DNA from: Pseudoalteromonas flavipulchra NCIMB 2033 = ATCC BAA-314
Lineage (GTDB): Bacteria > Pseudomonadota > Gammaproteobacteria > Enterobacterales > Alteromonadaceae
Reading direction: 5' to 3'
NCBI GenBank assembly: GCA_000814665.1
Contig: JWIH01000017.1
Coordinates: 62,001 to 126,000, forward strand
DNA length: 64,000 bases
Position 1 is the stretch's first letter. Each line of letters opens with the position of its first letter. Position numbers and translations under genes: made by a program. A model generated the notes under the pieces. It did not search any database. It was not told where the DNA came from and was given only the letters and a program-made list of their open reading frames with translations. Shown here in pieces: positions 1 to 64,000 of the stretch.

Positions 1-1419
1 GCATTACCAGAGCAAGTGGTTGACGATGTTATTTCATCAGGTTTCCAAAGTGCCGGTCAACGCTGTTCAGCACTTCGTGTGTTGTTCTTACAAGAAGATG
101 TTGCTGACGGTATCATCGAAATGATCCAAGGTGCACTTAAAGAGCTACATATCGGCGACCCATCGCTACTATCTACAGATGTAGGTCCAGTAATCGACGA
201 AAAAGCGCTGACCACTTTGACTAAGCATGTTGATTACATGAAGTCGAACGGTAAGCTACTATTTGAAGCTAAGATCCCTGATAACAGTGAGAACGGCGCT
301 TACTTCTTCGCTCCGCGCCTATATGAGATTTCTGATCTATCCGTGCTTAAGCGTGAAGTATTCGGTCCGGTAGTTCACGTCGTACGCTTCAAAGCAGATC
401 AACTTGATAATGTGATCGACCAAATCAATGGTACAGGCTACGGTCTAACAATGGGCGTTCATTCACGTATTGAAGAGCGCTGCGAATACCTAGCTAAGAT
501 GTCGCGTGCGGGTAACGTATACGTGAACCGTAACATGATTGGTGCGATCGTTGGTGTTCAACCATTTGGTGGTCGTGGCCTATCTGGTACAGGTCCAAAA
601 GCAGGTGGTCCAAACTACCTACTTCGCCTTGTGAAAGAAAAAGCGTCACCAGACAACGTACAAATGACAGATCTGACGCCTGATGAGCTAGAGATCCACC
701 ACTTCCCAGGTGCCGTTGAGCAAGTTGAAAAACTGATGCAAAACTCTAAGCGTGATGAGAAGATCTGGCGTCGTACTGCGCTTAATGACCGTGTTTCGGC
801 AGTGCGTCAGCTACTTGCTAAAGTGGCAACAGTAGACATCATTGACGAGCTGGCGGATGATTTGTCATTAACGCTTTCTGATGCGCGTGCTCAGCTAAAC
901 CGCTTAGAAAAGCGTATGCGTACTTACACAACGCTACCAGGACCTACTGGTGAATCGAACACGCTGCACTTAGAAGCGCGTGGTTGTGTAGTGGTATATG
1001 CCGATAAGAGTACGTCGTTCAACTTCTGGGCGATTTCAATTATCACAGCACTTGCTGCCGGTAACACAGTGATCACAGTAGCCTCTGACTTGTTTTATGA
1101 AGAAGCATTGGCATTTAGAGATAAGTTCATCTCAACTGGCGTTGCTGAAGGCGTATTCCAAGTAGCGAAGCAAAACCAGCTACAAGCGATTTTGGCACAC
1201 CCTCACCTTGCAGGTGCTGTTGTGGCTGCGCGCTCTTCACGCCTTGGTTACTTCTCACAGCAACTTGCAGAGCGCAAAGGTGCTATCCTGCCGGTGATCA
1301 GTGCAGAGTACTACGATACGCTTATCAATCGTCTAGTGACTGAGAAAACCATCAGTATCGATACCACAGCTTCTGGTGGTAACACTTCACTGATGACGCT
1401 TGTTGAAGACGAAGAGTAA
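1..1419 (+). CDS. putA: Bifunctional proline dehydrogenase / P5C dehydrogenase PutA, C-terminal part
   Basis: The reading frame is open from base 1, so the gene begins upstream of the window; 472 C-terminal codons are present. PutA oxidises proline to glutamate, and this part holds the end of the aldehyde dehydrogenase domain acting on pyrroline-5-carboxylate. The catalytic-cysteine motif SAGQRCSALR lies at residues 18-27 of the fragment, followed by the ALDH segments EVFGPVVHV and QPFGGRGLSGTGPKAGG. The roughly 240 residues after that match the C-terminal extension that separates PutA from single-domain P5C dehydrogenases. A GTG at 16 is internal and is not the start. The gene ends in a hairpin terminator. 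Confidence 0.95.
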   Translation, partial: ALPEQVVDDVISSGFQSAGQRCSALRVLFLQEDVADGIIEMIQGALKELHIGDPSLLSTDVGPVIDEKALTTLTKHVDYMKSNGKLLFEAKIPDNSENGAYFFAPRLYEISDLSVLKREVFGPVVHVVRFKADQLDNVIDQINGTGYGLTMGVHSRIEERCEYLAKMSRAGNVYVNRNMIGAIVGVQPFGGRGLSGTGPKAGGPNYLLRLVKEKASPDNVQMTDLTPDELEIHHFPGAVEQVEKLMQNSKRDEKIWRRTALNDRVSAVRQLLAKVATVDIIDELADDLSLTLSDARAQLNRLEKRMRTYTTLPGPTGESNTLHLEARGCVVVYADKSTSFNFWAISIITALAAGNTVITVASDLFYEEALAFRDKFISTGVAEGVFQVAKQNQLQAILAHPHLAGAVVAARSSRLGYFSQQLAERKGAILPVISAEYYDTLINRLVTEKTISIDTTASGGNTSLMTLVEDEE

Positions 1420-1462
1420 AAGAATATAAGTCGCTATGTTAGCCATAACGATTTTATCGACC

Positions 1463-1490
1463 AAAGCCAGCGCAAGCTGGCTTTAATTTT
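1463..1490 (+). terminator. Rho-independent terminator of putA
   Basis: Perfect 9-bp stem (AAAGCCAGC, 1463-1471, and GCTGGCTTT, 1476-1484) with a GCAA loop, followed by TTAATTTTTT. It lies between the converging putA and HTH genes and may serve both. Confidence 0.85.
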
Positions 1491-1745
1491 TTACGCAGCG
1501 CTTGATGTCCTTAATCCCACAATAACATTAACAATGTCCATTAAATAAACATCTTCAACCAAAGCAATCACATCATTCCATTTAGGGTTGTATTCGTTAT
1601 TCTCCCAGCGCCTTAATGTTCGCTCCTCTATACCATAGCTTGCGGCTGATTCAGCTTGAGTAAAACCGCGACTTTTACGTGCAAATCTAAGTATGGCAGC
1701 ACCAAGCGGCGCGCGTTCAGAAATTAAAGGTTGGCTCATTAACAT
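1491..1745 (-). CDS. Small XRE-type helix-turn-helix regulator
   Basis: A protein of about 84 residues. The segment from RFARKSRGFTQAESAASYGI to EERTLRRWENNEYNPKW is a classic XRE/Cro helix-turn-helix (helix, turn, recognition helix, RWE). It has no second domain. The longest frame starts at 1754, but there AAGGA would sit one base from the start codon. The ATG at 1745 has the same AAGGA at a 9-nt distance, so 1745 is preferred. It is transcribed divergently from the S24-type regulator, and the shared gap contains inverted repeats. It is probably a repressor or autoregulator; the target is unknown. Confidence 0.8.
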   Translation of the reverse strand: MLMSQPLISERAPLGAAILRFARKSRGFTQAESAASYGIEERTLRRWENNEYNPKWNDVIALVEDVYLMDIVNVIVGLRTSSAA

Positions 1746-1800
1746 CACACTCATTCCTTAAAAAATTGCGCAAATATATGACATTTAGAAAAATCACTTA

Positions 1801-1902
1801 TTTACGCACTCACTGACTAAATGCATTCACTGCGTAATTTAATGAAGATAATAGACCCATTTTTTACGCATTTCAACGAAAAAATGGATCTATTTTGCGT
1901 CA
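1801..1902. promoter_or_regulatory. Operator-rich divergent regulatory region
   Basis: Between the two divergent regulators is an imperfect 12-bp inverted repeat (GACCCATTTTTT, 1854-1865, and AAAAAATGGATC, 1879-1890, one mismatch). There are also four copies of a short motif: TTACGCA at 1802 and 1864, the inverted TGCGTAA at 1831, and TGCGTCA at 1896. This spacing of direct and inverted half-sites is typical of HTH-regulator operators. Which protein binds which site is not known. Confidence 0.55.
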
Positions 1903-1910
1903 AAAATGAT

Positions 1911-1939
1911 TTTACTTCGCAAAAAATAGCCCATATAAT
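1911..1939 (+). promoter_or_regulatory. Sigma-70 promoter of the S24-type regulator
   Basis: TTTACT (1911-1916), a 17-nt spacer and a perfect TATAAT (1934-1939), 33 bp before the start codon. The inverted repeat at 1854-1890 lies just upstream. Confidence 0.65.
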
Positions 1940-1972
1940 GACGCACACGTATCATTATTTAAGAGGCAACGC

Positions 1973-2656
1973 ATGGAACAAAGTCTCATGAGCCTAGCGG
2001 AGCGCGTAGAATATGCGATCAAGCCAGACAGTATTAGAGCTTTTGCGTTAAAAATTGATGTATCTGAAGGGACGCTGCGCAGAATATTAAAAGGGGAAGA
2101 CCCAAAACTCAGTGTCATTGAACGCATTGCTAAACAAGCCAACGTAGATTTGATGTGGCTCGTTACCGGGATCCCACTTGATTGCAAAGCCGAATCACCA
2201 ATCATCCAGCAAAGTATTACCTTGGAAGACTTCAATGAGGACTTTGTTGTTGTGCCTGGCTACCATGTCTCTGTCAGTACGGGTTATGGTGCATTTAACC
2301 AAAGTGCCGAGGTTGCACGTTATCTTGCATTTAGAAAAAAGTGGATTGAATTTAAAAATCTAGATAAGTCACAGCTGGTCGTGGTGTTTGCCAAAGGCGA
2401 CTCTATGGAACCCACTATTCACAATAACAATACAATTTTAGTGGATTTATCGGATAAAAAATTAAGCGAAGGCCTGATCTACGTTGTCCGCCTTGGTGAA
2501 GAGCTTTATGCCAAGCGCTTACAACAAAACTTTGATGGCTCAGTACGCTTGATTAGTGATAATAAAGAATACCGGGAACAAGTTGTGATGCCGAATGAAT
2601 TGGAGCAGCTGGAAATTCTCGGTAAAGTGGTATGGATTGGTAAAGATCTAATTTAA
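1973..2656 (+). CDS. LexA/CI-like transcriptional regulator with S24 peptidase domain
   Basis: 227 residues. An N-terminal helix-turn-helix (about residues 8-65) is followed by a linker and a peptidase S24 domain. The catalytic dyad is visible as Ser144 in GDSMEPTI and Lys181 in LYAKRL. Phage-type repressors of this architecture are inactivated by RecA-stimulated self-cleavage. The usual Ala-Gly cleavage neighbourhood is here VSVSTGYGAF, with Thr-Gly instead of Ala-Gly, so self-cleavage is uncertain. The start has a good AGAGG ribosome site. No phage structural genes are nearby, so it is more likely a chromosomal regulator than a prophage repressor. Its stop is 5 nt from the exporter gene, suggesting co-transcription. 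Confidence 0.85.
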   Translation: MEQSLMSLAERVEYAIKPDSIRAFALKIDVSEGTLRRILKGEDPKLSVIERIAKQANVDLMWLVTGIPLDCKAESPIIQQSITLEDFNEDFVVVPGYHVSVSTGYGAFNQSAEVARYLAFRKKWIEFKNLDKSQLVVVFAKGDSMEPTIHNNNTILVDLSDKKLSEGLIYVVRLGEELYAKRLQQNFDGSVRLISDNKEYREQVVMPNELEQLEILGKVVWIGKDLI

Positions 2657-2661
2657 TAACG

Positions 2662-3297
2662 ATGCTAAATCTTGAATACTTATTCTCATTTTTAATCGCC
2701 AGCACGTTAATTGCCGTGGCACCGGGCCCATCCAATGCGTTTTTAATGGCGCAGACCTTTACTAATGGCCGCGTAGCTGGCATGCAAAGCGCATTAGGCT
2801 TTGCGCTAGGAGGAGTGATCCACACACTCTTTGCCGTTGTTGGCTTATCGGCACTCCTAAAAGCCTCAGAGACCGCCTATACCACAGTGCAATACCTCGG
2901 CGCAGCTTACTTAGCTTATCTAGGTGTAATGACTATCAAAGAGACGCTTGGGAAGGGGCAGATAGCTTGCGAGGAAAAGCCACACGTGAGCACTAAAAAG
3001 CCTAAAAACGTGATGTTCCAAGCAATGATGACGGAAGTCTTAAATCCCAAAGTCGCCCTGTTTTTTATTGCATTTATTCCTCAGTTTGTCGATAGTAGCT
3101 TGCCGACTTCGACAACGATGCAACTGGCCATGTTTGGCTTACTGTACCCTATTTTAGCTTTTCCCATCGACTGCATGTATATCTACGGTGGTGATAAAAT
3201 CGCTGGCTATTTTAGGCAGCATCCCGCAGCGCCGGTGTGGATTGATCGTATTTCAGGCTTAATTTTTATCGCATTGGCAGTCAACTTATTACTCTAA
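2662..3297 (+). CDS. LysE/RhtB family amino acid exporter
   Basis: 211 residues with six predicted membrane segments. The N-terminal signature VAPGPSNAFLMAQTFTNGR and the following GxxxALGFALGG belong to the LysE/RhtB/LeuE exporter family, which exports amino acids or derivatives such as homoserine lactone across the inner membrane. The substrate cannot be predicted. The start follows the regulator stop by 5 nt with no clear Shine-Dalgarno sequence, so translation is probably coupled. The regulator may therefore control its own downstream exporter. Confidence 0.88.
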   Translation: MLNLEYLFSFLIASTLIAVAPGPSNAFLMAQTFTNGRVAGMQSALGFALGGVIHTLFAVVGLSALLKASETAYTTVQYLGAAYLAYLGVMTIKETLGKGQIACEEKPHVSTKKPKNVMFQAMMTEVLNPKVALFFIAFIPQFVDSSLPTSTTMQLAMFGLLYPILAFPIDCMYIYGGDKIAGYFRQHPAAPVWIDRISGLIFIALAVNLLL

Positions 3298-3325
3298 ACA
3301 GTTACGCAAAATAGGAGCAGTACAC

Positions 3326-3784
3326 ATGCAAAAACGCTCACAGCCACTGCCAGCTAAAAAGCATATTGCTTTGGTTGCACACGATGGCATGAAACCAGCC
3401 CTACTTGAGTGGTGTCAGACCCACTTAGATAGCCTAAAACAGCACAAGCTTTACGCCACGGGCACAACGGGTAACCTAATAGAAAAGCATACTGGTTTAG
3501 AAGTAACAAAGCTATTTAGTGGCCCAATGGGTGGCGACCAACAAATTGGTGCCAAAATCGCGGAGCAAGATGTTCATGTCTTGATTTTCTTTTGGGATCC
3601 GCTTGCGTCGCAGCCTCACGATCCGGATGTAAAAGCACTGTTGAGACTCGCTGCTGTCTGGAATATTCCCGTTGCCTGTAATGAAGCAACGGCAGATTTA
3701 CTGATGGCGTGCGATAAAATGAGCCAGCCAATCGCAAGACATTTACCTGATTATGAGCAGTATCTTGCTAGTCGCTTAGATTGA
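3326..3784 (+). CDS. mgsA: Methylglyoxal synthase
   Basis: 152 residues, the same length as E. coli MgsA. It converts dihydroxyacetone phosphate to methylglyoxal and phosphate, a glycolytic bypass that relieves sugar-phosphate stress. Conserved active-site residues are in register with E. coli: His19-Asp20 in VAHDGMK, Asp71 in GGDQQIGA, and His98 and Asp101 in PHDPDVKALLR. AGGAG lies 8 nt before the ATG. The gene follows the exporter by 28 nt and ends at a hairpin. Confidence 0.97.
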   Translation: MQKRSQPLPAKKHIALVAHDGMKPALLEWCQTHLDSLKQHKLYATGTTGNLIEKHTGLEVTKLFSGPMGGDQQIGAKIAEQDVHVLIFFWDPLASQPHDPDVKALLRLAAVWNIPVACNEATADLLMACDKMSQPIARHLPDYEQYLASRLD

Positions 3785-3801
3785 TAAAATAGATGAGTAA
3801 G

Positions 3802-3832
3802 GAAGCGGTTTGTGACCGCTTCTTTGATTTTG
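3802..3832 (+). terminator. Terminator after mgsA
   Basis: An 8-bp stem (GAAGCGGT, 3802-3809, and ACCGCTTC, 3815-3822) with a 5-nt loop, followed by a T-rich stretch. It lies between the converging mgsA and yegD-like genes. Confidence 0.7.
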
Positions 3833-3839
3833 ACTTCGA

Positions 3840-5198
3840 TTACTTAAATATTTTATCCGCCCACTTAGTCAAGCCTGCAGTAACACTACCAAAGTTATCC
3901 CCGTTCACCATTTCAATATCACCAATTTGCTGTGCAAGCGTTGCCTTGAGTAACGGTGATTGCGCGCTACCGCCAGTCAGATAAATTACATCGGGCTTTG
4001 ACCCCGCTTGATGAATGGCTTCTTTCGCAAGCATGCCCATCTGCTCTAAGTTCGACATGACCGACTCGGCAAAATCTTGCTGCGTAAATTCAGAGGTTAA
4101 CTGTGGCTCAATAAAACCAAGATTGGCATTAAACTTTGCTTGTTCAGAGAGTGCTATCTTACCAAGCTCACCTTCACGAACCACTTGATGGGTAAGTTTG
4201 TTCTGTTGAATGTGAAGTAAACGCGCCAGCTTTTGCGGCTCGGCGACATCTCGCAACATGCTCTGCAATTCTCGCGCTAATTTATCGCTGTAGAAGTCTA
4301 GTTGAGACTGAATATCATTGATTTTACATGCCTGCCAATACAGTTGACTAGGCATCGGCAAACCTGAACTCATGTTAGAGCCTAGACCACACAACGGCAT
4401 TAATTGGTGATAAGCAAGTGCAATATCTAAATCGTTACCACCGATACGTTTACCCGTATGCGCTAAAAAGTCTTGCTGGCGCTGTGTATTATTGCGATAG
4501 CTTGGCCCCATTCGGACAAACGAACAATCGCTAGTACCACCGCCGATATCAACGACCAGCACAAGTTTATCTTGCTGAAGACGACTTTCATACTCAATCC
4601 CCGCTGCGAGCGGTTCGAAGAGAAAATCCACTTCCTTAAATCCTGCTCTTTTTGCAGCGGTAGTAAGAATATTAACCGCCTGTTGATTACTTTCTTCTCC
4701 GCCGACGGACTGAAAATTAACAGGTCGACCAATCACAGTGTCGGTAATGGACTGTTGCAGCTGCGACTCGGCACGGCGCTTAATCTCAACCATCATCGCC
4801 GCAGCAATATCTTCAAAGAAGGCGATTTGTTGAGATTTAAGCCCAACCGCCCCAAAGAAGGACTTAGGTGATTTAACAAAAAAACCTTCTTCGGGAAATT
4901 CAATATACTCAGAAATTGCCGCTTGACCAAAAAAAACGCCCGCTTCATGTGCTTCTAAATCGAGATCGCGCTTAGCTTGCTGCGCTACCGTTAGCAGCCC
5001 TTGGCGAGACTGCGTATAGACTGGATCTGGTTTACTCAGATGACGGTTAACAAATGCAGGAATTAACGCATTGTGCATCGCATACATAGTCGAAGGCAGG
5101 TAATATTTATCTTGCTCGAGACGCAGTAAGTCCACTTCACCATTTTGCATAACGCCTATCGCACAATTAGAACTTCCGTAATCAAACCCGACTTTCAT
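3840..5198 (-). CDS. yegD: Hsp70-family chaperone, YegD-like
   Basis: 452 residues, close to E. coli YegD (about 450). The actin-like ATPase motifs are present: phosphate-1 loop FDYGSSNCAIGV at residues 5-16, phosphate-2 VVDIGGGTSDCSFVRMG, and a C-terminal YLTGGSAQSPL adenosine-site motif. The C-terminal substrate-binding domain of DnaK is missing, as in other YegD proteins. Its client is unknown. The ribosome site GAGG lies 6 nt before the ATG. The first about 20 codons and the leader are duplicated twice upstream in the 205-bp array, so its promoter context is unusual. Confidence 0.93.
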   Translation of the reverse strand: MKVGFDYGSSNCAIGVMQNGEVDLLRLEQDKYYLPSTMYAMHNALIPAFVNRHLSKPDPVYTQSRQGLLTVAQQAKRDLDLEAHEAGVFFGQAAISEYIEFPEEGFFVKSPKSFFGAVGLKSQQIAFFEDIAAAMMVEIKRRAESQLQQSITDTVIGRPVNFQSVGGEESNQQAVNILTTAAKRAGFKEVDFLFEPLAAGIEYESRLQQDKLVLVVDIGGGTSDCSFVRMGPSYRNNTQRQQDFLAHTGKRIGGNDLDIALAYHQLMPLCGLGSNMSSGLPMPSQLYWQACKINDIQSQLDFYSDKLARELQSMLRDVAEPQKLARLLHIQQNKLTHQVVREGELGKIALSEQAKFNANLGFIEPQLTSEFTQQDFAESVMSNLEQMGMLAKEAIHQAGSKPDVIYLTGGSAQSPLLKATLAQQIGDIEMVNGDNFGSVTAGLTKWADKIFK

Positions 5199-5262
5199 TC
5201 TCTACCTCAAACTGCTGAAAAGTCGCGAAGTGTATCATGGTTGTCGTTATTGTCAGATGAAT

Positions 5263-5403
5263 TTATCTAGGTTCCAGCGCCATTAATTGGCTTGTTGTGA
5301 AAAGTATAGTGGAATAAGCCTGTTGGCTCTCCGTCTCCACCATTTTGCATAACACACTAGGCATTGCACAATGAGAGCTTCCGTAATCAAACCCGACTTT
5401 CAT
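5263..5403 (-). pseudogene. 46-codon chimeric ORF (YegD start fused to GGDEF-protein tail), copy 1
   Basis: Open frame of 46 codons starting with the same ribosome site and first ten codons as YegD (MKVGFDYGSS). It crosses the duplication junction and continues in frame into a segment resembling the GGDEF C-terminus (ETESQQAYST against ETGIQQADSA). It then shifts frame and ends at TAA. It is most simply a by-product of the duplication; translation is possible because the yegD initiation region is intact. Confidence 0.5.
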
Positions 5404-5467
5404 TCTCTACCTCAAACTGCTGAAAAGTCGCGAAGTGTATTATGGTTGTCGTTATTGCCAGATGAAT

Positions 5468-5608
5468 TTATCTAGGTTCCAGCGCCATTAATTGGCTTGT
5501 TGTGAAAAGTATAGTGGAATAAGCCTGTTGGCTCTCCGTCTCCACCATTTTGCATAACACACTAGACATAGCACAATGAGAGCTTCCGTAATCAAACCCG
5601 ACTTTCAT
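5468..5608 (-). pseudogene. 46-codon chimeric ORF, copy 2
   Basis: Second copy, exactly 205 bp away, with the same start, junction and stop. The predicted peptide differs from copy 1 at one residue (Ser instead of Pro at position 15). The shared junction and shared 5-nt indel indicate that one copy arose from the other. Confidence 0.5.
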
Positions 5609-5676
5609 TCTCTACCTCAAACTGCTGAAAAGTGGCGAAGTGTATTATGGTTGTCGTTATTGCCAGATGAATTTAT

Positions 5677-6708
5677 CTAGGTTCCAACATCCTTAATTGG
5701 TTTGTTGTGGAAAGCATAGCGCACACTGTCAGATTGCTTGGCTTGATACATAGCGGAATCTGCCTGTTGGATCCCAGTCTCGATGTCGAGGTTATTAAAT
5801 AGACTGACGCCGATACTAATCCGACAACTTAGCTTATTGCCTTCAAAGAGATAGGGTTTATCTACCTTGTTGATTATTTGCTGGCAGATCCCAACCACAT
5901 GAGATTCGGCTTGAGGCTGTTGCGGAGATAAGTGAGTGATTAAAATCACAAACTCATCGCCTCCCCAACGGATCACCACATCATCTTGGCGTACGCTAGC
6001 ACACAAACGCTGGGCAACCGCCTTGAGTAACTGATCCCCCACATGGTGGCCATGCAAGTCATTTACTTTTTTAAAATCGTCAAGGTCCAAAAACAAGATT
6101 GCGCTGTAACTACCAAGCTGTTGACCTACATGGAGTTGCTCCATCAATCCATGCTGAAGAACATGGCGATTCGGTAATTCGGTTAACTGGTCATGATACG
6201 CCAACTTCTCAGCTTCGAGATACTCCAACTTACGGTCATTGATATCCCGAGATAACACGATAAAACGTGTTTCAGCATGATTATCGCTTGCAGTGACAAC
6301 CTTACGGGCGATAGAGACCTCAAACCAACGCTCACCAACCGGTGTAGACAAGTGAATATGGCTACCATGTGAATAGCCGTTAACTTTTGCTTCCCGTAAT
6401 GCCTGCATCACTATTTTAGCGGCTTGCTCTGGCATCACTTCAGTCACCGTATGGCCAATCAATTGTTCTGCAGGCGCGACTAACAACTCAGGGCGAAGTA
6501 TTCTGGCGTCCCAGTGCCGCCCCTCTTCATCCAGTTCAAACATCAAATCCGGCATCGCACTTAATGTCGACGCCAATTCCTCATAGCTTGGTTGCGCCAA
6601 AGCTTGAGTGCGGGCCATACGTCGGTCCTTAACCATGAGGCGTTGCAACATCCTGTTCCATAATTCTATAAACTTGAACTTTGCAATTTGCAATTTGAAA
6701 CATGCCAA
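5677..6708 (-). CDS. PAS-GGDEF diguanylate cyclase
   Basis: 343 residues. A PAS-like sensory domain (about residues 45-160, SAMPDLMFELDEEG to FIVLSRDINDRK) precedes a GGDEF domain (about 165-335). The catalytic motif GGDEF is intact at 249-253. The RxxD product-inhibition site is present at 240-243 (RQDD), five residues before it, so an active, feedback-inhibited cyclic-di-GMP synthase is expected. No membrane segment is obvious. The true start may be one of the later Met codons (about residues 20-31), because the first 20 residues look unlike a domain. Its 3' end is part of the 205-bp array. Confidence 0.92.
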   Translation of the reverse strand: MACFKLQIAKFKFIELWNRMLQRLMVKDRRMARTQALAQPSYEELASTLSAMPDLMFELDEEGRHWDARILRPELLVAPAEQLIGHTVTEVMPEQAAKIVMQALREAKVNGYSHGSHIHLSTPVGERWFEVSIARKVVTASDNHAETRFIVLSRDINDRKLEYLEAEKLAYHDQLTELPNRHVLQHGLMEQLHVGQQLGSYSAILFLDLDDFKKVNDLHGHHVGDQLLKAVAQRLCASVRQDDVVIRWGGDEFVILITHLSPQQPQAESHVVGICQQIINKVDKPYLFEGNKLSCRISIGVSLFNNLDIETGIQQADSAMYQAKQSDSVRYAFHNKPIKDVGT

Positions 6709-6774
6709 TGAACACTGCTCATCTACGGCTATCGTTATAAAAATAATATACCAATTTTATGAATAATGACTAAT

Positions 6775-6972
6775 TAACCTGAGCTGCGGATAATTAATGC
6801 CTTTCTAGCAGCCAGTTTTAGCGCTAACTGCGTTGAATTCACTTCCAATAGCCAGCTATTGGTGCGTAAATTCGCCTTGTTTTCCCTAAAACTCTCTGGC
6901 TAGACAAGGAAAAAACTAAGTTGTTCTTTAGAAACAATGAGTTTGAACATTCCTTATCCAAACCTCAGGTTA
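6775..6972. mobile_element. MITE-like element, copy 1
   Basis: A 198-bp non-coding element bounded by inverted TAACCTGAG and CTCAGGTTA; in this copy the inverted match extends to 13 bp. Inside, TCTAGCAGCCAG and CTCTGGCTAGA pair, and a central hairpin CCAATAG-CCAG-CTATTGG lies at the middle, so the strand could fold into one long structure. A near-identical copy lies at 14310-14507. No transposase is encoded, so it would have to be moved in trans. It fills half of the 398-bp gap 6709-7106; the rest holds the promoter at 7032-7059 and no gene. Confidence 0.85.
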
Positions 6973-7031
6973 ATTACCGACTGCATCATAAAAAATATTT
7001 TCAAGTCATTGGCTTTGAAGGAGAAAAGCAA

Positions 7032-7059
7032 TTGACGAATTGATAATAATTCCTATAAT
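7032..7059 (+). promoter_or_regulatory. Sigma-70 promoter of the Spo0M-like gene
   Basis: TTGACG (7032-7037), a 16-nt spacer and a perfect TATAAT (7054-7059), 53 bp before the start codon. Confidence 0.75.
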
Positions 7060-7112
7060 CGACACGGCAGCGCTTTCCATGATGGAAGGTCACAAGATAT
7101 ATAAGGATGACT

Positions 7113-7895
7113 ATGTCTTTTTTCAAAAAAGCCCTTGGCGCAGTCGGTATCGGTGCAGCAAAAGTAGATACCATCTTAGAAACCCATCACGCCTCCCCTG
7201 GCGAAGAAATTTCTGGAACGGTTAAAATCATCGGTGGCAAAGTTGCTCAGGAGATCAACAAAATAGATCTTAACGTAATGTGCAACTACACAGTTGAAAG
7301 AGAAGACAGTGAAGGTGAAACAACGACCATCACTAAAAACCACACCCTTGCTAAATTTCAAATCAACGAGCGATTTACTATCGAACCCGGTGATGAAAAG
7401 CACATTCCATTCGCGCTTGACCTCGCTGAAGAAACCCCGCTTACTGTTGGACAATCCAAAACTTGGATCGCTACCAACCTTGATATTAATATGGCGCTCG
7501 ACAAGTCAGATAGGGACTATTTACATATCGTACCTACCGAGCTACAACAAGCGGCTATCGATGCGATGGAAGCGCTTGGCTTTAAACTCTATGAATCAGA
7601 CTGTGAAGGTATTGATGAAGTATCATTCTCACGCCTGCCATTCGTACAAGAACTAGAGTTTAAAACGATCACAGGTGACTTCCATGGTCGCTTTGATGAA
7701 GTAGAAATGGTTTTCTTTAATCGTGGTGAGCAACTCGAAATCATCTTTGAGATTGATCGCAAAGCGCGAGGCTTTAAAGGCTTCTTTGCGGAGGCGCTAG
7801 ACCTTGATGAATCAAAAGCCAGATTGTTGATAGATGAAGCAGATTTAGAAGACCTAGAAGATGCTATCTATGACATTCTAGAGGCGAATTGCTAA
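7113..7895 (+). CDS. Spo0M-like (sporulation-control family) protein
   Basis: 260 residues from the preferred ATG at 7113 (MSFFKKALGAVGIGAAKVDT). The ATG at 7107 directly abuts AAGGA, whereas 7113 has it at 5 nt. The N-terminal half resembles the arrestin-like fold of Spo0M (DTILETHHASPGEEISGTVKIIGGK), and the remainder has the acidic C-terminal domain of bacterial Spo0M homologues. This organism does not sporulate; in other bacteria these proteins often occur beside envelope-stress genes. It sits at the head of the PspA/polyamine cluster but has its own promoter and a following hairpin. Biochemical role unknown. Confidence 0.85.
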   Translation: MSFFKKALGAVGIGAAKVDTILETHHASPGEEISGTVKIIGGKVAQEINKIDLNVMCNYTVEREDSEGETTTITKNHTLAKFQINERFTIEPGDEKHIPFALDLAEETPLTVGQSKTWIATNLDINMALDKSDRDYLHIVPTELQQAAIDAMEALGFKLYESDCEGIDEVSFSRLPFVQELEFKTITGDFHGRFDEVEMVFFNRGEQLEIIFEIDRKARGFKGFFAEALDLDESKARLLIDEADLEDLEDAIYDILEANC

Positions 7896-7946
7896 GGTAT
7901 ATTAACCTTATAGTATTGATAGATTTATATTGATGCTTTGGTGATC

Positions 7947-7968
7947 GTTGCATTCATACGAATGCAAC
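7947..7968 (+). terminator. Hairpin after the Spo0M-like gene
   Basis: Perfect 9-bp stem (GTTGCATTC, 7947-7955, and GAATGCAAC, 7960-7968) with a 4-nt loop. Only a short T-poor tail (TTCTAT) follows, so terminator function is likely but weak. Confidence 0.5.
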
Positions 7969-8115
7969 TTCTATATGAACAAACTCTATTATTATCCCAG
8001 TCCACCTAACGCTATGGTTTATGTTAATACAAATGTTAGGGTGTATAGGTAATAACTTTCTAGACTGATTTATTGTTACAATTTAAGCCCCTTTAACATG
8101 CCGATCACGGCACGT

Positions 8116-8135
8116 TTGAGTTGACTTAAACTCAA
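8116..8135. promoter_or_regulatory. Short inverted repeat upstream of the lipoprotein operon
   Basis: TTGAGTT (8116-8122) and AACTCAA (8129-8135) around GACTTA, 50 bp before the lipoprotein start. It could be an operator or a leader hairpin of the downstream operon. Confidence 0.35.
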
Positions 8136-8184
8136 TAAAACAGCACATTAAAACGAATGGTCAAGGTAGATTAGGTGACAATGA

Positions 8185-9123
8185 ATGTCCAACTTTAGAA
8201 TTTGGAAACTGGTTAGCCTACTGTGTGTTTTGAGCCTAATGCTGGGCTGCGAATCGAAAGAAGAACGTATCCAGCAAACCATTACACATACACTTCAAGA
8301 AGCTTCAACAGCGATAAATACGCTGGGAACCGCCCTTGATAAAAAGCAGGTGAGAAATGCCAACCTTTTGACTGAGTATGGCAAAGTACTTAGTCAGCAA
8401 AAACCTCAGCTCAGTGAAATTGCGCAAATTATTTCCCAAGACGCAACAAGCAGTGGAACCTTATATCAGAGTTTATTGACTCGTTATCAGTCCCTCAAGT
8501 CCCCCGCTCCAAGTATGAACAGCGATGACATTATCAACCAAGCGCTCTTGTTAAAAGAAGCAGCTTCCATCAGTTTGTTCAATGATGCGCTGACAGATCC
8601 AATCAATGTTTTAGCCGATATGTCAGATGGAAAGCTAGTGCGAGTTGGCGCAATCAGTCAGCAAGCGGAACAAACGGCAAACGGTCAGACCGGTGTCGGC
8701 AATCAGCTTGTTGGTAATGCCAACTATGGCGAATGGCAGACCAACTCAAACGGCACTAGCTTTTGGATGTGGTACGGCATGTATCGCATGCTTGGCGATA
8801 TTGTTGGTGATGTTGAATATGGTCGCTGGAGTAAACACCGTAAATACAGTTACTACAGTGATTATGGTCGTCATAGATACACCAGTTATAAAAGCTACAA
8901 ACGCCAAACTGAACTCGCCAAGCGTACTCAACAATCGTACCAACGCCAAGGCAAACAGTTTACCAGTCCCTATGCCAAGAAAAAGTCTGGCGCGTCAGGG
9001 TTAAGTCGAAGTAGTAACACCCCATCAGCAGTAACTCGAAGCAGCTACTCTCGAACCTCAAGCTACGGCTCAGTTCGCAATAGCTCAAGTAGAACCTCCC
9101 GTGGCGTAAGCCGGGGCAAATAG
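8185..9123 (+). CDS. Lipoprotein with Tyr/Ser/Arg-rich C-terminus
   Basis: 312 residues. A signal peptide ends in a lipobox (LSLMLGC, Cys22), so lipidation is expected. Residues 25-130 are helical (TITHTLQEASTAINTLGTALDKK). Near residue 180 comes GNANYGEWQTNSNGTSFWMWYGMY, then a very basic, low-complexity tail rich in Tyr, Lys, Arg and Ser. Similar lipoproteins occur with DUF350 and PspA genes in other proteobacteria, but I do not recognise a named family. AGGTGA lies 6 nt before the start. It is first in a run with the DUF350 and synthase genes (23-nt and 3-nt gaps). Confidence 0.8.
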   Translation: MSNFRIWKLVSLLCVLSLMLGCESKEERIQQTITHTLQEASTAINTLGTALDKKQVRNANLLTEYGKVLSQQKPQLSEIAQIISQDATSSGTLYQSLLTRYQSLKSPAPSMNSDDIINQALLLKEAASISLFNDALTDPINVLADMSDGKLVRVGAISQQAEQTANGQTGVGNQLVGNANYGEWQTNSNGTSFWMWYGMYRMLGDIVGDVEYGRWSKHRKYSYYSDYGRHRYTSYKSYKRQTELAKRTQQSYQRQGKQFTSPYAKKKSGASGLSRSSNTPSAVTRSSYSRTSSYGSVRNSSSRTSRGVSRGK

Positions 9124-9146
9124 CGCATATATAGCGGAGTTAACAC

Positions 9147-10046
9147 ATGTACCAATTTAACGGATTAACAGCTTGGACTTTTCAAGCATTGCTAATAGAT
9201 ATGGCGGTGATCGTCGCGTTGTTTGTTAGCTTAAAATACATCAAAGGTTGGGTATCTAACCTTCATGCAAACGATGAAATCACAGAAAAAGACAACTTTG
9301 CATTTGGTCTCAGTTTTGCTGGTGGTTTAGCAGGTTTGGCCATCGTAATTTCAGGTATTTCAAGTGGTGCTTTTGCCAGTTCTTTGGCTCAAGAAGCGCT
9401 ACAAATGGCGGGCTATGGTATCGTTGGTATCATCCTTATCAAACTCGGCCACTTTTTCCAAGACAAAGTCGCGCTACGCAAGGTGAACCTTCATGACGAA
9501 ATCGTTAAAGGTAATGTCACCTCAGCACTGATTGATTTTGGCCATGTGGTGAGCGTTGCCATTGTGATCCGCTCAGCTTTGCTTTGGGTACTCACAGAAG
9601 GCTGGTACGGTTTACCGATTGTGGTTGCTGCCTTCATTATTGGTAATATTTGTATGTTGCTTGTGAGCCAATACCGAGTACAACTATTTAAGCGCACCAA
9701 CAAAAGTGGCGACTGTTTACAGCAAGCAATCAAAGACAACAATATCGCGGTCGGGATCCGCTACGCGGGCTTTTTAATCGGCTCAGCACTAGCACTGACT
9801 GCAGCGTCCGGTTTAGCGCCGTATGTAGCGGACAACATTAACTCAAGCCTACTGTACTGGAGTATTGCGGCACTGGGTAGCATTGTGCTTTTCATCGTCT
9901 TACATCTCGTCATGATAAAAATTATTCTTGCGGGTAAAGATATTTCCGATGAAGTGAACAGACAAAAGAATGTTGGTGTTGCTGCAATCTCAGCCGCGCT
10001 TTCTTTTGCGATTGGTACGACTATGGCTAGTTTGTTAGGTGCATAA
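9147..10046 (+). CDS. Duplicated DUF350 (YjfL-like) membrane protein
   Basis: 299 residues with about eight membrane segments. E. coli YjfL is about 130 residues; this protein carries the unit twice. The motif DNFAFGLSFAGGLAGLAIVISG (about 50-71) recurs as DNNIAVGIRYAGFLIGSALALTAASG (about 196-221). DUF350 proteins are inner-membrane proteins of unknown function commonly found with PspA-like and polyamine or glutathionylspermidine genes. It is followed after 3 nt by the synthase-like gene, implying tight co-expression. Confidence 0.85.
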   Translation: MYQFNGLTAWTFQALLIDMAVIVALFVSLKYIKGWVSNLHANDEITEKDNFAFGLSFAGGLAGLAIVISGISSGAFASSLAQEALQMAGYGIVGIILIKLGHFFQDKVALRKVNLHDEIVKGNVTSALIDFGHVVSVAIVIRSALLWVLTEGWYGLPIVVAAFIIGNICMLLVSQYRVQLFKRTNKSGDCLQQAIKDNNIAVGIRYAGFLIGSALALTAASGLAPYVADNINSSLLYWSIAALGSIVLFIVLHLVMIKIILAGKDISDEVNRQKNVGVAAISAALSFAIGTTMASLLGA

Positions 10047-10049
10047 CCC

Positions 10050-11786
10050 TTGAGCGCATCTGCACCACAAACTTCAGCAAGAGTGACCGGCAACTGGTCG
10101 TTGTTCGGTCACGACACCTTACTTATTGGCGTCATGGCTATTTTGGCCGGTTGCGGCCTAATCTACGAATATTTACTCTCCCATTATGCTGGTCGCGTTT
10201 TAGGCTCTGTAGAAAGCGCGATTTATGCCATGATTGGCACTATGATCGTGGCCATGGGCATTGGCGCATTTTTAGCACGCTGGTTCAAAGATCCTTTTAC
10301 CGCGTTTGCATGGCTTGAAAGCCTAATCGCGCTACTCGGCATGAGCAGTATTTTGGTGATCGCCAGTGTTATTGCACTTACCTATACCCTGCCCCATACA
10401 CTTTCTAGCCTTTACAGCCTGCCTCCCGATAGTGTCTTAGATGGCATGCCATTTGCGCAATTACAAGCATTTGCCCGATTTTTACCTTATGTTTTCGGCC
10501 TCATCCTAGGCATTTTAATTGGCATGGAAATTCCACTGATTGCTAGGATCCGTCAACAAGTGTATGGCCGCTTCCTTGAAAATAACGCAGGTACCATTTA
10601 CGGTGCAGATTATATCGGTGCTGGTGTTGGTGCTGCTATTTGGGTCACGATTATGCTTGCGCTGCCAATAATGCAAGCAGCCGCGTGGACTGCGCTATTT
10701 AATATTGTTGCAGGACTTATCTTCCTATGGCGTTACCATGCTCATGTCCGCTTCGCTAAGCTGCTGTTTGCTTGCCACTTTGTTCTACTTGGTATCTTTT
10801 TTGTCATCCTGAGCCATGGCTCTCTTTGGATGAAAGACCTCAGCAACGTGCTTTACAAAGACAAAGTGATCTATTCAGAGTCAACGAAGTATCAACATGT
10901 TGTCATCACTGAGCGATTGAGCCGCGCACAACCGATGCCAATTAACGATTTATTCTTAAATGGTCGATTACAGTTTTCATCTGTGGATGAACAGATCTAT
11001 CACACTATGCTCGTTTATCCTGCTATGCTGGCATCCAACCGTCGCGAAAAGGTGTTAATCATTGGCGGCGGAGATGGTCTAGCACTTCGAGATGTACTGG
11101 AGTGGCCTGTTGAAAATGCAACCTTAATTGATTTGGATGGGCAACTGCTCTCACTATTTGGACTACAAGGGCAACCCTACCCTGCTAGACCACATATCAC
11201 CAGTCAATTAACTCATTTAAATGGCGACGCCTTAAATGACCCAAAAGCAACGGTTATCGTTGCAGATGCATTTTTAGAAGTAGAAAAAATGCTTGACCAA
11301 GGTAGGCAATTTGACACTATCATTATCGACTTACCCGACCCTAATCACCCTGATTTGAATAAGCTATATAGCGACTACTTTTATAATCATGTGCGTCAAT
11401 TGCTGGCACCCGATGGTGCACTCGCTATTCAGTCAACGTCTCCCTATCACGCCAAAAAAGCGTTTATTAGTATAGCCAAAACGGTAAAACATGCCGGGTT
11501 TACGCATGTTGAGCAATACCAACAGAATATTCCCTCATTTGGCCAGTGGGGATGGACAATCGCAACGAGAACAGGGCAATCTGCAAGTGCTAGGATCCGG
11601 GCAGTCGAGTCTTTGCCTGTCCCAAGTAACTGGATAAACAAAGAGTATTTACTCGCGACTTTCGCCTTCCCAAATCGCTTTTTTGATGGAACAAAAGATA
11701 TTGAAGTCAACCAGTTAGGAACAGGGAGACTATACGATTATTATCGCCAAGCATGGCAAACAGAAGATGAGTTGTATAAAAATTAG
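10050..11786 (+). CDS. Membrane-fused spermidine-synthase-like protein
   Basis: 578 residues starting at TTG. About seven membrane segments occupy residues 20-260 (LIYEYLLSHYAGRVLG is the family signature in the first), followed by a cytoplasmic SpeE-like methyltransferase fold. The decarboxylated-SAM site motif GGGDG is at 339-343, a DLD acidic residue follows strand 2, and the active-site equivalent is DLPDPNHPDLNKLYS. The late GQWGWTIATR is also SpeE-like. It is predicted to make or modify a polyamine, possibly linked to a membrane partner; the substrate is not determined. The start is 3 nt after the DUF350 stop. An ATG at 10134 would remove part of the first membrane segment. Confidence 0.88.
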   Translation: MSASAPQTSARVTGNWSLFGHDTLLIGVMAILAGCGLIYEYLLSHYAGRVLGSVESAIYAMIGTMIVAMGIGAFLARWFKDPFTAFAWLESLIALLGMSSILVIASVIALTYTLPHTLSSLYSLPPDSVLDGMPFAQLQAFARFLPYVFGLILGILIGMEIPLIARIRQQVYGRFLENNAGTIYGADYIGAGVGAAIWVTIMLALPIMQAAAWTALFNIVAGLIFLWRYHAHVRFAKLLFACHFVLLGIFFVILSHGSLWMKDLSNVLYKDKVIYSESTKYQHVVITERLSRAQPMPINDLFLNGRLQFSSVDEQIYHTMLVYPAMLASNRREKVLIIGGGDGLALRDVLEWPVENATLIDLDGQLLSLFGLQGQPYPARPHITSQLTHLNGDALNDPKATVIVADAFLEVEKMLDQGRQFDTIIIDLPDPNHPDLNKLYSDYFYNHVRQLLAPDGALAIQSTSPYHAKKAFISIAKTVKHAGFTHVEQYQQNIPSFGQWGWTIATRTGQSASARIRAVESLPVPSNWINKEYLLATFAFPNRFFDGTKDIEVNQLGTGRLYDYYRQAWQTEDELYKN

Positions 11787-11796
11787 CGCACGGCCA

Positions 11797-11847
11797 TTGA
11801 CATATTATGTCTTACGTGCAACTCTTAACTCAGACATAATATGTCAA
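11797..11847. promoter_or_regulatory. Perfect 16-bp inverted repeat made of two palindromes
   Basis: TTGACATATTATGTCT (11797-11812) and AGACATAATATGTCAA (11832-11847) are perfect reverse complements separated by 19 bp. Each arm also contains a 13-bp palindrome GACATA-N-TATGTC; their centres (11805, 11839) are 34 bp apart. It lies between the synthase and DUF2170 genes. It may be a pair of dimer operators for an internal promoter or an mRNA hairpin. No T-run follows, so it is not a standard terminator. Confidence 0.7.
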
Positions 11848-11867
11848 AACAAAAAAGGTAAATGAAG

Positions 11868-12281
11868 ATGGAATTAAATGAACTATCAATCAAATTAGCA
11901 TCATTTGAAACAGAAGGTGCTAACTTCGAATCTTTCTTAATCGCCAATGAAGGCGAGCAAGATGTATTGCAAGTGATTGTTGACGGAAATGACGAATTAC
12001 CAATTTTTGTGACTCAGACTGAAGAACAACTTGTATGCATTAGTTACCTATTTAAAGAGAATGAGGTAAAGCCTGAGTTGCTAAACGAGTTAAATGAAGC
12101 ACTATTAAAACTGAATGTGCCGATCCCGCTGAGTGCGTTTGCTAAAATTGATGAGCAGTATGCGATATTTGGTGCTCTAGCCGTTTCCTCCTCAATTGAT
12201 GAGATCACGCACGAACTGGTCACCCTAGCGGACAATGCAATCGAAGCATTAGATGCAGTGACTGTGTATTTGAATGAATAA
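11868..12281 (+). CDS. yjfI: YjfI family (DUF2170) protein
   Basis: 137 residues from the ATG at 11868. The alternative at 11862 is only 3 nt from AAGG, while 11868 has 9 nt. It is a small acidic soluble protein (pI clearly low from Glu/Asp content) that matches E. coli YjfI in size, pattern (FLIANEGEQDVLQVIVDGNDELPIFVTQTEEQLVCISYLF) and position directly before a PspA-family gene. YjfI's function is not established; it is presumed to act with the PspA homologue. Confidence 0.8.
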   Translation: MELNELSIKLASFETEGANFESFLIANEGEQDVLQVIVDGNDELPIFVTQTEEQLVCISYLFKENEVKPELLNELNEALLKLNVPIPLSAFAKIDEQYAIFGALAVSSSIDEITHELVTLADNAIEALDAVTVYLNE

Positions 12282-12296
12282 TATTGGAGTTGTGAA

Positions 12297-12986
12297 ATGA
12301 GTATTTTAAAGAAATTATTTACTGCTGTTCGTGGTGGCGCTAGAGAAGTTGGTGAGTCAATTGTTGATGCAAATGGCATTCGTATTTTTGAGCAAGAAAT
12401 TGCTGACGCACAAAACGCATTAGCTAAAGCCAAAAAAAGCTTAACAGAAGTAATGGCGAAAGAGATGCAGACAAAACGCAAATTAGCTGCACTTGACGAA
12501 AGCATTATCGAGCATGAAAACTATGCAGGACAAGCGCTCGAAAAAGGTAACGAAGCTTTAGCGGTAGAAATCGCAGAGAAAATCGGTGAATTTGAAGTTG
12601 AGCGCGCAGAGCATCAGCAAGTGCTAGACGGCTTTAGTAAACATGTGATCCTGTTAAAACAGCAGATCAAAGAAGCTGAAAAAACGATTAAAGAAAACCA
12701 ACGCCAGCTGACAATGGTAAAAACCACAGACAGCGTTCAAAAAGCAACCATGGCAGTAAACAGCACGCTAAATACCAATGCATCATCTATGGTAAATGCA
12801 CGTCAGTCGCTTGAGCGTATCAAGCAACGCCAGCAAGATAGGCAAGATCAACTGGCTGCGGCAAAAGAGCTTGAAGCCGCTGCAACGGGTGCAGATCTAA
12901 AAGCTAAAATGGCAGAAGCTGGAATTGGCTCTACGCAAAAGAGTAATGATATTCTTGAACGTATTAGAGCTAAACAAAGCAACTAA
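12297..12986 (+). CDS. PspA/IM30 family membrane-stress protein (YjfJ-like)
   Basis: 229 residues, almost entirely helical coiled coil, beginning MSILKKLFTAVRGGAREVGESIVDANGIRIFEQEI. PspA/IM30/Vipp1 proteins belong to the ESCRT-III superfamily and stabilise stressed inner membranes by oligomerising on them. The N-terminal amphipathic region and heptad pattern through residue 190 are visible. It is the YjfJ-type paralogue next to YjfI rather than the pspABC operon type; no pspB or pspC is here. GGAG lies 8 nt before the start. A strong terminator follows, so the next gene is served by readthrough or its own promoter. Confidence 0.9.
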   Translation: MSILKKLFTAVRGGAREVGESIVDANGIRIFEQEIADAQNALAKAKKSLTEVMAKEMQTKRKLAALDESIIEHENYAGQALEKGNEALAVEIAEKIGEFEVERAEHQQVLDGFSKHVILLKQQIKEAEKTIKENQRQLTMVKTTDSVQKATMAVNSTLNTNASSMVNARQSLERIKQRQQDRQDQLAAAKELEAAATGADLKAKMAEAGIGSTQKSNDILERIRAKQSN

Positions 12987-13000
12987 TATTTACTGATTAG

Positions 13001-13025
13001 AAAAAGGAGGCCTCGCCTCCTTTTT
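13001..13025 (+). terminator. Terminator after the PspA-like gene
   Basis: Perfect 11-bp stem (AAAAAGGAGGC, 13001-13011, and GCCTCCTTTTT, 13015-13025) with a 3-nt loop and a T-run. Confidence 0.9.
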
Positions 13026-13051
13026 ACCCTTTTTGATTATGTAGGTGCATT

Positions 13052-13690
13052 ATGTTTGGCTTTTTTAAATCAAAAAAAACTCCTGAGCGACAACTTACTC
13101 ATGCAAAAGACCTGCAAGTTGGGGACATGCTCACCATCATCGATTCGTTCGCTTACCCAAGCTGGCTCAAGGGACAAACCCTAAAAGTGGCTGGCGTACA
13201 AACTTACCAATTTGAACGCAGCGCTGCATATGAATTTGTTCTCGAAAGTGATTCAGGTAACATTACTTTTTTGCAAATTGAACAAAGTGACGGTGAGGAA
13301 TACGCGAATTTCTCTATCAAAATCCAAAGAGAAGACGTCGACGCTATTTTTACGCTTGATGAATTTGCGCGTATTTTCGATGAAGAAGCACTGACCCACA
13401 TCGACACCCACGCTACTCCAGAGATTTTCGAGCGATTTTTAGGTAAAAGCTATCAACAAAGTGAAGCGCCCTACGTTTGCTATTTTTACGATAGCGATTA
13501 TCGCGGCCGCGCTTTGCCACGCTATCAAGATGAAAGTGGCGAAGTATGTGAAGTTATCGAGTTACTTAGTCCTGACGAAAAGTTCGCTATCAATATCGAG
13601 ATCTGGGATGGAGGGGAAACTGACGTGTCACTAACCATGTGTCGCCCACTGAGCGATATTGTCGACCTATTTCCTGGAGCGAACTCGTGA
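13052..13690 (+). CDS. DUF4178-like protein of the PspA cluster
   Basis: 212 residues. Near residues 22-80 the pattern LQVGDMLTI...GQTLKVAGVQTYQF...AYEFVLES...FLQIEQSDGEE matches DUF4178 proteins, which accompany PspA-like, DUF350 and spermidine-synthase genes. The rest is a mixed alpha/beta region ending with many acidic residues. E. coli yjfK occupies a similar place, but this is not clearly a DUF2491 protein. No catalytic motif is evident. The last 4 nt overlap the next gene. Confidence 0.6.
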   Translation: MFGFFKSKKTPERQLTHAKDLQVGDMLTIIDSFAYPSWLKGQTLKVAGVQTYQFERSAAYEFVLESDSGNITFLQIEQSDGEEYANFSIKIQREDVDAIFTLDEFARIFDEEALTHIDTHATPEIFERFLGKSYQQSEAPYVCYFYDSDYRGRALPRYQDESGEVCEVIELLSPDEKFAINIEIWDGGETDVSLTMCRPLSDIVDLFPGANS

Positions 13691-14013
13691 CCACAAGAGA
13701 AGATAAGTGGAAACGTCAAGAAGTGGCATTGAGGGCCACACAAATGGCCTTCGATTTAACCACGGAAGTACAAAAAAGCATTAAAAAACAGGCGATAGAC
13801 GAAGAGCTAACGCCATCCGATATGATCAGAAAGATCCTTGATTTAGAAGTTAAATCGAAGAAAACTCGGCAACGCTTATCCTTCAATCTAACCGATGAAG
13901 AAATCGCACTACTGGCGGAACGTTTTGGCGTTGACCCCAACGACAAACGGGCCGTAAAGCAACAAGTCGCCAATATGCTGCTTAGTCGCTACTCAGATAA
14001 AAGAAACAAGTGA
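13687..14013 (+). CDS. Small protein with two ribbon-helix-helix-like motifs
   Basis: 108 residues. The GTG start at 13687 overlaps the stop of the DUF4178-like gene (GTGA) and has GGAG at 7 nt. The segment FDLTTEVQKSIKKQAIDEELTPSDMIRKILDLEV (about residues 18-51) has the strand-helix-helix pattern of Arc/MetJ proteins, and LSFNLTDEEIALLAERFGVDPNDKRAVKQQVANML (about 60-94) could be a second one. A DNA-binding regulator of the operon is possible. The palindromes at 11797-11847 would be natural targets to test. An upstream in-frame start inside the previous gene was rejected. Confidence 0.7.
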   Translation: MTTREDKWKRQEVALRATQMAFDLTTEVQKSIKKQAIDEELTPSDMIRKILDLEVKSKKTRQRLSFNLTDEEIALLAERFGVDPNDKRAVKQQVANMLLSRYSDKRNK

Positions 14014-14081
14014 GCAGTAATACCAATCTATTAATTCTCCAACTATTTTAAATAGTTAAAGCTACAACCTAAGAGGGAACG

Positions 14082-14312
14082 ATGACAGAGGAAGAGATTA
14101 AGAAAAGTATTGATAAACATAGTGTGAAACCACTTATTTTCGTAGTCATCATGATGTTACTAATAGCATTATTGAATAACTACTTATTGGAAGATGATCC
14201 ACTATCTCCAAACCTACTCATTTTCGGAGCATTAGCTGCTGGCATACACATCTTCAAAAATGTTCTTTGTGACGTCCTTGTCACAAAATCAGCACAGAAT
14301 GGTTCTAAATAA
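14082..14312 (+). CDS. Small two-segment membrane protein, stop codon supplied by a MITE
   Basis: 76 residues with two predicted membrane segments (about 16-34 and 43-62). AGAGGGAAC precedes the ATG, so it looks genuinely translated. Its TAA stop (14310-14312) is the first three bases of the MITE copy that follows, so the original C-terminus may have been longer. I do not recognise the family. A 17-bp palindrome (AACTATTT-T-AAATAGTT) lies at 14041-14057, between it and the previous gene. Confidence 0.6.
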   Translation: MTEEEIKKSIDKHSVKPLIFVVIMMLLIALLNNYLLEDDPLSPNLLIFGALAAGIHIFKNVLCDVLVTKSAQNGSK

Positions 14313-14507
14313 CCTGAGCTGCGGATAATTAATGCCTTTCTAGCAGCTAGTTTTAGCGCTAACTGCGTTGAATTCACTTCCAATAGCCAGCTATTGGTGC
14401 GTAAATTCGCCTTGTTTTCCCTAAAACTCTCTGGCTAGACAAGGAAAAAACCAAGTTGTGCTTTAGCAACAATGAGTTGGAACATTCCTTATCCAAACCT
14501 CAGGTTA
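14310..14507. mobile_element. MITE-like element, copy 2
   Basis: 198 bp, the same length and orientation as the copy at 6775-6972 and nearly identical to it, with the same TAACCTGAG and CTCAGGTTA ends and central hairpin. The observed differences are a few single-base changes (for example CAGCTAG for CAGCCAG). No transposase gene lies inside. A target duplication cannot be assigned with confidence. With the relic below it fills the 315-bp gap 14313-14627, which holds no gene. Confidence 0.85.
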
Positions 14508-14509
14508 AA

Positions 14510-14570
14510 TAACCTGAGCTTAAATAACATCATTCCTCTCTAGCAGCCCACTTTAACAATTGTAGCGTCG
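14510..14570. mobile_element. Diverged MITE left-end relic
   Basis: Immediately after copy 2 the end sequence TAACCTGAG is repeated at 14510-14518, followed by a degraded match (TCTAGCAGC at 14539-14547). The right half of the element is not recognisable. A separate inverted repeat TCTAGCAGC/GCTGCTAGA spans 14539-14607. Confidence 0.5.
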
Positions 14571-14627
14571 GTTAATCACGCTTGGGCAAATAAAGATAGC
14601 TGCTAGAGCTTCATCGCTTTGAGAACA

Positions 14628-15107
14628 TCACTCTACCGCGAGCAGCTCAACTTCAAACACTAATAACGAACCCGGTTCGATTTTACCTGCTGCGCGGTCA
14701 CCATAGCCTAAGTCCGGACCAATCCAAAAGCGGTATTTGTCCCCTTCGCTCATCAACTGCACACCTTCTGTCCAACCAGGGATCACTTGATTAAGTCCAA
14801 AGCTGATGGGTTGGTCACGCAGTACCGAACTGTCGAATACGGAGCCATCAAGTAAAGTACCATGATAATGCACTTTAACTTTGCTCGTTGCATTTGGCTG
14901 TTTGCCACCGTCAGTTTGAGTGATTATTTCGTACTGAAGACCTGAGTCAGTTTTATGAACCTCTGTGCGCTTTTCGTTTTCTTTCAAAAAGTCTGCCGCT
15001 TGAATTCGATTAAACTGCGCAAGCTGCTTCTGTTTCTGACCACCTCGAAAAAACACCACCGCAATCACCAGTGCAACAATAACGAGGATAACATTAGTTG
15101 TCGTCAT
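14628..15107 (-). CDS. Membrane-anchored FKBP-type peptidyl-prolyl isomerase
   Basis: 159 residues from the ATG at 15107, which has AAGGAG at 9 nt; a longer frame to 15131 is disfavoured. An N-terminal membrane segment (TNVILVIVALVIAVVFF) is followed by a short linker and one FKBP domain. The domain has VKVHYHGTLLDGSVFDSS, VIPGWTEGVQLMSEGDKYRFWI and a C-terminal LLVFEVELLAVE. FKBPs catalyse cis-trans isomerisation of X-Pro bonds; the anchor with the domain on the periplasmic side is inferred. The start overlaps the end of the Lon-like gene, indicating co-transcription. Confidence 0.9.
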   Translation of the reverse strand: MTTTNVILVIVALVIAVVFFRGGQKQKQLAQFNRIQAADFLKENEKRTEVHKTDSGLQYEIITQTDGGKQPNATSKVKVHYHGTLLDGSVFDSSVLRDQPISFGLNQVIPGWTEGVQLMSEGDKYRFWIGPDLGYGDRAAGKIEPGSLLVFEVELLAVE

Positions 15108-17523
15108 GGCTTTCTTCTCCTTTGTCATCATCGCCGTTTACTACTTTTGCAATACGCTCAAGTTTCGCCATTGCAACTGCATTGATACTGTTTTCGGGAT
15201 AGCCTTCGTCACCGAGCTCGCCTGCTGGTCTATCCATTAACAAGCTAAGCGCTTCATCTACTGTGGCAACGGCATAGACATGGAATAAGCCTTTTTCAAC
15301 AGCTGCAATCACTTCATCATCTAACACTAAGTTGACCTTGTTAGATTCAGGGACGATCACCCCTTGCTTACCTGTGAGGCCTCGCATTTTGCAGAGTTTA
15401 AAGAAACCTTCGATTTTTTCGTTTACACCACCAATAGCTTGTACTTCACCGTGTTGGTTAATTGAGCCGGTGAGCGCTAATGATTGATCCACGGGGAGTT
15501 GCGTCACCGCCGATAGCAGCGCACAAAGTTCTGCAAGTGATGCGCTATCACCGTCAATAAAACCATAATTTTGTTCAATGGCGATATTTGCGCTAAGCGT
15601 CAGGCTAAAGTCTTGCGCATACTTGTTACCTAGGTAACCCGTAAGCAGCATCACGCCTTTTGAGTGAATTGACTTACCTAAATCTACCTCACGTTCAACG
15701 TCAATCACCCCGTCAGCACCCGCGTATACCGTAGAGGTAATACGCGCAGGCGTACCAAACGCGGTGTCACCAATATGCAGTACCGTCAGGCCGTTTACCT
15801 TACCAATTGCGGTGCCTTCGGTTGCAATCAAGGTATGCCCTTCTTGAATATCGCTGAGCATGTTTTCACTTAACTGTCCTGTTCGATATTCTTTTCCAGC
15901 TATCGCTTCATCGATGTGATTAGCGGCAATTTGGTTTACGCCATCTTGCTTGGCATAAAAACTGGCTTCTGCCACCAGCTCCAAAACATCAGCAAAGCGC
16001 GCCGAAAGCTTACTGTGGTGCTCCGCTTGGCGATAGCTAAATTTAAGCATACGCGCCAGCGCCGCTGAGCTAAGCTCAATCTTCAAGGTATCATTACAGT
16101 ATTCCATCACCTTCGTGATGAATTGGTACTGCATTTTGTCCGAGCTTGGTAAATAGTAATCAAAATCGGCCAGCACTCTAAATAGCTCTGCAAACTCTTC
16201 ATCGTATTCACCAATGGTGTAATACAGGTCTCGCGAACCCAAAAGAATAATTTTGACATCCAACGGAATTAACTGCGGCTTTAAGGTAAAGCTGCTGCCC
16301 ACCGAATTGTCTTGATACGGTAGGTCATTTTTAATTTGGTGGGTTTTTAACGACAGTTTAAGGCCATCCCACACCTGCGCGTTAGCCATGACCTTTTCAG
16401 CATCCATGATCAGATAGCCGCCATTGGCGCGGTGCAATGCACCTGCTTGAATAGAGCGATAGCTGGTGATCAAATTACCTTGAGAGGTTGCATACTCCAC
16501 CTTACCAAAAATATTACCAAAGGTCGGATTTGGCTCATACACCACAGGCGCAGGGTCGTCCTCTTTAAACTCAACCAGAATATTGGGCGCAAAAAAGTCC
16601 GTGAGCATTCCCTTTGAGTCAAAGTCATCTTTGTTTTCGTCGCTGTTGCTACTATCGTCGTCTAGCCAATCTAATACCGCATCGACAATTTCAACCTTCA
16701 GATCTTTAAGATAACGCAGCACGCCAATGTGTGCGGCATACTTATGCTCAAGCGCTTTTAATAGCGGTTTGGTCGCCACTTCGATAGTGGTTTTTTTAAG
16801 ATTACGCAAGCGCTCAGAAGATTCACGCTTCCACCTGGGCAGCTCAATAAGCGACTCGATTAGGGCATCTTCTAATGTTTCAATTGCCGCTAAAAAGTGT
16901 GCCTGAACATGCTCATCCAGCGCTGAAAACTCCGTATCACTGAGCTGCTTACCATCGACCACAGGAGCAAAGCCAACTGTCCCCGTATCTTCTATCAGTG
17001 CAACGCTCATATTCATAGCTTGCTGCTCAACGGCGGTGATCGCAGCATCGTATTTTTGTTCGAATTCTTTATCTAGCGACTTTTTCTTGCGTTGATAACC
17101 CGGATTGTCAAAAGCTGCAGGAAAAGTATCTAAGATCTCATCAATAAAGGCGTCAATATCGGCCTCAAGCTGCTTACTTTCGCCCGCCTGCATAAATAGC
17201 GCGATAGGCTCGCGGTGGTCGTCGTAGTTGTTGACGTACAGCCATTCTTTAGGCGTTGGCTTAGTTTTACTATGGGCCTCAAGCTTGTCTTTTACCATGG
17301 TAAAACGACCCAGCGCCGCTTCTCCCATGACATACACATTATAACCGGGAAGCTCCATTCCCAAGGCAAAGTCTAGCGCGGTCTGAGCGCGCTGCTGGCC
17401 AATAAATGGCAGCGCTTCTGGGTAAGGGTTTTGGATACAATTTTCTATGTGAGTCAACGAAACTGATGGCGCAAGCTGACTGGCCTGCAATGATTTTTCA
17501 GACGACAATTTAGATTTGGTCAT
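15094..17523 (-). CDS. Lon-family protease, YcbZ/LonB type
   Basis: 809 residues. An N-terminal AAA region carries a degenerate P-loop (MGEAALGR at about 66-73), with the usual GK replaced by GR. A C-terminal S16 protease domain carries the Ser-Lys dyad: Ser660 in GFIDGDSASLAEL and Lys703 in GGVNEKIEGFF. The 43-residue spacing is the same as in Lon. A helical insert with acidic stretches (DDDSSNSDENKDD) lies between. These proteins are annotated as putative ATP-dependent proteases; ATP hydrolysis is doubtful here. The last codons overlap the FKBP gene. Confidence 0.9.
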   Translation of the reverse strand: MTKSKLSSEKSLQASQLAPSVSLTHIENCIQNPYPEALPFIGQQRAQTALDFALGMELPGYNVYVMGEAALGRFTMVKDKLEAHSKTKPTPKEWLYVNNYDDHREPIALFMQAGESKQLEADIDAFIDEILDTFPAAFDNPGYQRKKKSLDKEFEQKYDAAITAVEQQAMNMSVALIEDTGTVGFAPVVDGKQLSDTEFSALDEHVQAHFLAAIETLEDALIESLIELPRWKRESSERLRNLKKTTIEVATKPLLKALEHKYAAHIGVLRYLKDLKVEIVDAVLDWLDDDSSNSDENKDDFDSKGMLTDFFAPNILVEFKEDDPAPVVYEPNPTFGNIFGKVEYATSQGNLITSYRSIQAGALHRANGGYLIMDAEKVMANAQVWDGLKLSLKTHQIKNDLPYQDNSVGSSFTLKPQLIPLDVKIILLGSRDLYYTIGEYDEEFAELFRVLADFDYYLPSSDKMQYQFITKVMEYCNDTLKIELSSAALARMLKFSYRQAEHHSKLSARFADVLELVAEASFYAKQDGVNQIAANHIDEAIAGKEYRTGQLSENMLSDIQEGHTLIATEGTAIGKVNGLTVLHIGDTAFGTPARITSTVYAGADGVIDVEREVDLGKSIHSKGVMLLTGYLGNKYAQDFSLTLSANIAIEQNYGFIDGDSASLAELCALLSAVTQLPVDQSLALTGSINQHGEVQAIGGVNEKIEGFFKLCKMRGLTGKQGVIVPESNKVNLVLDDEVIAAVEKGLFHVYAVATVDEALSLLMDRPAGELGDEGYPENSINAVAMAKLERIAKVVNGDDDKGEESHDDN

Positions 17524-17594
17524 TCTAACTTCTTTGTATTATTCGCATACGTTAGTCTACTCAGCTTAGTGCTTCCAAGCTGAGCGCCCACACT

Positions 17595-18053
17595 TTAGGG
17601 CGCTAATGCTTTTCTAGTATATTCCCCATGCCCGCACTCGCTGCAAGCTGGGATCTTGATGGCATAATAAACATCTAATTTATAGCCACAATTCTTACAC
17701 ACTAATTGTCCCAAAGCTATCCATTCACCTTCTTTATAAATGCCTTGGTGTTCAAAATCTTTTAAAAGTGCGGACCACTCAAGTTGAGTTCTATCTTCTA
17801 ATTGGGATATTTCAAATAAGATGTTGGCTTTGAGCTCACTCCAAGCCGCTTCATCATAGAAGGATTTGTTTTCGAGAAGATGTTCCAAGTCACGTTTTAG
17901 ATAGTAACTATAATCATCATAGGTTTGTTTGGTGTAGTCTTTCAGTGCGCTCTGCGCTTCCCAGAATCGCTTAGATAAATCGTCAATTTCATGTTCTTTG
18001 ACGTCTTTGAGCCAATCGGAAAATTGATCCAGCCATTTTTGATAATCCGCCAT
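17595..18053 (-). CDS. Zinc-ribbon protein, YbeL-like (DUF1451)
   Basis: 152 residues from MADYQKWLDQFSDWL. This ATG has AGGAG at 7 nt, whereas the longer frame to 18107 adds 18 residues without a ribosome site. The long helical N-terminal part is followed by a zinc ribbon with two CxxC pairs (CKNCGYKLDVYYAIKIPACSECGHGEY). E. coli YbeL has the same layout; its function is not established. The gene stands alone between the protease and the receptor. Confidence 0.85.
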   Translation of the reverse strand: MADYQKWLDQFSDWLKDVKEHEIDDLSKRFWEAQSALKDYTKQTYDDYSYYLKRDLEHLLENKSFYDEAAWSELKANILFEISQLEDRTQLEWSALLKDFEHQGIYKEGEWIALGQLVCKNCGYKLDVYYAIKIPACSECGHGEYTRKALAP

Positions 18054-18178
18054 TGCTACACTCCTGTTTCGCCAATAGATTAAGTGTAGACCAGATATAC
18101 CATTCATTGTATTAGGGTTTGCTGAACTGGGTGCTCAGCAAACCCATTTGGCTTCAGATTATGAAGCCAAAAGTTAGC

Positions 18179-20314
18179 TTAGAAACGATACTTCACACCA
18201 ACGGTTGCTGTTGTACCAAGGCCTTTAATGTTGTAGCCACCGTACGTATAGGCTTGTGCGCGAGCTGGGAAGTAGTCTGAGTTAAATAGGTTCTCAATAC
18301 CAACAAAAGCTTGCCAACTTTGGTCGAATTGATATTGACCACTAAAGTTAACCACGTTATAGCTGTCAATTGGACCTTGATCTCCAACATAGTTACCTTT
18401 ATCGTCTCGCTCGAAACGTTTACGGTCGCCCACATGTAACCAGCTTAACGTCATAGATAACGCATCAACTGGCTGCCAGTTTAGGTTTGCCGTAAGCTTT
18501 GGTGGGCTAATTTGTCTAGAGCCAAGGTAAGTATCGGCTTCGGTATCTTTTCCCTCTACATAGCTATATGTCGCAATAAGTTTTAGCGTGTCGTTGATCT
18601 TGTAATCGACAAGTGCCTCATAACCCCATATTTTTTGTGGTGCTCGAACAGGCTCATAAACTCCGGTTACTTCATTGAATTTATTCGTTGTGCCAAACTC
18701 AGATGTACTTCTATATGCCGCAAATTCAAATCGTAACGCCTCAAATTGAGAGTTAAAACCGATTTCGTAGTTATCAACAATTGATGCTTCTGTTTGAATT
18801 TGACCAATGTCTTCTACCGTTGCACTGCGCAGCAGACGGCCAATATCCGAGATATCAGAGCCCTGCGAGTAACTGGCGAATGGGCTGAACTTTTCATTTG
18901 CGTTATATTTAATACCCACGTTGTAAGTTGTGGCGTCATAGTCAATGGTGTCGCCTTTCACGTTAAGTGGCACAGAGCACTGATCCGCTGAACGGCAAAG
19001 TTTTAGTGTTTGATAATCAGCTACCGCAAGATCAATACTTTCTTGTCTCACTCCCGCTTTTAACACTAGGTCATCGGCAACAATCCACTTAGTCTGTAGG
19101 TAACCTGCGATGCTTTCCATGTCCATTTCTGGCACCCAAATACGACCATCGACAAGTGGCTGTGAGGTCACATCATTCAACGCATCGATACCATAAATGA
19201 AGGTAGCTTGGACATTGTCAAAATCAACCAAGGTATTAAATGTTGCACGCGCGCCCTTTTTTTCAGAGCGGATAATAGATTGACCGCCAGTGTATCCTTC
19301 ATCAGGGTTTGCTAAGCTTGGAGAGAAGAAGAACACGTTCTCAATGTCTTGCATATACGCATCAAGCGTCATTTGTGTATTAGCAAAAACTTCTATATCG
19401 GTGTATTTCAACGTAATGTTTTCATTACCTTCTGGCCCTTGTGGCTTACCTTGTTTCTGCTGAGCTGGTGGCACGTGAATAGCGTAAGATTTTTCACCTA
19501 AATTGATGTTGCCAAACACATCACCTAGGTCCGTTTTTTGCTGTGAACTGTAGAAGTTATAGCTAAATTGCAGTTGCTTGTCTTCATCAAAGTCATAGCC
19601 AAGCTTAGTAAAGTAGTTTTCTGTCACGGTATCCGACAGACCATACTGTAAACCTAGAATATCGCCTTCAGCATCACGCTGAACACCGTTTTCTTCATAG
19701 CTTGCCGTGACTAAATAACTAAACTGGTCAACGCGGCCATTAATCGCGCCCGCAATTCGAGCACCTGCGCTCTCTGCAAGCTTTACTGCGCTAAAGCGGC
19801 TAGATAGGCTAATTTCACCTTCTGGTTTGCCATCGCTTTTGGCCTGCTTGGTGATGTAGTTAATGATCCCGCCTGAAGCACCATTACCATAAATTGAGGT
19901 TGCCCCTTTGATCACTTCTATACGGGCGATGGCACTTGGATCGAGTGTTTTTACACCTAAAGAACCATTTCGCAGTGGTGTAGACTGAGGTACACCATCA
20001 ATCATCACCAGTGGTGCACGTCCACGCAACGATTGCCCAGTATTACTTGAACTACCCGTATCCGGAGCAAGACCAGGAACAATTTGAGATAACAAACTTT
20101 GTAGTTCTGGATTTACTTTTAAATGATCTTCGATTTGTTTTTGATTAATAATCGTAATAGAGGCAGGCACTTCATCGATGCTTTCAAACACACGACTGCC
20201 CGAGACCACGATATGCTCCATATCTGCAGCTTGAAGATCTTTAACATTGGTATCGTCTGCAATGGCTGCTGCGCTAACAGCCAACGCTACCATACTGAGA
20301 GTAGTTTTAAACAT
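18179..20314 (-). CDS. TonB-dependent siderophore-type receptor
   Basis: 711 residues from MFKTTLSMVALAVSAAAIADD, a signal peptide with AAGGA 6 nt before the start; the longer frame to 20413 was rejected. A TonB-box-like MEHIVVSGSR is followed by the plug domain (SLRGRAPLVMIDGVP, RIEVIKGATSIYGNGASGGIINYITK) and a beta-barrel ending in the terminal Phe typical of outer-membrane proteins (VGVKYRF). Such receptors import ferric siderophores or other large ligands; the ligand is not identifiable. A PepSY membrane protein is next on the same strand, supporting an iron-uptake pair. Two palindromes lie upstream and could be regulator sites. Confidence 0.92.
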   Translation of the reverse strand: MFKTTLSMVALAVSAAAIADDTNVKDLQAADMEHIVVSGSRVFESIDEVPASITIINQKQIEDHLKVNPELQSLLSQIVPGLAPDTGSSSNTGQSLRGRAPLVMIDGVPQSTPLRNGSLGVKTLDPSAIARIEVIKGATSIYGNGASGGIINYITKQAKSDGKPEGEISLSSRFSAVKLAESAGARIAGAINGRVDQFSYLVTASYEENGVQRDAEGDILGLQYGLSDTVTENYFTKLGYDFDEDKQLQFSYNFYSSQQKTDLGDVFGNINLGEKSYAIHVPPAQQKQGKPQGPEGNENITLKYTDIEVFANTQMTLDAYMQDIENVFFFSPSLANPDEGYTGGQSIIRSEKKGARATFNTLVDFDNVQATFIYGIDALNDVTSQPLVDGRIWVPEMDMESIAGYLQTKWIVADDLVLKAGVRQESIDLAVADYQTLKLCRSADQCSVPLNVKGDTIDYDATTYNVGIKYNANEKFSPFASYSQGSDISDIGRLLRSATVEDIGQIQTEASIVDNYEIGFNSQFEALRFEFAAYRSTSEFGTTNKFNEVTGVYEPVRAPQKIWGYEALVDYKINDTLKLIATYSYVEGKDTEADTYLGSRQISPPKLTANLNWQPVDALSMTLSWLHVGDRKRFERDDKGNYVGDQGPIDSYNVVNFSGQYQFDQSWQAFVGIENLFNSDYFPARAQAYTYGGYNIKGLGTTATVGVKYRF

Positions 20315-20356
20315 GGTTATCCTTGCTGGATTTAGAATAATAATGATGTAAAAAGC

Positions 20357-20411
20357 GGCAATATAATATTGCCAAACCTCAGTAAAAACAAGGCAAATGT
20401 GAATAATTTGC
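20357..20411. promoter_or_regulatory. Palindromes upstream of the TonB-dependent receptor
   Basis: A perfect 17-bp palindrome GGCAATAT-A-ATATTGCC (20357-20373) overlaps a possible -10 element. A second inverted repeat GCAAAT...ATTTGC (20393-20411) lies further out. AT-rich sequence resembling Fur half-sites is present at 20338-20348. A metal-responsive operator is inferred, not shown. Confidence 0.45.
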
Positions 20412-20494
20412 ATTACCCTTTACTGAAAAATTATCCTACTCTGCACCACTTTTTGCAATTATATCTACATAACAGTAACTTAGAGTGAAGTTAA

Positions 20495-21607
20495 TTACCT
20501 CTTCCTGCGATGGCGTTGTAACCAAAAATACAGGCCGGATACCGTGAAAAAGGTCGGAGCTAAGGCAAGTATTAACCAGACAAATTGCACGATGGGTCCT
20601 GCAAAATCACCAATATGAAACTTGTACTTAAAGTTCCAAACTTGCGTAGCGACTCCCGCTTTTGACGCATCATATTGCGCTACTACCTCACTATTATAAG
20701 GGTTTACCCAAACCCAGCTATAGGCATGACTTTCGCCTGGATTTTGAACTCTGAAAGCGATGCTGTCGGACGCTTTGTCAGGCATATAGATACGGAACAG
20801 CTGACTGTCTGGGAAGATAGATTGCGCGCGTGTTGTAGCGCTATTTAAATCATAGGGTAAGCCGTGAAAATTAACCGCAATAGTGGGCGGCTTTGGTCTT
20901 GCTTCGACCTCGTCAAAGCTCAACCACTCAACCACAGCCTTAGTTTGCGGCTGCCAGTTAAACGCCATACCACTGAAGGCAATGAGCAGTATAGGTAAAA
21001 GCAAATATACCCCCAATACGGTGTGTAACTGATAAAGCAGGATCCTTAGCTTAGCTTTTGGCTTTATCACTAGCCGTTTCAAGCGATTTTTAGGCTTTAC
21101 CCAAAGATAAAAACCCAACACTAACTCAATAATGAGTACAAGTGCACAAATAGATACCCAATCTCTAAGCGGCTTTTTGTTGTCAGCACCTTCAAACAAC
21201 AACCAACGGTGTAGCGCCATCGTAAAGCCATATATCGTAGAATAATACTCGTAGCGATGAAGGATCTCGCTACTGTAGGGGTTAACGCTAACATAATCAC
21301 CGCTAGACAACTTCAGTTGCCATGCCAAATCCGGTTGCTGCTCAGGCATAAACAGTGAAACTTTTTCAGCGGTTGTAGATTCAACTGAGGTGACTATTTG
21401 CTCTACCCCAAGAGGCTCAGATTGCGGCTCAACTCGCCACAACTGAGGCTGAGTAAGATATTGAATATCTTTGGCATATATAAGCAGTGCCCCAGTTAAG
21501 CTTAAGCAAATAATAAACGCACCAGATACTAGCGCCATTACTAGGTGAGCACGGCGTAACCACAATTTTATCAAGGGAATTCTCAAACTTCTTTCGATAT
21601 TTAGCAA
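20495..21607 (-). CDS. PepSY-associated membrane protein
   Basis: 370 residues with four membrane segments (about 22-45, 148-168, 190-215 and 335-360) and periplasmic PepSY-type regions. The family signature is KLWLRRAHLVMALVSGAFIICLSLTGALL. These proteins are often iron-regulated and neighbour siderophore receptors; a role in reducing or releasing ferric siderophore iron has been proposed. Here it lies upstream of the receptor on the same strand, 180 bp away. The start is uncertain: TTG at 21607 has no ribosome site and downstream TTG codons are alternatives. Confidence 0.88.
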   Translation of the reverse strand: MLNIERSLRIPLIKLWLRRAHLVMALVSGAFIICLSLTGALLIYAKDIQYLTQPQLWRVEPQSEPLGVEQIVTSVESTTAEKVSLFMPEQQPDLAWQLKLSSGDYVSVNPYSSEILHRYEYYSTIYGFTMALHRWLLFEGADNKKPLRDWVSICALVLIIELVLGFYLWVKPKNRLKRLVIKPKAKLRILLYQLHTVLGVYLLLPILLIAFSGMAFNWQPQTKAVVEWLSFDEVEARPKPPTIAVNFHGLPYDLNSATTRAQSIFPDSQLFRIYMPDKASDSIAFRVQNPGESHAYSWVWVNPYNSEVVAQYDASKAGVATQVWNFKYKFHIGDFAGPIVQFVWLILALAPTFFTVSGLYFWLQRHRRKR

Positions 21608-21608
21608 T

Positions 21609-21631
21609 AGTAAGTGATAATAACTCTTACT
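21609..21631. promoter_or_regulatory. Candidate Fur-like operator before the PepSY gene
   Basis: AGTAAG-TGATAATAACT-CTTACT has 6-bp inverted arms around TGATAATAA, which resembles part of a Fur box. It lies immediately upstream of the PepSY start, in the gap shared with leuS. Confidence 0.45.
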
Positions 21632-21819
21632 TGCAACAGCACAAAACTTCCCCTTTTACCGCTGCTGGTCTTCGCGTCGTTTATCTTCACTTCGACACCA
21701 CCTTTAGTCCGCGGCAATCGACTAAAATAATTCCACTTTAGGTGCTGTGATTGCTGGCCAATTTCGGGTATGCTATCGAGCAATTTTCTATTAATTTTGC
21801 CAGATGTTTGGAAACCTAG

Positions 21820-24408
<2,589 letters not shown>

Positions 24409-24409
24409 G

Positions 24410-24904
24410 ATGCGTAGCCTATTTTGGCATACCAGCAAGCTAGCAGTTTTGCTAGCTTGCTTCTTCGTGGCGAGCTGCGGTTTTCACCTCAAGCAAGCCT
24501 CTTACCTTCCTGACGATCTGAAAGAAATCACCTTAAGCGGAGACGACAAGCGTTCAGCCTTGTTTGAACAGTTACAGTCTGATCTTCAGCGTGCACAGGT
24601 ATCTCTTACACCAAAAAATACCAAACAAGCTGCTGAGTTGTACTTGTACAATGACTCACTTGAACGTCAAACACTCAGTTTGTTCAAAAATGGTCAGGTT
24701 GCTCAGTATGAACTGGCGTATCGCGTGTCGTACCGATTGAGTCGTCCGGGCCAAGAACCCGTTAAACAAATGTTCGAGCTGTATCGTAACTATCAGGACG
24801 ACCCAGACAATGCGCTAGCAAAGGCAAAAGAGCTTGAGCTGATCCTAACCGAGATGCGTCGTCTTGCAAGCCAACGTATTATTCGAGAGTTGTCGCAACT
24901 GTAA
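24410..24904 (+). CDS. lptE: LPS-assembly lipoprotein LptE
   Basis: 164 residues. A signal peptide ends in the lipobox VASC, with Cys23 as the lipidated residue, followed by GFHLKQ as in E. coli LptE (RlpB). It plugs the LptD barrel in the outer membrane and places lipopolysaccharide on the cell surface. The start at 24410 follows the leuS stop; the longer overlapping frame from 24371 was rejected because the signal peptide starts here. The stop overlaps holA by one base (TAATG). Confidence 0.95.
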   Translation: MRSLFWHTSKLAVLLACFFVASCGFHLKQASYLPDDLKEITLSGDDKRSALFEQLQSDLQRAQVSLTPKNTKQAAELYLYNDSLERQTLSLFKNGQVAQYELAYRVSYRLSRPGQEPVKQMFELYRNYQDDPDNALAKAKELELILTEMRRLASQRIIRELSQL

Positions 24905-25947
24905 TGCGCTGTTATGCCAATCAACTCTCCAATTACCTAAGTAAAGGGCTTGCACCTTTTTATCTGGTCTTTGGTGAAGAACCCTTTCAGCAAGGCGAAT
25001 GTGCACTTGCCATACGAACCGCAGCCAAGCAGCAAGGCTTTGACGAAGTCATTAAATTTGCTCTACTTCCGGGATTTGACTGGCAAGAGCTCAGTGCGCA
25101 GTACAACAGTATGTCTTTGTTCAGTGCGCGTACGCTCATTGAGTTCGACTTTAACGAGCAAAAAGTTCCTACCCAAGGTGTCGCGGTTTTAAAGTCTTTG
25201 GCCGAACAGGTCAATCCAGATGTCGTTGTTATTTTTAAAGGGCTGGGCGCGGGTCAAGACATTCAACGCACTGCTTGGTTCAAAGCATTAGAGCCTAAAG
25301 GCCTGTTTGTCCCTTGCTATGCGTTAACGGGGCGTCATCTTGAACGCTGGTTTGATGATGAATGTAAGCGGCTGAAATTGTCTGTGTCACCACAAGGCAA
25401 GCGTGCCCTGCTCGTCGCCACAGAAGGCAACTTGCTTGCAACGCATCAGGAGCTCGAAAAGCTTTCCTTACTATTTGGTAAAAACCCGGTTGATGAACAG
25501 CAATTGCTGAGCGGCTTATTAAATCAATCTAAGTTCGATATTTTTGATTTAAATACCGGATTGCTAAGTGGTAACCCTAAACAAATCATCAAAGTATTGA
25601 ACAAGCTCGCCAGCGATAATGTAGAGCCCGCGAGTATTCTCTGGACCTTGCAAAACCAAGCACGCACCCTGCTGGGTGTTAAAACCTTGTGGCAAACCGG
25701 CACTACGCTTGCAGATGCCTATAAAAAGCATAATGTCTGGAAAAATCAGCAAACCATCACGCAGCAAGCGTTAGACAGATTAACGCTAGAGCAGATGAAA
25801 CAGTTGCTCTGTATGATGGCAGACTTTGATACCGCATATAAAGAAGCAAGGCTCACTGCGCCATATCAAGCTCTAGCACACATCGCGCTGGCCTTTGCCA
25901 CCCCCATCGCAATGCCGTTACCAATTAGCCAGAGTGAGCATGTATGA
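24904..25947 (+). CDS. holA: DNA polymerase III delta subunit
   Basis: 347 residues, close to E. coli HolA (343). The N-terminal APFYLVFGEEPFQQGECALAIRTAA and the segment ALTGRHLERWFDDECKRLKLSV match the AAA+ clamp-loader delta subunit, which opens the beta clamp. It lies in the conserved lptE-holA-nadD order; its TGA overlaps the nadD ATG. Confidence 0.97.
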   Translation: MRCYANQLSNYLSKGLAPFYLVFGEEPFQQGECALAIRTAAKQQGFDEVIKFALLPGFDWQELSAQYNSMSLFSARTLIEFDFNEQKVPTQGVAVLKSLAEQVNPDVVVIFKGLGAGQDIQRTAWFKALEPKGLFVPCYALTGRHLERWFDDECKRLKLSVSPQGKRALLVATEGNLLATHQELEKLSLLFGKNPVDEQQLLSGLLNQSKFDIFDLNTGLLSGNPKQIIKVLNKLASDNVEPASILWTLQNQARTLLGVKTLWQTGTTLADAYKKHNVWKNQQTITQQALDRLTLEQMKQLLCMMADFDTAYKEARLTAPYQALAHIALAFATPIAMPLPISQSEHV

Positions 25948-26579
25948 TTGCTTTGTTTGGTGGTACTTTCGATCCTCCGCATTTAGGCCATTTAAATATG
26001 GCGATGCGCTGCGTCGACGAGCTAAGTCTGGCTGAGTTAAAATTTTTACCTTGTGCCATACCGGTTCATAAACAAAAGCCCAGTATCAGTGACGAGCATC
26101 GCCTAGCGATGCTTGCAAATTTGCTATCAGGGCAACAAAAACTGGTTATTGATAGACGTGAGCTTGACCGACAAGAACCCTCTTACAGCCTGCTAACACT
26201 GCAAGAGCTGCGTAACGAATATCAGGACCAGCCGATTTTGTTTTTAATGGGTATGGACTCGTTTAATAGCCTGCACACTTGGTATCAATGGCAAGAAATC
26301 ACAAAGCTGTGTCATCTGGTGGTGTATCAACGCCCAAATGAACATTGCTCACCAGATGCTAAAGTCTCGGCTTATTTAGCCAAAGCACGCACAAATAGCT
26401 CAAATAAACTCCAAACCAGCAAGGCTGGACACTGCTATTTCCTTCACGGTGAGCAAAAAGACATTGCATCGAGTACAATAAGAGCTGCAATTGCACAGCA
26501 TGACAAAGAATATTTGGAACATTGGCTGCCTGCTTCTGTCATAGATTATATAAATAGCCATGGCTTGTATGCTGATTAA
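25944..26579 (+). CDS. nadD: Nicotinate-nucleotide adenylyltransferase
   Basis: 211 residues. It adenylates nicotinate mononucleotide in NAD synthesis. The nucleotidyltransferase motif GGTFDPPHLGHL is at the N-terminus, and the C-terminal IASSTIRAAI (the ISSTxIR motif) is present. It starts inside the holA stop (ATGA). Confidence 0.97.
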   Translation: MIALFGGTFDPPHLGHLNMAMRCVDELSLAELKFLPCAIPVHKQKPSISDEHRLAMLANLLSGQQKLVIDRRELDRQEPSYSLLTLQELRNEYQDQPILFLMGMDSFNSLHTWYQWQEITKLCHLVVYQRPNEHCSPDAKVSAYLAKARTNSSNKLQTSKAGHCYFLHGEQKDIASSTIRAAIAQHDKEYLEHWLPASVIDYINSHGLYAD

Positions 26580-26631
26580 CCCCATAAAGCATGTTAAAAT
26601 CGCCGATTATTTGAAATACAGAGACAAAAAC

Positions 26632-26949
26632 TTGGATTCACAACAGTTATTAGATTTCGCGCTAGACAAAGTAGATGATATGAAAGCGCGTGATATTGTT
26701 AAGCTCGACGTTCGCGAAACTTCTTCAATCACCGATTACTTAGTGATCTGTACTGGCACTTCAAAACGCCATGTACAATCGATTGCCGATCATGTCGCAA
26801 AAGAAGCACGTCATGCTGGAGAAACACCAATTGGCCAAGAAGGTCAAGACGTTGGTGAGTGGGTATTGGTTGATTTGGGTGACGTTGTTGTTCACGTAAT
26901 GCAAGACCAAACCCGTGATTTTTATGACCTAGAAAAGCTGTGGGGCTAA
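26632..26949 (+). CDS. rsfS: Ribosome silencing factor RsfS
   Basis: 105 residues from the TTG at 26632 ([21 protein letters not shown]), the same length as E. coli RsfS. The longer frame from 26560 overlaps nadD and adds 24 residues not found in the family. Conserved core: [25 protein letters not shown] and [20 protein letters not shown]. It binds ribosomal protein L14 and blocks subunit joining during starvation. No strong ribosome site precedes the TTG. It is followed at 2 nt by rlmH. Confidence 0.93.
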
Positions 26950-26950
26950 T

Positions 26951-27421
26951 GTGAAGATCCAACTCATTGCAGTAGGTACCAAAATGCCGAAGTGGGTTGA
27001 AACTGGCTTCACCGAATATCAAAGACGCTTTCCCAAAGATATGCCACTGGAGTTAATTGAAATTAGCGCTGGCAAACGGGGGAAAAACGCAGATATTAAA
27101 CGCATTTTGCAACAAGAAGGTGAAAAAACCTTAGCCGCTATTCCAAAAGGCAATCGGATCGTAACCTTAGAAGTGACTGGCAAGCCATGGGATACACACC
27201 AACTTGCGAGCAATATGGAAAAGTGGCAGTTGGACGGTCGCGATGTTAGCTTACTGATTGGCGGCCCTGAAGGGCTTGCACCAGAATGTATTACTGCGGC
27301 TGAACAAAAATGGTCATTATCAAACTTAACCCTACCCCACCCTTTGGTGCGTATAGTGGTTGCCGAGAGCTTGTATCGCGGCTGGAGTTTAAATAACAAT
27401 CACCCTTACCACAGAGAATAA
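26951..27421 (+). CDS. rlmH: 23S rRNA pseudouridine-1915 N3-methyltransferase
   Basis: 156 residues starting at GTG. It is a SPOUT-fold enzyme that methylates pseudouridine 1915 in helix 69. The SAM-site loop [13 protein letters not shown] and the C-terminal [20 protein letters not shown] are characteristic. It sits between rsfS and mrdA as in E. coli. Confidence 0.97.
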
Positions 27422-27423
27422 TA

Positions 27424-29292
27424 ATGATAAAAAAACGGCCGACGATTAGGGATCATTCTGCCGAGGCTAACCTCTTTGCGAGACGGGCCTTTGTCGGCTT
27501 TGTTTTTGTCGTTATTATTGTTGGGATCTTGTTTCACAATGTCTACAAACTTCAGGTGACTGAGCACGAGACCTATCGTACCCGCTCCAACGATAACCGT
27601 ATAAAAGTCATACCGGTCGCCCCTAATCGTGGTCTGATTTACGACCGCAATGGTGTCTTGCTCGCCGAAAACCGCCCTGTTTACAACCTTGAAGTGATCC
27701 CTGAAGATGTCGAAGATCTCGAAGCATCATTAGCTTCTGTACGTCAACTCATCGAAATTTCTGAGCAAGAAGTAGAAGATTTCAAAAAGGAAATCAAGCA
27801 TAACCGCCGCTTCAAAAGCCAAGTACTAAAGGGTCGTCTGAATGAAGAAGAAGTTGCGATCCTCTCGGTTAACCAACACCGCTTACCCGGCTTTAGCGTT
27901 GAAGCTCGATTGTCCCGTTATTATCCTTATGGCGATACCCTCACTCATGCCCTTGGCTATGTCGCAAAGCTCAATAAAGAGGAACTCTTTGACTTAGAAC
28001 TAGCAGGCAAAGACACGAACTATCGTGCCACCCATGATATCGGTAAGCTCGGCGTCGAGAAGTTTTATGAAGAACAGCTACACGGTATTGTGGGCTCTCG
28101 TCGCGTCGAGGTGAATAATCGCGGTCGTATCATTCGCACATTAAGTATGGAAACGCCGCAACCAGGTAAAGACTTGGTACTAACGCTTGATATCGGCTTG
28201 CAACAAATCGTCCAACATGTACTAAAAGACACCCGAGGCGCGATCATCGTTATGGATCCACGAGATGGCGGAATTTTAGCGCTCTATTCTAACCCAAGTT
28301 ACGACCCAAATCTGTTCGTTCACGGGATCAGCGGCAAAGACTACCGAGCCTTGCTCAACCCAGACAGACCACTTATCAACCGTGCAACTCAAGGCCGTTA
28401 TGCACCTGCTTCCACAGTGAAGCCCCATCTCGCGGTGCTTGCACTGGAAGAAGGTGTTGTCACCGAAACAACCAAAATTTGGGATCCCGGCTTTTTTCAA
28501 ATTCCCAATGTAAAACATAAATGGCGTGACTGGCGTCCTTGGGGCCATGAGCATGTTGATGTATATAAGGCTATTGAGCAGTCTTGCGACACCTATTTTT
28601 ATGAAGCTGCATATAAACTCGGCATAACTAAAATTAGCGACTTTATGAACCAGTTTGGCTTTGGTGAGCTTTCGGGTATCGATATTCATGAAGAAACCTC
28701 CGCCATTTTGCCATCCGTTGAATGGAAAAGAGAACGTTTTAAAGAGTCGTGGTACCCGGGAGATACGATTTCTGTTGGGATAGGGCAAGGTTACTGGACT
28801 GCCACTCCAATGCAAATAGCGAACTCGCTGAGCATTTTGGTCAATAAAGGCATACACCGCCAGCCTCACTTAGTACAAATTTCTAAGCAAGACACTGAAG
28901 TAGAACAATTATTTACGGAAGAAAAACCGCCTGTTGTGTTGAAAAACCCTTATCACTGGGATATCGCATTAAAAGCCATGCACAACACAGTAAAAATAGG
29001 TACCGCGAAAAGTGCATTTAAGGGCGTGACCTATGATCACGCTGGTAAAACAGGTACCGCGCAAGTTATCAGTATTGCTCAAGGCGAAAGGTACAATGCC
29101 GAGAAGCTGAAAGAAAAACACAGAGACAATGGTATCTACGTGGGTTTTGCACCTTTTGATGACCCTCAAATTGTTATCACTGTGGTTGTAGAAAACCAAG
29201 GTGGTGGTAGTGCTATCGCAGCGCCAATGGCACGCCAAGTGATGGATTATTACTTTTCAGCCTACCCGCTTGAGAAGGAGCAACAGCAATGA
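27424..29292 (+). CDS. mrdA: Penicillin-binding protein 2 (elongasome transpeptidase)
   Basis: 622 residues. A single N-terminal membrane anchor (about 22-42) is followed by a pedestal domain and a transpeptidase domain. The active serine is Ser330 in PASTVKP, at the same number as in E. coli PBP2. SxN is within EQSCDTY and KTG is at 542-544 in HAGKTGTAQV. It cross-links peptidoglycan during rod elongation. The stop overlaps mrdB (ATGA). Confidence 0.98.
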   Translation: MIKKRPTIRDHSAEANLFARRAFVGFVFVVIIVGILFHNVYKLQVTEHETYRTRSNDNRIKVIPVAPNRGLIYDRNGVLLAENRPVYNLEVIPEDVEDLEASLASVRQLIEISEQEVEDFKKEIKHNRRFKSQVLKGRLNEEEVAILSVNQHRLPGFSVEARLSRYYPYGDTLTHALGYVAKLNKEELFDLELAGKDTNYRATHDIGKLGVEKFYEEQLHGIVGSRRVEVNNRGRIIRTLSMETPQPGKDLVLTLDIGLQQIVQHVLKDTRGAIIVMDPRDGGILALYSNPSYDPNLFVHGISGKDYRALLNPDRPLINRATQGRYAPASTVKPHLAVLALEEGVVTETTKIWDPGFFQIPNVKHKWRDWRPWGHEHVDVYKAIEQSCDTYFYEAAYKLGITKISDFMNQFGFGELSGIDIHEETSAILPSVEWKRERFKESWYPGDTISVGIGQGYWTATPMQIANSLSILVNKGIHRQPHLVQISKQDTEVEQLFTEEKPPVVLKNPYHWDIALKAMHNTVKIGTAKSAFKGVTYDHAGKTGTAQVISIAQGERYNAEKLKEKHRDNGIYVGFAPFDDPQIVITVVVENQGGGSAIAAPMARQVMDYYFSAYPLEKEQQQ

Positions 29293-30395
29293 GCCCGCTG
29301 AATAAGCCACGTTCGCTATTCGAAAAAGTCCACATCGACCTACCATTATTTGCAGCCTTGATCACTATGATGATTGGTAGCCTTGCGATTGTTTATAGTG
29401 CTAGTGGACAAGATATGGGCATGATGATGCGCCACGGCACACGCATGTTTGGTGCGTTAGTTGCCATGCTATTTATGGCGCAGTTTTCCCCCAATACACT
29501 TAAGCGTGTGGCTATTCCGGTTTACCTCTTAGGTCTTGGCATGCTCGTCGCAGTGCTGTTTTTTGGAGTCAGTAGTAAAGGGGCTCAGCGCTGGCTTGAT
29601 TTAGGCATTACCCGCTTTCAACCTTCTGAAATAATGAAGCTAGCAGTGCCCATGACGGTCGCTTGGTTTATTGGCCGCTCTCACTTACCTCCTAGTATTT
29701 TGAATTTAACAATCGGCTTTGCGATTGTATTAGTGCCAACCATTCTGATCAAAGAGCAGCCCGACTTGGGTACTTCTATCTTAATCGCCAGCTCTGGTAT
29801 TTTTGCGCTCTTTTTAGCTGGGTTAAGTTGGCGTTTAATCGGCTCTGGTTTGTTACTCGCGGTACCCGGAGGCTATGCGTTTTGGCATTACGGAATGCAT
29901 GCCTATCAAAAGCAACGTGTTCTGACCTTTTTAGATCCAGAAAGCGACCCGCTGGGTTCTGGTTACCATATTATCCAATCGAAAATTGCGATTGGCTCCG
30001 GTGGCGTTGAGGGCAAAGGCTGGCTGCACGGAACACAATCTCAATTAGAATTTTTACCCGAGCGCCATACCGACTTTATCTTCTCGGTGTTGAGCGAAGA
30101 ATTTGGCTTGTTGGGTGTCACTATTTTACTCAGCTTGTATCTTTTTATAATTGGTCGCGGATTGTATATCGCAGTGCAAGCACAAGACGCTTTCAGTAAG
30201 CTGCTTGCAGGAGCACTGACATTAACCTTCTTCGTCTATGTCTTTGTAAATATCGGAATGGTTTCTGGTCTCTTGCCAGTAGTCGGTGTACCTCTGCCCC
30301 TAATTAGCTATGGTGGCACATCGATGGTGACCTTAATGGCCGGTTTTGGCATTATTATGGCAATCGCAACAGATAAGAGGATGTTGTTAAAATAA
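29289..30395 (+). CDS. mrdB: Peptidoglycan glycosyltransferase RodA
   Basis: 368 residues with about ten membrane segments, of the SEDS family. Signatures include IKEQPDLGTSILI, SRFQPSEIMK-like TRFQPSEIMKLAVP, and HTDFIFSVLSEEFGLLG, which carries the essential acidic residue. It polymerises glycan strands together with PBP2. The last base overlaps rlpA (TAATG). Confidence 0.98.
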   Translation: MSPLNKPRSLFEKVHIDLPLFAALITMMIGSLAIVYSASGQDMGMMMRHGTRMFGALVAMLFMAQFSPNTLKRVAIPVYLLGLGMLVAVLFFGVSSKGAQRWLDLGITRFQPSEIMKLAVPMTVAWFIGRSHLPPSILNLTIGFAIVLVPTILIKEQPDLGTSILIASSGIFALFLAGLSWRLIGSGLLLAVPGGYAFWHYGMHAYQKQRVLTFLDPESDPLGSGYHIIQSKIAIGSGGVEGKGWLHGTQSQLEFLPERHTDFIFSVLSEEFGLLGVTILLSLYLFIIGRGLYIAVQAQDAFSKLLAGALTLTFFVYVFVNIGMVSGLLPVVGVPLPLISYGGTSMVTLMAGFGIIMAIATDKRMLLK

Positions 30396-31168
30396 TGACA
30401 GTTCGTATTACCCTAATTTCAAAACTGGTTTTAGTATTTGCCCTGTTAAGCGTGCTCAGCGCTTGTGGAAGTCGCTATCATATTCGCCATGATAAAGCGC
30501 CACTACGCGAGCCTACCGAACTGGAAATGCAGGATGCCATTGTCACCAACGAGAAAAAGAGCGTGAGTGCCAATCGCCCCTACACTGTTCTTGGAAAACG
30601 TTACACACCAATCTCAGACGAACATGGGTATCAACAACAAGGTACTGCTTCGTGGTACGGCCGTAAATTCCATGGCTACCACACCTCCAATGGTGAAATT
30701 TTTAATATGTTCGATATGACAGCGGCACATAAAACGCTGCCACTTCCTAGCTTTGCCAAAGTAACAAACTTAGACAACGGACGCTCTGCTATCGTTAGAA
30801 TTAACGACCGAGGTCCATTCCACGACGATAGATTAATCGACCTGTCTTACGCTGCAGCCTATAAGCTAGGCTATCACCTTCAGGGTACAGCGCGCGTTAA
30901 GGTCGAAGCTATTACTCTATCGCGCGAGTCTCCAAGGCTAACCTATGTACAAGTTGCTGCTGGCAGTAAACTTGAGAACATACAGTTATTAGCAGGTCAG
31001 TTAAAACAAGAACTGGGGTTAGGTACACCCATCACGTTTGAAAACAACCTGTACAAGCTTAGAGTCGGCCCAATTACCGACGACAATCAAGCACAATCTT
31101 TACTAAAAACCTTACAACAAGGTCAATTTAGTCGTGCTTTCTTGCTTTACAGTGAGCAGGAACTTTAG
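30395..31168 (+). CDS. rlpA: RlpA: septal-ring lipoprotein with DPBB and SPOR domains
   Basis: 257 residues. The lipobox LLSVLSAC gives lipidated Cys24. A double-psi beta barrel follows (GTASWYGRKFHGYHTSNGEIFNMFDMTAAHKTLPLP and RINDRGPFHDDRLIDLS). It contains the conserved His and Asp positions of RlpA lytic transglycosylases. A C-terminal SPOR-like domain (about 180-255) binds denuded glycan. It cleaves naked glycan strands in some bacteria; activity varies between species. Confidence 0.95.
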   Translation: MTVRITLISKLVLVFALLSVLSACGSRYHIRHDKAPLREPTELEMQDAIVTNEKKSVSANRPYTVLGKRYTPISDEHGYQQQGTASWYGRKFHGYHTSNGEIFNMFDMTAAHKTLPLPSFAKVTNLDNGRSAIVRINDRGPFHDDRLIDLSYAAAYKLGYHLQGTARVKVEAITLSRESPRLTYVQVAAGSKLENIQLLAGQLKQELGLGTPITFENNLYKLRVGPITDDNQAQSLLKTLQQGQFSRAFLLYSEQEL

Positions 31169-31209
31169 AATAACCGCAATGAATGCCGATAAACAAAAAA
31201 GCGAGCATA

Positions 31210-32373
31210 ATGACTTCTATCAAACCAAAAATCGTTAAAAAAGTCCTTGGACTGGTATGCACTTTCTCTATTATGAGTGCCAGTGCACAAATTATTCCTT
31301 CGCCGCCGCAGATTAATGCGAAAGGCTATTTCCTTGTTGATTTCACAACTGGAAAGGTGATTGCAGAAGGTGAAGCCGATACTAAGCTAGCGCCAGCAAG
31401 TTTAACCAAAATGATGACCAGTTATGTTATTGGTACTGAAATCGCGGCAGGTAACATTAGTCCATCTGATCAGGTCACCATTAGCGAAAAAGCGTGGGCT
31501 AAGAACTTTCCAGGTTCATCGGTGATGTTTATCGAAGTGGGTAAGCAGGTCAGTGTTGATGACTTAAACCATGGGATCATTATTCAATCAGGTAATGATG
31601 CTTGTGTTGCAATGGCCGAGCACATTGCTGGTAGTGAAAGTGCGTTTGCCGATCTGATGAATGCACATGCTGAAAAGCTAGGCATGACGAATAGTCACTT
31701 TATCAATAGCCATGGCCTAGACACCGATGAGCATTACACCACTCCAAGAGACATGGCAACTCTAGGTGCCGCGCTTATTCGTGATGTACCTGATGAATAC
31801 GCTTTATATAAGAAAAAGTCTTTTTCATACAACGGCATAAAGCAGTATAACCGTAACTCACTACTTTGGGATGCAAGCCTTGAAGTGGACGGCATTAAAA
31901 CCGGCCACACCTCGGATGCCGGCTACAGCCTTGTTACTTCAGCGATTAAAGATGATATGCGTCTTGTTGCGGTAGTCATGGGCACAGAAAGTGAGCGTGC
32001 ACGTAAAGTTGAAAGCAAAAAATTGCTTAACTACGGCTTTCGTTTCTTTGAAACCATCACTCCTTACCAAGCTGGTGACGCTTTTGCCGATCAGCGCGTA
32101 TGGATGGGTAACAAAGAAACCGTATCGCTTGGCATTATGGAAGACACGCCAATCACTATTCCACGTGGTCAAAGTAAGAACTTAAAGGCTAACTTTGAGC
32201 TAGATAAGACGCTCGAAGCACCGCTAGCAAAAGGCACTAAAGTTGGTACTTTGTTCCTACAACTTGAGGGTGAAGATGTAGCACAATACCCACTGGTTAC
32301 GCTTGAAGAGATCCAAGAAGGTGGATTCTTTAGCAAGATCTACGACTACCTACGTTTACAGATCTCGCAATAA
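31210..32373 (+). CDS. dacA: D-alanyl-D-alanine carboxypeptidase (PBP5/6)
   Basis: 387 residues from the preferred start at 31210 (MTSIKPKIVKK, leading to a signal peptide cut after SASA). A longer start at 31183 lacks a ribosome site. Catalytic motifs: SLTK (Ser64 by this start), SGNDAC and KTGHTSDAG. The C-terminal domain ends in an amphipathic helix (FSKIYDYLRLQISQ) that anchors it to the inner membrane. It trims pentapeptides of peptidoglycan. It is the last gene before a strong terminator. Confidence 0.97.
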   Translation: MTSIKPKIVKKVLGLVCTFSIMSASAQIIPSPPQINAKGYFLVDFTTGKVIAEGEADTKLAPASLTKMMTSYVIGTEIAAGNISPSDQVTISEKAWAKNFPGSSVMFIEVGKQVSVDDLNHGIIIQSGNDACVAMAEHIAGSESAFADLMNAHAEKLGMTNSHFINSHGLDTDEHYTTPRDMATLGAALIRDVPDEYALYKKKSFSYNGIKQYNRNSLLWDASLEVDGIKTGHTSDAGYSLVTSAIKDDMRLVAVVMGTESERARKVESKKLLNYGFRFFETITPYQAGDAFADQRVWMGNKETVSLGIMEDTPITIPRGQSKNLKANFELDKTLEAPLAKGTKVGTLFLQLEGEDVAQYPLVTLEEIQEGGFFSKIYDYLRLQISQ

Positions 32374-32391
32374 CCCCATTTTATGTAAGTG

Positions 32392-32419
32392 AACGCCTCA
32401 TCATGAGGCGTTTTTTTTT
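32392..32419 (+). terminator. Terminator of the mrdA-dacA run
   Basis: A stem of at least 9 bp (AACGCCTCA, 32392-32400, and TGAGGCGTT, 32404-32412) with a tri-nucleotide loop and a run of nine T residues. Confidence 0.95.
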
Positions 32420-32537
32420 GCGTCAAAAATGATAGAATGCGGCCAATAAATGACGACCATGGCAACTCAAGGCTTGAAAGAGCCGCTAAGTAACCAAATA
32501 AAGGCGTCAGCAAGTAGTTCGTTGTGAGGATACCGTC

Positions 32538-32816
32538 GTGGTAAAACCAGTTAAAAATACTAAGTTTGATGAATACTTAGAATTTCCTTGCCCATTTACA
32601 TTCAAGATTATGGGCCTAGCAAATGTCAATTTGACGGATCAGATCCTAGCTAAACTGCAGGTTATTGCACCGGGTGATTATGCACCAAAGGTTAAACCAA
32701 GCAGCAAAGGCACCTATGAAGCCGTATCTCTTGTCGTTACTGTAACCAGCAAAGAGCATATCGAGCAGATTTATACCGAGATCGGTGGCATCGAAGACGT
32801 CCGTTACATCCTGTAG
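32538..32816 (+). CDS. ybeD: YbeD family protein (DUF493)
   Basis: 92 residues starting at GTG, with GAGG 8 nt before. It has the small ferredoxin-like fold of E. coli YbeD ([22 protein letters not shown]). It lies between dacA and lipB, as in many gammaproteobacteria, and may regulate lipoate formation; function not established. Confidence 0.93.
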
Positions 32817-32835
32817 TTGTTAAGGACCCCTAGTT

Positions 32836-33489
32836 ATGGAATCTCGTAAGTTAATTGTGCGCCAACTCGGCCTTTGTAGTTACGAGCCAATTTGGCACAA
32901 AATGCAATCTTTTACCGATGAGCGTGATGACACCACTGCGGATGAAATCTGGCTGGTGGAACATGAGCCTGTTTTTACACAAGGTCAAGCCGGTAAAGAA
33001 GAGCATGTCTTGGCGCCAGGCGACATTCCCGTCGTAAAAGTGGATCGCGGTGGTCAAGTTACCTACCACGGTCCTGGGCAACAAATGCTTTATGTACTGC
33101 TCAACTTACGACGATTGAAAATAGGGGTACGTGAACTTGTCACTTGGCTAGAGGAAAGCATTATCGACTCCCTAAAAGAATATGGGATAGAGGCTTATGC
33201 TAAAGCCGATGCACCAGGTGTATACGTCAACGATAGCAAGATAGCATCTCTTGGACTTAGAGTCCGCCGTGGCTGCTCGTTTCATGGTCTCGCACTCAAC
33301 GTTAATATGGACCTTGGTCCATTTTTACGAATAAACCCTTGTGGTTATGCGGGCATGAATATGGTGCAAAGTAGCGAAATTAATGGACCTCAAACCGTCG
33401 CTGATGCGGGGGCTGGTCTGGTAAAACACATGCTAAAACGCATTAATGCTGAGCATGTCGAATACACTGAAGGGTTTGAAAACGTATGA
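32836..33489 (+). CDS. lipB: Octanoyltransferase
   Basis: 217 residues. It transfers octanoate from acyl carrier protein to lipoyl domains. Catalytic residues are Lys135 in [11 protein letters not shown] and Cys169 in NPCGYAGM, identical in number to E. coli LipB, with the substrate motif [11 protein letters not shown]. The last 4 nt overlap lipA. Confidence 0.98.
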
Positions 33490-34451
33490 GTAAACCAGTC
33501 AAAATGGAGCCAGGGGTAAAGCTCCGCGATGCTGAAAAAATGGCATTGATCCCAGTTAAAGTCATGCCAACAGAACGCGAAGAAATGCTGAGAAAGCCTG
33601 AGTGGTTAAAGATCCGTTTGCCAAAATCAAGTGAACGTATCGATGGCATTAAACAAGCAATGCGAAAGCACGGCTTGCACTCTGTTTGTGAAGAAGCGTC
33701 TTGCCCTAACCTTTCTGAGTGCTTTAATCACGGTACAGCAACCTTTATGATTTTAGGTGCAATTTGTACTCGCCGCTGTCCATTCTGCGATGTGGCCCAC
33801 GGTCGTCCATTAAAACCTGACGCCCAAGAGCCGGAAAAGCTTGCACTTACCATCAAAGACATGAAGTTGAGCTACGTTGTTATTACCTCTGTTGACCGTG
33901 ATGATTTGCGCGACGGTGGTGCGCAGCACTTTGCTGACTGTATTCGTGAGATCCGTAAGCACAACCCAGGTATTACAATCGAAATTCTTGTGCCTGATTT
34001 CCGTGGTCGTATGGATAGAGCTTTAGAGATCTTAAGTGAAACACCACCAGATGTATTCAACCACAACCTTGAAACTGCACCAAGACTTTACAAGCTAGCG
34101 CGTCCAGGCGCCGATTATAAGTGGTCGCTCGAATTACTACGCCGCTTTAAAGAAGCGCATCCAGAAGTAAGAACTAAATCAGGCCTGATGGTTGGACTAG
34201 GCGAAGAAATCTCTGAAATTGAAGAAGTCTTAAGAGACTTGCGCGAGCATAACGTAGATATGCTTACCGTAGGCCAATATCTGCAACCTTCAAAGCACCA
34301 CTTGCCAGTCAAGCGCTACGTGCCACCGGTTGAGTTTGATGGGCTAAAAGAGTATGCCGACGAAATAGGCTTTAGCCACGCAGCTTGCGGACCATTTGTA
34401 CGCTCTAGCTACCATGCAGATCAGCAAGCCGCCGGTAAAGAAGTAAAATAA
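33486..34451 (+). CDS. lipA: Lipoyl synthase
   Basis: 321 residues, radical-SAM enzyme inserting two sulfurs into octanoyl groups. The auxiliary cluster cysteines are Cys68, Cys73 and Cys79 ([12 protein letters not shown]), and the radical-SAM CxxxCxxC is Cys94, Cys98 and Cys101 (CTRRCPFC). All six match E. coli numbering. It starts within the lipB stop. A hairpin follows. Confidence 0.99.
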
Positions 34452-34485
34452 CTTCTGCTACGAACTTAAGTTCAAGTAACACGGA

Positions 34486-34515
34486 TATTGCTCCTAGTCG
34501 TCAGCAGGAGCAATA
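34486..34515 (+). terminator. Hairpin after lipA
   Basis: A 10-bp stem (TATTGCTCCT, 34486-34495, and AGGAGCAATA, 34506-34515) with a 10-nt loop. The following sequence is not T-rich, so termination efficiency is uncertain. Confidence 0.6.
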
Positions 34516-34593
34516 CCCATACAATTTCCAACTTCCCCTCTACGCATTCATGTAAATTCAATGTAAAATAGCCAAAATTCCCTTAATTTACAC

Positions 34594-34653
34594 CCTTGTA
34601 TAGCCAGAGCGTTTTAGTGGTAACAAGGCTTTAATTATCCCCAGCTCAGGTTA
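34594..34653. mobile_element. Internally deleted MITE relic, inverted
   Basis: In the opposite orientation to the two full copies. Sequence 34594-34628 matches the inner part (CCTTGTATAGCCAGAG, with GTTTTAG and AACAAGGC following). This jumps directly to the terminal part (34625-34653, 27 of 29 bases matching, ending CAGCTCAGGTTA). The middle of the element is missing, as is the other terminus. It lies just upstream of the TPR gene. Confidence 0.7.
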
Positions 34654-34667
34654 CTTAGAATAATAAT

Positions 34668-35744
34668 ATGGAATACGGACCAATCAGCTTTTACGCTATT
34701 TTTATTGCCGTTGTGGTACTTGGAGGCAGCTTAGGCGGGCTCTTACAAGCGATGCGTTCAACGTCGTCATATAAGTTTCGCAAACCTAAGTTTAAGAGTG
34801 CGAATAGCGCCGCCCCAGAGTATTGGGACTTAGGTGGATTCGGTGTCATTCTAGCCGGTGTGATCTCAGCATTTATGGCAATCGGTGTGCTCACCATGGC
34901 GGGCGCTGCTGACTTCAGCCCAGTCAGTAAGTATGCATTTAAATCATATCAAAATGGGGAGCACGACTCCCACCATCAAAACAATGACGAGATACTCATT
35001 CCCGTGGCGATGTTCTCATCTGCACATAACGATAACGCCGTTGAGATCAACCGTATCATCAAAGTGGTCGTTGAGCACAATTTGAAGCGGGAAAACGATT
35101 CAATTACCGGTTCTGATAAAGCATTTTGGACTTGGATTAAAATCTTTTCATTCTCTATTTTAAGCGGTTTTGGTGGTGTAGGACTCGTTTCTAGCGCCTA
35201 CAAGCGCTACGTTGGCGAAGATGAATTCAATGACATCCAACAAAAGGTTAAAGAAGAGTATGAAATAGCACGTAAGAATACCGTAGAAATCGCACTCCAA
35301 CGCGCTAGGGAATTGATTGCAAACACACAATACGATGAAGCAATTAAGGTTTGTGATGACATTCTTACCAACATTCATCCAAACCATGCAAGAGCAATTG
35401 GCATAAAAGCCAGAGCACTCAGCCGAGATGGTAAGCTCGCAGAAGCCATCAAGCTGCTAGAAAGCGCACTTTCCATCTCAGATATGAGTGAGTCCGTCAG
35501 AGCTCGTATGCATTGGAATATAGCCTGTTACCAGACTCGTATAGATTTTAGCGAAGGCTTACCTGAGGAGCTAGATTGTATGGTCCGGACGCTGGGTGAA
35601 ATCCGCAGCCATTTGGAGCGTGCAATTGCGCTTGATGAGCATTTAAGATTGAAGCTACCTGACGGTGAGAGTGACCTTATTGTACTAAAGTCGCTCAGTT
35701 CGAGAGGTCAAGATTGGTTTGACAATTTAGTACGAGCGCAATAG
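34668..35744 (+). CDS. Membrane protein with C-terminal TPR-like repeats
   Basis: 358 residues of unrecognised family. Membrane segments are predicted at about 7-28, 61-83 and 157-175. A loop of about 75 residues rich in His and Asn (QNGEHDSHHQNNDE) lies between the second and third. The C-terminal half is helical with TPR-like repeats (about 205-300: IALQRARELIANTQYDEAIKVCDDIL, HPNHARAIGIKARALSRDGKLAEAIKLLESAL). A scaffold or regulatory role is possible but not supported. It starts 14 bp after a MITE end, without a clear ribosome site, and is followed by two hairpins. Confidence 0.75.
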   Translation: MEYGPISFYAIFIAVVVLGGSLGGLLQAMRSTSSYKFRKPKFKSANSAAPEYWDLGGFGVILAGVISAFMAIGVLTMAGAADFSPVSKYAFKSYQNGEHDSHHQNNDEILIPVAMFSSAHNDNAVEINRIIKVVVEHNLKRENDSITGSDKAFWTWIKIFSFSILSGFGGVGLVSSAYKRYVGEDEFNDIQQKVKEEYEIARKNTVEIALQRARELIANTQYDEAIKVCDDILTNIHPNHARAIGIKARALSRDGKLAEAIKLLESALSISDMSESVRARMHWNIACYQTRIDFSEGLPEELDCMVRTLGEIRSHLERAIALDEHLRLKLPDGESDLIVLKSLSSRGQDWFDNLVRAQ

Positions 35745-35825
35745 ACTCTTAGGTAAGTTAGCTTGATACGGTGCATTTTCATGAGAGATGAAGACTTTAT
35801 ATAAAAGTTAAAGGTACAAGCACAA

Positions 35826-35892
35826 ACTCACTGGATGAAAATACCAGTGAGTAGAATAAGCCGCATATTGATATGCGGCTTATTTGTTTTTA
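35826..35892 (+). terminator. Two tandem hairpins after the TPR gene
   Basis: The first is a 9-bp stem (ACTCACTGG, 35826-35834, and CCAGTGAGT, 35844-35852). The second is a 13-bp stem (AATAAGCCGCATA, 35855-35867, and TATGCGGCTTATT, 35872-35884) followed by TGTTTTT. The second is a convincing intrinsic terminator. Confidence 0.85.
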
Positions 35893-35997
35893 ACGCATAA
35901 ATTTTATGCGCGAATTGGTATTAGCAGCAAAACGGTTTCATTTCCTCGCTATTCGTTATATCTTGCCTCACCAGATAATAATAATCAGGGGCAAAAC

Positions 35998-37200
35998 GTG
36001 CTTAAGAATAAAACTTTGGGCAGCATGCTGATTGTAGCAGGTACTACAATTGGCGCGGGTATGCTCGCCCTCCCTATTGCATCAGCAGGACTCGGCTTTT
36101 CTACCGCTATCGCATTATTAGCAATCACATGGTTGTTAATGACCTATACCGCTTTGCTTATGTTGGAAGTACATCAATACGCAGATCAAGACGCAACGCT
36201 AAATACACTGGCGAAAAACTTGCTCGGTAAAACGGGCCAATATGTCGCTAACTTTTCTATGGTATTTTTATTCTATGCACTGTGCGCAGCTTACATCGCG
36301 GGAGGTGGTGCACAACTTCAAAGCAAACTGGTTAGTGTACTAGGTGACGGGATCACTCCCCAACTCGGTTCAGTATTGCTTGCTGTTATCATAGCAACCA
36401 TAGTGACATTAGGCACAAGTACTGTCGACAAGCTTAACCAGTTACTATTTACCATTAAAGTTATCGTGCTCGCGAGTTTGTTTTTTATCCTGACTCCCTA
36501 TGTTCATGGCCAACATCTTATCGATATGCCAGTGGAGCAAGGACTTGTTATTGCGGCAATTCCTGTAATTTTCACTTCATTTGGGTTTCATGGCTCAATC
36601 CCATCAATCGTTAAGTACGTGGGCGTAGATATCCGCCAATTACGTAAAGTAATGATGTTTGGTGCTTCCCTCCCGCTTATCATCTATGTATTTTGGCAAC
36701 TACTAAGCCAAGGTGTTATGGGGCAAGAGAGCTTAATGGCAAGTGAGGGGCTGCCGGGTTTTGTCACTAGTATTTCGTCTATCGCACACAACGACAACGT
36801 ACAATTATTTGTGACGGTTTTTGCAGATCTTGCTCTCGCGACTTCATTCTTAGGTGTTAGTCTCGGCTTATTTGACTTTTTTGCAGATGCCTTTAAAAAG
36901 CAAGATACCAAGAAAGACCGTGTAAAAACGGCGTTCATTACCTTTTTACCACCGCTTGGCTTTGCCCTCTTTTATCCAAAGGGCTTTATCATGGCACTGG
37001 GATATGCGGCAATTGCGCTCGTGGTGTTAGCGGTATTTCTACCAGTTGCTATGGTATGGAAACAGAGAAAAGTTAGAGGTAATGATGGATATCAGGTTAA
37101 AGGTGGTACGCTTGGACTAGGACTTGCCGCCATTTTTGGTGTGATGATCATCACCTCTCAGCTAATGCAAATGGCTGGCCTTATTCCAAGTTTAGGGTGA
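35998..37200 (+). CDS. Aromatic amino acid permease (TyrP/Mtr type)
   Basis: 400 residues from the GTG at 35998, which has AGGGG at 6 nt; the longer frame from 35884 runs through the upstream terminator and was rejected. About eleven membrane segments. The HAAAP-family N-terminus LGSMLIVAGTTIGAGMLALPIASAG is clear, and length matches TyrP (403). It imports tyrosine or tryptophan with protons; the exact substrate is not settled. Confidence 0.92.
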   Translation: MLKNKTLGSMLIVAGTTIGAGMLALPIASAGLGFSTAIALLAITWLLMTYTALLMLEVHQYADQDATLNTLAKNLLGKTGQYVANFSMVFLFYALCAAYIAGGGAQLQSKLVSVLGDGITPQLGSVLLAVIIATIVTLGTSTVDKLNQLLFTIKVIVLASLFFILTPYVHGQHLIDMPVEQGLVIAAIPVIFTSFGFHGSIPSIVKYVGVDIRQLRKVMMFGASLPLIIYVFWQLLSQGVMGQESLMASEGLPGFVTSISSIAHNDNVQLFVTVFADLALATSFLGVSLGLFDFFADAFKKQDTKKDRVKTAFITFLPPLGFALFYPKGFIMALGYAAIALVVLAVFLPVAMVWKQRKVRGNDGYQVKGGTLGLGLAAIFGVMIITSQLMQMAGLIPSLG

Positions 37201-37225
37201 GCATTATCAAGCCGACGTAGGCCTA

Positions 37226-37738
37226 TTAACGGCCTACTTCGATACTCTCCAGCGCACCGTCTTGCATTCGTTTATGTTTCAATTGAAAATAAGCAACTAC
37301 AGGTACAAATGCTAAGCATAGAGTAGCAAAGTTAACTATTGGGATAATTGTAACGTAGAGATAAGACGAATAGCTAAGTTCCATTAAATGCCTATCAACT
37401 AAGCGGAACATCTGTAAGATTGGTGCAGGTATAATAATGAGCTGAGCAATTACACTCTGCCACATATAAACTTTGTCCTTAATAGCCCAAACAGCAATTA
37501 TAGCCATAAACACAATATCGTTAAATGCCCAAAATATATAGCGATAAACCAACTCATCGTCTATCGCTCTAATAAAATCACCAGTAAAAGAGCCAATAAT
37601 ATAAAATAAAGCAATCAAAATCGCATAACGAGCGGCTTTTATATCTCTTAAAACTAAACAGACCAACACTGCAATCAGCGATAGTGGAATGCTGTATTGG
37701 ATATAAAAAAGCCTAACCGACTCCCAAGCCTCTAACAT
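37226..37738 (-). CDS. Small membrane protein of unknown function
   Basis: 170 residues with about five membrane segments (about 13-30, 37-55, 66-87, 92-112 and 128-152). There is a basic C-terminus (FQLKHKRMQDGALESIEVGR). The family is not recognised, and no catalytic motif is visible. On the same strand, a 29-codon ORF ends 63 nt upstream, which suggests a two-gene unit. Convergent with the permease gene. Confidence 0.7.
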   Translation of the reverse strand: MLEAWESVRLFYIQYSIPLSLIAVLVCLVLRDIKAARYAILIALFYIIGSFTGDFIRAIDDELVYRYIFWAFNDIVFMAIIAVWAIKDKVYMWQSVIAQLIIIPAPILQMFRLVDRHLMELSYSSYLYVTIIPIVNFATLCLAFVPVVAYFQLKHKRMQDGALESIEVGR

Positions 37739-37801
37739 ATTTACTCTTCTAATTATTAGTTAAGATGATTTTTTAATGGGTCAAGTAATTATTACAATCG
37801 G

Positions 37802-37891
37802 TTAAGACGGCTTTTTTTCCGCCTCTTCATCACCGCCTTCACCATTACCGCCTGGCAGCCTAAAATTTTGAGGTTTTTTTATTGAAATCAT
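37802..37891 (-). CDS. 29-residue glycine-rich small ORF
   Basis: An ATG at 37891 opens 29 codons ending at TAA (37802-37804). AAGGAG lies 8 nt before the ATG, a near-ideal ribosome site in a region with no other gene. The peptide begins MISIKKPQNFRLPGG, then NGEGGDEEAEKKPS: a basic front, a Gly-Gly-rich centre and an acidic tail. It has no membrane segment. It precedes the 170-residue membrane protein on the same strand. A peptide precursor, leader peptide or small regulator are possibilities; none is established. Confidence 0.5.
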   Translation of the reverse strand: MISIKKPQNFRLPGGNGEGGDEEAEKKPS

Positions 37892-37961
37892 TCTATTTCT
37901 CCTTTAAGTAGAACCAAACGAAACAATAGCGAATTCCCTGTAATTTGGCAATAAACTGTAA

Positions 37962-38891
37962 TTAATTTTGCCTCACTTCAATAGGGTCTGACTCTTTAGG
38001 TTTACCCTGTAAAATCGAGATTTCAACGCGCCTGTTGCGACGTCTATCAGCATCACTGTCATTGGGAACAAGCGGTCTGGTGTCTGCGTGACCAACCACA
38101 ACCATTCTGTTCTTATCAAAACCACGAACGCGCTCCATCACAGTCGCAACAGCGACCGCTCTCGTCGCCGATAAATCCCAATTATTGGAGTAAAGTTCGT
38201 TAGTGACTCTAAAATCGTCTGTGTGACCCGAGACAGTAATTTCACCGGGTACATCTTTAAGTAGTTCTGCAATTTCGGCAATCACAGGTTCAAACTTAGG
38301 CTGTAAAAACGCACTGCCTGCGGGGAAAGAGCCATTCTCTTGGATACGAATAATGATTTGCTGCCCTAAAGACTCAAGCTCAATCGCACCATCCATTATT
38401 TGCTTCTCTAGCTGCTGCGCAATCTTTTTAACAAGCTCATTAACTTGTTCTTGATCTGCGGATGCGATTGCTTGCGTTGACGCCATTTCTTGAGCAGTAC
38501 TGGCTGATTCACCACCACGCTTATTACCCCGCTGCTCTTGTCGACCACCCGCAGACGATTCATCACCGGCCTGAAACTCAAGCATCTGTTGCGTCATTTC
38601 TACAGTTTGCTGTTGGATAGTTTCAATTGGTGTTGGCTCTGGCTTACCAGGAGTAAATTCCATCGCGATAACACTGGTACCTTTTGGGATATCCTTTACT
38701 TCAATTTTGTTTTGCACACCAAAAGCAAACTTCATCGACCCAGCAATTTGCTTAAACTTCAGCACGTCCATTTCAGAAAATGCCAGTAGCAGTACAAAGA
38801 AGCACATCAGTAATGACATCAGATCAGCAAATGTCCCCATCCAGGCGGGAAGACCTGGAGGAGGACATTTACATTCTTTCTCATCTGACAT
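37962..38891 (-). CDS. pomB: Flagellar stator protein PomB/MotB
   Basis: 309 residues. An N-terminal membrane segment (about 16-38) carries the ion-binding aspartate Asp23 in GTFADLMSLLMCFFVLLLAF. After a linker rich in Gln and Ser, an OmpA-like peptidoglycan-binding domain occupies about 175-295 (VSGHTDDFR, NNWDLSATRAVAVATVM, RNRRVEISI). It anchors the motor stator to the wall. It starts 2 nt after pomA. Confidence 0.95.
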   Translation of the reverse strand: MSDEKECKCPPPGLPAWMGTFADLMSLLMCFFVLLLAFSEMDVLKFKQIAGSMKFAFGVQNKIEVKDIPKGTSVIAMEFTPGKPEPTPIETIQQQTVEMTQQMLEFQAGDESSAGGRQEQRGNKRGGESASTAQEMASTQAIASADQEQVNELVKKIAQQLEKQIMDGAIELESLGQQIIIRIQENGSFPAGSAFLQPKFEPVIAEIAELLKDVPGEITVSGHTDDFRVTNELYSNNWDLSATRAVAVATVMERVRGFDKNRMVVVGHADTRPLVPNDSDADRRRNRRVEISILQGKPKESDPIEVRQN

Positions 38892-38893
38892 GG

Positions 38894-39661
38894 TTATTCC
38901 TCAGCCTCAGCGCCACGTTTAGATTCAGGCAAATAATTTTTCAAAATGCCTTCAATGACTTTCGGGTTTTGGCCATCCTGAATGCCTAAGACAGCATCTA
39001 AGATGAGCCGCTGATTTCGCTCTTCTTCATCTTTACGAAGCTCAAGCTTAACCTGAATAGGGATCGCAACCACGTTAGCTAAAAACGCACCATACAAAGT
39101 TGTTAAAAGTGCAACAGCCATGGCTGGCCCGATTGCTTTTGGGTCGTCCATGTTAGACAACATAGCTACCAAGCCGATGAGTGTTCCGATCATCCCCATC
39201 GCAGGCGCAATATCCGCGAGGGATTTAAATAAACCCGCGCCTAGTTCATGTCTTGAAGACGTTAGGGAAATGTCTTTTTGCAGTGTGGCACGTACAACAT
39301 CAGCGTCATGGCCATCGACTAACATATCAACGCCTTTACGCATAAATTGGTTGGGAATTTCAGCTTCTTCTAACGCTAAGAAACCACCTTTACGCGCAGA
39401 ATCAGCAAGCTCAACTGCTTTTTCAATCAGCTCTTCAGGGGTTTCAATCTTAAACATGAAGGCCTTCCCGGCCACTTTACCAATGCCGAAAAATTGTCCA
39501 AGCGTAAAGTTAGACAATACGATAAAAATTGAACCACCAAATACGATAACGACGGAAGGCGTGTTATAGAACATAGCGATCTGGCCATCACTACTTAGTA
39601 CCATCGACATTACAATCAAACCTATGGCACCCAGGATCCCTATTACCGTTGCTAAATCCAC
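38894..39661 (-). CDS. pomA: Flagellar stator protein PomA/MotA
   Basis: 255 residues with four membrane segments. The MotA/TolQ-type core (MGMIGTLIGLVAMLSNMDDPKAIGPAMAVALLTTLYGAFLANVVAIPI) and N-terminal DLATVIGILGAIGLIVMSMVLS match sodium-type PomA. It forms the torque-generating ring around PomB. The position beside xseB-ispA-dxs is the same as in Vibrio, which supports the sodium type; ion choice is inference. GGAGG lies only 2 nt before the ATG, unusually close. Confidence 0.95.
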   Translation of the reverse strand: MDLATVIGILGAIGLIVMSMVLSSDGQIAMFYNTPSVVIVFGGSIFIVLSNFTLGQFFGIGKVAGKAFMFKIETPEELIEKAVELADSARKGGFLALEEAEIPNQFMRKGVDMLVDGHDADVVRATLQKDISLTSSRHELGAGLFKSLADIAPAMGMIGTLIGLVAMLSNMDDPKAIGPAMAVALLTTLYGAFLANVVAIPIQVKLELRKDEEERNQRLILDAVLGIQDGQNPKVIEGILKNYLPESKRGAEAEE

Positions 39662-39832
39662 ATGTCCTCCGGGGGAAGTTATTTGTGATAAATCACGCAG
39701 TTATTATTGTTTGAGTTATCGGCAAGTTTCTCTACAACTTAACACTATTATATTAAAAAGTGTTTAAAATGCGAGTTTATAGCAGATCTTGTAATGCCGA
39801 TACTCCGTCAGATCAAAAAGTCTCTGGTTTTT

Positions 39833-39861
39833 TTGACCTTGGCGCGCAATCCCCCTAAAAT
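39833..39861 (+). promoter_or_regulatory. Sigma-70 promoter of xseB-ispA
   Basis: TTGACC (39833-39838), a 17-nt spacer and TAAAAT (39856-39861), 35 bp before the xseB start. It lies in the gap divergent from pomA. Confidence 0.8.
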
Positions 39862-39895
39862 TGCCACACTTTTACTTTACGGGTCAGTGTGACAT

Positions 39896-40135
39896 ATGGC
39901 AGTAAAAAAACCTGATAATTTGAGCTTTGAAGAGGCCATGCAAGAGTTGGAACAAATCGTTGCAGACATGGAAAACGGTAGCTTACCTCTGGATCAAGCA
40001 CTTAAACAATTTGAGCGTGGGATAAAGCTCGCAAAAGCTTCAAACCAAAAACTTCAGCAAGCTGAGCAGCAGGTCGCTATTTTAATGGGCGAAGATGAGC
40101 AAGCGCAATTACAGCCATTTGAAAACGAAGCCTAA
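39896..40135 (+). CDS. xseB: Exodeoxyribonuclease VII small subunit
   Basis: 79 residues, as in E. coli (80). The conserved LSFEEAMQELEQIVADMENGSLPLDQALKQFERGIKLAK is present. It pairs with XseA, which is not in this window. The last base overlaps ispA (TAATG). Confidence 0.96.
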   Translation: MAVKKPDNLSFEEAMQELEQIVADMENGSLPLDQALKQFERGIKLAKASNQKLQQAEQQVAILMGEDEQAQLQPFENEA

Positions 40136-41034
40136 TGTCAGCAAAATTACAAGAAAAACTCCTGTCTGCAAAGACTCGTGTAGAAACCACCGTTTTACAC
40201 TATTTTGATAATGTGATTGATACTGAAGAAAATATCAAAGCCGCAACGCGCTACAGTATAGAAAATGGTGGTAAACGCTTGCGACCGTTTTTGGTGTACT
40301 GCACTGGTGAATTGTTTGGTGCGGCTCCAGAAGACTTAGACAAGGCCGCTGCAGCAATAGAGTGCGTGCATAGCTATTCGTTGGTGCACGATGATTTACC
40401 CGCGATGGATGATGATGAACTTAGGCGCGGCCGTCCAACCTGCCATATTCAATTCGATGAAGCGGCAGCTATCTTAGCTGGCGATGCCTTACAAACTCTG
40501 GCGTTTGAGCTGTTAAGTGAGCATCAATTCGCAGTAAGCCACCATGCGCAAATAAAAATGATTTCCGCGCTAGCTAAGGCATCGGGTCTACAAGGCATGG
40601 TTGGTGGCCAAGCACTTGATATAGCTGCTACTAATCGTTCAATTTCCATAGACGAACTTGAACGTATTCATAAGCTAAAAACAGGTGCACTGCTAAGCTG
40701 TGCTGTGGAGCTTGGGATCTTATGCGGCAACCCAGAGCTAGTTACCGAGCAAGCATGTAATGCAATACGCACTTATGGTCGTGCAATAGGCCTTGCATTC
40801 CAAGTCAGAGATGACATTCTTGATGTAGAAGGTGACACGGCAGTGCTTGGTAAGCCACAAGGCTCTGACATAGAACATAATAAGTCTACCTACCCTGCAC
40901 TGTTAGGCTTAGAGCAAGCAAAAGAAAAAGCCGAACAGTTGATAGATGAAGCATTGGATGCGCTTACGAAAATAGATGGTGACACAGAAATACTTGCAGA
41001 TTTAGCGAAATACATCATAGATCGAGAATATTAA
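40135..41034 (+). CDS. ispA: Farnesyl diphosphate synthase
   Basis: 299 residues. Both aspartate-rich motifs are present: the first as DDLPAMDDDELRRGRPT and the second as QVRDDILDVEGDTAVLGKPQGSD. It condenses isopentenyl diphosphate with dimethylallyl and geranyl diphosphates. It starts in the xseB stop; dxs follows after 166 bp in which I see nothing clear. Confidence 0.97.
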   Translation: MSAKLQEKLLSAKTRVETTVLHYFDNVIDTEENIKAATRYSIENGGKRLRPFLVYCTGELFGAAPEDLDKAAAAIECVHSYSLVHDDLPAMDDDELRRGRPTCHIQFDEAAAILAGDALQTLAFELLSEHQFAVSHHAQIKMISALAKASGLQGMVGGQALDIAATNRSISIDELERIHKLKTGALLSCAVELGILCGNPELVTEQACNAIRTYGRAIGLAFQVRDDILDVEGDTAVLGKPQGSDIEHNKSTYPALLGLEQAKEKAEQLIDEALDALTKIDGDTEILADLAKYIIDREY

Positions 41035-41200
41035 GCTGACGTATAAAATAACTACGCCAAGCTAAGAAAATATTCACAAGTACTTTGTAAATACTGGCTA
41101 ACATAATATTATGACCAGTTGGTGACGAATTTTAATAATTATGAAGTGAGCTGCGCGGGTAAGTACTCAGCAAAGACTCACTAGGACTCTGATAAATACC

Positions 41201-43072
41201 ATGAAACTTGATAGTAGCAAGTATCCTTTACTCGCGTTAATTGACGACCCAAGTCAACTTCGTCAATTACCCCAGCATAAGTTATCTGTGTTAAGTGATG
41301 AATTACGAGAGTATTTGCTAAACTCAGTCTCTCAAAGCAGCGGTCACTTAGCTTCAGGTCTTGGCACGGTCGAACTGACCGTTGCATTGCATTACGTCTA
41401 CAACACACCACAGGATAGATTGGTGTGGGACGTAGGCCATCAGGCTTACCCCCATAAGATCCTAACGGGCCGCCGTGACCAGATGCATACAATTCGCCAG
41501 AAAGATGGGCTACACCCTTTCCCATATCGAGAGGAAAGCCAATACGATACCTTTAGTGTTGGTCACTCAAGCACCTCAATTTCTGCAGCGCTCGCAATGG
41601 CTATTGCCGCTGAAAGAGAAGCAATTGGCCGTAAAACTGTTGCTATTATTGGTGATGGCGCAATGACTGCTGGTATGGCGTTTGAAGCCATGAACCACGC
41701 GGGAGATGTTAATCCGGACATGCTCGTGATCTTGAACGACAATGAAATGTCTATCTCAGAAAACGTTGGCGCACTTACAAACCATTTCGCTAAGATCCTC
41801 TCTGGTAGCTTCTATACCAATATTCGTGAAGGCAGTAAAAAGCTGTTAGCTGGTGTACCGCCAGTTAAAGAACTTGCTGGCCGAATGGAAGAACACTTAA
41901 AAGGGATGATAATCCCAGGTACTTTCTTTGAAGAGCTTGGCTTTAACTATATTGGCCCAATCGATGGACATGATGTTGGCACCCTAGTTGATACGCTGCG
42001 TAATATGCGTAACCTTAAGGGGCCACAGTTATTGCATGTTAAAACGCAAAAAGGGAAAGGCTATAAGCCTGCAGAGGCGGATCCTATTGGCTATCATGGC
42101 GTACCAAAGTTTGATCCAACCGTGCACAGCTTACCCAAATCAAAACCCAGTGCACCGACCTTTTCAAAAGTATTTGGTGACTGGCTCTGTGATATGGCCG
42201 CACAAGATAACAAGCTGATGGCTATAACACCTGCAATGCGTGAAGGCTCTGGCATGGTGCGCTTCTCTAAAGAGTACCCAGCTCAGTATTTTGACGTTGC
42301 GATTGCTGAGCAACATGCTGTTACGCTTGGTGCAGGCTTTGCCTGTGAGGGCTTGCATCCTATTGTTGCTATTTATTCAAGCTTTTTACAACGTGCTTAT
42401 GACCAATTAATTCATGATGTTGCACTACAAAATCTGCCGGTACTTTTTGCGATTGACCGCGCAGGTGTCGTTGGTGCCGATGGTGAAACACACCAAGGGG
42501 CTTATGATCTAAGCTTTTTGCGCTGCATTCCTAATATGGTGATAATGGCACCAAGCGACCTCAATGAGTGTCGCCAAATGCTCTATACCGGTCACCGCCT
42601 AGATAGGCCAGCTGCGGTAAGATACCCTAGGGGCAGTGCGGGAAGCGCAGAGATTAGTGCAGAAATGAGCGAACTGGAAATTGGTAAGGGCAAGGTAGTA
42701 AGAGAAGGTGAAAAGCTGGCTATTTTAAGCTTTGGTACATTGCTTGAAAACGCTCAAGCCGTTGCCGCAGAGCTAAATGCTACACTAGTTGATATGCGCT
42801 TTGTAAAACCTTTAGATACCGCACTTATCGAAGAGCTAGTGGTAACTCACGAGCGCTTTGTAACACTTGAAGACAACGCAATTGCTGGTGGTGCAGGTTC
42901 AGCTGTGAGCGAATATTTATTAGCCCAAGGCCATCTAAAGCCAATCAAACTACTCGGCCTACCTGATGAGTTTATTAAGCATGGTTCACAAACCGAGATC
43001 CACGCCGAACTGGGTTTAAGCAGCGAAGGAATAAGTCAGCAAATTAAGACTTGGCTAAATCCACAGTCTTGA
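41201..43072 (+). CDS. dxs: 1-deoxy-D-xylulose-5-phosphate synthase
   Basis: 623 residues, matching the family (E. coli 620). It is the thiamine-diphosphate enzyme that begins the MEP isoprenoid pathway from pyruvate and glyceraldehyde 3-phosphate. The cofactor motif [18 protein letters not shown] and the pyrimidine-domain [18 protein letters not shown] are intact. It ends at a strong terminator. Confidence 0.98.
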
Positions 43073-43086
43073 ATTTGAGCTGTTCT

Positions 43087-43116
43087 AAAAAAGGCTTCCA
43101 TCTGGAAGCCTTTTTT
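43087..43116 (+). terminator. Terminator of dxs
   Basis: A perfect 14-bp stem (AAAAAAGGCTTCCA, 43087-43100, and TGGAAGCCTTTTTT, 43103-43116) closed by TC and ending in a T-run. It may work in both directions. Confidence 0.95.
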
Positions 43117-43164
43117 ATGCTCTTGTCCTGAAATACGTTGACAGTTTAAGAGTGTGGATGAGCT

Positions 43165-46100
43165 TTACCTCATCCACACTCTTACTTCCGCAAGTCCATT
43201 GCTTTGCAAAAGTTGTAGCTGAGACTCTATGTTCGCGCTTTGCTCAAATTCGAATGCATCCAATTGATCGTCAAAGATGATTGTCGCAGCACCATCACCG
43301 CCACGTTGTTTGACCTGATGTAATGCGATATCAGCGAGATTCACAGATGATTCCCAACCAATGACCTTACCGCCTAGTAGTGGCAATGGATAATATGACC
43401 ACCCCATCGACACCGTCAGTTTAGTCGTTTTACCGTTCGGTAAGCGGTAATCCGTTTCAGCAATCGCCTTACATAAGTCACTGACATACTCTTCGATATA
43501 GTCTCTGCTAAAGTCACGTAGTAGTAATAGGAATTCATCACCACTCCAACGGACAACATAATCAGAACCTTGTGTCCGTGTATTGAGTAACGTCGCTAAT
43601 TGCTGCAAACAACTATCACCGCCAATTGGACCATAAGAATCATTAATTTTGCTAAAATCATCAATGTTCATGATCATCAATACCAAACTCTTATTTTGAG
43701 CCTGTAATGACTGTGCATTACGCTGATAATGCTCAACATCTTTTGGTAACTGATCAAAGAGGAAGCGACGACTACGTAGCCCCGTCAATTCATCTGAGTG
43801 ACTTACAAGTTTAAGCTGAGTATTGACCTGATTAAGCTTTTCGTTGGCTTTTCTGAGCTCTGTCGTACGCTCTGCTATCAACGCTTCTAGCGCGGCTTGT
43901 TTCCTTCTTTCTTGTGCTCTAAATACCCAGAAAATGAGATAGAACATAAAGATAAACGCACAAGTGATAAACAGCCTAAAGTAAATCGTCTCATCGAAAC
44001 GGCGCGGTAACGTAATAGATAAGTTAAGCACCTTCGCCTGCTCCCAATCTTGCCCTTGACGCTTAACTTCTAAAACAAAGGTGAAGTTGCCTGGTGGTAA
44101 ATTGGTATAAATTGCTTCGCGGCGTGACTGAGCATCACGCCATTGCGTATCGTGCCCTTCTAGCTTGTATCTAAATTCAATGCTATGCGGCGCATAAAAA
44201 TCGATTGCAGTATAATTAATGGTTAAATCACGCTCAGATGTATCAAGCTGGATCACTTGATTTAATGATTCTGTACTAAACACTCTATCGTGGGTAGACA
44301 ATGACTCTAGCTTTGGCAATAAGTCCCCACCACCAAAAAGCTGGACATTTTTAGGGATTTCAACAACGCCTTGTAAGCTGGGGTAAAAAATAGCTGACTC
44401 GGTTTCAACCACGGCATCATGCCCAAGTCCTGAACAACATTGGCTTGGTCTGCCATCAAGCTGCCTATCGAATGGGCTTATTACTTGTTCAACTTGCAAA
44501 CTCTCTATAACGTGACCGAATTGCGCAACGGGCATGCGATATACCCCTTTCATTGTGCTCACCCAGATGAGCTGATTGCTCTTGTCATAATGCAGCGAAA
44601 ATATCGATCCGTAAGGCAATCCATTTGAAGCATCAAGCTGGTACCAATCACCGTCTGAGGTACGATAGAATAACCCATCGTTGAGAGAACCAACTAAAGT
44701 CGTCACGGTATCCAAATGCAAAATACTGGTGATATAAGCGGTATCCAATGACGTTTGAGAACCAATTTTTTCGATCCCCTTATCATTGTAACGATAAGCC
44801 CCTTTATTTGTACCAATGAAGCCGTATCTAGGGAAGTCTTCAACAAATGTGACGAATTGGCTACCGAGAAAGGCATTATAGGCGAACGGCGTTATCCCCT
44901 TGTAATCAAGACGATACAAGCCCCTGCCAGTACCAAACCACATCCCCCCACGATTTGAAGGGCTGAGAGAAAATACCGGATTTTGCCTGAGCTCACGCTC
45001 ACTTAACTTTTGCAGTGTGCCATCTTCATAGATAAGCGCGCCACGGTCAGTACCAAGGATGAGCTTTTCACCGATAAACTCTAAGTCGTGTATTACAGAG
45101 CGATTTAACTGAGCACTTGTGAGCACGGGTTGATAACTATCATTTAACCCGATAATACCAAGACCTTCTCTGCTAGCTACCCACAATTGGCCATTGGGGC
45201 CTTGAGTGATTGCTGAGATAGCTTGATTTGTCCGCTGGCCGATATGATGACGCTCAACCTTACCTGAGTGAGCTAGCCAAAGTCCCTCATTTAAACTAGC
45301 GAGCCAGATATTATTATCGTTATCCATAAAAATATCGGCAAACCAGATGCTCTGATCTAATTGAATGGGCTCAACAGCTTGCCAAATACCATTATTTTGT
45401 CGGTATAACAATCGCCCATAAGTGGAAACCCACAGGCCACCTTCTTTATCGTTAAGAAACTTATATACCGCATTGTTACCCACTTCTTGGTAACGACGTA
45501 GTACTTCATCTATATCCAGAAAATAGGCGCCCAGCTCTGATGCTAAGAACAACTTACCATCGACCCAAGCTAAGTCATGTATGATGGTTTGCGCTAACTG
45601 TTCCGGTAATGACACTTTGCTTGCCAATTCAAGCCGAACCCCATCGCCAGTGCGATTGTTTGATTCGCTGATTTTAAGTAAGTGACGTTCATTTACCAAC
45701 CAAATGCCATCTGGCACCAGCGCCATTTTAGTCACGGAACCTACAATTTGATTGATTTGGGTAACATCTAACGTACTTTGTTCGATGTTATTAGCGGCTA
45801 ACGTCAGCTTTTTCGCAGAAACATAATACAGACCATTCGCAGCAATCCAGATCCCGCCACCTTCATCTTGCAAGATATCCCGTACAGGCCCCTGCAGATC
45901 GAAACGTCGAGCTTCTAAGGTTTTGGGGTTGAGTCTTAACAATCCTCGACGCGTGCCAACCCAGAGCATGCCAAATCGATCCACCACCAATTTATTAATG
46001 GCATTGCTATTTAAAAATTCGGTATTTTGGGTATTGAAGTTTTGGAATTGATGACCATCAAACCGACTTAGGCCAAACTGAGTTCCGAGCCAAATGTAGC

Positions 46101-46245
46101 CCTGATTGTCTTGAACGACACTCTTAACGCTTTGTGACGGTAATCCACTTTGGATATTCCACTGTTTAACTACGTAATCATCTATCGCCGCAAAACTCGT
46201 AATTGGTAGCAGCAAAGTGAAAATGAAAAACAATAGCCTTGTCAT
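43165..46245 (-). CDS. Propeller-sensor diguanylate cyclase-like protein
   Basis: 1026 residues. A signal peptide (MTRLLFFIFTLLLPITSFAA) is followed by about 600 residues of two-component-regulator propeller repeats (for example QDNQGYIWLGTQFGLSRFDGHQF). A Y_Y_Y-like domain comes next (IEFRYKLEGHDTQWRDA...YTNLPPGNFTFVLEVKRQGQ). After it are a membrane segment (about 756-776), a short coiled coil and a GGDEF domain. The signature is SGDEF at 901-905, and the upstream inhibition site is not RxxD (QGSD). SGDEF variants may be active. A periplasmic ligand sensed by the propeller controlling c-di-GMP is inferred. Confidence 0.9.
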   Translation of the reverse strand: MTRLLFFIFTLLLPITSFAAIDDYVVKQWNIQSGLPSQSVKSVVQDNQGYIWLGTQFGLSRFDGHQFQNFNTQNTEFLNSNAINKLVVDRFGMLWVGTRRGLLRLNPKTLEARRFDLQGPVRDILQDEGGGIWIAANGLYYVSAKKLTLAANNIEQSTLDVTQINQIVGSVTKMALVPDGIWLVNERHLLKISESNNRTGDGVRLELASKVSLPEQLAQTIIHDLAWVDGKLFLASELGAYFLDIDEVLRRYQEVGNNAVYKFLNDKEGGLWVSTYGRLLYRQNNGIWQAVEPIQLDQSIWFADIFMDNDNNIWLASLNEGLWLAHSGKVERHHIGQRTNQAISAITQGPNGQLWVASREGLGIIGLNDSYQPVLTSAQLNRSVIHDLEFIGEKLILGTDRGALIYEDGTLQKLSERELRQNPVFSLSPSNRGGMWFGTGRGLYRLDYKGITPFAYNAFLGSQFVTFVEDFPRYGFIGTNKGAYRYNDKGIEKIGSQTSLDTAYITSILHLDTVTTLVGSLNDGLFYRTSDGDWYQLDASNGLPYGSIFSLHYDKSNQLIWVSTMKGVYRMPVAQFGHVIESLQVEQVISPFDRQLDGRPSQCCSGLGHDAVVETESAIFYPSLQGVVEIPKNVQLFGGGDLLPKLESLSTHDRVFSTESLNQVIQLDTSERDLTINYTAIDFYAPHSIEFRYKLEGHDTQWRDAQSRREAIYTNLPPGNFTFVLEVKRQGQDWEQAKVLNLSITLPRRFDETIYFRLFITCAFIFMFYLIFWVFRAQERRKQAALEALIAERTTELRKANEKLNQVNTQLKLVSHSDELTGLRSRRFLFDQLPKDVEHYQRNAQSLQAQNKSLVLMIMNIDDFSKINDSYGPIGGDSCLQQLATLLNTRTQGSDYVVRWSGDEFLLLLRDFSRDYIEEYVSDLCKAIAETDYRLPNGKTTKLTVSMGWSYYPLPLLGGKVIGWESSVNLADIALHQVKQRGGDGAATIIFDDQLDAFEFEQSANIESQLQLLQSNGLAEVRVWMR

Positions 46246-46269
46246 CTCGATTCCATCACATCAGCACAG

Positions 46270-46752
46270 TTAGACTAAAATGCCAGTTTTAAACAAAGCT
46301 TGCACGCAAATCAATGAAAAAATGCCAGCTAATACATCATCTAGCATAATCCCAGAGCCACCGTGCAAACGTTTATCGAGCCATCTTATCGGACCCGGTT
46401 TCAAAATATCGAAAAAGCGAAACAAAATAAAGCCAACGATTAATGACTGCCAGCTAAGTGCCGCCCCTATCATGGTAATATAAAAGCCTGCCACTTCATC
46501 CCAGACAATGGCTGGATGGTCATGAACATTAACATCGTCCGCTGTTTTACCACACACCCAAATCCCAAATAATGTCATGACAATCGCAACCAGACATTGC
46601 AGCCAAATTGGTGCACCTTGGGTTGCAAAAATAAACGGTAATGCGGCGAAGGTACCAAAAGTACCTGGTGCTTTTTTCGCTAAACCAAGACCAAACCCGA
46701 GTGCAAAGAATTGATGCGGCTTCTTTAAATTAAATACATACTGCTTAGCCAA
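46270..46752 (-). CDS. pgpA: Phosphatidylglycerophosphatase A
   Basis: 160 residues with three to four membrane segments. Family pattern: GFGLGLAKKAPGTFGTFAALP, DDVNVHDHPAIVWDEVAGFYITM and HGGSGIMLDDVLAGIF. It dephosphorylates phosphatidylglycerophosphate. The gene follows thiL at 8 nt, as in E. coli. Confidence 0.96.
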   Translation of the reverse strand: MAKQYVFNLKKPHQFFALGFGLGLAKKAPGTFGTFAALPFIFATQGAPIWLQCLVAIVMTLFGIWVCGKTADDVNVHDHPAIVWDEVAGFYITMIGAALSWQSLIVGFILFRFFDILKPGPIRWLDKRLHGGSGIMLDDVLAGIFSLICVQALFKTGILV

Positions 46753-46760
46753 ACCAACTC

Positions 46761-47723
46761 CTAGCTAAAATGCTCAAAACCAAGCCCTGCGAGCTGGTAA
46801 GGTTGATCTTTTTTGAGCAATTGAATTTCGCCATTATTAGCCGTAATTTGGCCAATGCAAACTGGCTCAACACCATATTGCTTCAATCTGGTTTCCACGG
46901 CATTTTTGTTATTATCATTGACCGTGAAGAGTAATTCGTAGTCATCACCAAAACCGAGCGCGAGCCTCATGCGTGCATCTTCATCAAGACTTGAGCGCAG
47001 CGCATCAGACTGTGGGACTTTATCGGCATTTATCTTAGCGCCAACTAACGAGCTACGTAAAATATGCTTAAGATCCGCAAGTAGACCGTCTGAGATATCG
47101 ATTGCTGAGGTAGCAAGCCCTCTAAGCACTTGACCAGCTGCAACCCGTGGCGCTGGGTAGTGAAACTTTTCAAGCGCCGCTTTGTAATGTTTTGGCTCAA
47201 GCGTCCAGCCCTGCTTTCGCGCTTCAATAGCAAGCCCTGCGTCACCAAGTGGACCTGTTACATAAATCCAATCACCCACTCGCGCTCCTGAGCGCTTGAG
47301 TGCTTTACCAGTTGGTACAATACCTTTTGCACATACAGTGATAGTCAATGGACCTTGCGTTGTATCGCCACCTATTACTTGTACGTTATAGTACTCGGCG
47401 ATTTCATGCATGCCTTCGGTGAAGGCCTCTAACCACTCTAAGTCAGCGTTGGGTATGGTTAAACCAAGTGACACCCAAGTAGGTTCCGCGCCCATAGCAG
47501 CTAAGTCGCTAAGGTTTACCGCAATCACACGATGGCCAAGCGCCCGTGGTGGAATATCTTCAAAAAAGTGCACACCCGAAACTAGCGTATCCGTTGTTAC
47601 CGCAAGCTGATTGCCAGCAGGAACTGAAACCAAGGCGCAGTCATCACCGATCCCAAGCTCTACATCTCGGCGAATAATGCCACGGCCTTTAAAGTAGTGA
47701 TTGATTAGCTCAAATTCTTTCAT
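46761..47723 (-). CDS. thiL: Thiamine-monophosphate kinase
   Basis: 320 residues from the ATG at 47723 (MKEFELINHYF), the family's usual start. Motif VELGIGDDCALV near the N-terminus and GGDTTQGPLTITVCAKG are typical of the PurM/ThiL fold. It phosphorylates thiamine monophosphate to the diphosphate. No ribosome site precedes it: a transcription terminator ends four bases upstream, so expression needs readthrough or another start. It precedes pgpA. Confidence 0.96.
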   Translation of the reverse strand: MKEFELINHYFKGRGIIRRDVELGIGDDCALVSVPAGNQLAVTTDTLVSGVHFFEDIPPRALGHRVIAVNLSDLAAMGAEPTWVSLGLTIPNADLEWLEAFTEGMHEIAEYYNVQVIGGDTTQGPLTITVCAKGIVPTGKALKRSGARVGDWIYVTGPLGDAGLAIEARKQGWTLEPKHYKAALEKFHYPAPRVAAGQVLRGLATSAIDISDGLLADLKHILRSSLVGAKINADKVPQSDALRSSLDEDARMRLALGFGDDYELLFTVNDNNKNAVETRLKQYGVEPVCIGQITANNGEIQLLKKDQPYQLAGLGFEHFS

Positions 47724-47727
47724 ACAC

Positions 47728-47750
47728 AAAAAAGCCGGCCAAGGCCGGCT
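47728..47750 (-). terminator. Terminator between nusB and thiL
   Basis: On the minus strand, AGCCGGCC-TT-GGCCGGCT is an 8-bp GC-rich stem followed by six T residues. The T-run ends four bases before the thiL start codon. Confidence 0.9.
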
Positions 47751-47766
47751 ATTCCTATAGTAAAGC

Positions 47767-48177
47767 TTATTTGCGAATAAACTTAACCGCTTTGTCTAGT
47801 ACACCGTTAACGAATTTGTGACTCTCTTCAGCGCCAAACATTTTCGCTAACTCAATACCTTCGTTGATAGCCACTTTGTATGGCACATCTTCACGGAATT
47901 TAAGCTCATAAGCACTAACACGTAACACGGCAAGCTCAACCATATCCAATTCTTCAAGTGGACGAGCTAAATGCGGACGAATTGCTTCGTCTAGCTGCTT
48001 TTGGTTAACAACAACACCACGCGCTAAGTCTTTGAAGTATTCTACATCGACTTTAGTTACGTCGTTTTCGATCAGCATTTGCTGTTCGATATCGGCAATT
48101 GGGTTACCACTTAGCTGCCAAGAATAAATAGCTTGTAAAGCAAGTACACGTGCTTTGCGTCTAGCTGCTGGTTTCAC
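47767..48177 (-). CDS. nusB: Transcription antitermination factor NusB
   Basis: 136 residues starting at GTG with AAGAGG upstream. The helical family pattern [20 protein letters not shown] and [30 protein letters not shown] is present. It binds boxA RNA with S10 in rRNA antitermination. It follows ribH by 11 nt. Confidence 0.97.
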
Positions 48178-48188
48178 TGAGATTCCTC

Positions 48189-48653
48189 TTAAATTTGCTC
48201 TAGCACGTTCACCATTTCTAGAGCTCCAAGGGCGGCTTCTCCCCCTTTGTTGCCCATTTTAGTGCCCGCGCGCTCGATAGCTTGCTCAATGCTTTCGGTA
48301 GTAAGTACACCAAAAGCAACAGGGATGTCATAATCTAATGAAACGCTAGCTAAGCCTTTGTTAGACTCGTTAGCAACTAAATCGAAGTGTGGCGTACCAC
48401 CACGAATAATCACACCTAGCGCAATAATCGCGTCGTGCTCTTTTTTCATCGCAACGCGTTTTGCTGCTAGTGGTAGTTCAACCGCTCCCGGTACATATAC
48501 AACTGTGATATCTTCATCGCTAACACCACCGGTACGCTTTAATTCATCTACAGCGCCTTCAAGTAAGCTGCTACCGATAAAATCGTTAAAACGTGAAATG
48601 ACAATGGCAAATTTTTTGCCAGGAGCGTATTTATTACCTTCGATTACTTTCAT
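48189..48653 (-). CDS. ribH: 6,7-dimethyl-8-ribityllumazine synthase
   Basis: 154 residues. It condenses the pyrimidinedione with 3,4-dihydroxy-2-butanone 4-phosphate. Family pattern: [56 protein letters not shown] and [23 protein letters not shown]. It precedes nusB, and ribBA lies 116 bp upstream. Confidence 0.97.
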
Positions 48654-48769
48654 TAGATGTTCCTAATCTGTATGAGCAATTGCCAAATTGAGGCGCATGA
48701 TAGCACAGTAATGTGGCAATCGCCTACTATCTGAATATAGGCGATTGCGATCAATTTGGCATTTTGGAA

Positions 48770-49882
48770 TTATTTTGGTTCGACGTATTCAACCACTTCT
48801 AAGTGGAAACCAGACAGCGCATGATATTTTTTAGGTAGACTCATTAGGCGCATTTTCTGAATGCCTAAATCAGCCAAAATTTGCGACCCCACACCTACGG
48901 TGCGCGAAGTACCTTGGAATTTACGGTAGTTCACCTGTTCACCCGCATCTTCCGCAGCAAATGCCTTAACCAACGCTTCCATCTCTTCGCTGCGTTCTTG
49001 CTTACCAAGAATGACTAATACGCCTTCGTTGTCAGCAATGTGCTTCATGGCACTTTGCAGTGTCCAGCTTCTATCCGCGCTGCGATCTGAATGAAGAATG
49101 TCGTTAAACGTGCTTTGCAAATGCACACGTACTAAATTGGCTTCTTCCGATTTGATCTCGCCTTTTACCATCGCATAGTGAAGTTGATTATCAATGGTGT
49201 CTTTGTACGTCACTAGGTTAAACTCACCAAACTCAGTAGGCAGTTTACACTCTGCTACTTTTTCGATAGTGGTTTCGTTTAAGTTACGATACTCAATTAA
49301 ATCAGCAATGGTGCCGATTTTAATATCGTGTTCTTTTGCAAATACTTCTAGTTGTGGGCGACGTGCCATAGTGCCGTCTGGATTTAGAATTTCAACAATC
49401 ACAGATGCAGGTTCCAATCCCGCCAAACGTGCTAAATCACATCCAGCTTCAGTATGACCTGCACGCGTTAAAACGCCGCCTGGTTGCGCCATAATTGGGA
49501 AGATATGACCAGGTTGCACAATATCTTCAGGCACTGCACCTTTGGCAACTGCAGCTTGCACTGTACGAGCACGATCTGCCGCTGAAATCCCCGTCGTTAC
49601 GCCTTTCGCAGCTTCAATAGACAAAGTAAAGTTGGTAGAGAACTGAGCGCCATTGGTTTTCACCATTAGTGGCAAGTTCAGCTGCTCACAGCGCTCCTGT
49701 GTCATGGTCAAACAGATTAACCCGCGACCATATGTTGCCATGAAATTAATTGCATCTGGTGTAATGTGCTCTGCTGCAATGATCAGATCACCTTCATTTT
49801 CTCGGTCTTCATCGTCCATCAAAATAACCATTTTACCGGCTTTAATGTCCGCGATGATTTCCTCAGCACTATTTAAACTCAT
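48770..49882 (-). CDS. ribB: 3,4-dihydroxy-2-butanone 4-phosphate synthase fused to a degenerate RibA-like domain
   Basis: 370 residues. The N-terminal RibB domain is intact ([19 protein letters not shown] acidic motif, [14 protein letters not shown]). The C-terminal half resembles GTP cyclohydrolase II ([30 protein letters not shown]). It lacks the three zinc-binding cysteines of RibA, which would lie in that stretch. Cyclohydrolase II activity is therefore probably absent and must be supplied elsewhere; such RibB-degenerate-RibA fusions are common in gammaproteobacteria. No FMN riboswitch fits in the 28-nt gap upstream. Confidence 0.93.
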
Positions 49883-49910
49883 AGTTTTCCCATTTTTACT
49901 TTGTCTGTGG

Positions 49911-50567
49911 CTACTTTATAAAGCCAGCTTTCGCCAATAGACTGGTTGTGAGAGTGGACTCGCTGGCAGCGCTTGGCTCACCCTGAATTAGTCTTTCGAG
50001 GTAGCGGGCGATTTGGTCAACCTCTAGGTTTAATTTTGACCCGACTTGAAAACCTGCAATCGTCGTTTCTTGCGCCGTGTGTGGCACTATGGTCAATTTA
50101 AAGCGGTTTTGTTCCACGGCATTGACCGTCAAACTGATACCATCAATAGCAACCGAACCTTTATACGGAATATACTTCATTAGCGATGACGGCGCGGCTA
50201 ACCAATAGTCAGTCGCTCTGGCATTAGCGGTTATCTCAACCACTTCAGCAATACCATCCACATGGCCTGACACCAAATGACCGCCTAGACGTGAAATCGG
50301 CTGCAGTGCCTTTTCAAGGTTGACCTTCTGGCCTTGTTGGTACTCGGCAAAACGCGTCAAACTTAAGGTTTCGTTAGAAACATCGGCTTTGAAGCCATCA
50401 TGAAACTTCTCAGTTACGGTCAGGCAAACCCCGTTCGTGGCAATACTATCACCCAAGTTTACATCGCCCATATCAAGAGATGTCGTGGTCACACGAACAA
50501 TTAAATCGCCGCCCTTGAGCTGCAATTGAGTTAATGTTCCTGTTGCTTCGATAATACCTGTAAACAT
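49911..50567 (-). CDS. ribE: Riboflavin synthase alpha subunit
   Basis: 218 residues from [12 protein letters not shown], the invariant family start; the longer frame overlapping ribD was rejected. Two homologous barrel halves are visible ([23 protein letters not shown] and [27 protein letters not shown]). It dismutates two lumazines into riboflavin. It follows ribD by one base. Confidence 0.96.
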
Positions 50568-50568
50568 T

Positions 50569-51681
50569 TTACTTCTCTTTAGTCGCGATAAGTTTGAGAT
50601 CAGGCCCCACTTGGCAAACGTCGCCAAACACTAACTCTGGTATTTGCGACATGGCACTCAGTGGTGTGGTGTTAAACAGCCCTTTTCCAGCGCCAATTAT
50701 TTTCGGTGCCAAATAGACGATATATTCATCAATTAGCCCTTGTTCATGCATCACCCCCGCAAGGGTGGCACCGGCTTCTAGCCAAACATAATTACAGTGC
50801 TTTTCAGCCAGCTTGTTGAGCACGGCTTTTAGGTCGAGCTTACCGTTGATTTCAGGCACGACAATTTGCTCTACGAAATGAGGCCATTGCGCTGAATTAT
50901 CAATAGTACGGCGAAAAATAATCACCGGAGATGTAATTTTAAATAGCGCAAGATCTGGTGTCAGACGATTTTGTGAGTCAATAATCGCACGTATCGGCTG
51001 GCGTAGCTCAGATTGAGGATAATCGATGTCTTGCAAAGACTCCTCACGAACATTGAGTCTGGCGTTGTCTACCATAACCGTATCCGCTCCGGTCAAGACC
51101 ACACAGCTCTGCGCGCGGTGGCGCTGTACGTCTAAGCGCGCTTCCGCTGAGGTAATCCACTTGCTCTGGCCATTGTTTAGTGCGGTTTTACCATCAAGAG
51201 AAGCGGCAAGCTTACAAGTCACGAACGGCAACCCATACTCCATTCGCTTCAAGAATCCGGTATTCAGTGCCCTTGCTTGTGGCTCTAGCAAACCAAAAGC
51301 CGTTGCAATTCCTGCGGCTTCTAACATTGCCAATCCACGCCCTGCAACTTGTGGGTTGGGATCAACCATGGCAGCAACCACTCTGCTGACGCCTGCATCA
51401 ATCAGACCTTTTGCGCACGGCGGCGTTCTGCCATAGTGACTACACGGCTCAAGCGTTACATAGGCAGTTGCACCAGCGGCTTTAGCTCCAGCTTGCTTAA
51501 GCGCATGCACTTCAGCATGGCCTTCACCTGCTTTTAAGTGCGCGCCTTCGCCGACGATTTCACCGTCTTTTACGATCACACAGCCGACGTTTGGATTGGG
51601 TGTTGTGGTGTATTTACCGCGCTTTGCAAGCGTGATGGCGCGGCTCATGTAATCAAGGTCTTGCGCTGTGAACTGGCTCAA
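50569..51681 (-). CDS. ribD: Bifunctional riboflavin deaminase/reductase RibD
   Basis: 370 residues. The N-terminal deaminase domain has the zinc motif [12 protein letters not shown] with [11 protein letters not shown], and the C-terminal domain is the ribosyl reductase ([23 protein letters not shown]). The TTG start at 51681 overlaps the nrdR stop (TTGA). It catalyses the second and third steps of riboflavin synthesis. Confidence 0.96.
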
Positions 51682-52127
51682 TCCCCCAACCTCGCAATTT
51701 CTTCACCAAACTCACGAATATCTTCGAAAGAGCGATATACCGAAGCAAATCGCACATAAGCCACTTTATCGAGCTTTTTGAGGGCTTCCATAATACATTC
51801 GCCAATCATGTCGCTTGGTACTTCGCGTTCACCAGTACCACGAATTTGAGATTTAATCTGGTGTACTACTTCTTCAATTTGTTCAGTGCTGACGGGACGT
51901 TTTTCCAGCGCTCGGTGCATGCCATTGAGTAACTTATCCTCATTGAAAGGCTCCCTGGTACCATCTTGCTTTATCACGCGCGGCATTAAGAGCTCTGCGC
52001 CCTCGAAGGTAGTAAAGCGTTCGTGGCATAAAATACACTCACGACGGCGACGGACTTGGTGGCCGGAAGCAACCAAACGTGAATCTATCACTTTGGTATC
52101 TTTGGCTGTACAGAATGGACAATGCAT
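51678..52127 (-). CDS. nrdR: Ribonucleotide reductase repressor NrdR
   Basis: 149 residues. The zinc ribbon [42 protein letters not shown] has the four cysteines in two pairs, followed by an ATP-cone domain (about 49-139). It represses ribonucleotide reductase genes when dATP is high. It heads the rib block, as in many gammaproteobacteria. Confidence 0.97.
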
Positions 52128-52145
52128 AGACGCTCTCGTTGACTC

Positions 52146-52177
52146 AAAAACAAAAAAGGCCGCTTGAATGCGGCCTT
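52146..52177 (-). terminator. Terminator of glyA
   Basis: An 8-bp GC-rich stem AAGGCCGC (52156-52163) and GCGGCCTT (52170-52177) with a 6-nt loop. On the minus strand it is followed by TTTTTTGTTTTT. Confidence 0.9.
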
Positions 52178-52212
52178 AATCATAACAAAAAACTGCTTTT
52201 TTGTGAGCGAAA

Positions 52213-53469
52213 TTATGCGTAAACAGGTAATTTAGCGCAAATTGCTTTTACTTTTTCTTTCACTTGTGCCTGTACAGACTCATCATTGATGTTGTCTAGT
52301 ACGTCACAGATCCAGCCAGCAAGCTCTTTCGACTCAGCTTCTTTGAAGCCACGACGAGTGATCGCAGGAGAACCGATACGCAGACCAGAAGTAACGAACG
52401 GTGAACGTGGATCGTTTGGTACAGAGTTTTTGTTTACTGTGATGTTTGCACGGCCAAGCGCAGCATCTGCATCTTTACCTGTGATGTCTTTATCAATCAG
52501 GTCAAGTAGGAACAGGTGGTTTTCAGTTTTGCCAGAAACCACTTTGTAACCACGCTCCTGAAGTACCGCAACCATAGCTTGTGCATTTTTAACCACTTGC
52601 TCTTGGTATGACTTGAACTCTGGCTGTAGTGCTTCTTTGAACGCAACCGCTTTTGCAGCGATAACGTGACATAGAGGACCACCTTGACCGCCAGGGAATA
52701 CCGCAGAGTTTAGCTTTTTGTAGATTTCTTCATCATCACAAGCAGAGATGATAAGACCACCACGAGGACCCGCTAGCGTTTTGTGCGTTGTTGTTGTTAC
52801 AACGTGTGCATGAGGCACTGGGCTTGGGTAGATACCAGCGGCAACTAGACCTGCAACGTGCGCCATATCAACAAGTAGGTAAGCGCCTACTTTATCAGCG
52901 ATTTCGCGGAACTTCGCCCAGTCAACGATCCCTGAATATGCAGAGAAACCACCGATGATCATTTTTGGCTTGTGCTCAAGTGCTAACGCTTCAACTTGCG
53001 CGTAATCGATTTCACCAGTTTCTTCGTTTAGACCGTACTGAATAGCATTGTACGTTTTACCAGAGAAGTTTACGTGTGAACCGTGCGTTAAGTGACCACC
53101 GTGAGCAAGGCTCATACCTAGCACAGTATCATGTGGCTGAAGTAGCGCTTGGAATACCGCCGCGTTTGCTTGTGAGCCTGCGTGAGGCTGAACGTTTGCG
53201 TAAGTCGAACCAAATAGCGCATTGGCGCGGTCAATCGCAAGTTGCTCAACCACGTCTACGTGCTCACAACCGCCGTAGTAACGCTTACCTGGGTAACCTT
53301 CAGCATACTTGTTTGTTAGCTGAGAACCCTGCGCTTCAAGTACACGTGGGCTACAGTAGTTCTCAGAAGCGATAAGCTCGATGTGCTCTTCTTGACGTGA
53401 AGTTTCTGCTTCAATCGCTGCAAATAGTTCTGGGTCAAAATCTGCAATATTCATGTTACGTTCTAACAT
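52213..53469 (-). CDS. glyA: Serine hydroxymethyltransferase
   Basis: 418 residues (E. coli 417), highly similar throughout. The PLP lysine lies in [17 protein letters not shown]. It interconverts serine and glycine with tetrahydrofolate and supplies one-carbon units. AGGAG precedes the ATG. The 257-bp gap upstream holds no gene; I see no riboswitch. Confidence 0.98.
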
Positions 53470-53687
53470 GGTTTCTCCTAGGTAAACGTAAGGGTATTTT
53501 TAAAGACAATCTAGCATCACAAGATAACCAGTTTGCCTATGAAATCAGCATGGGCATATTTAAGCAGGGATTGAATTTATTTCACACCCCTATCGCGATG
53601 ATATTTTTTTATTTAAACATTAATATTTTAAATAAGACAACCTAAGTTGCATTTGAAAAGCTAATATAGTCTTGAAATTGACCTTAT

Positions 53688-53712
53688 CTGAGTGGGCGTT
53701 CTACCCACTCAG
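53688..53712 (-). terminator. Hairpin after thrC
   Basis: A perfect 9-bp stem (CTGAGTGGG, 53688-53696, and CCCACTCAG, 53704-53712) with a 7-nt loop. No T-run follows on the minus strand, so it is a weak terminator candidate. Confidence 0.5.
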
Positions 53713-53726
53713 ACAGGCTCTCTGAT

Positions 53727-55010
53727 TTAGTTGAGTTTTGCTAACATTGCCGCCTTCAAAGCATCATAATCTGCACTAAGCGGCTCTGCCAAACATGGTT
53801 TTTGCAATGCATCGTTCAACGGTTTAGGCATATCAAGCTGCTGATTTAAAACACCTTCTACAGATTCTTTAAATTTCGCAGGATGCGCAGTGGCAAGGAA
53901 AATTCCGGTTTCATCCGCTTGAGAGTCCAGCGCTAATCCCTCGTAGGCTATCGCAGTGTGCGGCTCAGCCAAGTAACCTTTGTCATGTAATTCTTGCATT
54001 ACCGCCTGAGTCCGCGCTTCTGACACCGAACGTGAATAAAAGTCATGTTTGTTAAAATCCCCTCTTTCTAACATGATTTCAACACGAGGCCAGTTATTAG
54101 GTTTACTCACGTCCATCGCATTAGAGAGTGACTCTAAAGTGTCGTTTGGTTGCCACTCACCCGAGGCAATGTAACGGGGCACAGTATCATTTTGGTTTGT
54201 CGTGGCACTTAACTTAGCAATAGGTAATCCAATCGCCGCCGCAATCATTGCTGCACAGACGTTGCCGAAGTTACCACTTGGCACTGAAACATGTACTTTA
54301 TCACGCTGCGATTTAGGTAATTGCGCTAGCGCTTCAAAGTAATAACACACTTGTGCCACTAAACGACTGATGTTGATGGAGTTTGCCGAATTAAGACCAA
54401 GCTTTTGCTTTACTTCGTCATCAAGGAATGCAGACTTTACCATCGCTTGGCAGTCATCAAAGCTGCCATCTACAGCATAACAATGAATGTTTTTCCCAAG
54501 TGTTGTAAACAACTTTTGTTGGGCAAGCGAAATTTTGCCATGAGGATAAAGGATCACCACATCGACATTTTCTTTTTCGTAAAATGCATGGGCAACGGCG
54601 GCGCCCGTGTCACCACTTGTTGCGGTGAGGATAGTCACGCGCTCACCTTGATTAAACATGCTAATGCATTCCGCCATAAAGCGGCCGCCAAAGTCCTTAA
54701 ACGCCAGTGTTGGTCCATGAAAAAGCTCTAAACAATGCTGATTTTTAGCAACTTCGACTAACTTAGCTGGGAAATTAAAGGCGCGTTTTACCATCGCATC
54801 GAGCGTATCTCGTGGTAGTTCATCGCCAATAAGGTGATGTAGTACCTTGGCACTACGCTCAGCAAAAGGTAATTCAAGTAGTGCATCAACATCCGCAATA
54901 CGCTCAAATGTAGGAGGAAAAAAAACCCCTTGGTTACGACCTAAACCAATTTTTACCGCTTCAACAAATGAAACAACCTGATGTTCGTCTTTTAAATTCA
55001 CTAATTTCAT
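53727..55010 (-). CDS. thrC: Threonine synthase
   Basis: 427 residues from MKLVNLKDEHQ (start 55010), the family's usual beginning; E. coli has 428. PLP-binding lysine in LAFKDFGGRF, and SVPSGNFGNVCAAM binds the phosphate. It converts O-phosphohomoserine to threonine. Its ATG shares one base with the thrB stop (TAATG). Confidence 0.97.
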   Translation of the reverse strand: MKLVNLKDEHQVVSFVEAVKIGLGRNQGVFFPPTFERIADVDALLELPFAERSAKVLHHLIGDELPRDTLDAMVKRAFNFPAKLVEVAKNQHCLELFHGPTLAFKDFGGRFMAECISMFNQGERVTILTATSGDTGAAVAHAFYEKENVDVVILYPHGKISLAQQKLFTTLGKNIHCYAVDGSFDDCQAMVKSAFLDDEVKQKLGLNSANSINISRLVAQVCYYFEALAQLPKSQRDKVHVSVPSGNFGNVCAAMIAAAIGLPIAKLSATTNQNDTVPRYIASGEWQPNDTLESLSNAMDVSKPNNWPRVEIMLERGDFNKHDFYSRSVSEARTQAVMQELHDKGYLAEPHTAIAYEGLALDSQADETGIFLATAHPAKFKESVEGVLNQQLDMPKPLNDALQKPCLAEPLSADYDALKAAMLAKLN

Positions 55011-55948
55011 TACTTTTGATCCTTTAATTCTCTTGTGCCTTGCGCATCTAATCGGCAAATATGGCTAAAACCCGCTTCATTAATGTAATTTTGTTGCAAC
55101 CATTGCTGCACTGCATTTGCCTGTTGCTCAGACTTACAAATAGCAAATAGTGTGGGCCCTGCCCCTGAAATACTCACCAGCTCGGCACCTAAAGCTGGTA
55201 GCGCGTCTTTTGCCTCACTAAAGCCAGCAATGAGTGGCGCTCTCGCTTCCTCGGCAATACTGTCTTTCATCATCGACAGTGCTTTATCAAATTGACCTGA
55301 CTGCATCAATAAACAAAAGCCCGACAGTCGCTGGGCAAATTCCACCGTATGATGCAAAGAAAATTGCTGCGGTAGTGCTTGTCTTGCTTTCGCTGTATTC
55401 AATGCAAAGCCAGGATATGCAATAACATAAAACCAGCTTTCATCATGCGCAACGCTGATTGCTTTACTTGGAATGCAGTCCGCAGTCAGTTGTAGTCCAC
55501 CAAGGTAGCATGGCGTGATGTTGTCGTAGTGACGACCACCACTGACCTTTGCTTCAAAGTCGGCCATCAATTCAATGAGCGCCTCTTGGCTTAATTGCGT
55601 ATTGGCAAAATCATTGAGTGCAGCAAAAGCGGCAACCACAGAGCATGCACTTGAGCCTAAACCTGAACCAACAGGAAGGCCTTTATACAAAGTCATGGCA
55701 ACCGCCGGCATGTTGGGTGCCACATGCTGTTTGAAGTGCTGTAAACACTGAAACGCCAAGTTGTCTTTAGGATCGGCGGAGAGCTTTTCAGCATATGGAC
55801 CAATACAGTTGAACGTATCACGCTCTGCGGCTTCAACGCTGACCTGATCACCCAGTAAACTGCCATCAATAGGCTGGAGCGCGGCGCCAAGGGCATCAAA
55901 GCCAACACAAAAATTACCCATTGACGCTGGTGCATAAAACGTTTTCAT
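55010..55948 (-). CDS. thrB: Homoserine kinase
   Basis: 312 residues of the GHMP kinase family. The ATP-binding motif GLPVGSGLGSSACSVVAAFAAL is intact, and the C-terminal SISGAGPTLFAIC is the third family motif. It phosphorylates homoserine. It follows thrA by 5 nt. Confidence 0.97.
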   Translation of the reverse strand: MKTFYAPASMGNFCVGFDALGAALQPIDGSLLGDQVSVEAAERDTFNCIGPYAEKLSADPKDNLAFQCLQHFKQHVAPNMPAVAMTLYKGLPVGSGLGSSACSVVAAFAALNDFANTQLSQEALIELMADFEAKVSGGRHYDNITPCYLGGLQLTADCIPSKAISVAHDESWFYVIAYPGFALNTAKARQALPQQFSLHHTVEFAQRLSGFCLLMQSGQFDKALSMMKDSIAEEARAPLIAGFSEAKDALPALGAELVSISGAGPTLFAICKSEQQANAVQQWLQQNYINEAGFSHICRLDAQGTRELKDQK

Positions 55949-55953
55949 AACTC

Positions 55954-58368
55954 CTACCTCGACAGCGTTTTTAGGATATCAGCAAATACGCCTGCAGAGG
56001 TTACCTCTGCGCCCGCGCCATAACCTCTGATCACAAAAGGCTTTGGTTGATAATATTGGCTCAAAATAGCCAGTGCGTTTTCACCATCGCGAATATCGTA
56101 CAGAGCATGTTCTTTTTCTACCGCTTCAATGCCAACGCGGCATTTACCGTCAACAATTGAACCGACATAGCGTAGCACTTGGCCTTGTGCTTTGGCCGCC
56201 GCAATACGCGCTGCGAAAGCATCATCTAATTGCGGTAATTGCGCCATAAATTCATCAACACTGGCGCCCTCAGCAAACCCTTCAGGTAATACAGATTCAA
56301 CTTCAATATCACTGAGCTCCAACGGCAGTCCCGATTCACGGGCAATGATAAGCAGCTTACGAGCGACATCCGTACCAGATAAGTCATCGCGCGGATCTGG
56401 CTCTGTAAAACCACTCTGTTTAGCTTTCTCTGTCGCTTCCGATAGCGATAAACCATCCGACAATACGCCAAAGATATACGAAAGCGAGCCAGACAAAATA
56501 CCACTAAATGACAGCAATTCATCTCCTGCGCCAAACAGCAGTTTAAGGTTGTCTAATACAGGGAGTCCGGCGCCAACGTTAGTTTCGTATAGAAAGTGAC
56601 GACGCTTAGCTAGTGCAGCCTGTTGTAGTGACTGATAATACTCATAGCTGCCGGTATTGGCTTTTTTATTAGCCGCAACGACATGAAAGCCCGCATTAAG
56701 AAAGTCTAAATAGCCATCGGCAACGAATTGAGCCGCACTACAATCGACAATCACAGGGTTAATCAAATGATTTTGTCTAACAAACTGGCTCACCTGTTGT
56801 AAATCAAAGCCCGACTCCGCTTTCTCAAGCGCCAGCTCCCAGTTATCAAACGGTACGCCTTCTGGGTCTAAGTAACACTTACTTGAGTTTGCAATGCCAT
56901 AGAGATTCAAACGGATATTGCGTTTTTCAAGCCATACTTGCTGCTTATGAAACTGCTTCATTAATTCTTGACCCACTAGACCGCAGCCAATCAAGAAAAC
57001 ATCGATGGATGGCACGTGCGTGAAGAAGTTTTCGTGACACACTTTTACTGCATCTTGGCAAAGTTCACCGTCAACCACCGCCGAAATAGAACTCTCCGTT
57101 GAGTCCTGCGCGATGGCAACAATATTCACCTGAGCCTGCGCAAGTGACGCAAAGAATTTGGCCGCAAGACCTTTGTGCGCTTTCATGTTGTCGCCAACCA
57201 AAGTAACGATAGCAAGATTACGTTGCACTTCAATTGGGTCGATTAAACCTGCTTGCGTTTCAAGCTCAAATGCCTGCTCAAGCGCAGCCAGCGCAAGTGT
57301 TAAGTCTTGCTCATGGACACAGAAACTGATGCTGAATTCACAAGAAGATTGCGTAATAAGTACGATGGATACGTTATCTGCTGCCAGTGCAGAAAAGACC
57401 CGAGCAGCCATGCCAACCTTGCCTTTCATTCCAGGTCCTGCCACGGTCAGCATAGCCAGTTTATCAAGACTCGAAAGCGCTTTTACTGGAGCCTCGCCAC
57501 CGCCTTGAGCACAAATCAGTGAACCTGGCACTTCTGGGTCATGAGTATTTTTAATTTCACAAGGCACATCTGCTTTGGCGCAAGGTAAGATTGTTTTTGG
57601 GTGCAGCACTTTAGCGCCAAAATAAGATAGCTCCATGGCTTCTTTATAAGATAGCACGTCGACCTTAGTCGCTTTCTTTATCAGGCGAGGATCTGCACTG
57701 TAGACGCCATCAACGTCAGTCCAGATTTGGCAGATTTCGGCTTCAAGACACGCAGCAGCGACAGCCGCAGAGTAGTCAGAACCATTGCGACCAAGTGTTG
57801 TCAGCTCGCCCGCTTCATTGCTTCCTGTGAAGCCCGCCATGATATAAAAACGCGACGCTTGGGCACGCACCAACTCTGCAAAACATAATTTACTTAGCTT
57901 AAGGTCAACCTCGGCATCAAGATACCCGCCCTGCGTTTTTACACACGCGTCAGCACTAAGCGCTACTGAATCTGATTGCAGCATAGTGTCCATCAGCGCA
58001 ACGCTAATGCGTTCACCAAAACTAATAACATAGGCTCTTGCTTGATCTGGGCAATGTCCCAGTAACTTGGCTCCATCTAATTTATTCTTAAGTAATTCAA
58101 AGTCAGGCCAGCCTACAACACCACCGTACACCGCTTGTACTTCATCGTATAAGCCTTGGCTGCGGGAAGTAAATGACTGCCACTGGGAGTCAAACGCTTC
58201 TCCTCGTCCAGCCAAATCAGCAAGCTCAACGAGCTGATCTGTCATGCCACCGGGAGCCGACAGCACGATAAGCGCTTGTTGTTGGCCATGGTCTTTAACT
58301 AGCTCGCTGACTCTTTGTAAACAGGCAAAATCTTTGAGGGAAGACCCTCCAAACTTTAGTACTCGCAT
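55954..58368 (-). CDS. thrA: Bifunctional aspartokinase I / homoserine dehydrogenase I
   Basis: 804 residues from the second ATG ([11 protein letters not shown]). The first ATG (58371) is only 4 nt from GAGG, while this one has 7 nt and matches E. coli. The aspartokinase domain (1-about 280) is followed by two ACT domains ([35 protein letters not shown]) and the homoserine dehydrogenase domain ([48 protein letters not shown]). It catalyses the first and third steps to threonine and is probably feedback-inhibited. It is regulated by the upstream attenuator. Confidence 0.98.
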
Positions 58369-58390
58369 CATTTTTCCTCATTCCAAAAAC

Positions 58391-58428
58391 AAAAAAGGCC
58401 TGTGTTCTTAGTGAACACAGGCCTTTTT
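58391..58428 (-). terminator. thr operon attenuator terminator
   Basis: The stem AAAAAGGCCTGTGTTC and GAACACAGGCCTTTTT (16 bp, loop TTAGT) is followed on the minus strand by TTTTTTGTTTTT. It lies 23 bp before thrA and just after thrL, the classic attenuator position. Confidence 0.95.
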
Positions 58429-58451
58429 CAAACTCGCACTGACCTATGCCA

Positions 58452-58508
58452 CTATCCCGTTAGGATGGTGGTTGTAATAATGGTCGTAGTGATAATATTC
58501 GTTTTCAT
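58452..58508 (-). CDS. thrL: thr operon leader peptide
   Basis: 18 residues, MKTNIITTTIITTTILTG, with eight Thr and five Ile codons. This is the classic attenuation leader: scarcity of charged threonyl or isoleucyl tRNA stalls the ribosome and prevents the terminator at 58391-58428. The stop is TAG at 58452-58454. It is too short for routine gene callers. Confidence 0.95.
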   Translation of the reverse strand: MKTNIITTTIITTTILTG

Positions 58509-58564
58509 AATTTTAGAGTGCCTGAAGTTTAGCCGCGCTGTCAATACGAAAGAGCAAAATAGAT

Positions 58565-58602
58565 TATGCAAATTTCTAATAGTGACATTTGTAATTTGCA
58601 TA
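58565..58602. promoter_or_regulatory. 10-bp inverted repeat upstream of thrL
   Basis: TATGCAAATT (58565-58574) and AATTTGCATA (58593-58602) are perfect reverse complements with an 18-bp loop. It lies immediately after the stop of the response-regulator gene and about 57 bp upstream of thrL. It could be that gene's terminator or an operator. A TTGACA sequence at about 58536-58541 is a possible -35 for the thr operon, with no convincing -10. Confidence 0.45.
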
Positions 58603-58608
58603 GATAAG

Positions 58609-58974
58609 TTATCGGATCCCAAACTGGTGCAGTAATCCTAATAACTGCTCTGCTTTAACCGGTTTTTCTAAAAACCCTAACGCCCCCAAATTTGCTACTC
58701 TTTCTTTCATCTTGGCCTGAACATCTGCCGAAATAACCACTACGAAACATTCAATTCGGTGTGCTTTTATTGCCTCTAACACAGCAATCCCATCAAGTAT
58801 TGGCATGGTTAAATCCAGGCACAATAAATCTATTTGCTGGGTTTTCAGTAAATCAATCGCCTGCTGGCCATTCTGTGCTTGGTGCAAGGTCAGGTCTAAT
58901 TTGCTCTGTAAGTTTTTAATGACTTGTTTACGGGCGACAGCCGAATCATCGCAAACTAAGACGGAATAACTCAT
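58609..58974 (-). CDS. Single-domain response regulator (CheY-like)
   Basis: 121 residues, one receiver domain and no output. The acidic pair Asp9-Asp10, phosphorylation site Asp54 in CLDLTMP, Ser82 in VISAD and Lys104 in LEKPV are all present. It is divergent from the histidine kinase at 59173, its probable partner. The target of the regulator is not known; CheY-type motor control is unproven. Confidence 0.9.
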   Translation of the reverse strand: MSYSVLVCDDSAVARKQVIKNLQSKLDLTLHQAQNGQQAIDLLKTQQIDLLCLDLTMPILDGIAVLEAIKAHRIECFVVVISADVQAKMKERVANLGALGFLEKPVKAEQLLGLLHQFGIR

Positions 58975-59107
58975 AAAGTGGTCAGTCTTGTACTATCGTT
59001 AATAAAACGGTCACTGGATATCGCTATCTTATAACACATTAAACTTTCCTAGGTAAGGCGCTAAAAAGCATAATTAATGAAGATAATTATTTATTTTTAA
59101 CCATTTA

Positions 59108-59135
59108 TTGGCTAACTTTAAAAACAGATTATACA
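59108..59135 (+). promoter_or_regulatory. Promoter of the histidine kinase gene
   Basis: TTGGCT (59108-59113), a 16-nt spacer and TATACA (59130-59135), 37 bp before the start. Confidence 0.6.
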
Positions 59136-59172
59136 AAGGCGATGAACTTACCGTAGGAGCTCAGCTTAATTC

Positions 59173-60933
59173 ATGCTGCAAAAAAGCCTCTCAAAAAAAT
59201 TGCTCACCAATGTGCTGTCGGTTTACTTCCTTCTAACCTTTGTCGTCACATGTGGTCAAATCGTTGCTGAATACGTCAATACCAAAGACTATATTCGCAA
59301 TGAACTTACCATGCTGCAAAAAACCTTTAGCCGCAGTTTGACCCGTGCCATTTGGGAACTCAATACGAAGCAGACCGTTACTACCGCTGAGGGGCTACTT
59401 GCGATCCCCATGATCGAAGGAATTATTGTACGTGATGACAGCGGTGAGATTATTTCACAGCTTGGCCGCTCACTAGATATCCACGAGCTGTATAGCCAAC
59501 AGCTTGTTCAAGAAGAAGCAATAATCGAAGATACGCCCTCTGGTTTATTTGGTTATACATTTCCGTTGATTTTTGAATTTTCGGGACGTGCAACACAAGT
59601 CGGTGATGTAACATTGTTTTCTAGCCGAGAAGTCGTCTTTAGTCGCATTATGATTTCTATCTACTTTTTGATAGGTAATGCGATGATCAAGACGACTTTC
59701 TTGATTATTCTATTTTTAATTGCCTTCAGAAAGCTACTTACCGAGCCATTAAGCGACCTCACCGAGCAAATTGAAGACTTTGAGGTCGACAACGTTGATG
59801 GCCATAAAATAGATATCGGCGCAAAAGAGCGCAATGAACTAAAGATCATGGAAGAGGCATTCAATAAGCTAATTGATAAGGTCTCTGAATATCGTAAAAA
59901 ACTCGACCAAACTCAAAAAGAGCTGCTGATCAGCAATGAAAAGCTCGACCAACATAATATTCAGTTGGAACAAGAAGTCGCACGTAAAACTTCAAACCTG
60001 AGCCAAGCGATGATGGATCTTCAGCAACAAAAATATGAATTAGAAAAACAGAAGTTAACGCTCACAGAAGAGATTGATTTAAGAAAACAAACAGAAGAAG
60101 AATTACTAACGAAACAAAAAGAACTTGAGAAATACGTAGATGAGCTGAATATGGCTCAAGAGCGCCTAGTGGGCTCTGAAAAAATGGCGGCACTTGGTGG
60201 TCTCGTTGCCGGTATTACGCACGATATTAATACCCCCGTTGGTATCGGCGTGACAGCAACGTCGTTCTTGCAGGAACGTTTAGATCAGCTTGAGGCGGCG
60301 TACAACGGAAAAACCTTATCACCAAAAGCGTTAGAAGAATTCATTAGCGAAGCAAAGCAAAGTGCTAGCCTACTTACCACCAATTTAGACCGTGCATCGG
60401 AGCTTGTCGCAAGCTTTAAACAAATTGCAGTCGATCAGGCCAGTGAAGCGGTTCGTACTATTAACCTGAAGCAATACCTTGGTGAAGTGATCCGCTCATT
60501 ACATCCAAAATTGAAGAAAACTCATCATCAAGTGAATGTTGAATGCCCTGAAGACATGACGCTAAATTTACCAGCTGGGGCAATTAGCCAAATATTCACT
60601 AACCTTATCATGAACTCTTTGATCCATGGTTTTGAAAATCAAGACCAAGGACAAATAGATATTAAGATTAAAGAAGACAATGGTATGGTAAATATCGTCT
60701 ACAAAGACAACGGCAAGGGCGTAAGTAAAGCCCAACTAGACCGGTTGTTTGATCCCTTCTTTACGACCAAACGCGATCAAGGTGGCAGTGGGCTTGGTAC
60801 CCATATTACCCTAAACCTCGTAAAACAAACTTTGAATGGGGATATCGAAGTAAATAGTGAAGAAGGCAAAGGCCTCACCTACTACATCAGCTTCCCAAAA
60901 GACTTACAAAAACCAATGGCGATGTTTAGCTAA
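59173..60933 (+). CDS. Membrane sensor histidine kinase
   Basis: 586 residues. Two membrane segments (about 13-33 and 160-183) bracket a sensor domain of about 130 residues. A HAMP-like region follows, then a long coiled coil (about 235-335, rich in Gln, Glu and Lys). The phosphorylation site is His350 in VAGITHDINTPVGIG, and the ATP domain has N-box NLIMNSLIHGF, DNGKGVS and GGSGLGTHI. GGAG lies 13 nt before the ATG, longer than usual. It is divergent from the receiver protein. Confidence 0.92.
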   Translation: MLQKSLSKKLLTNVLSVYFLLTFVVTCGQIVAEYVNTKDYIRNELTMLQKTFSRSLTRAIWELNTKQTVTTAEGLLAIPMIEGIIVRDDSGEIISQLGRSLDIHELYSQQLVQEEAIIEDTPSGLFGYTFPLIFEFSGRATQVGDVTLFSSREVVFSRIMISIYFLIGNAMIKTTFLIILFLIAFRKLLTEPLSDLTEQIEDFEVDNVDGHKIDIGAKERNELKIMEEAFNKLIDKVSEYRKKLDQTQKELLISNEKLDQHNIQLEQEVARKTSNLSQAMMDLQQQKYELEKQKLTLTEEIDLRKQTEEELLTKQKELEKYVDELNMAQERLVGSEKMAALGGLVAGITHDINTPVGIGVTATSFLQERLDQLEAAYNGKTLSPKALEEFISEAKQSASLLTTNLDRASELVASFKQIAVDQASEAVRTINLKQYLGEVIRSLHPKLKKTHHQVNVECPEDMTLNLPAGAISQIFTNLIMNSLIHGFENQDQGQIDIKIKEDNGMVNIVYKDNGKGVSKAQLDRLFDPFFTTKRDQGGSGLGTHITLNLVKQTLNGDIEVNSEEGKGLTYYISFPKDLQKPMAMFS

Positions 60934-61090
60934 CCAAGTTTAGAACACGACAACCGTCCAATACGCCATACTGCAAAGTGGCGTATTGACGCAAGATATC
61001 TCCCCCATCATCAAACATCATCTAGTGGAATACAAGCTGTGACCTTTTTGCTATGATGACCGCAATTTTATTCCAGACGGGCATATTTCT

Positions 61091-62005
61091 ATGTGGTTCA
61101 GTAACTTAATCTGCTACAAATTCAAACAAGATGTAACTTACGCACAAGAAGATTTCGAAAAAGCACTCGAGCAGGATATTTTTCGTCCTTGTGGTAGCCA
61201 AGACATAACCACTTTTGGCTGGACAAAAGCTTTTGGCAAACATGGCCAAATGCTTTCTCATTTTTCTCAAGACAGTATCTTGGTTTGTGCTAAGCGTGAA
61301 GAAAAAGTGCTTCCTGCAGCCGTAGTCAATGAAATGGTCGCCGAAAAAATTGAGCAAATAGAGCAACAAGAAAATCGTCCAGTAAAGAAAAAAGAAAAAG
61401 ACGATATTAAAGAAAATATCCTAGCCACTTTATTGCCTCAAGCGTTCAAAAAATCGAGCCTGCAATTTGCTTTTATCGACCAAAAATCAGGTTGGGTGAT
61501 TGTAAATAGTGCCAGCTTCAATAAAGCGGAAGAACTACTTGCACTACTGCGTAAGTCTCTGGGCACGCTTCCTGTTGTACCTGCGTTTGCAAACTATGAT
61601 TTAGACTTACAGCTAACACACTGGCTCACCGAGTTTAGTGCACCTGAAGGCTTTGCAATAGGCACCGACGCTGAGTTGCAAGAGCCAGACGACAACGGTG
61701 CTCAAGTCAAGTTAAAACAACATGACCTTTCATCAGACGAAATCAAAACGCACCTAGAAAACGGTAAACGTGTGACTAAACTCGCGTTAGATTGGCGTGA
61801 GCGCGTGAAGTTCGTTTTACAAAACGATGGCACATTAAAACGTTTAAGCTATGCAGAAGCACTTAAAGACCAAAATGCGGATATCCCTAAAGAAGATCTA
61901 GCCGTTAAACTTGATGCTGACTTCATTTTGGTATCGGAAGAAATCAAAGAGTTGTTAGAAGATCTAACCAAAGGTCTTGGTGACGACGAAGGCCTAGCGT
62001 CTTAA
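61091..62005 (+). CDS. rdgC: Recombination-associated protein RdgC
   Basis: 304 residues (E. coli 303). N-terminal MWFSNLICYKFKQDV and GWTKAFGKHGQMLSHFSQDSILVCAKREEKVLPAAVVNEMVAEKI are diagnostic. RdgC forms a ring on DNA and limits RecA activity. It has its own gap upstream and a terminator downstream. Confidence 0.97.
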   Translation: MWFSNLICYKFKQDVTYAQEDFEKALEQDIFRPCGSQDITTFGWTKAFGKHGQMLSHFSQDSILVCAKREEKVLPAAVVNEMVAEKIEQIEQQENRPVKKKEKDDIKENILATLLPQAFKKSSLQFAFIDQKSGWVIVNSASFNKAEELLALLRKSLGTLPVVPAFANYDLDLQLTHWLTEFSAPEGFAIGTDAELQEPDDNGAQVKLKQHDLSSDEIKTHLENGKRVTKLALDWRERVKFVLQNDGTLKRLSYAEALKDQNADIPKEDLAVKLDADFILVSEEIKELLEDLTKGLGDDEGLAS

Positions 62006-62047
62006 TTTTAGAGTCAATTACCTAGGGCCTGTTGACCTTTGGGTACG

Positions 62048-62084
62048 AAAAATTGATAGCGGATATGGCTATCAATTTTTCTTT
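62048..62084 (+). terminator. Terminator of rdgC
   Basis: A perfect 13-bp stem (AAAAATTGATAGC, 62048-62060, and GCTATCAATTTTT, 62068-62080) with a 7-nt loop and a T-rich tail. Confidence 0.9.
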
Positions 62085-62350
62085 ATCCAGCTCAATACGC
62101 TATCTTCACAAGGTCGCTTTGCGCCAATAACGAGCGGACTGCACGCACTCAAGTGCGAGCGTATAGTTACTGGCTCGCCACTTTATTTGCACTAACCAAC
62201 GCATTTGTCGCGCTTTATTTACTCTTCAATGGCATGATAGCAATTCGGCTTTGGCAGTAACGCTTTGCTAACCTGAATTTCAGGTATCGAAGACAATTTA
62301 CGCCAGTAGCCCGATACCCGAAAACGGTAACTCGTACAATTAAACGGAGT
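62085..62350. other. Remainder of the rdgC-EamA gap
   Basis: Part of the 345-bp gap 62006-62350. Apart from the terminator, it has small inverted repeats: CGCACT-CA-AGTGCG at 62144-62157, and GGTATCG (62283-62289) with CGATACC (62312-62318). I see no gene here and no convincing promoter. Confidence 0.5.
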
Positions 62351-62359
62351 TTGACGCGC

Positions 62360-63253
62360 GTGAATGTAAAAAGCATTTCATTGGCTTTAATAGTAGTGAT
62401 AATTTGGGGGCTTAACTTTTCGGTCATTAAATTTGGCCTAGCAGAGTTGCCTCCTATTTTATTCTCAGGCTTGCGTTTTTTGGTAGTCGCGATCCCTGCA
62501 GTATTCTTCATTCCTTTTCCTAAAACGTCGGTATGGAACGTACTCGGTGTTGGGCTGTTTTTAGGTGTGCTTAAGTTTAGCTTGCTGTTTATTGCGATGG
62601 AGTCAAACGCATCAGCCGGCATTGCTTCTTTGCTGCTACAAGCCCAAGTCATTTTCACGGTTTTGCTAAGTGTTTTGTTGTTAAAGGAAACCATGGATCG
62701 CTTTCAAGTGGTGGGGATTAGCATCGCAACGTTTGGCTTTAGTTTGTTTTTTATCAACTCCTCTGGGTCAACGACAATATTGGGCGCGGTGCTCATTCTA
62801 TTAGCGGCATTATTTTGGTCGTTTTCAAATCTTATTATGAAGCGCCTGCAAGACGTTAATTTACTCCACTTTATTGTCTGGGTAAGCCTAGTGCCGCCAT
62901 TGCCACTTTTTACACTATCTTATTTTATTGAAACTGATGCCCCATTGACCTTACTACTAAACACCACAACACAGTCTTGGCTATCCATTGCCTATGTGGG
63001 TTATATCTCGACGCTGATTGCATTCGCAGTATGGGGTTGGCTACTTAAAAATTACAAGGCCGCGGCAGTGACGCCTTTTGCTTTATTAATCCCTATTGTT
63101 GGCATTGTAGGTTCAGCGTTATTACTCAATGAGCAATTGATGCTAATGGAAGCCGTTGGGGGTGGTTTTATTTTATGTGGCTTAACGATTTCAGTTACAG
63201 GTGCTCGGATAAGCAGAATAGTTCGAAAGCCTCAAACTGAGGCTATACCCTAA
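62360..63253 (+). CDS. EamA/DMT family transporter
   Basis: 297 residues from the GTG at 62360, which has GGAG at 10 nt; the TTG at 62351 is only 1-2 nt from the same GGAG and is less likely. Ten membrane segments in two EamA halves; the first begins LALIVVIIWGLNFSVIKFGLAELPP. Members export or import small metabolites such as amino acids; the substrate cannot be told. Confidence 0.92.
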   Translation: MNVKSISLALIVVIIWGLNFSVIKFGLAELPPILFSGLRFLVVAIPAVFFIPFPKTSVWNVLGVGLFLGVLKFSLLFIAMESNASAGIASLLLQAQVIFTVLLSVLLLKETMDRFQVVGISIATFGFSLFFINSSGSTTILGAVLILLAALFWSFSNLIMKRLQDVNLLHFIVWVSLVPPLPLFTLSYFIETDAPLTLLLNTTTQSWLSIAYVGYISTLIAFAVWGWLLKNYKAAAVTPFALLIPIVGIVGSALLLNEQLMLMEAVGGGFILCGLTISVTGARISRIVRKPQTEAIP

Positions 63254-63256
63254 ACG

Positions 63257-63282
63257 ATAAAGACCTCACCAGAGGTCTTTAT
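63257..63282. terminator. Bidirectional terminator between EamA and HDOD genes
   Basis: An 11-bp stem (ATAAAGACCTC, 63257-63267, and GAGGTCTTTAT, 63272-63282) with a 4-nt loop lies 4 bp after the EamA stop and 47 bp before the end of the converging HDOD gene. Confidence 0.75.
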
Positions 63283-63328
63283 ATTCACGGCAAACAAAAG
63301 CGCTGAAACCGCGTATTGAGTACTGGGA

Positions 63329-64000
63329 TTAAGCAAACATTGTTTTAACGTCTTCGAGTACATTCAAATAAGTGTCATCAGCAAACATATTCACCTCTCT
63401 TATTACCCCTTTTTCTTCATACTGTTTTAGCGCTGCAGACTTATCCGACACCTGCAAAATACCTTCTACAATTGCACCAACACGAATAAAGTCGACATAA
63501 CAAACATGTTCAGGCCGATAATTTGGATTTGCCCAGCTTTCTGCGACTTCAACAAACTCATCGGTGAATTCCCACTCTCGCATTATTGCCCCCCCAATTT
63601 TGCCGCCTAATTTCTGGATGGCATGAGCCAAAAAGCTTGGGTTGGCAAACACTTCAGGGTGACGTTCAGCCTCTGTCAAAATCGGTAAAACACCGATATT
63701 AAACACCAAAGAAGCCAAGGTGATTGTATCTTTGTTAAGCGATGTATGCTTGTTGACGCGAAGATAAAAATCCATCGTTGTTATCGCTTGGCAAGCAACT
63801 TTTAGCGTTTTCTGCCAAGCTTTGTCCATGTAAGTCTTGATAAGCTTGTTATTAGAAACGAATAGCTGCTCCATCGCCATTGCAGTCGCTATATTCTTGA
63901 TTTGTCTGAGACCGATACGAGTTACCGCTTGGTTTAAGGTATTTACCTTCACCGTACGGCCCATAAAAGCACTATTGGCAACTTTGATCATACGTGCTGC
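63329..64000 (-). CDS. HDOD-domain protein, C-terminal part
   Basis: At least 223 residues; the frame is open to the window edge, so the 5' end is outside (an internal ATG at 63991 is preceded in frame by Ala-Ala-Arg). HDOD pattern: MIKVANSAFMGRTVKVNTLNQAVTRIGLRQIKNIATAMAMEQLF, then LASLVFNIGVLPILTEAE and GGKIGGAIMREWEFTDEFVEVAESW. HDOD proteins are signalling or regulatory relatives of HD phosphohydrolases; the metal-binding residues of active enzymes are not evident. Function unknown. Confidence 0.9.
   Translation of the reverse strand, partial: AARMIKVANSAFMGRTVKVNTLNQAVTRIGLRQIKNIATAMAMEQLFVSNNKLIKTYMDKAWQKTLKVACQAITTMDFYLRVNKHTSLNKDTITLASLVFNIGVLPILTEAERHPEVFANPSFLAHAIQKLGGKIGGAIMREWEFTDEFVEVAESWANPNYRPEHVCYVDFIRVGAIVEGILQVSDKSAALKQYEEKGVIREVNMFADDTYLNVLEDVKTMFA

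What the first reader, a model, noticed from the sequence alone, without database searches (positions are those of the whole stretch)
5141..5782. Exact 205-bp tandem array spanning the yegD/GGDEF gene junction
Three units repeat the start of yegD, its ribosome site, the gap, and the tail of the GGDEF gene. The last two units are exactly 205 bp apart and share the same chimeric junction and the same 5-nt indel. This is a frozen tandem duplication across a gene boundary, with amplification after the first event. It triplicates the yegD initiation region and puts three leader copies in front of yegD, so copy number could change by slippage or recombination and alter expression.
Basis: partly seen in the sequence, partly recalled or inferred. 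Interest (0 to 1): 0.75.

Follow-up and report, generated by a model that had tools for sequence, protein, structure and literature searches.

The report
Old tandem array of yegD promoter
In this marine Pseudoalteromonas genome the predicted promoter and first codons of a chaperone-like gene, yegD, stand three times in tandem; four related species carry the same kind of array in differing copy number, and as most of the outer promoter copies have changed at conserved letters it is likely an old duplication with a minor effect, not a recent switch.

Summary
The repeat is real. Three copies of a 71-nt yegD leader plus the first yegD codons lie 205 bp apart on the minus strand, separated by two 98% identical chimeras of a yegD start and a GGDEF-gene tail; both carry a 5-nt insertion relative to yegD. 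It is neither an assembly slip nor recent as a whole: 5 of 101 examined Pseudoalteromonas genomes, the window's included, have one or two extra cassettes at this junction. The chimeric spacers differ by 8-17% between species, about as much as silent sites of yegD; only the window's third unit is young. The leader holds a predicted promoter whose core is complete in 77 of 92 genomes outside the clade. The copy next to yegD keeps that core in 5 of 5 array genomes, while 5 of 7 outer copies have lost its TG or the -35 spacing. Best reading: a single-locus minisatellite born by partial tandem duplication, expanding and contracting probably by recombination, with the proximal promoter likely still driving yegD. 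Against plain decay, the outer leaders evolve more slowly than their spacers, so selection for retention is possible but unproven.

The parts
3840..5198 (-). yegD-like gene, 452 aa, Hsp70 family
Evidence: ORF; Pfam HSP70 E 5e-19 at residues 129-262; relatives in 102 of 108 genus genomes.
5199..5269 (-). Proximal leader copy (ig1): predicted -35 CTGACA, 16 nt, extended -10 TGaTACACT, GC-rich discriminator, GAGG ribosome site (the last recalled as a motif)
   Evidence: Promoter-like site 5256-5229; core TGATACACTTCGCGAC as in G018, G072 and G046
5263..5403 (-). Inner chimera b: yegD start fused to a shortened GGDEF tail, open for 46 codons
   Evidence: 5266-5403 translated; stop codon at 5263-5265 read
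5404..5474 (-). Middle leader copy (ig2), with CTGGCA and TAaTACACT: -35 and extended -10 altered
5468..5608 (-). Inner chimera a: as chimera b, 2 differences in 108 spacer sites, open for 46 codons
   Evidence: 5471-5608 translated; stop codon at 5468-5470 read
5609..5679 (-). GGDEF-side leader copy (ig3), with the two changes of ig2 and one more in the discriminator; begins with the GGDEF stop codon
5677..6708 (-). PAS-GGDEF gene (343 aa from the first TTG), true 3' end intact
   Evidence: ORF; Pfam GGDEF E 1.1e-44 and PAS_4 E 2.6e-8

Best explanation
The array is a single-locus minisatellite of yegD leader-and-start cassettes (each with a predicted promoter), likely born once by a partial tandem duplication across the GGDEF/yegD junction in an ancestor of several Pseudoalteromonas species and since then lengthened and shortened, probably by recombination or replication slippage between the near-identical 71-97-nt blocks. 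Shown: the structure, its presence in five species, two chimera types, copy-number differences between species, and old spacers with a young third unit in the window. Inferred: the recombination mechanism, and that the cassette touching yegD is the working promoter while most outer copies are weaker, so that yegD would get a longer leader with one or two short ORFs of no function. Whether selection keeps the array is open.
For: The 5-nt insertion is shared by both chimera types: type A in G000 (twice), G045, G075; type B in G044, G075 and, with an N in it, G071. Units are 205 bp (A) and 173 bp (B; 175 with two Ns in G071). An extra cassette was found in 5 of 101 genomes (G083, at a contig edge, left out), all close relatives of the window. 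Spacer differences between species 0.079-0.167 against yegD four-fold-site differences of 0.128-0.176 between the window and the other four array genomes: roughly as old as the splits. The window's inner chimeras differ at 2 of 108: the last amplification is young. G072 and G018 show one clean cassette without scar. Promoter core complete in 77 of 92 genomes outside the clade against 0.005 per shuffled set. The proximal copy has the core in 5 of 5 array genomes; of 7 outer copies 4 have TA for TG and 1 (G071) lost the -35 spacing by a 9-nt deletion. Type A ORFs: nonsynonymous against synonymous differences 13:3, 9:2, 6:3 in three pairs, and G075 type A is stopped at codon 7.
Against: Outer leader copies differ between species at only 0-3 of 71 sites while the type A spacers differ at 11-16 of 108 in the three pairs tested (Fisher p 0.030, 0.0099, 0.0036; not independent; G071, whose outer copy has a deletion, was left out). 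That is slower than the spacers and asks for constraint or gene conversion. The TA change is seen in outer copies of G000, G044 and G075 but in none of the ten single or yegD-side copies compared, which speaks against free conversion; it also makes a CATAAT word, so it might be a changed promoter and not a weaker one. Two of 7 outer copies have an intact core. Type B ORFs differ by 4:4, no clear sign either way. Outside the clade a -35 is poorly kept: the best of four spacings matches TTGACA at 4 letters in 72, 3 or fewer in 17, and 5 in 3 of 92. The promoter scan of 2 kb finds 5 sites where shuffles give 3.8. Repeats of this size are expected to be lost, yet five species keep them. Trees of yegD, GGDEF, gyrB and rpoB disagree on branching, so one gain with one loss cannot be told from one gain with up to three losses.
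Confidence: 0.66

Rival explanations
1. Selected copy-number tuner: the array is kept because extra promoter/leader cassettes change yegD output, and recombination gives heritable high and low variants, as proposed for variable repeats before fpg1 of M. tuberculosis.
For: Old array kept in five species although 101-bp tandem repeats are unstable in E. coli (PMC8378479, passages) and a single copy could not regrow by the same route (inference); outer leaders evolve more slowly than the spacers; a link of repeat length and expression is reported for Mtb fpg1 (PMC2734929, passages).
Against: 5 of 7 outer promoter copies are changed at conserved positions, both in the window; no within-species copy-number data; G072 lacks the array.
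Confidence: 0.2
2. Leader-peptide device: the chimeric 34-46-codon ORFs are translated and control yegD by coupling or attenuation.
For: Each inner unit has the yegD ribosome site and start; the ORF is open in both window copies, G045 A, G044 B and G075 B; a 39-aa type A relative is recorded from P. maricaloris; type B differences are 4:4.
Against: Type A differences are mostly nonsynonymous; G075 type A is stopped at codon 7; types A and B end in different frames; no terminator-like site in window 4900-6900.
Confidence: 0.06
3. Assembly artefact, or a purely recent duplication in one strain.
For: The window's genome is a 25-contig draft.
Against: Independent assemblies of other species, three of them (G044, G045, G075) listed with 2 contigs, hold the same chimeric junctions.
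Confidence: 0.03
4. The array spread between species by recent homologous recombination and was not inherited vertically.
For: Gene trees of the locus and of gyrB and rpoB disagree in places, and chimera types A and B are scattered over the tree.
Against: Spacers differ by 8-17% between species, too much for recent spread; G071/G075 pair in the gyrB+rpoB and yegD trees, G000/G044 in the gyrB+rpoB and GGDEF trees.
Confidence: 0.1

Closest known systems
MIRU-VNTR / ETR-F repeat array upstream of fpg1 in the M. tuberculosis complex (PMC2734929, passages seen)
   Same: Variable tandem repeats filling a gene junction up to a start codon, lineage-restricted, with a short junction in related species.
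   Different: MIRUs are reported scattered in 41 places (same passages); the yegD array matches only its own locus strongly in its genome and is built from the ends of its two flanking genes.
Tandem repeats lost by recA-independent template switching (101-bp model in E. coli; PMC8378479, passages seen)
   Same: Direct repeats of about 70-100 nt, clean single-copy state in relatives, repeat-number changes.
   Different: The laboratory repeats are unstable; this array has lasted through several species splits.
Extended -10 promoters and GC-rich discriminators, the latter discussed for rRNA promoters under ppGpp/DksA (PMC9304144, passages seen)
   Same: TGnTAnnnT followed by a GC-rich stretch before the likely start, widespread in the genus.
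   Different: No evidence here of ppGpp control; the likeness is of sequence only.

Membership tests
Single-locus minisatellite / VNTR | Head-to-tail near-identical units | tested here: met
   Spacing 205 and 205, TRF score 1020
Single-locus minisatellite / VNTR | Copy number varies between strains of one species | not testable with these tools
   One genome per species is held; variation between species is shown
MIRU | Same unit dispersed at many loci | tested here: not met
   In its own genome the 701-base query has one full match (itself) and two weak matches of 41 and 30 bases
MIRU | Unit with a small ORF overlapping the ends of flanking genes (recalled) | tested here: inconclusive
   Chimeric ORFs exist; type A changes look unselected, type B is unclear
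sigma-70 extended -10 promoter | TGn before the -10, conserved across relatives | tested here: met
   the motif was chosen by eye from the same set
sigma-70 extended -10 promoter | Transcript start at the predicted place | not testable with these tools
   No transcript data
RNA thermometer / start-codon hairpin | Leader folds better than shuffled sequence and pairs over the start in relatives | tested here: not met
   z +1.27, +1.19, +1.69; a like leader word stays while the start region changes in other species; no Rfam match up to E 1 in window 4800-6100

The most novel reading that the evidence does not exclude
The array is a selected, self-adjusting expression dial for an Hsp70-like chaperone: recombination adds or removes promoter-start cassettes, the outer cassettes being reshaped into a second class of promoter (CATAAT in place of the extended -10), and the array has been kept through several species splits because cells that collapse to one cassette lose the ability to vary.
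Probability: 0.15. Interest if true: 0.7.

Novelty: new member of a known kind. Interest (0 to 1): 0.36.

Why it matters
It offers a dated case in which a partial tandem duplication over a gene junction, usually thought short-lived, has lasted through several species splits, with single-copy relatives as natural controls. Whether such arrays are junk on the way out or copy-number dials can be tested here with reporters carrying one, two or three cassettes. It also points to a genus-wide predicted promoter in front of the little-studied Hsp70 relative YegD.

Tried and rejected
Start-codon hairpin / RNA thermometer: the leader word CGACTTTTCA could pair with TGAAAGTCG over the start, but folding is weaker than in shuffles and a like word is kept in species whose start region differs. 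Known RNA family: none up to E 1 in window 4800-6100. Genome-wide class of gene-junction arrays: TRF found many arrays of period 47-498 in 1,023,242 bases, about 19% of the genome. Of 153 local repeat pairs, 16 span an ORF edge: 2 at yegD, 6 at L185, 3 at L193, 5 at L231. I looked closely only at L193, whose two small ORFs have no Pfam match. Leader peptide: type A changes look unselected. Viral copies: 0 exact matches of one 27-base leader pattern in viral contigs. Relatives of the mini-ORF: 2 proteins, one of them the window's own.

Literature: eight answered searches. None of the papers listed is about this array by title or abstract start, but the lists were capped (15 of 66; 10 of 15; 12 of 26; 5 of 13); two searches found 0 papers. 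This does not show that it is unpublished. The scan of named genomes returned 5 loci, four of them relatives in this genus.

The first survey script was wrong (query overlapping subject, some minus-strand loci not turned) and was redone. The gyrB and rpoB tables and trees mixed strands and were redone; the yegD and GGDEF parts stand. In one search the start-codon pattern matched 10 of 101 and position 1500 was used for the rest; later placed the starts at 1494-1500 in all 101.

Full report
What is there. On the minus strand a PAS-GGDEF gene (6708-5677) is followed by a yegD-like Hsp70-family gene (5198-3840). Between them the sequence reads: true GGDEF tail, leader copy ig3, chimera a, ig2, chimera b, ig1, true yegD start. 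Leader copies are 71 nt from the stop codon to the base before the start; spacing is 205 and 205. Each chimera starts with the first yegD codons, has a 5-nt insertion relative to yegD, and runs into a shortened GGDEF tail; both are open for 46 codons. TRF score 1020 and 97% identity over 205 bases rule out chance.

Organism. No call named the window's own species.

Relatives. yegD relatives occur in 102 of 108 genus genomes at E up to 1e-50. Leaving out G083, whose contig breaks at the yegD start, 5 of 101 have a further start cassette upstream: G000 (the window), G044, G045, G071, G075. Chimera type A (205-bp unit) is in G000 twice, G045 and G075; type B (173-bp unit, 175 with two Ns in G071) in G044, G071 and G075; G075 holds B then A. 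Both types share the yegD-side insertion. A second shared mark is weaker: the tail reads CCTATTAA in G045 A, G075 A, G075 B and G071 B and CCTATAAA in G044 B, but CCAATTAA, as in most true tails, in the window's A copies. G072 and G018 have a single clean cassette. In G083 the cassette after the GGDEF gene carries a true-type yegD start before the contig ends, so an array is unlikely but not excluded. A relative of chimera A is recorded from P. maricaloris (39 aa, 82% identity over 83% of the query).

Age. Type A spacers differ at 11-18 of 108 sites between species, type B at 6-8 of 76. yegD four-fold sites differ from the window by 0.128-0.176 in the other four array genomes, 0.111 in G072, 0.200 in G018. 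So the chimeras are about as old as the species splits. The two window chimeras differ at 2 of 108: the third unit is young. The gyrB+rpoB tree joins G000 with G044, G071 with G075, and G018 with G083, but single-gene trees place G018, G083, G045 and G072 differently. The number of losses lies between one (G072) and three.

What the cassette is. In 92 genomes outside the clade (G046 and G039 also left out), 77 hold the complete core TGNTANNNTNSSSGRC within 70 nt of the start, against 0.005 per shuffled set. The core was picked by eye from the same sequences and the shuffles keep only base composition, so the figure is generous; the invariance of its fixed letters in the matrix is partly built in. 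The -35 is poorly kept outside the clade (best match to TTGACA 4 letters in 72, 3 in 16, 5 in 3, 2 in 1 of 92). The promoter scan marks CTGACA-16-TACACT with TG at 5256-5229, one of 5 sites in 2 kb where shuffles give 3.8; the conservation, not the scan, carries the claim. G046 and G039 keep both hexamers while the spacer between them changes.

Outer against proximal copies. The yegD-side copy has core TGATACACTTCGCGAC in 5 of 5 array genomes; G075 has one -35 change, and in G071 an N lies in the spacer. Of 7 outer copies, 4 (G000 two, G075 one, G044 one) read TA for TG, 1 (G071) has a 9-nt deletion that takes away the -35 spacing though its core scores well (20.6), and 2 (G075 middle, G045) are intact. 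The G000 pair is one recent duplication and the shared TA may be one old change, so these are few independent events. The change also makes CATAAT, so a reshaped promoter is not excluded. G083, with a single seen copy, has a lower-scoring core too (16.2), so a weak core is not peculiar to outer copies.

Against simple decay. Outer leaders differ between species at 0-3 of 71 sites, slower than the spacers (G071 left out). Either they are constrained or they exchange with the proximal copy; the TA change, found only in outer copies of three species, argues that exchange is not complete. This, with the survival of a structure expected to be unstable, is why selection for retention keeps 0.2.

Mini-ORFs. 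Type A differences are mostly nonsynonymous (13:3, 9:2, 6:3), type B even (4:4). G075 type A stops at codon 7, and types A and B end in different frames: no clear sign of a conserved peptide.

Literature. From passages only: Mtb fpg1 has variable repeats ending at its start codon, with longer arrays linked to higher expression (PMC2734929); 101-bp tandem repeats are deleted at high frequency in E. coli (PMC8378479); GC-rich discriminators typically go with ppGpp inhibition in E. coli (PMC9304144).

Verdict. A real, old, lineage-limited gene-junction minisatellite; ordinary in mechanism, unusual in age.

Noticed in passing
L039:6365-6628 (G044), and the window's own genome: A 264-bp element with inverted ends GGGCCTGTTGA and CTAG on both sides sits at the GGDEF stop codon in G044; 16-42 matches at E up to 1e-10 in each of 5 clade genomes searched, 20 in the window's (not all candidates were scored in four of the five). 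It looks like a MITE family.
   Followed up: partly
L039:6627-7730 (G044): In G044 the C-terminal part of the GGDEF gene plus the 264-bp element is itself tandemly duplicated (981-bp unit), a second duplication at the same junction.
   Followed up: partly
L185:14481-16163, L209:7569-8070, L215:9110-10100, L222:10796-11701, L224:16176-17504, L225:18294-18944, L226:3189-7693, L231:731-1363: Many tandem arrays with periods of 47-498 bp, mostly outside ORFs of 100 aa or more, in 1.02 Mb of the window's genome; several share short stretches with each other.
   Followed up: partly
window 5229-5216 and 101 yegD upstream regions: A word like GCGCGRCCTTTTT follows the extended -10 before yegD in much of the genus: a GC-rich discriminator and a pyrimidine run near the likely transcript start.
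   Followed up: partly
window 6771-6976: A stretch bounded by 29-nt inverted arms (83% complementary, 148 nt between), upstream of the GGDEF gene; G044, G045, G071, G072 and G075 match both sides but not most of the inside. Looks like a small mobile insertion in the window's lineage.
   Followed up: no
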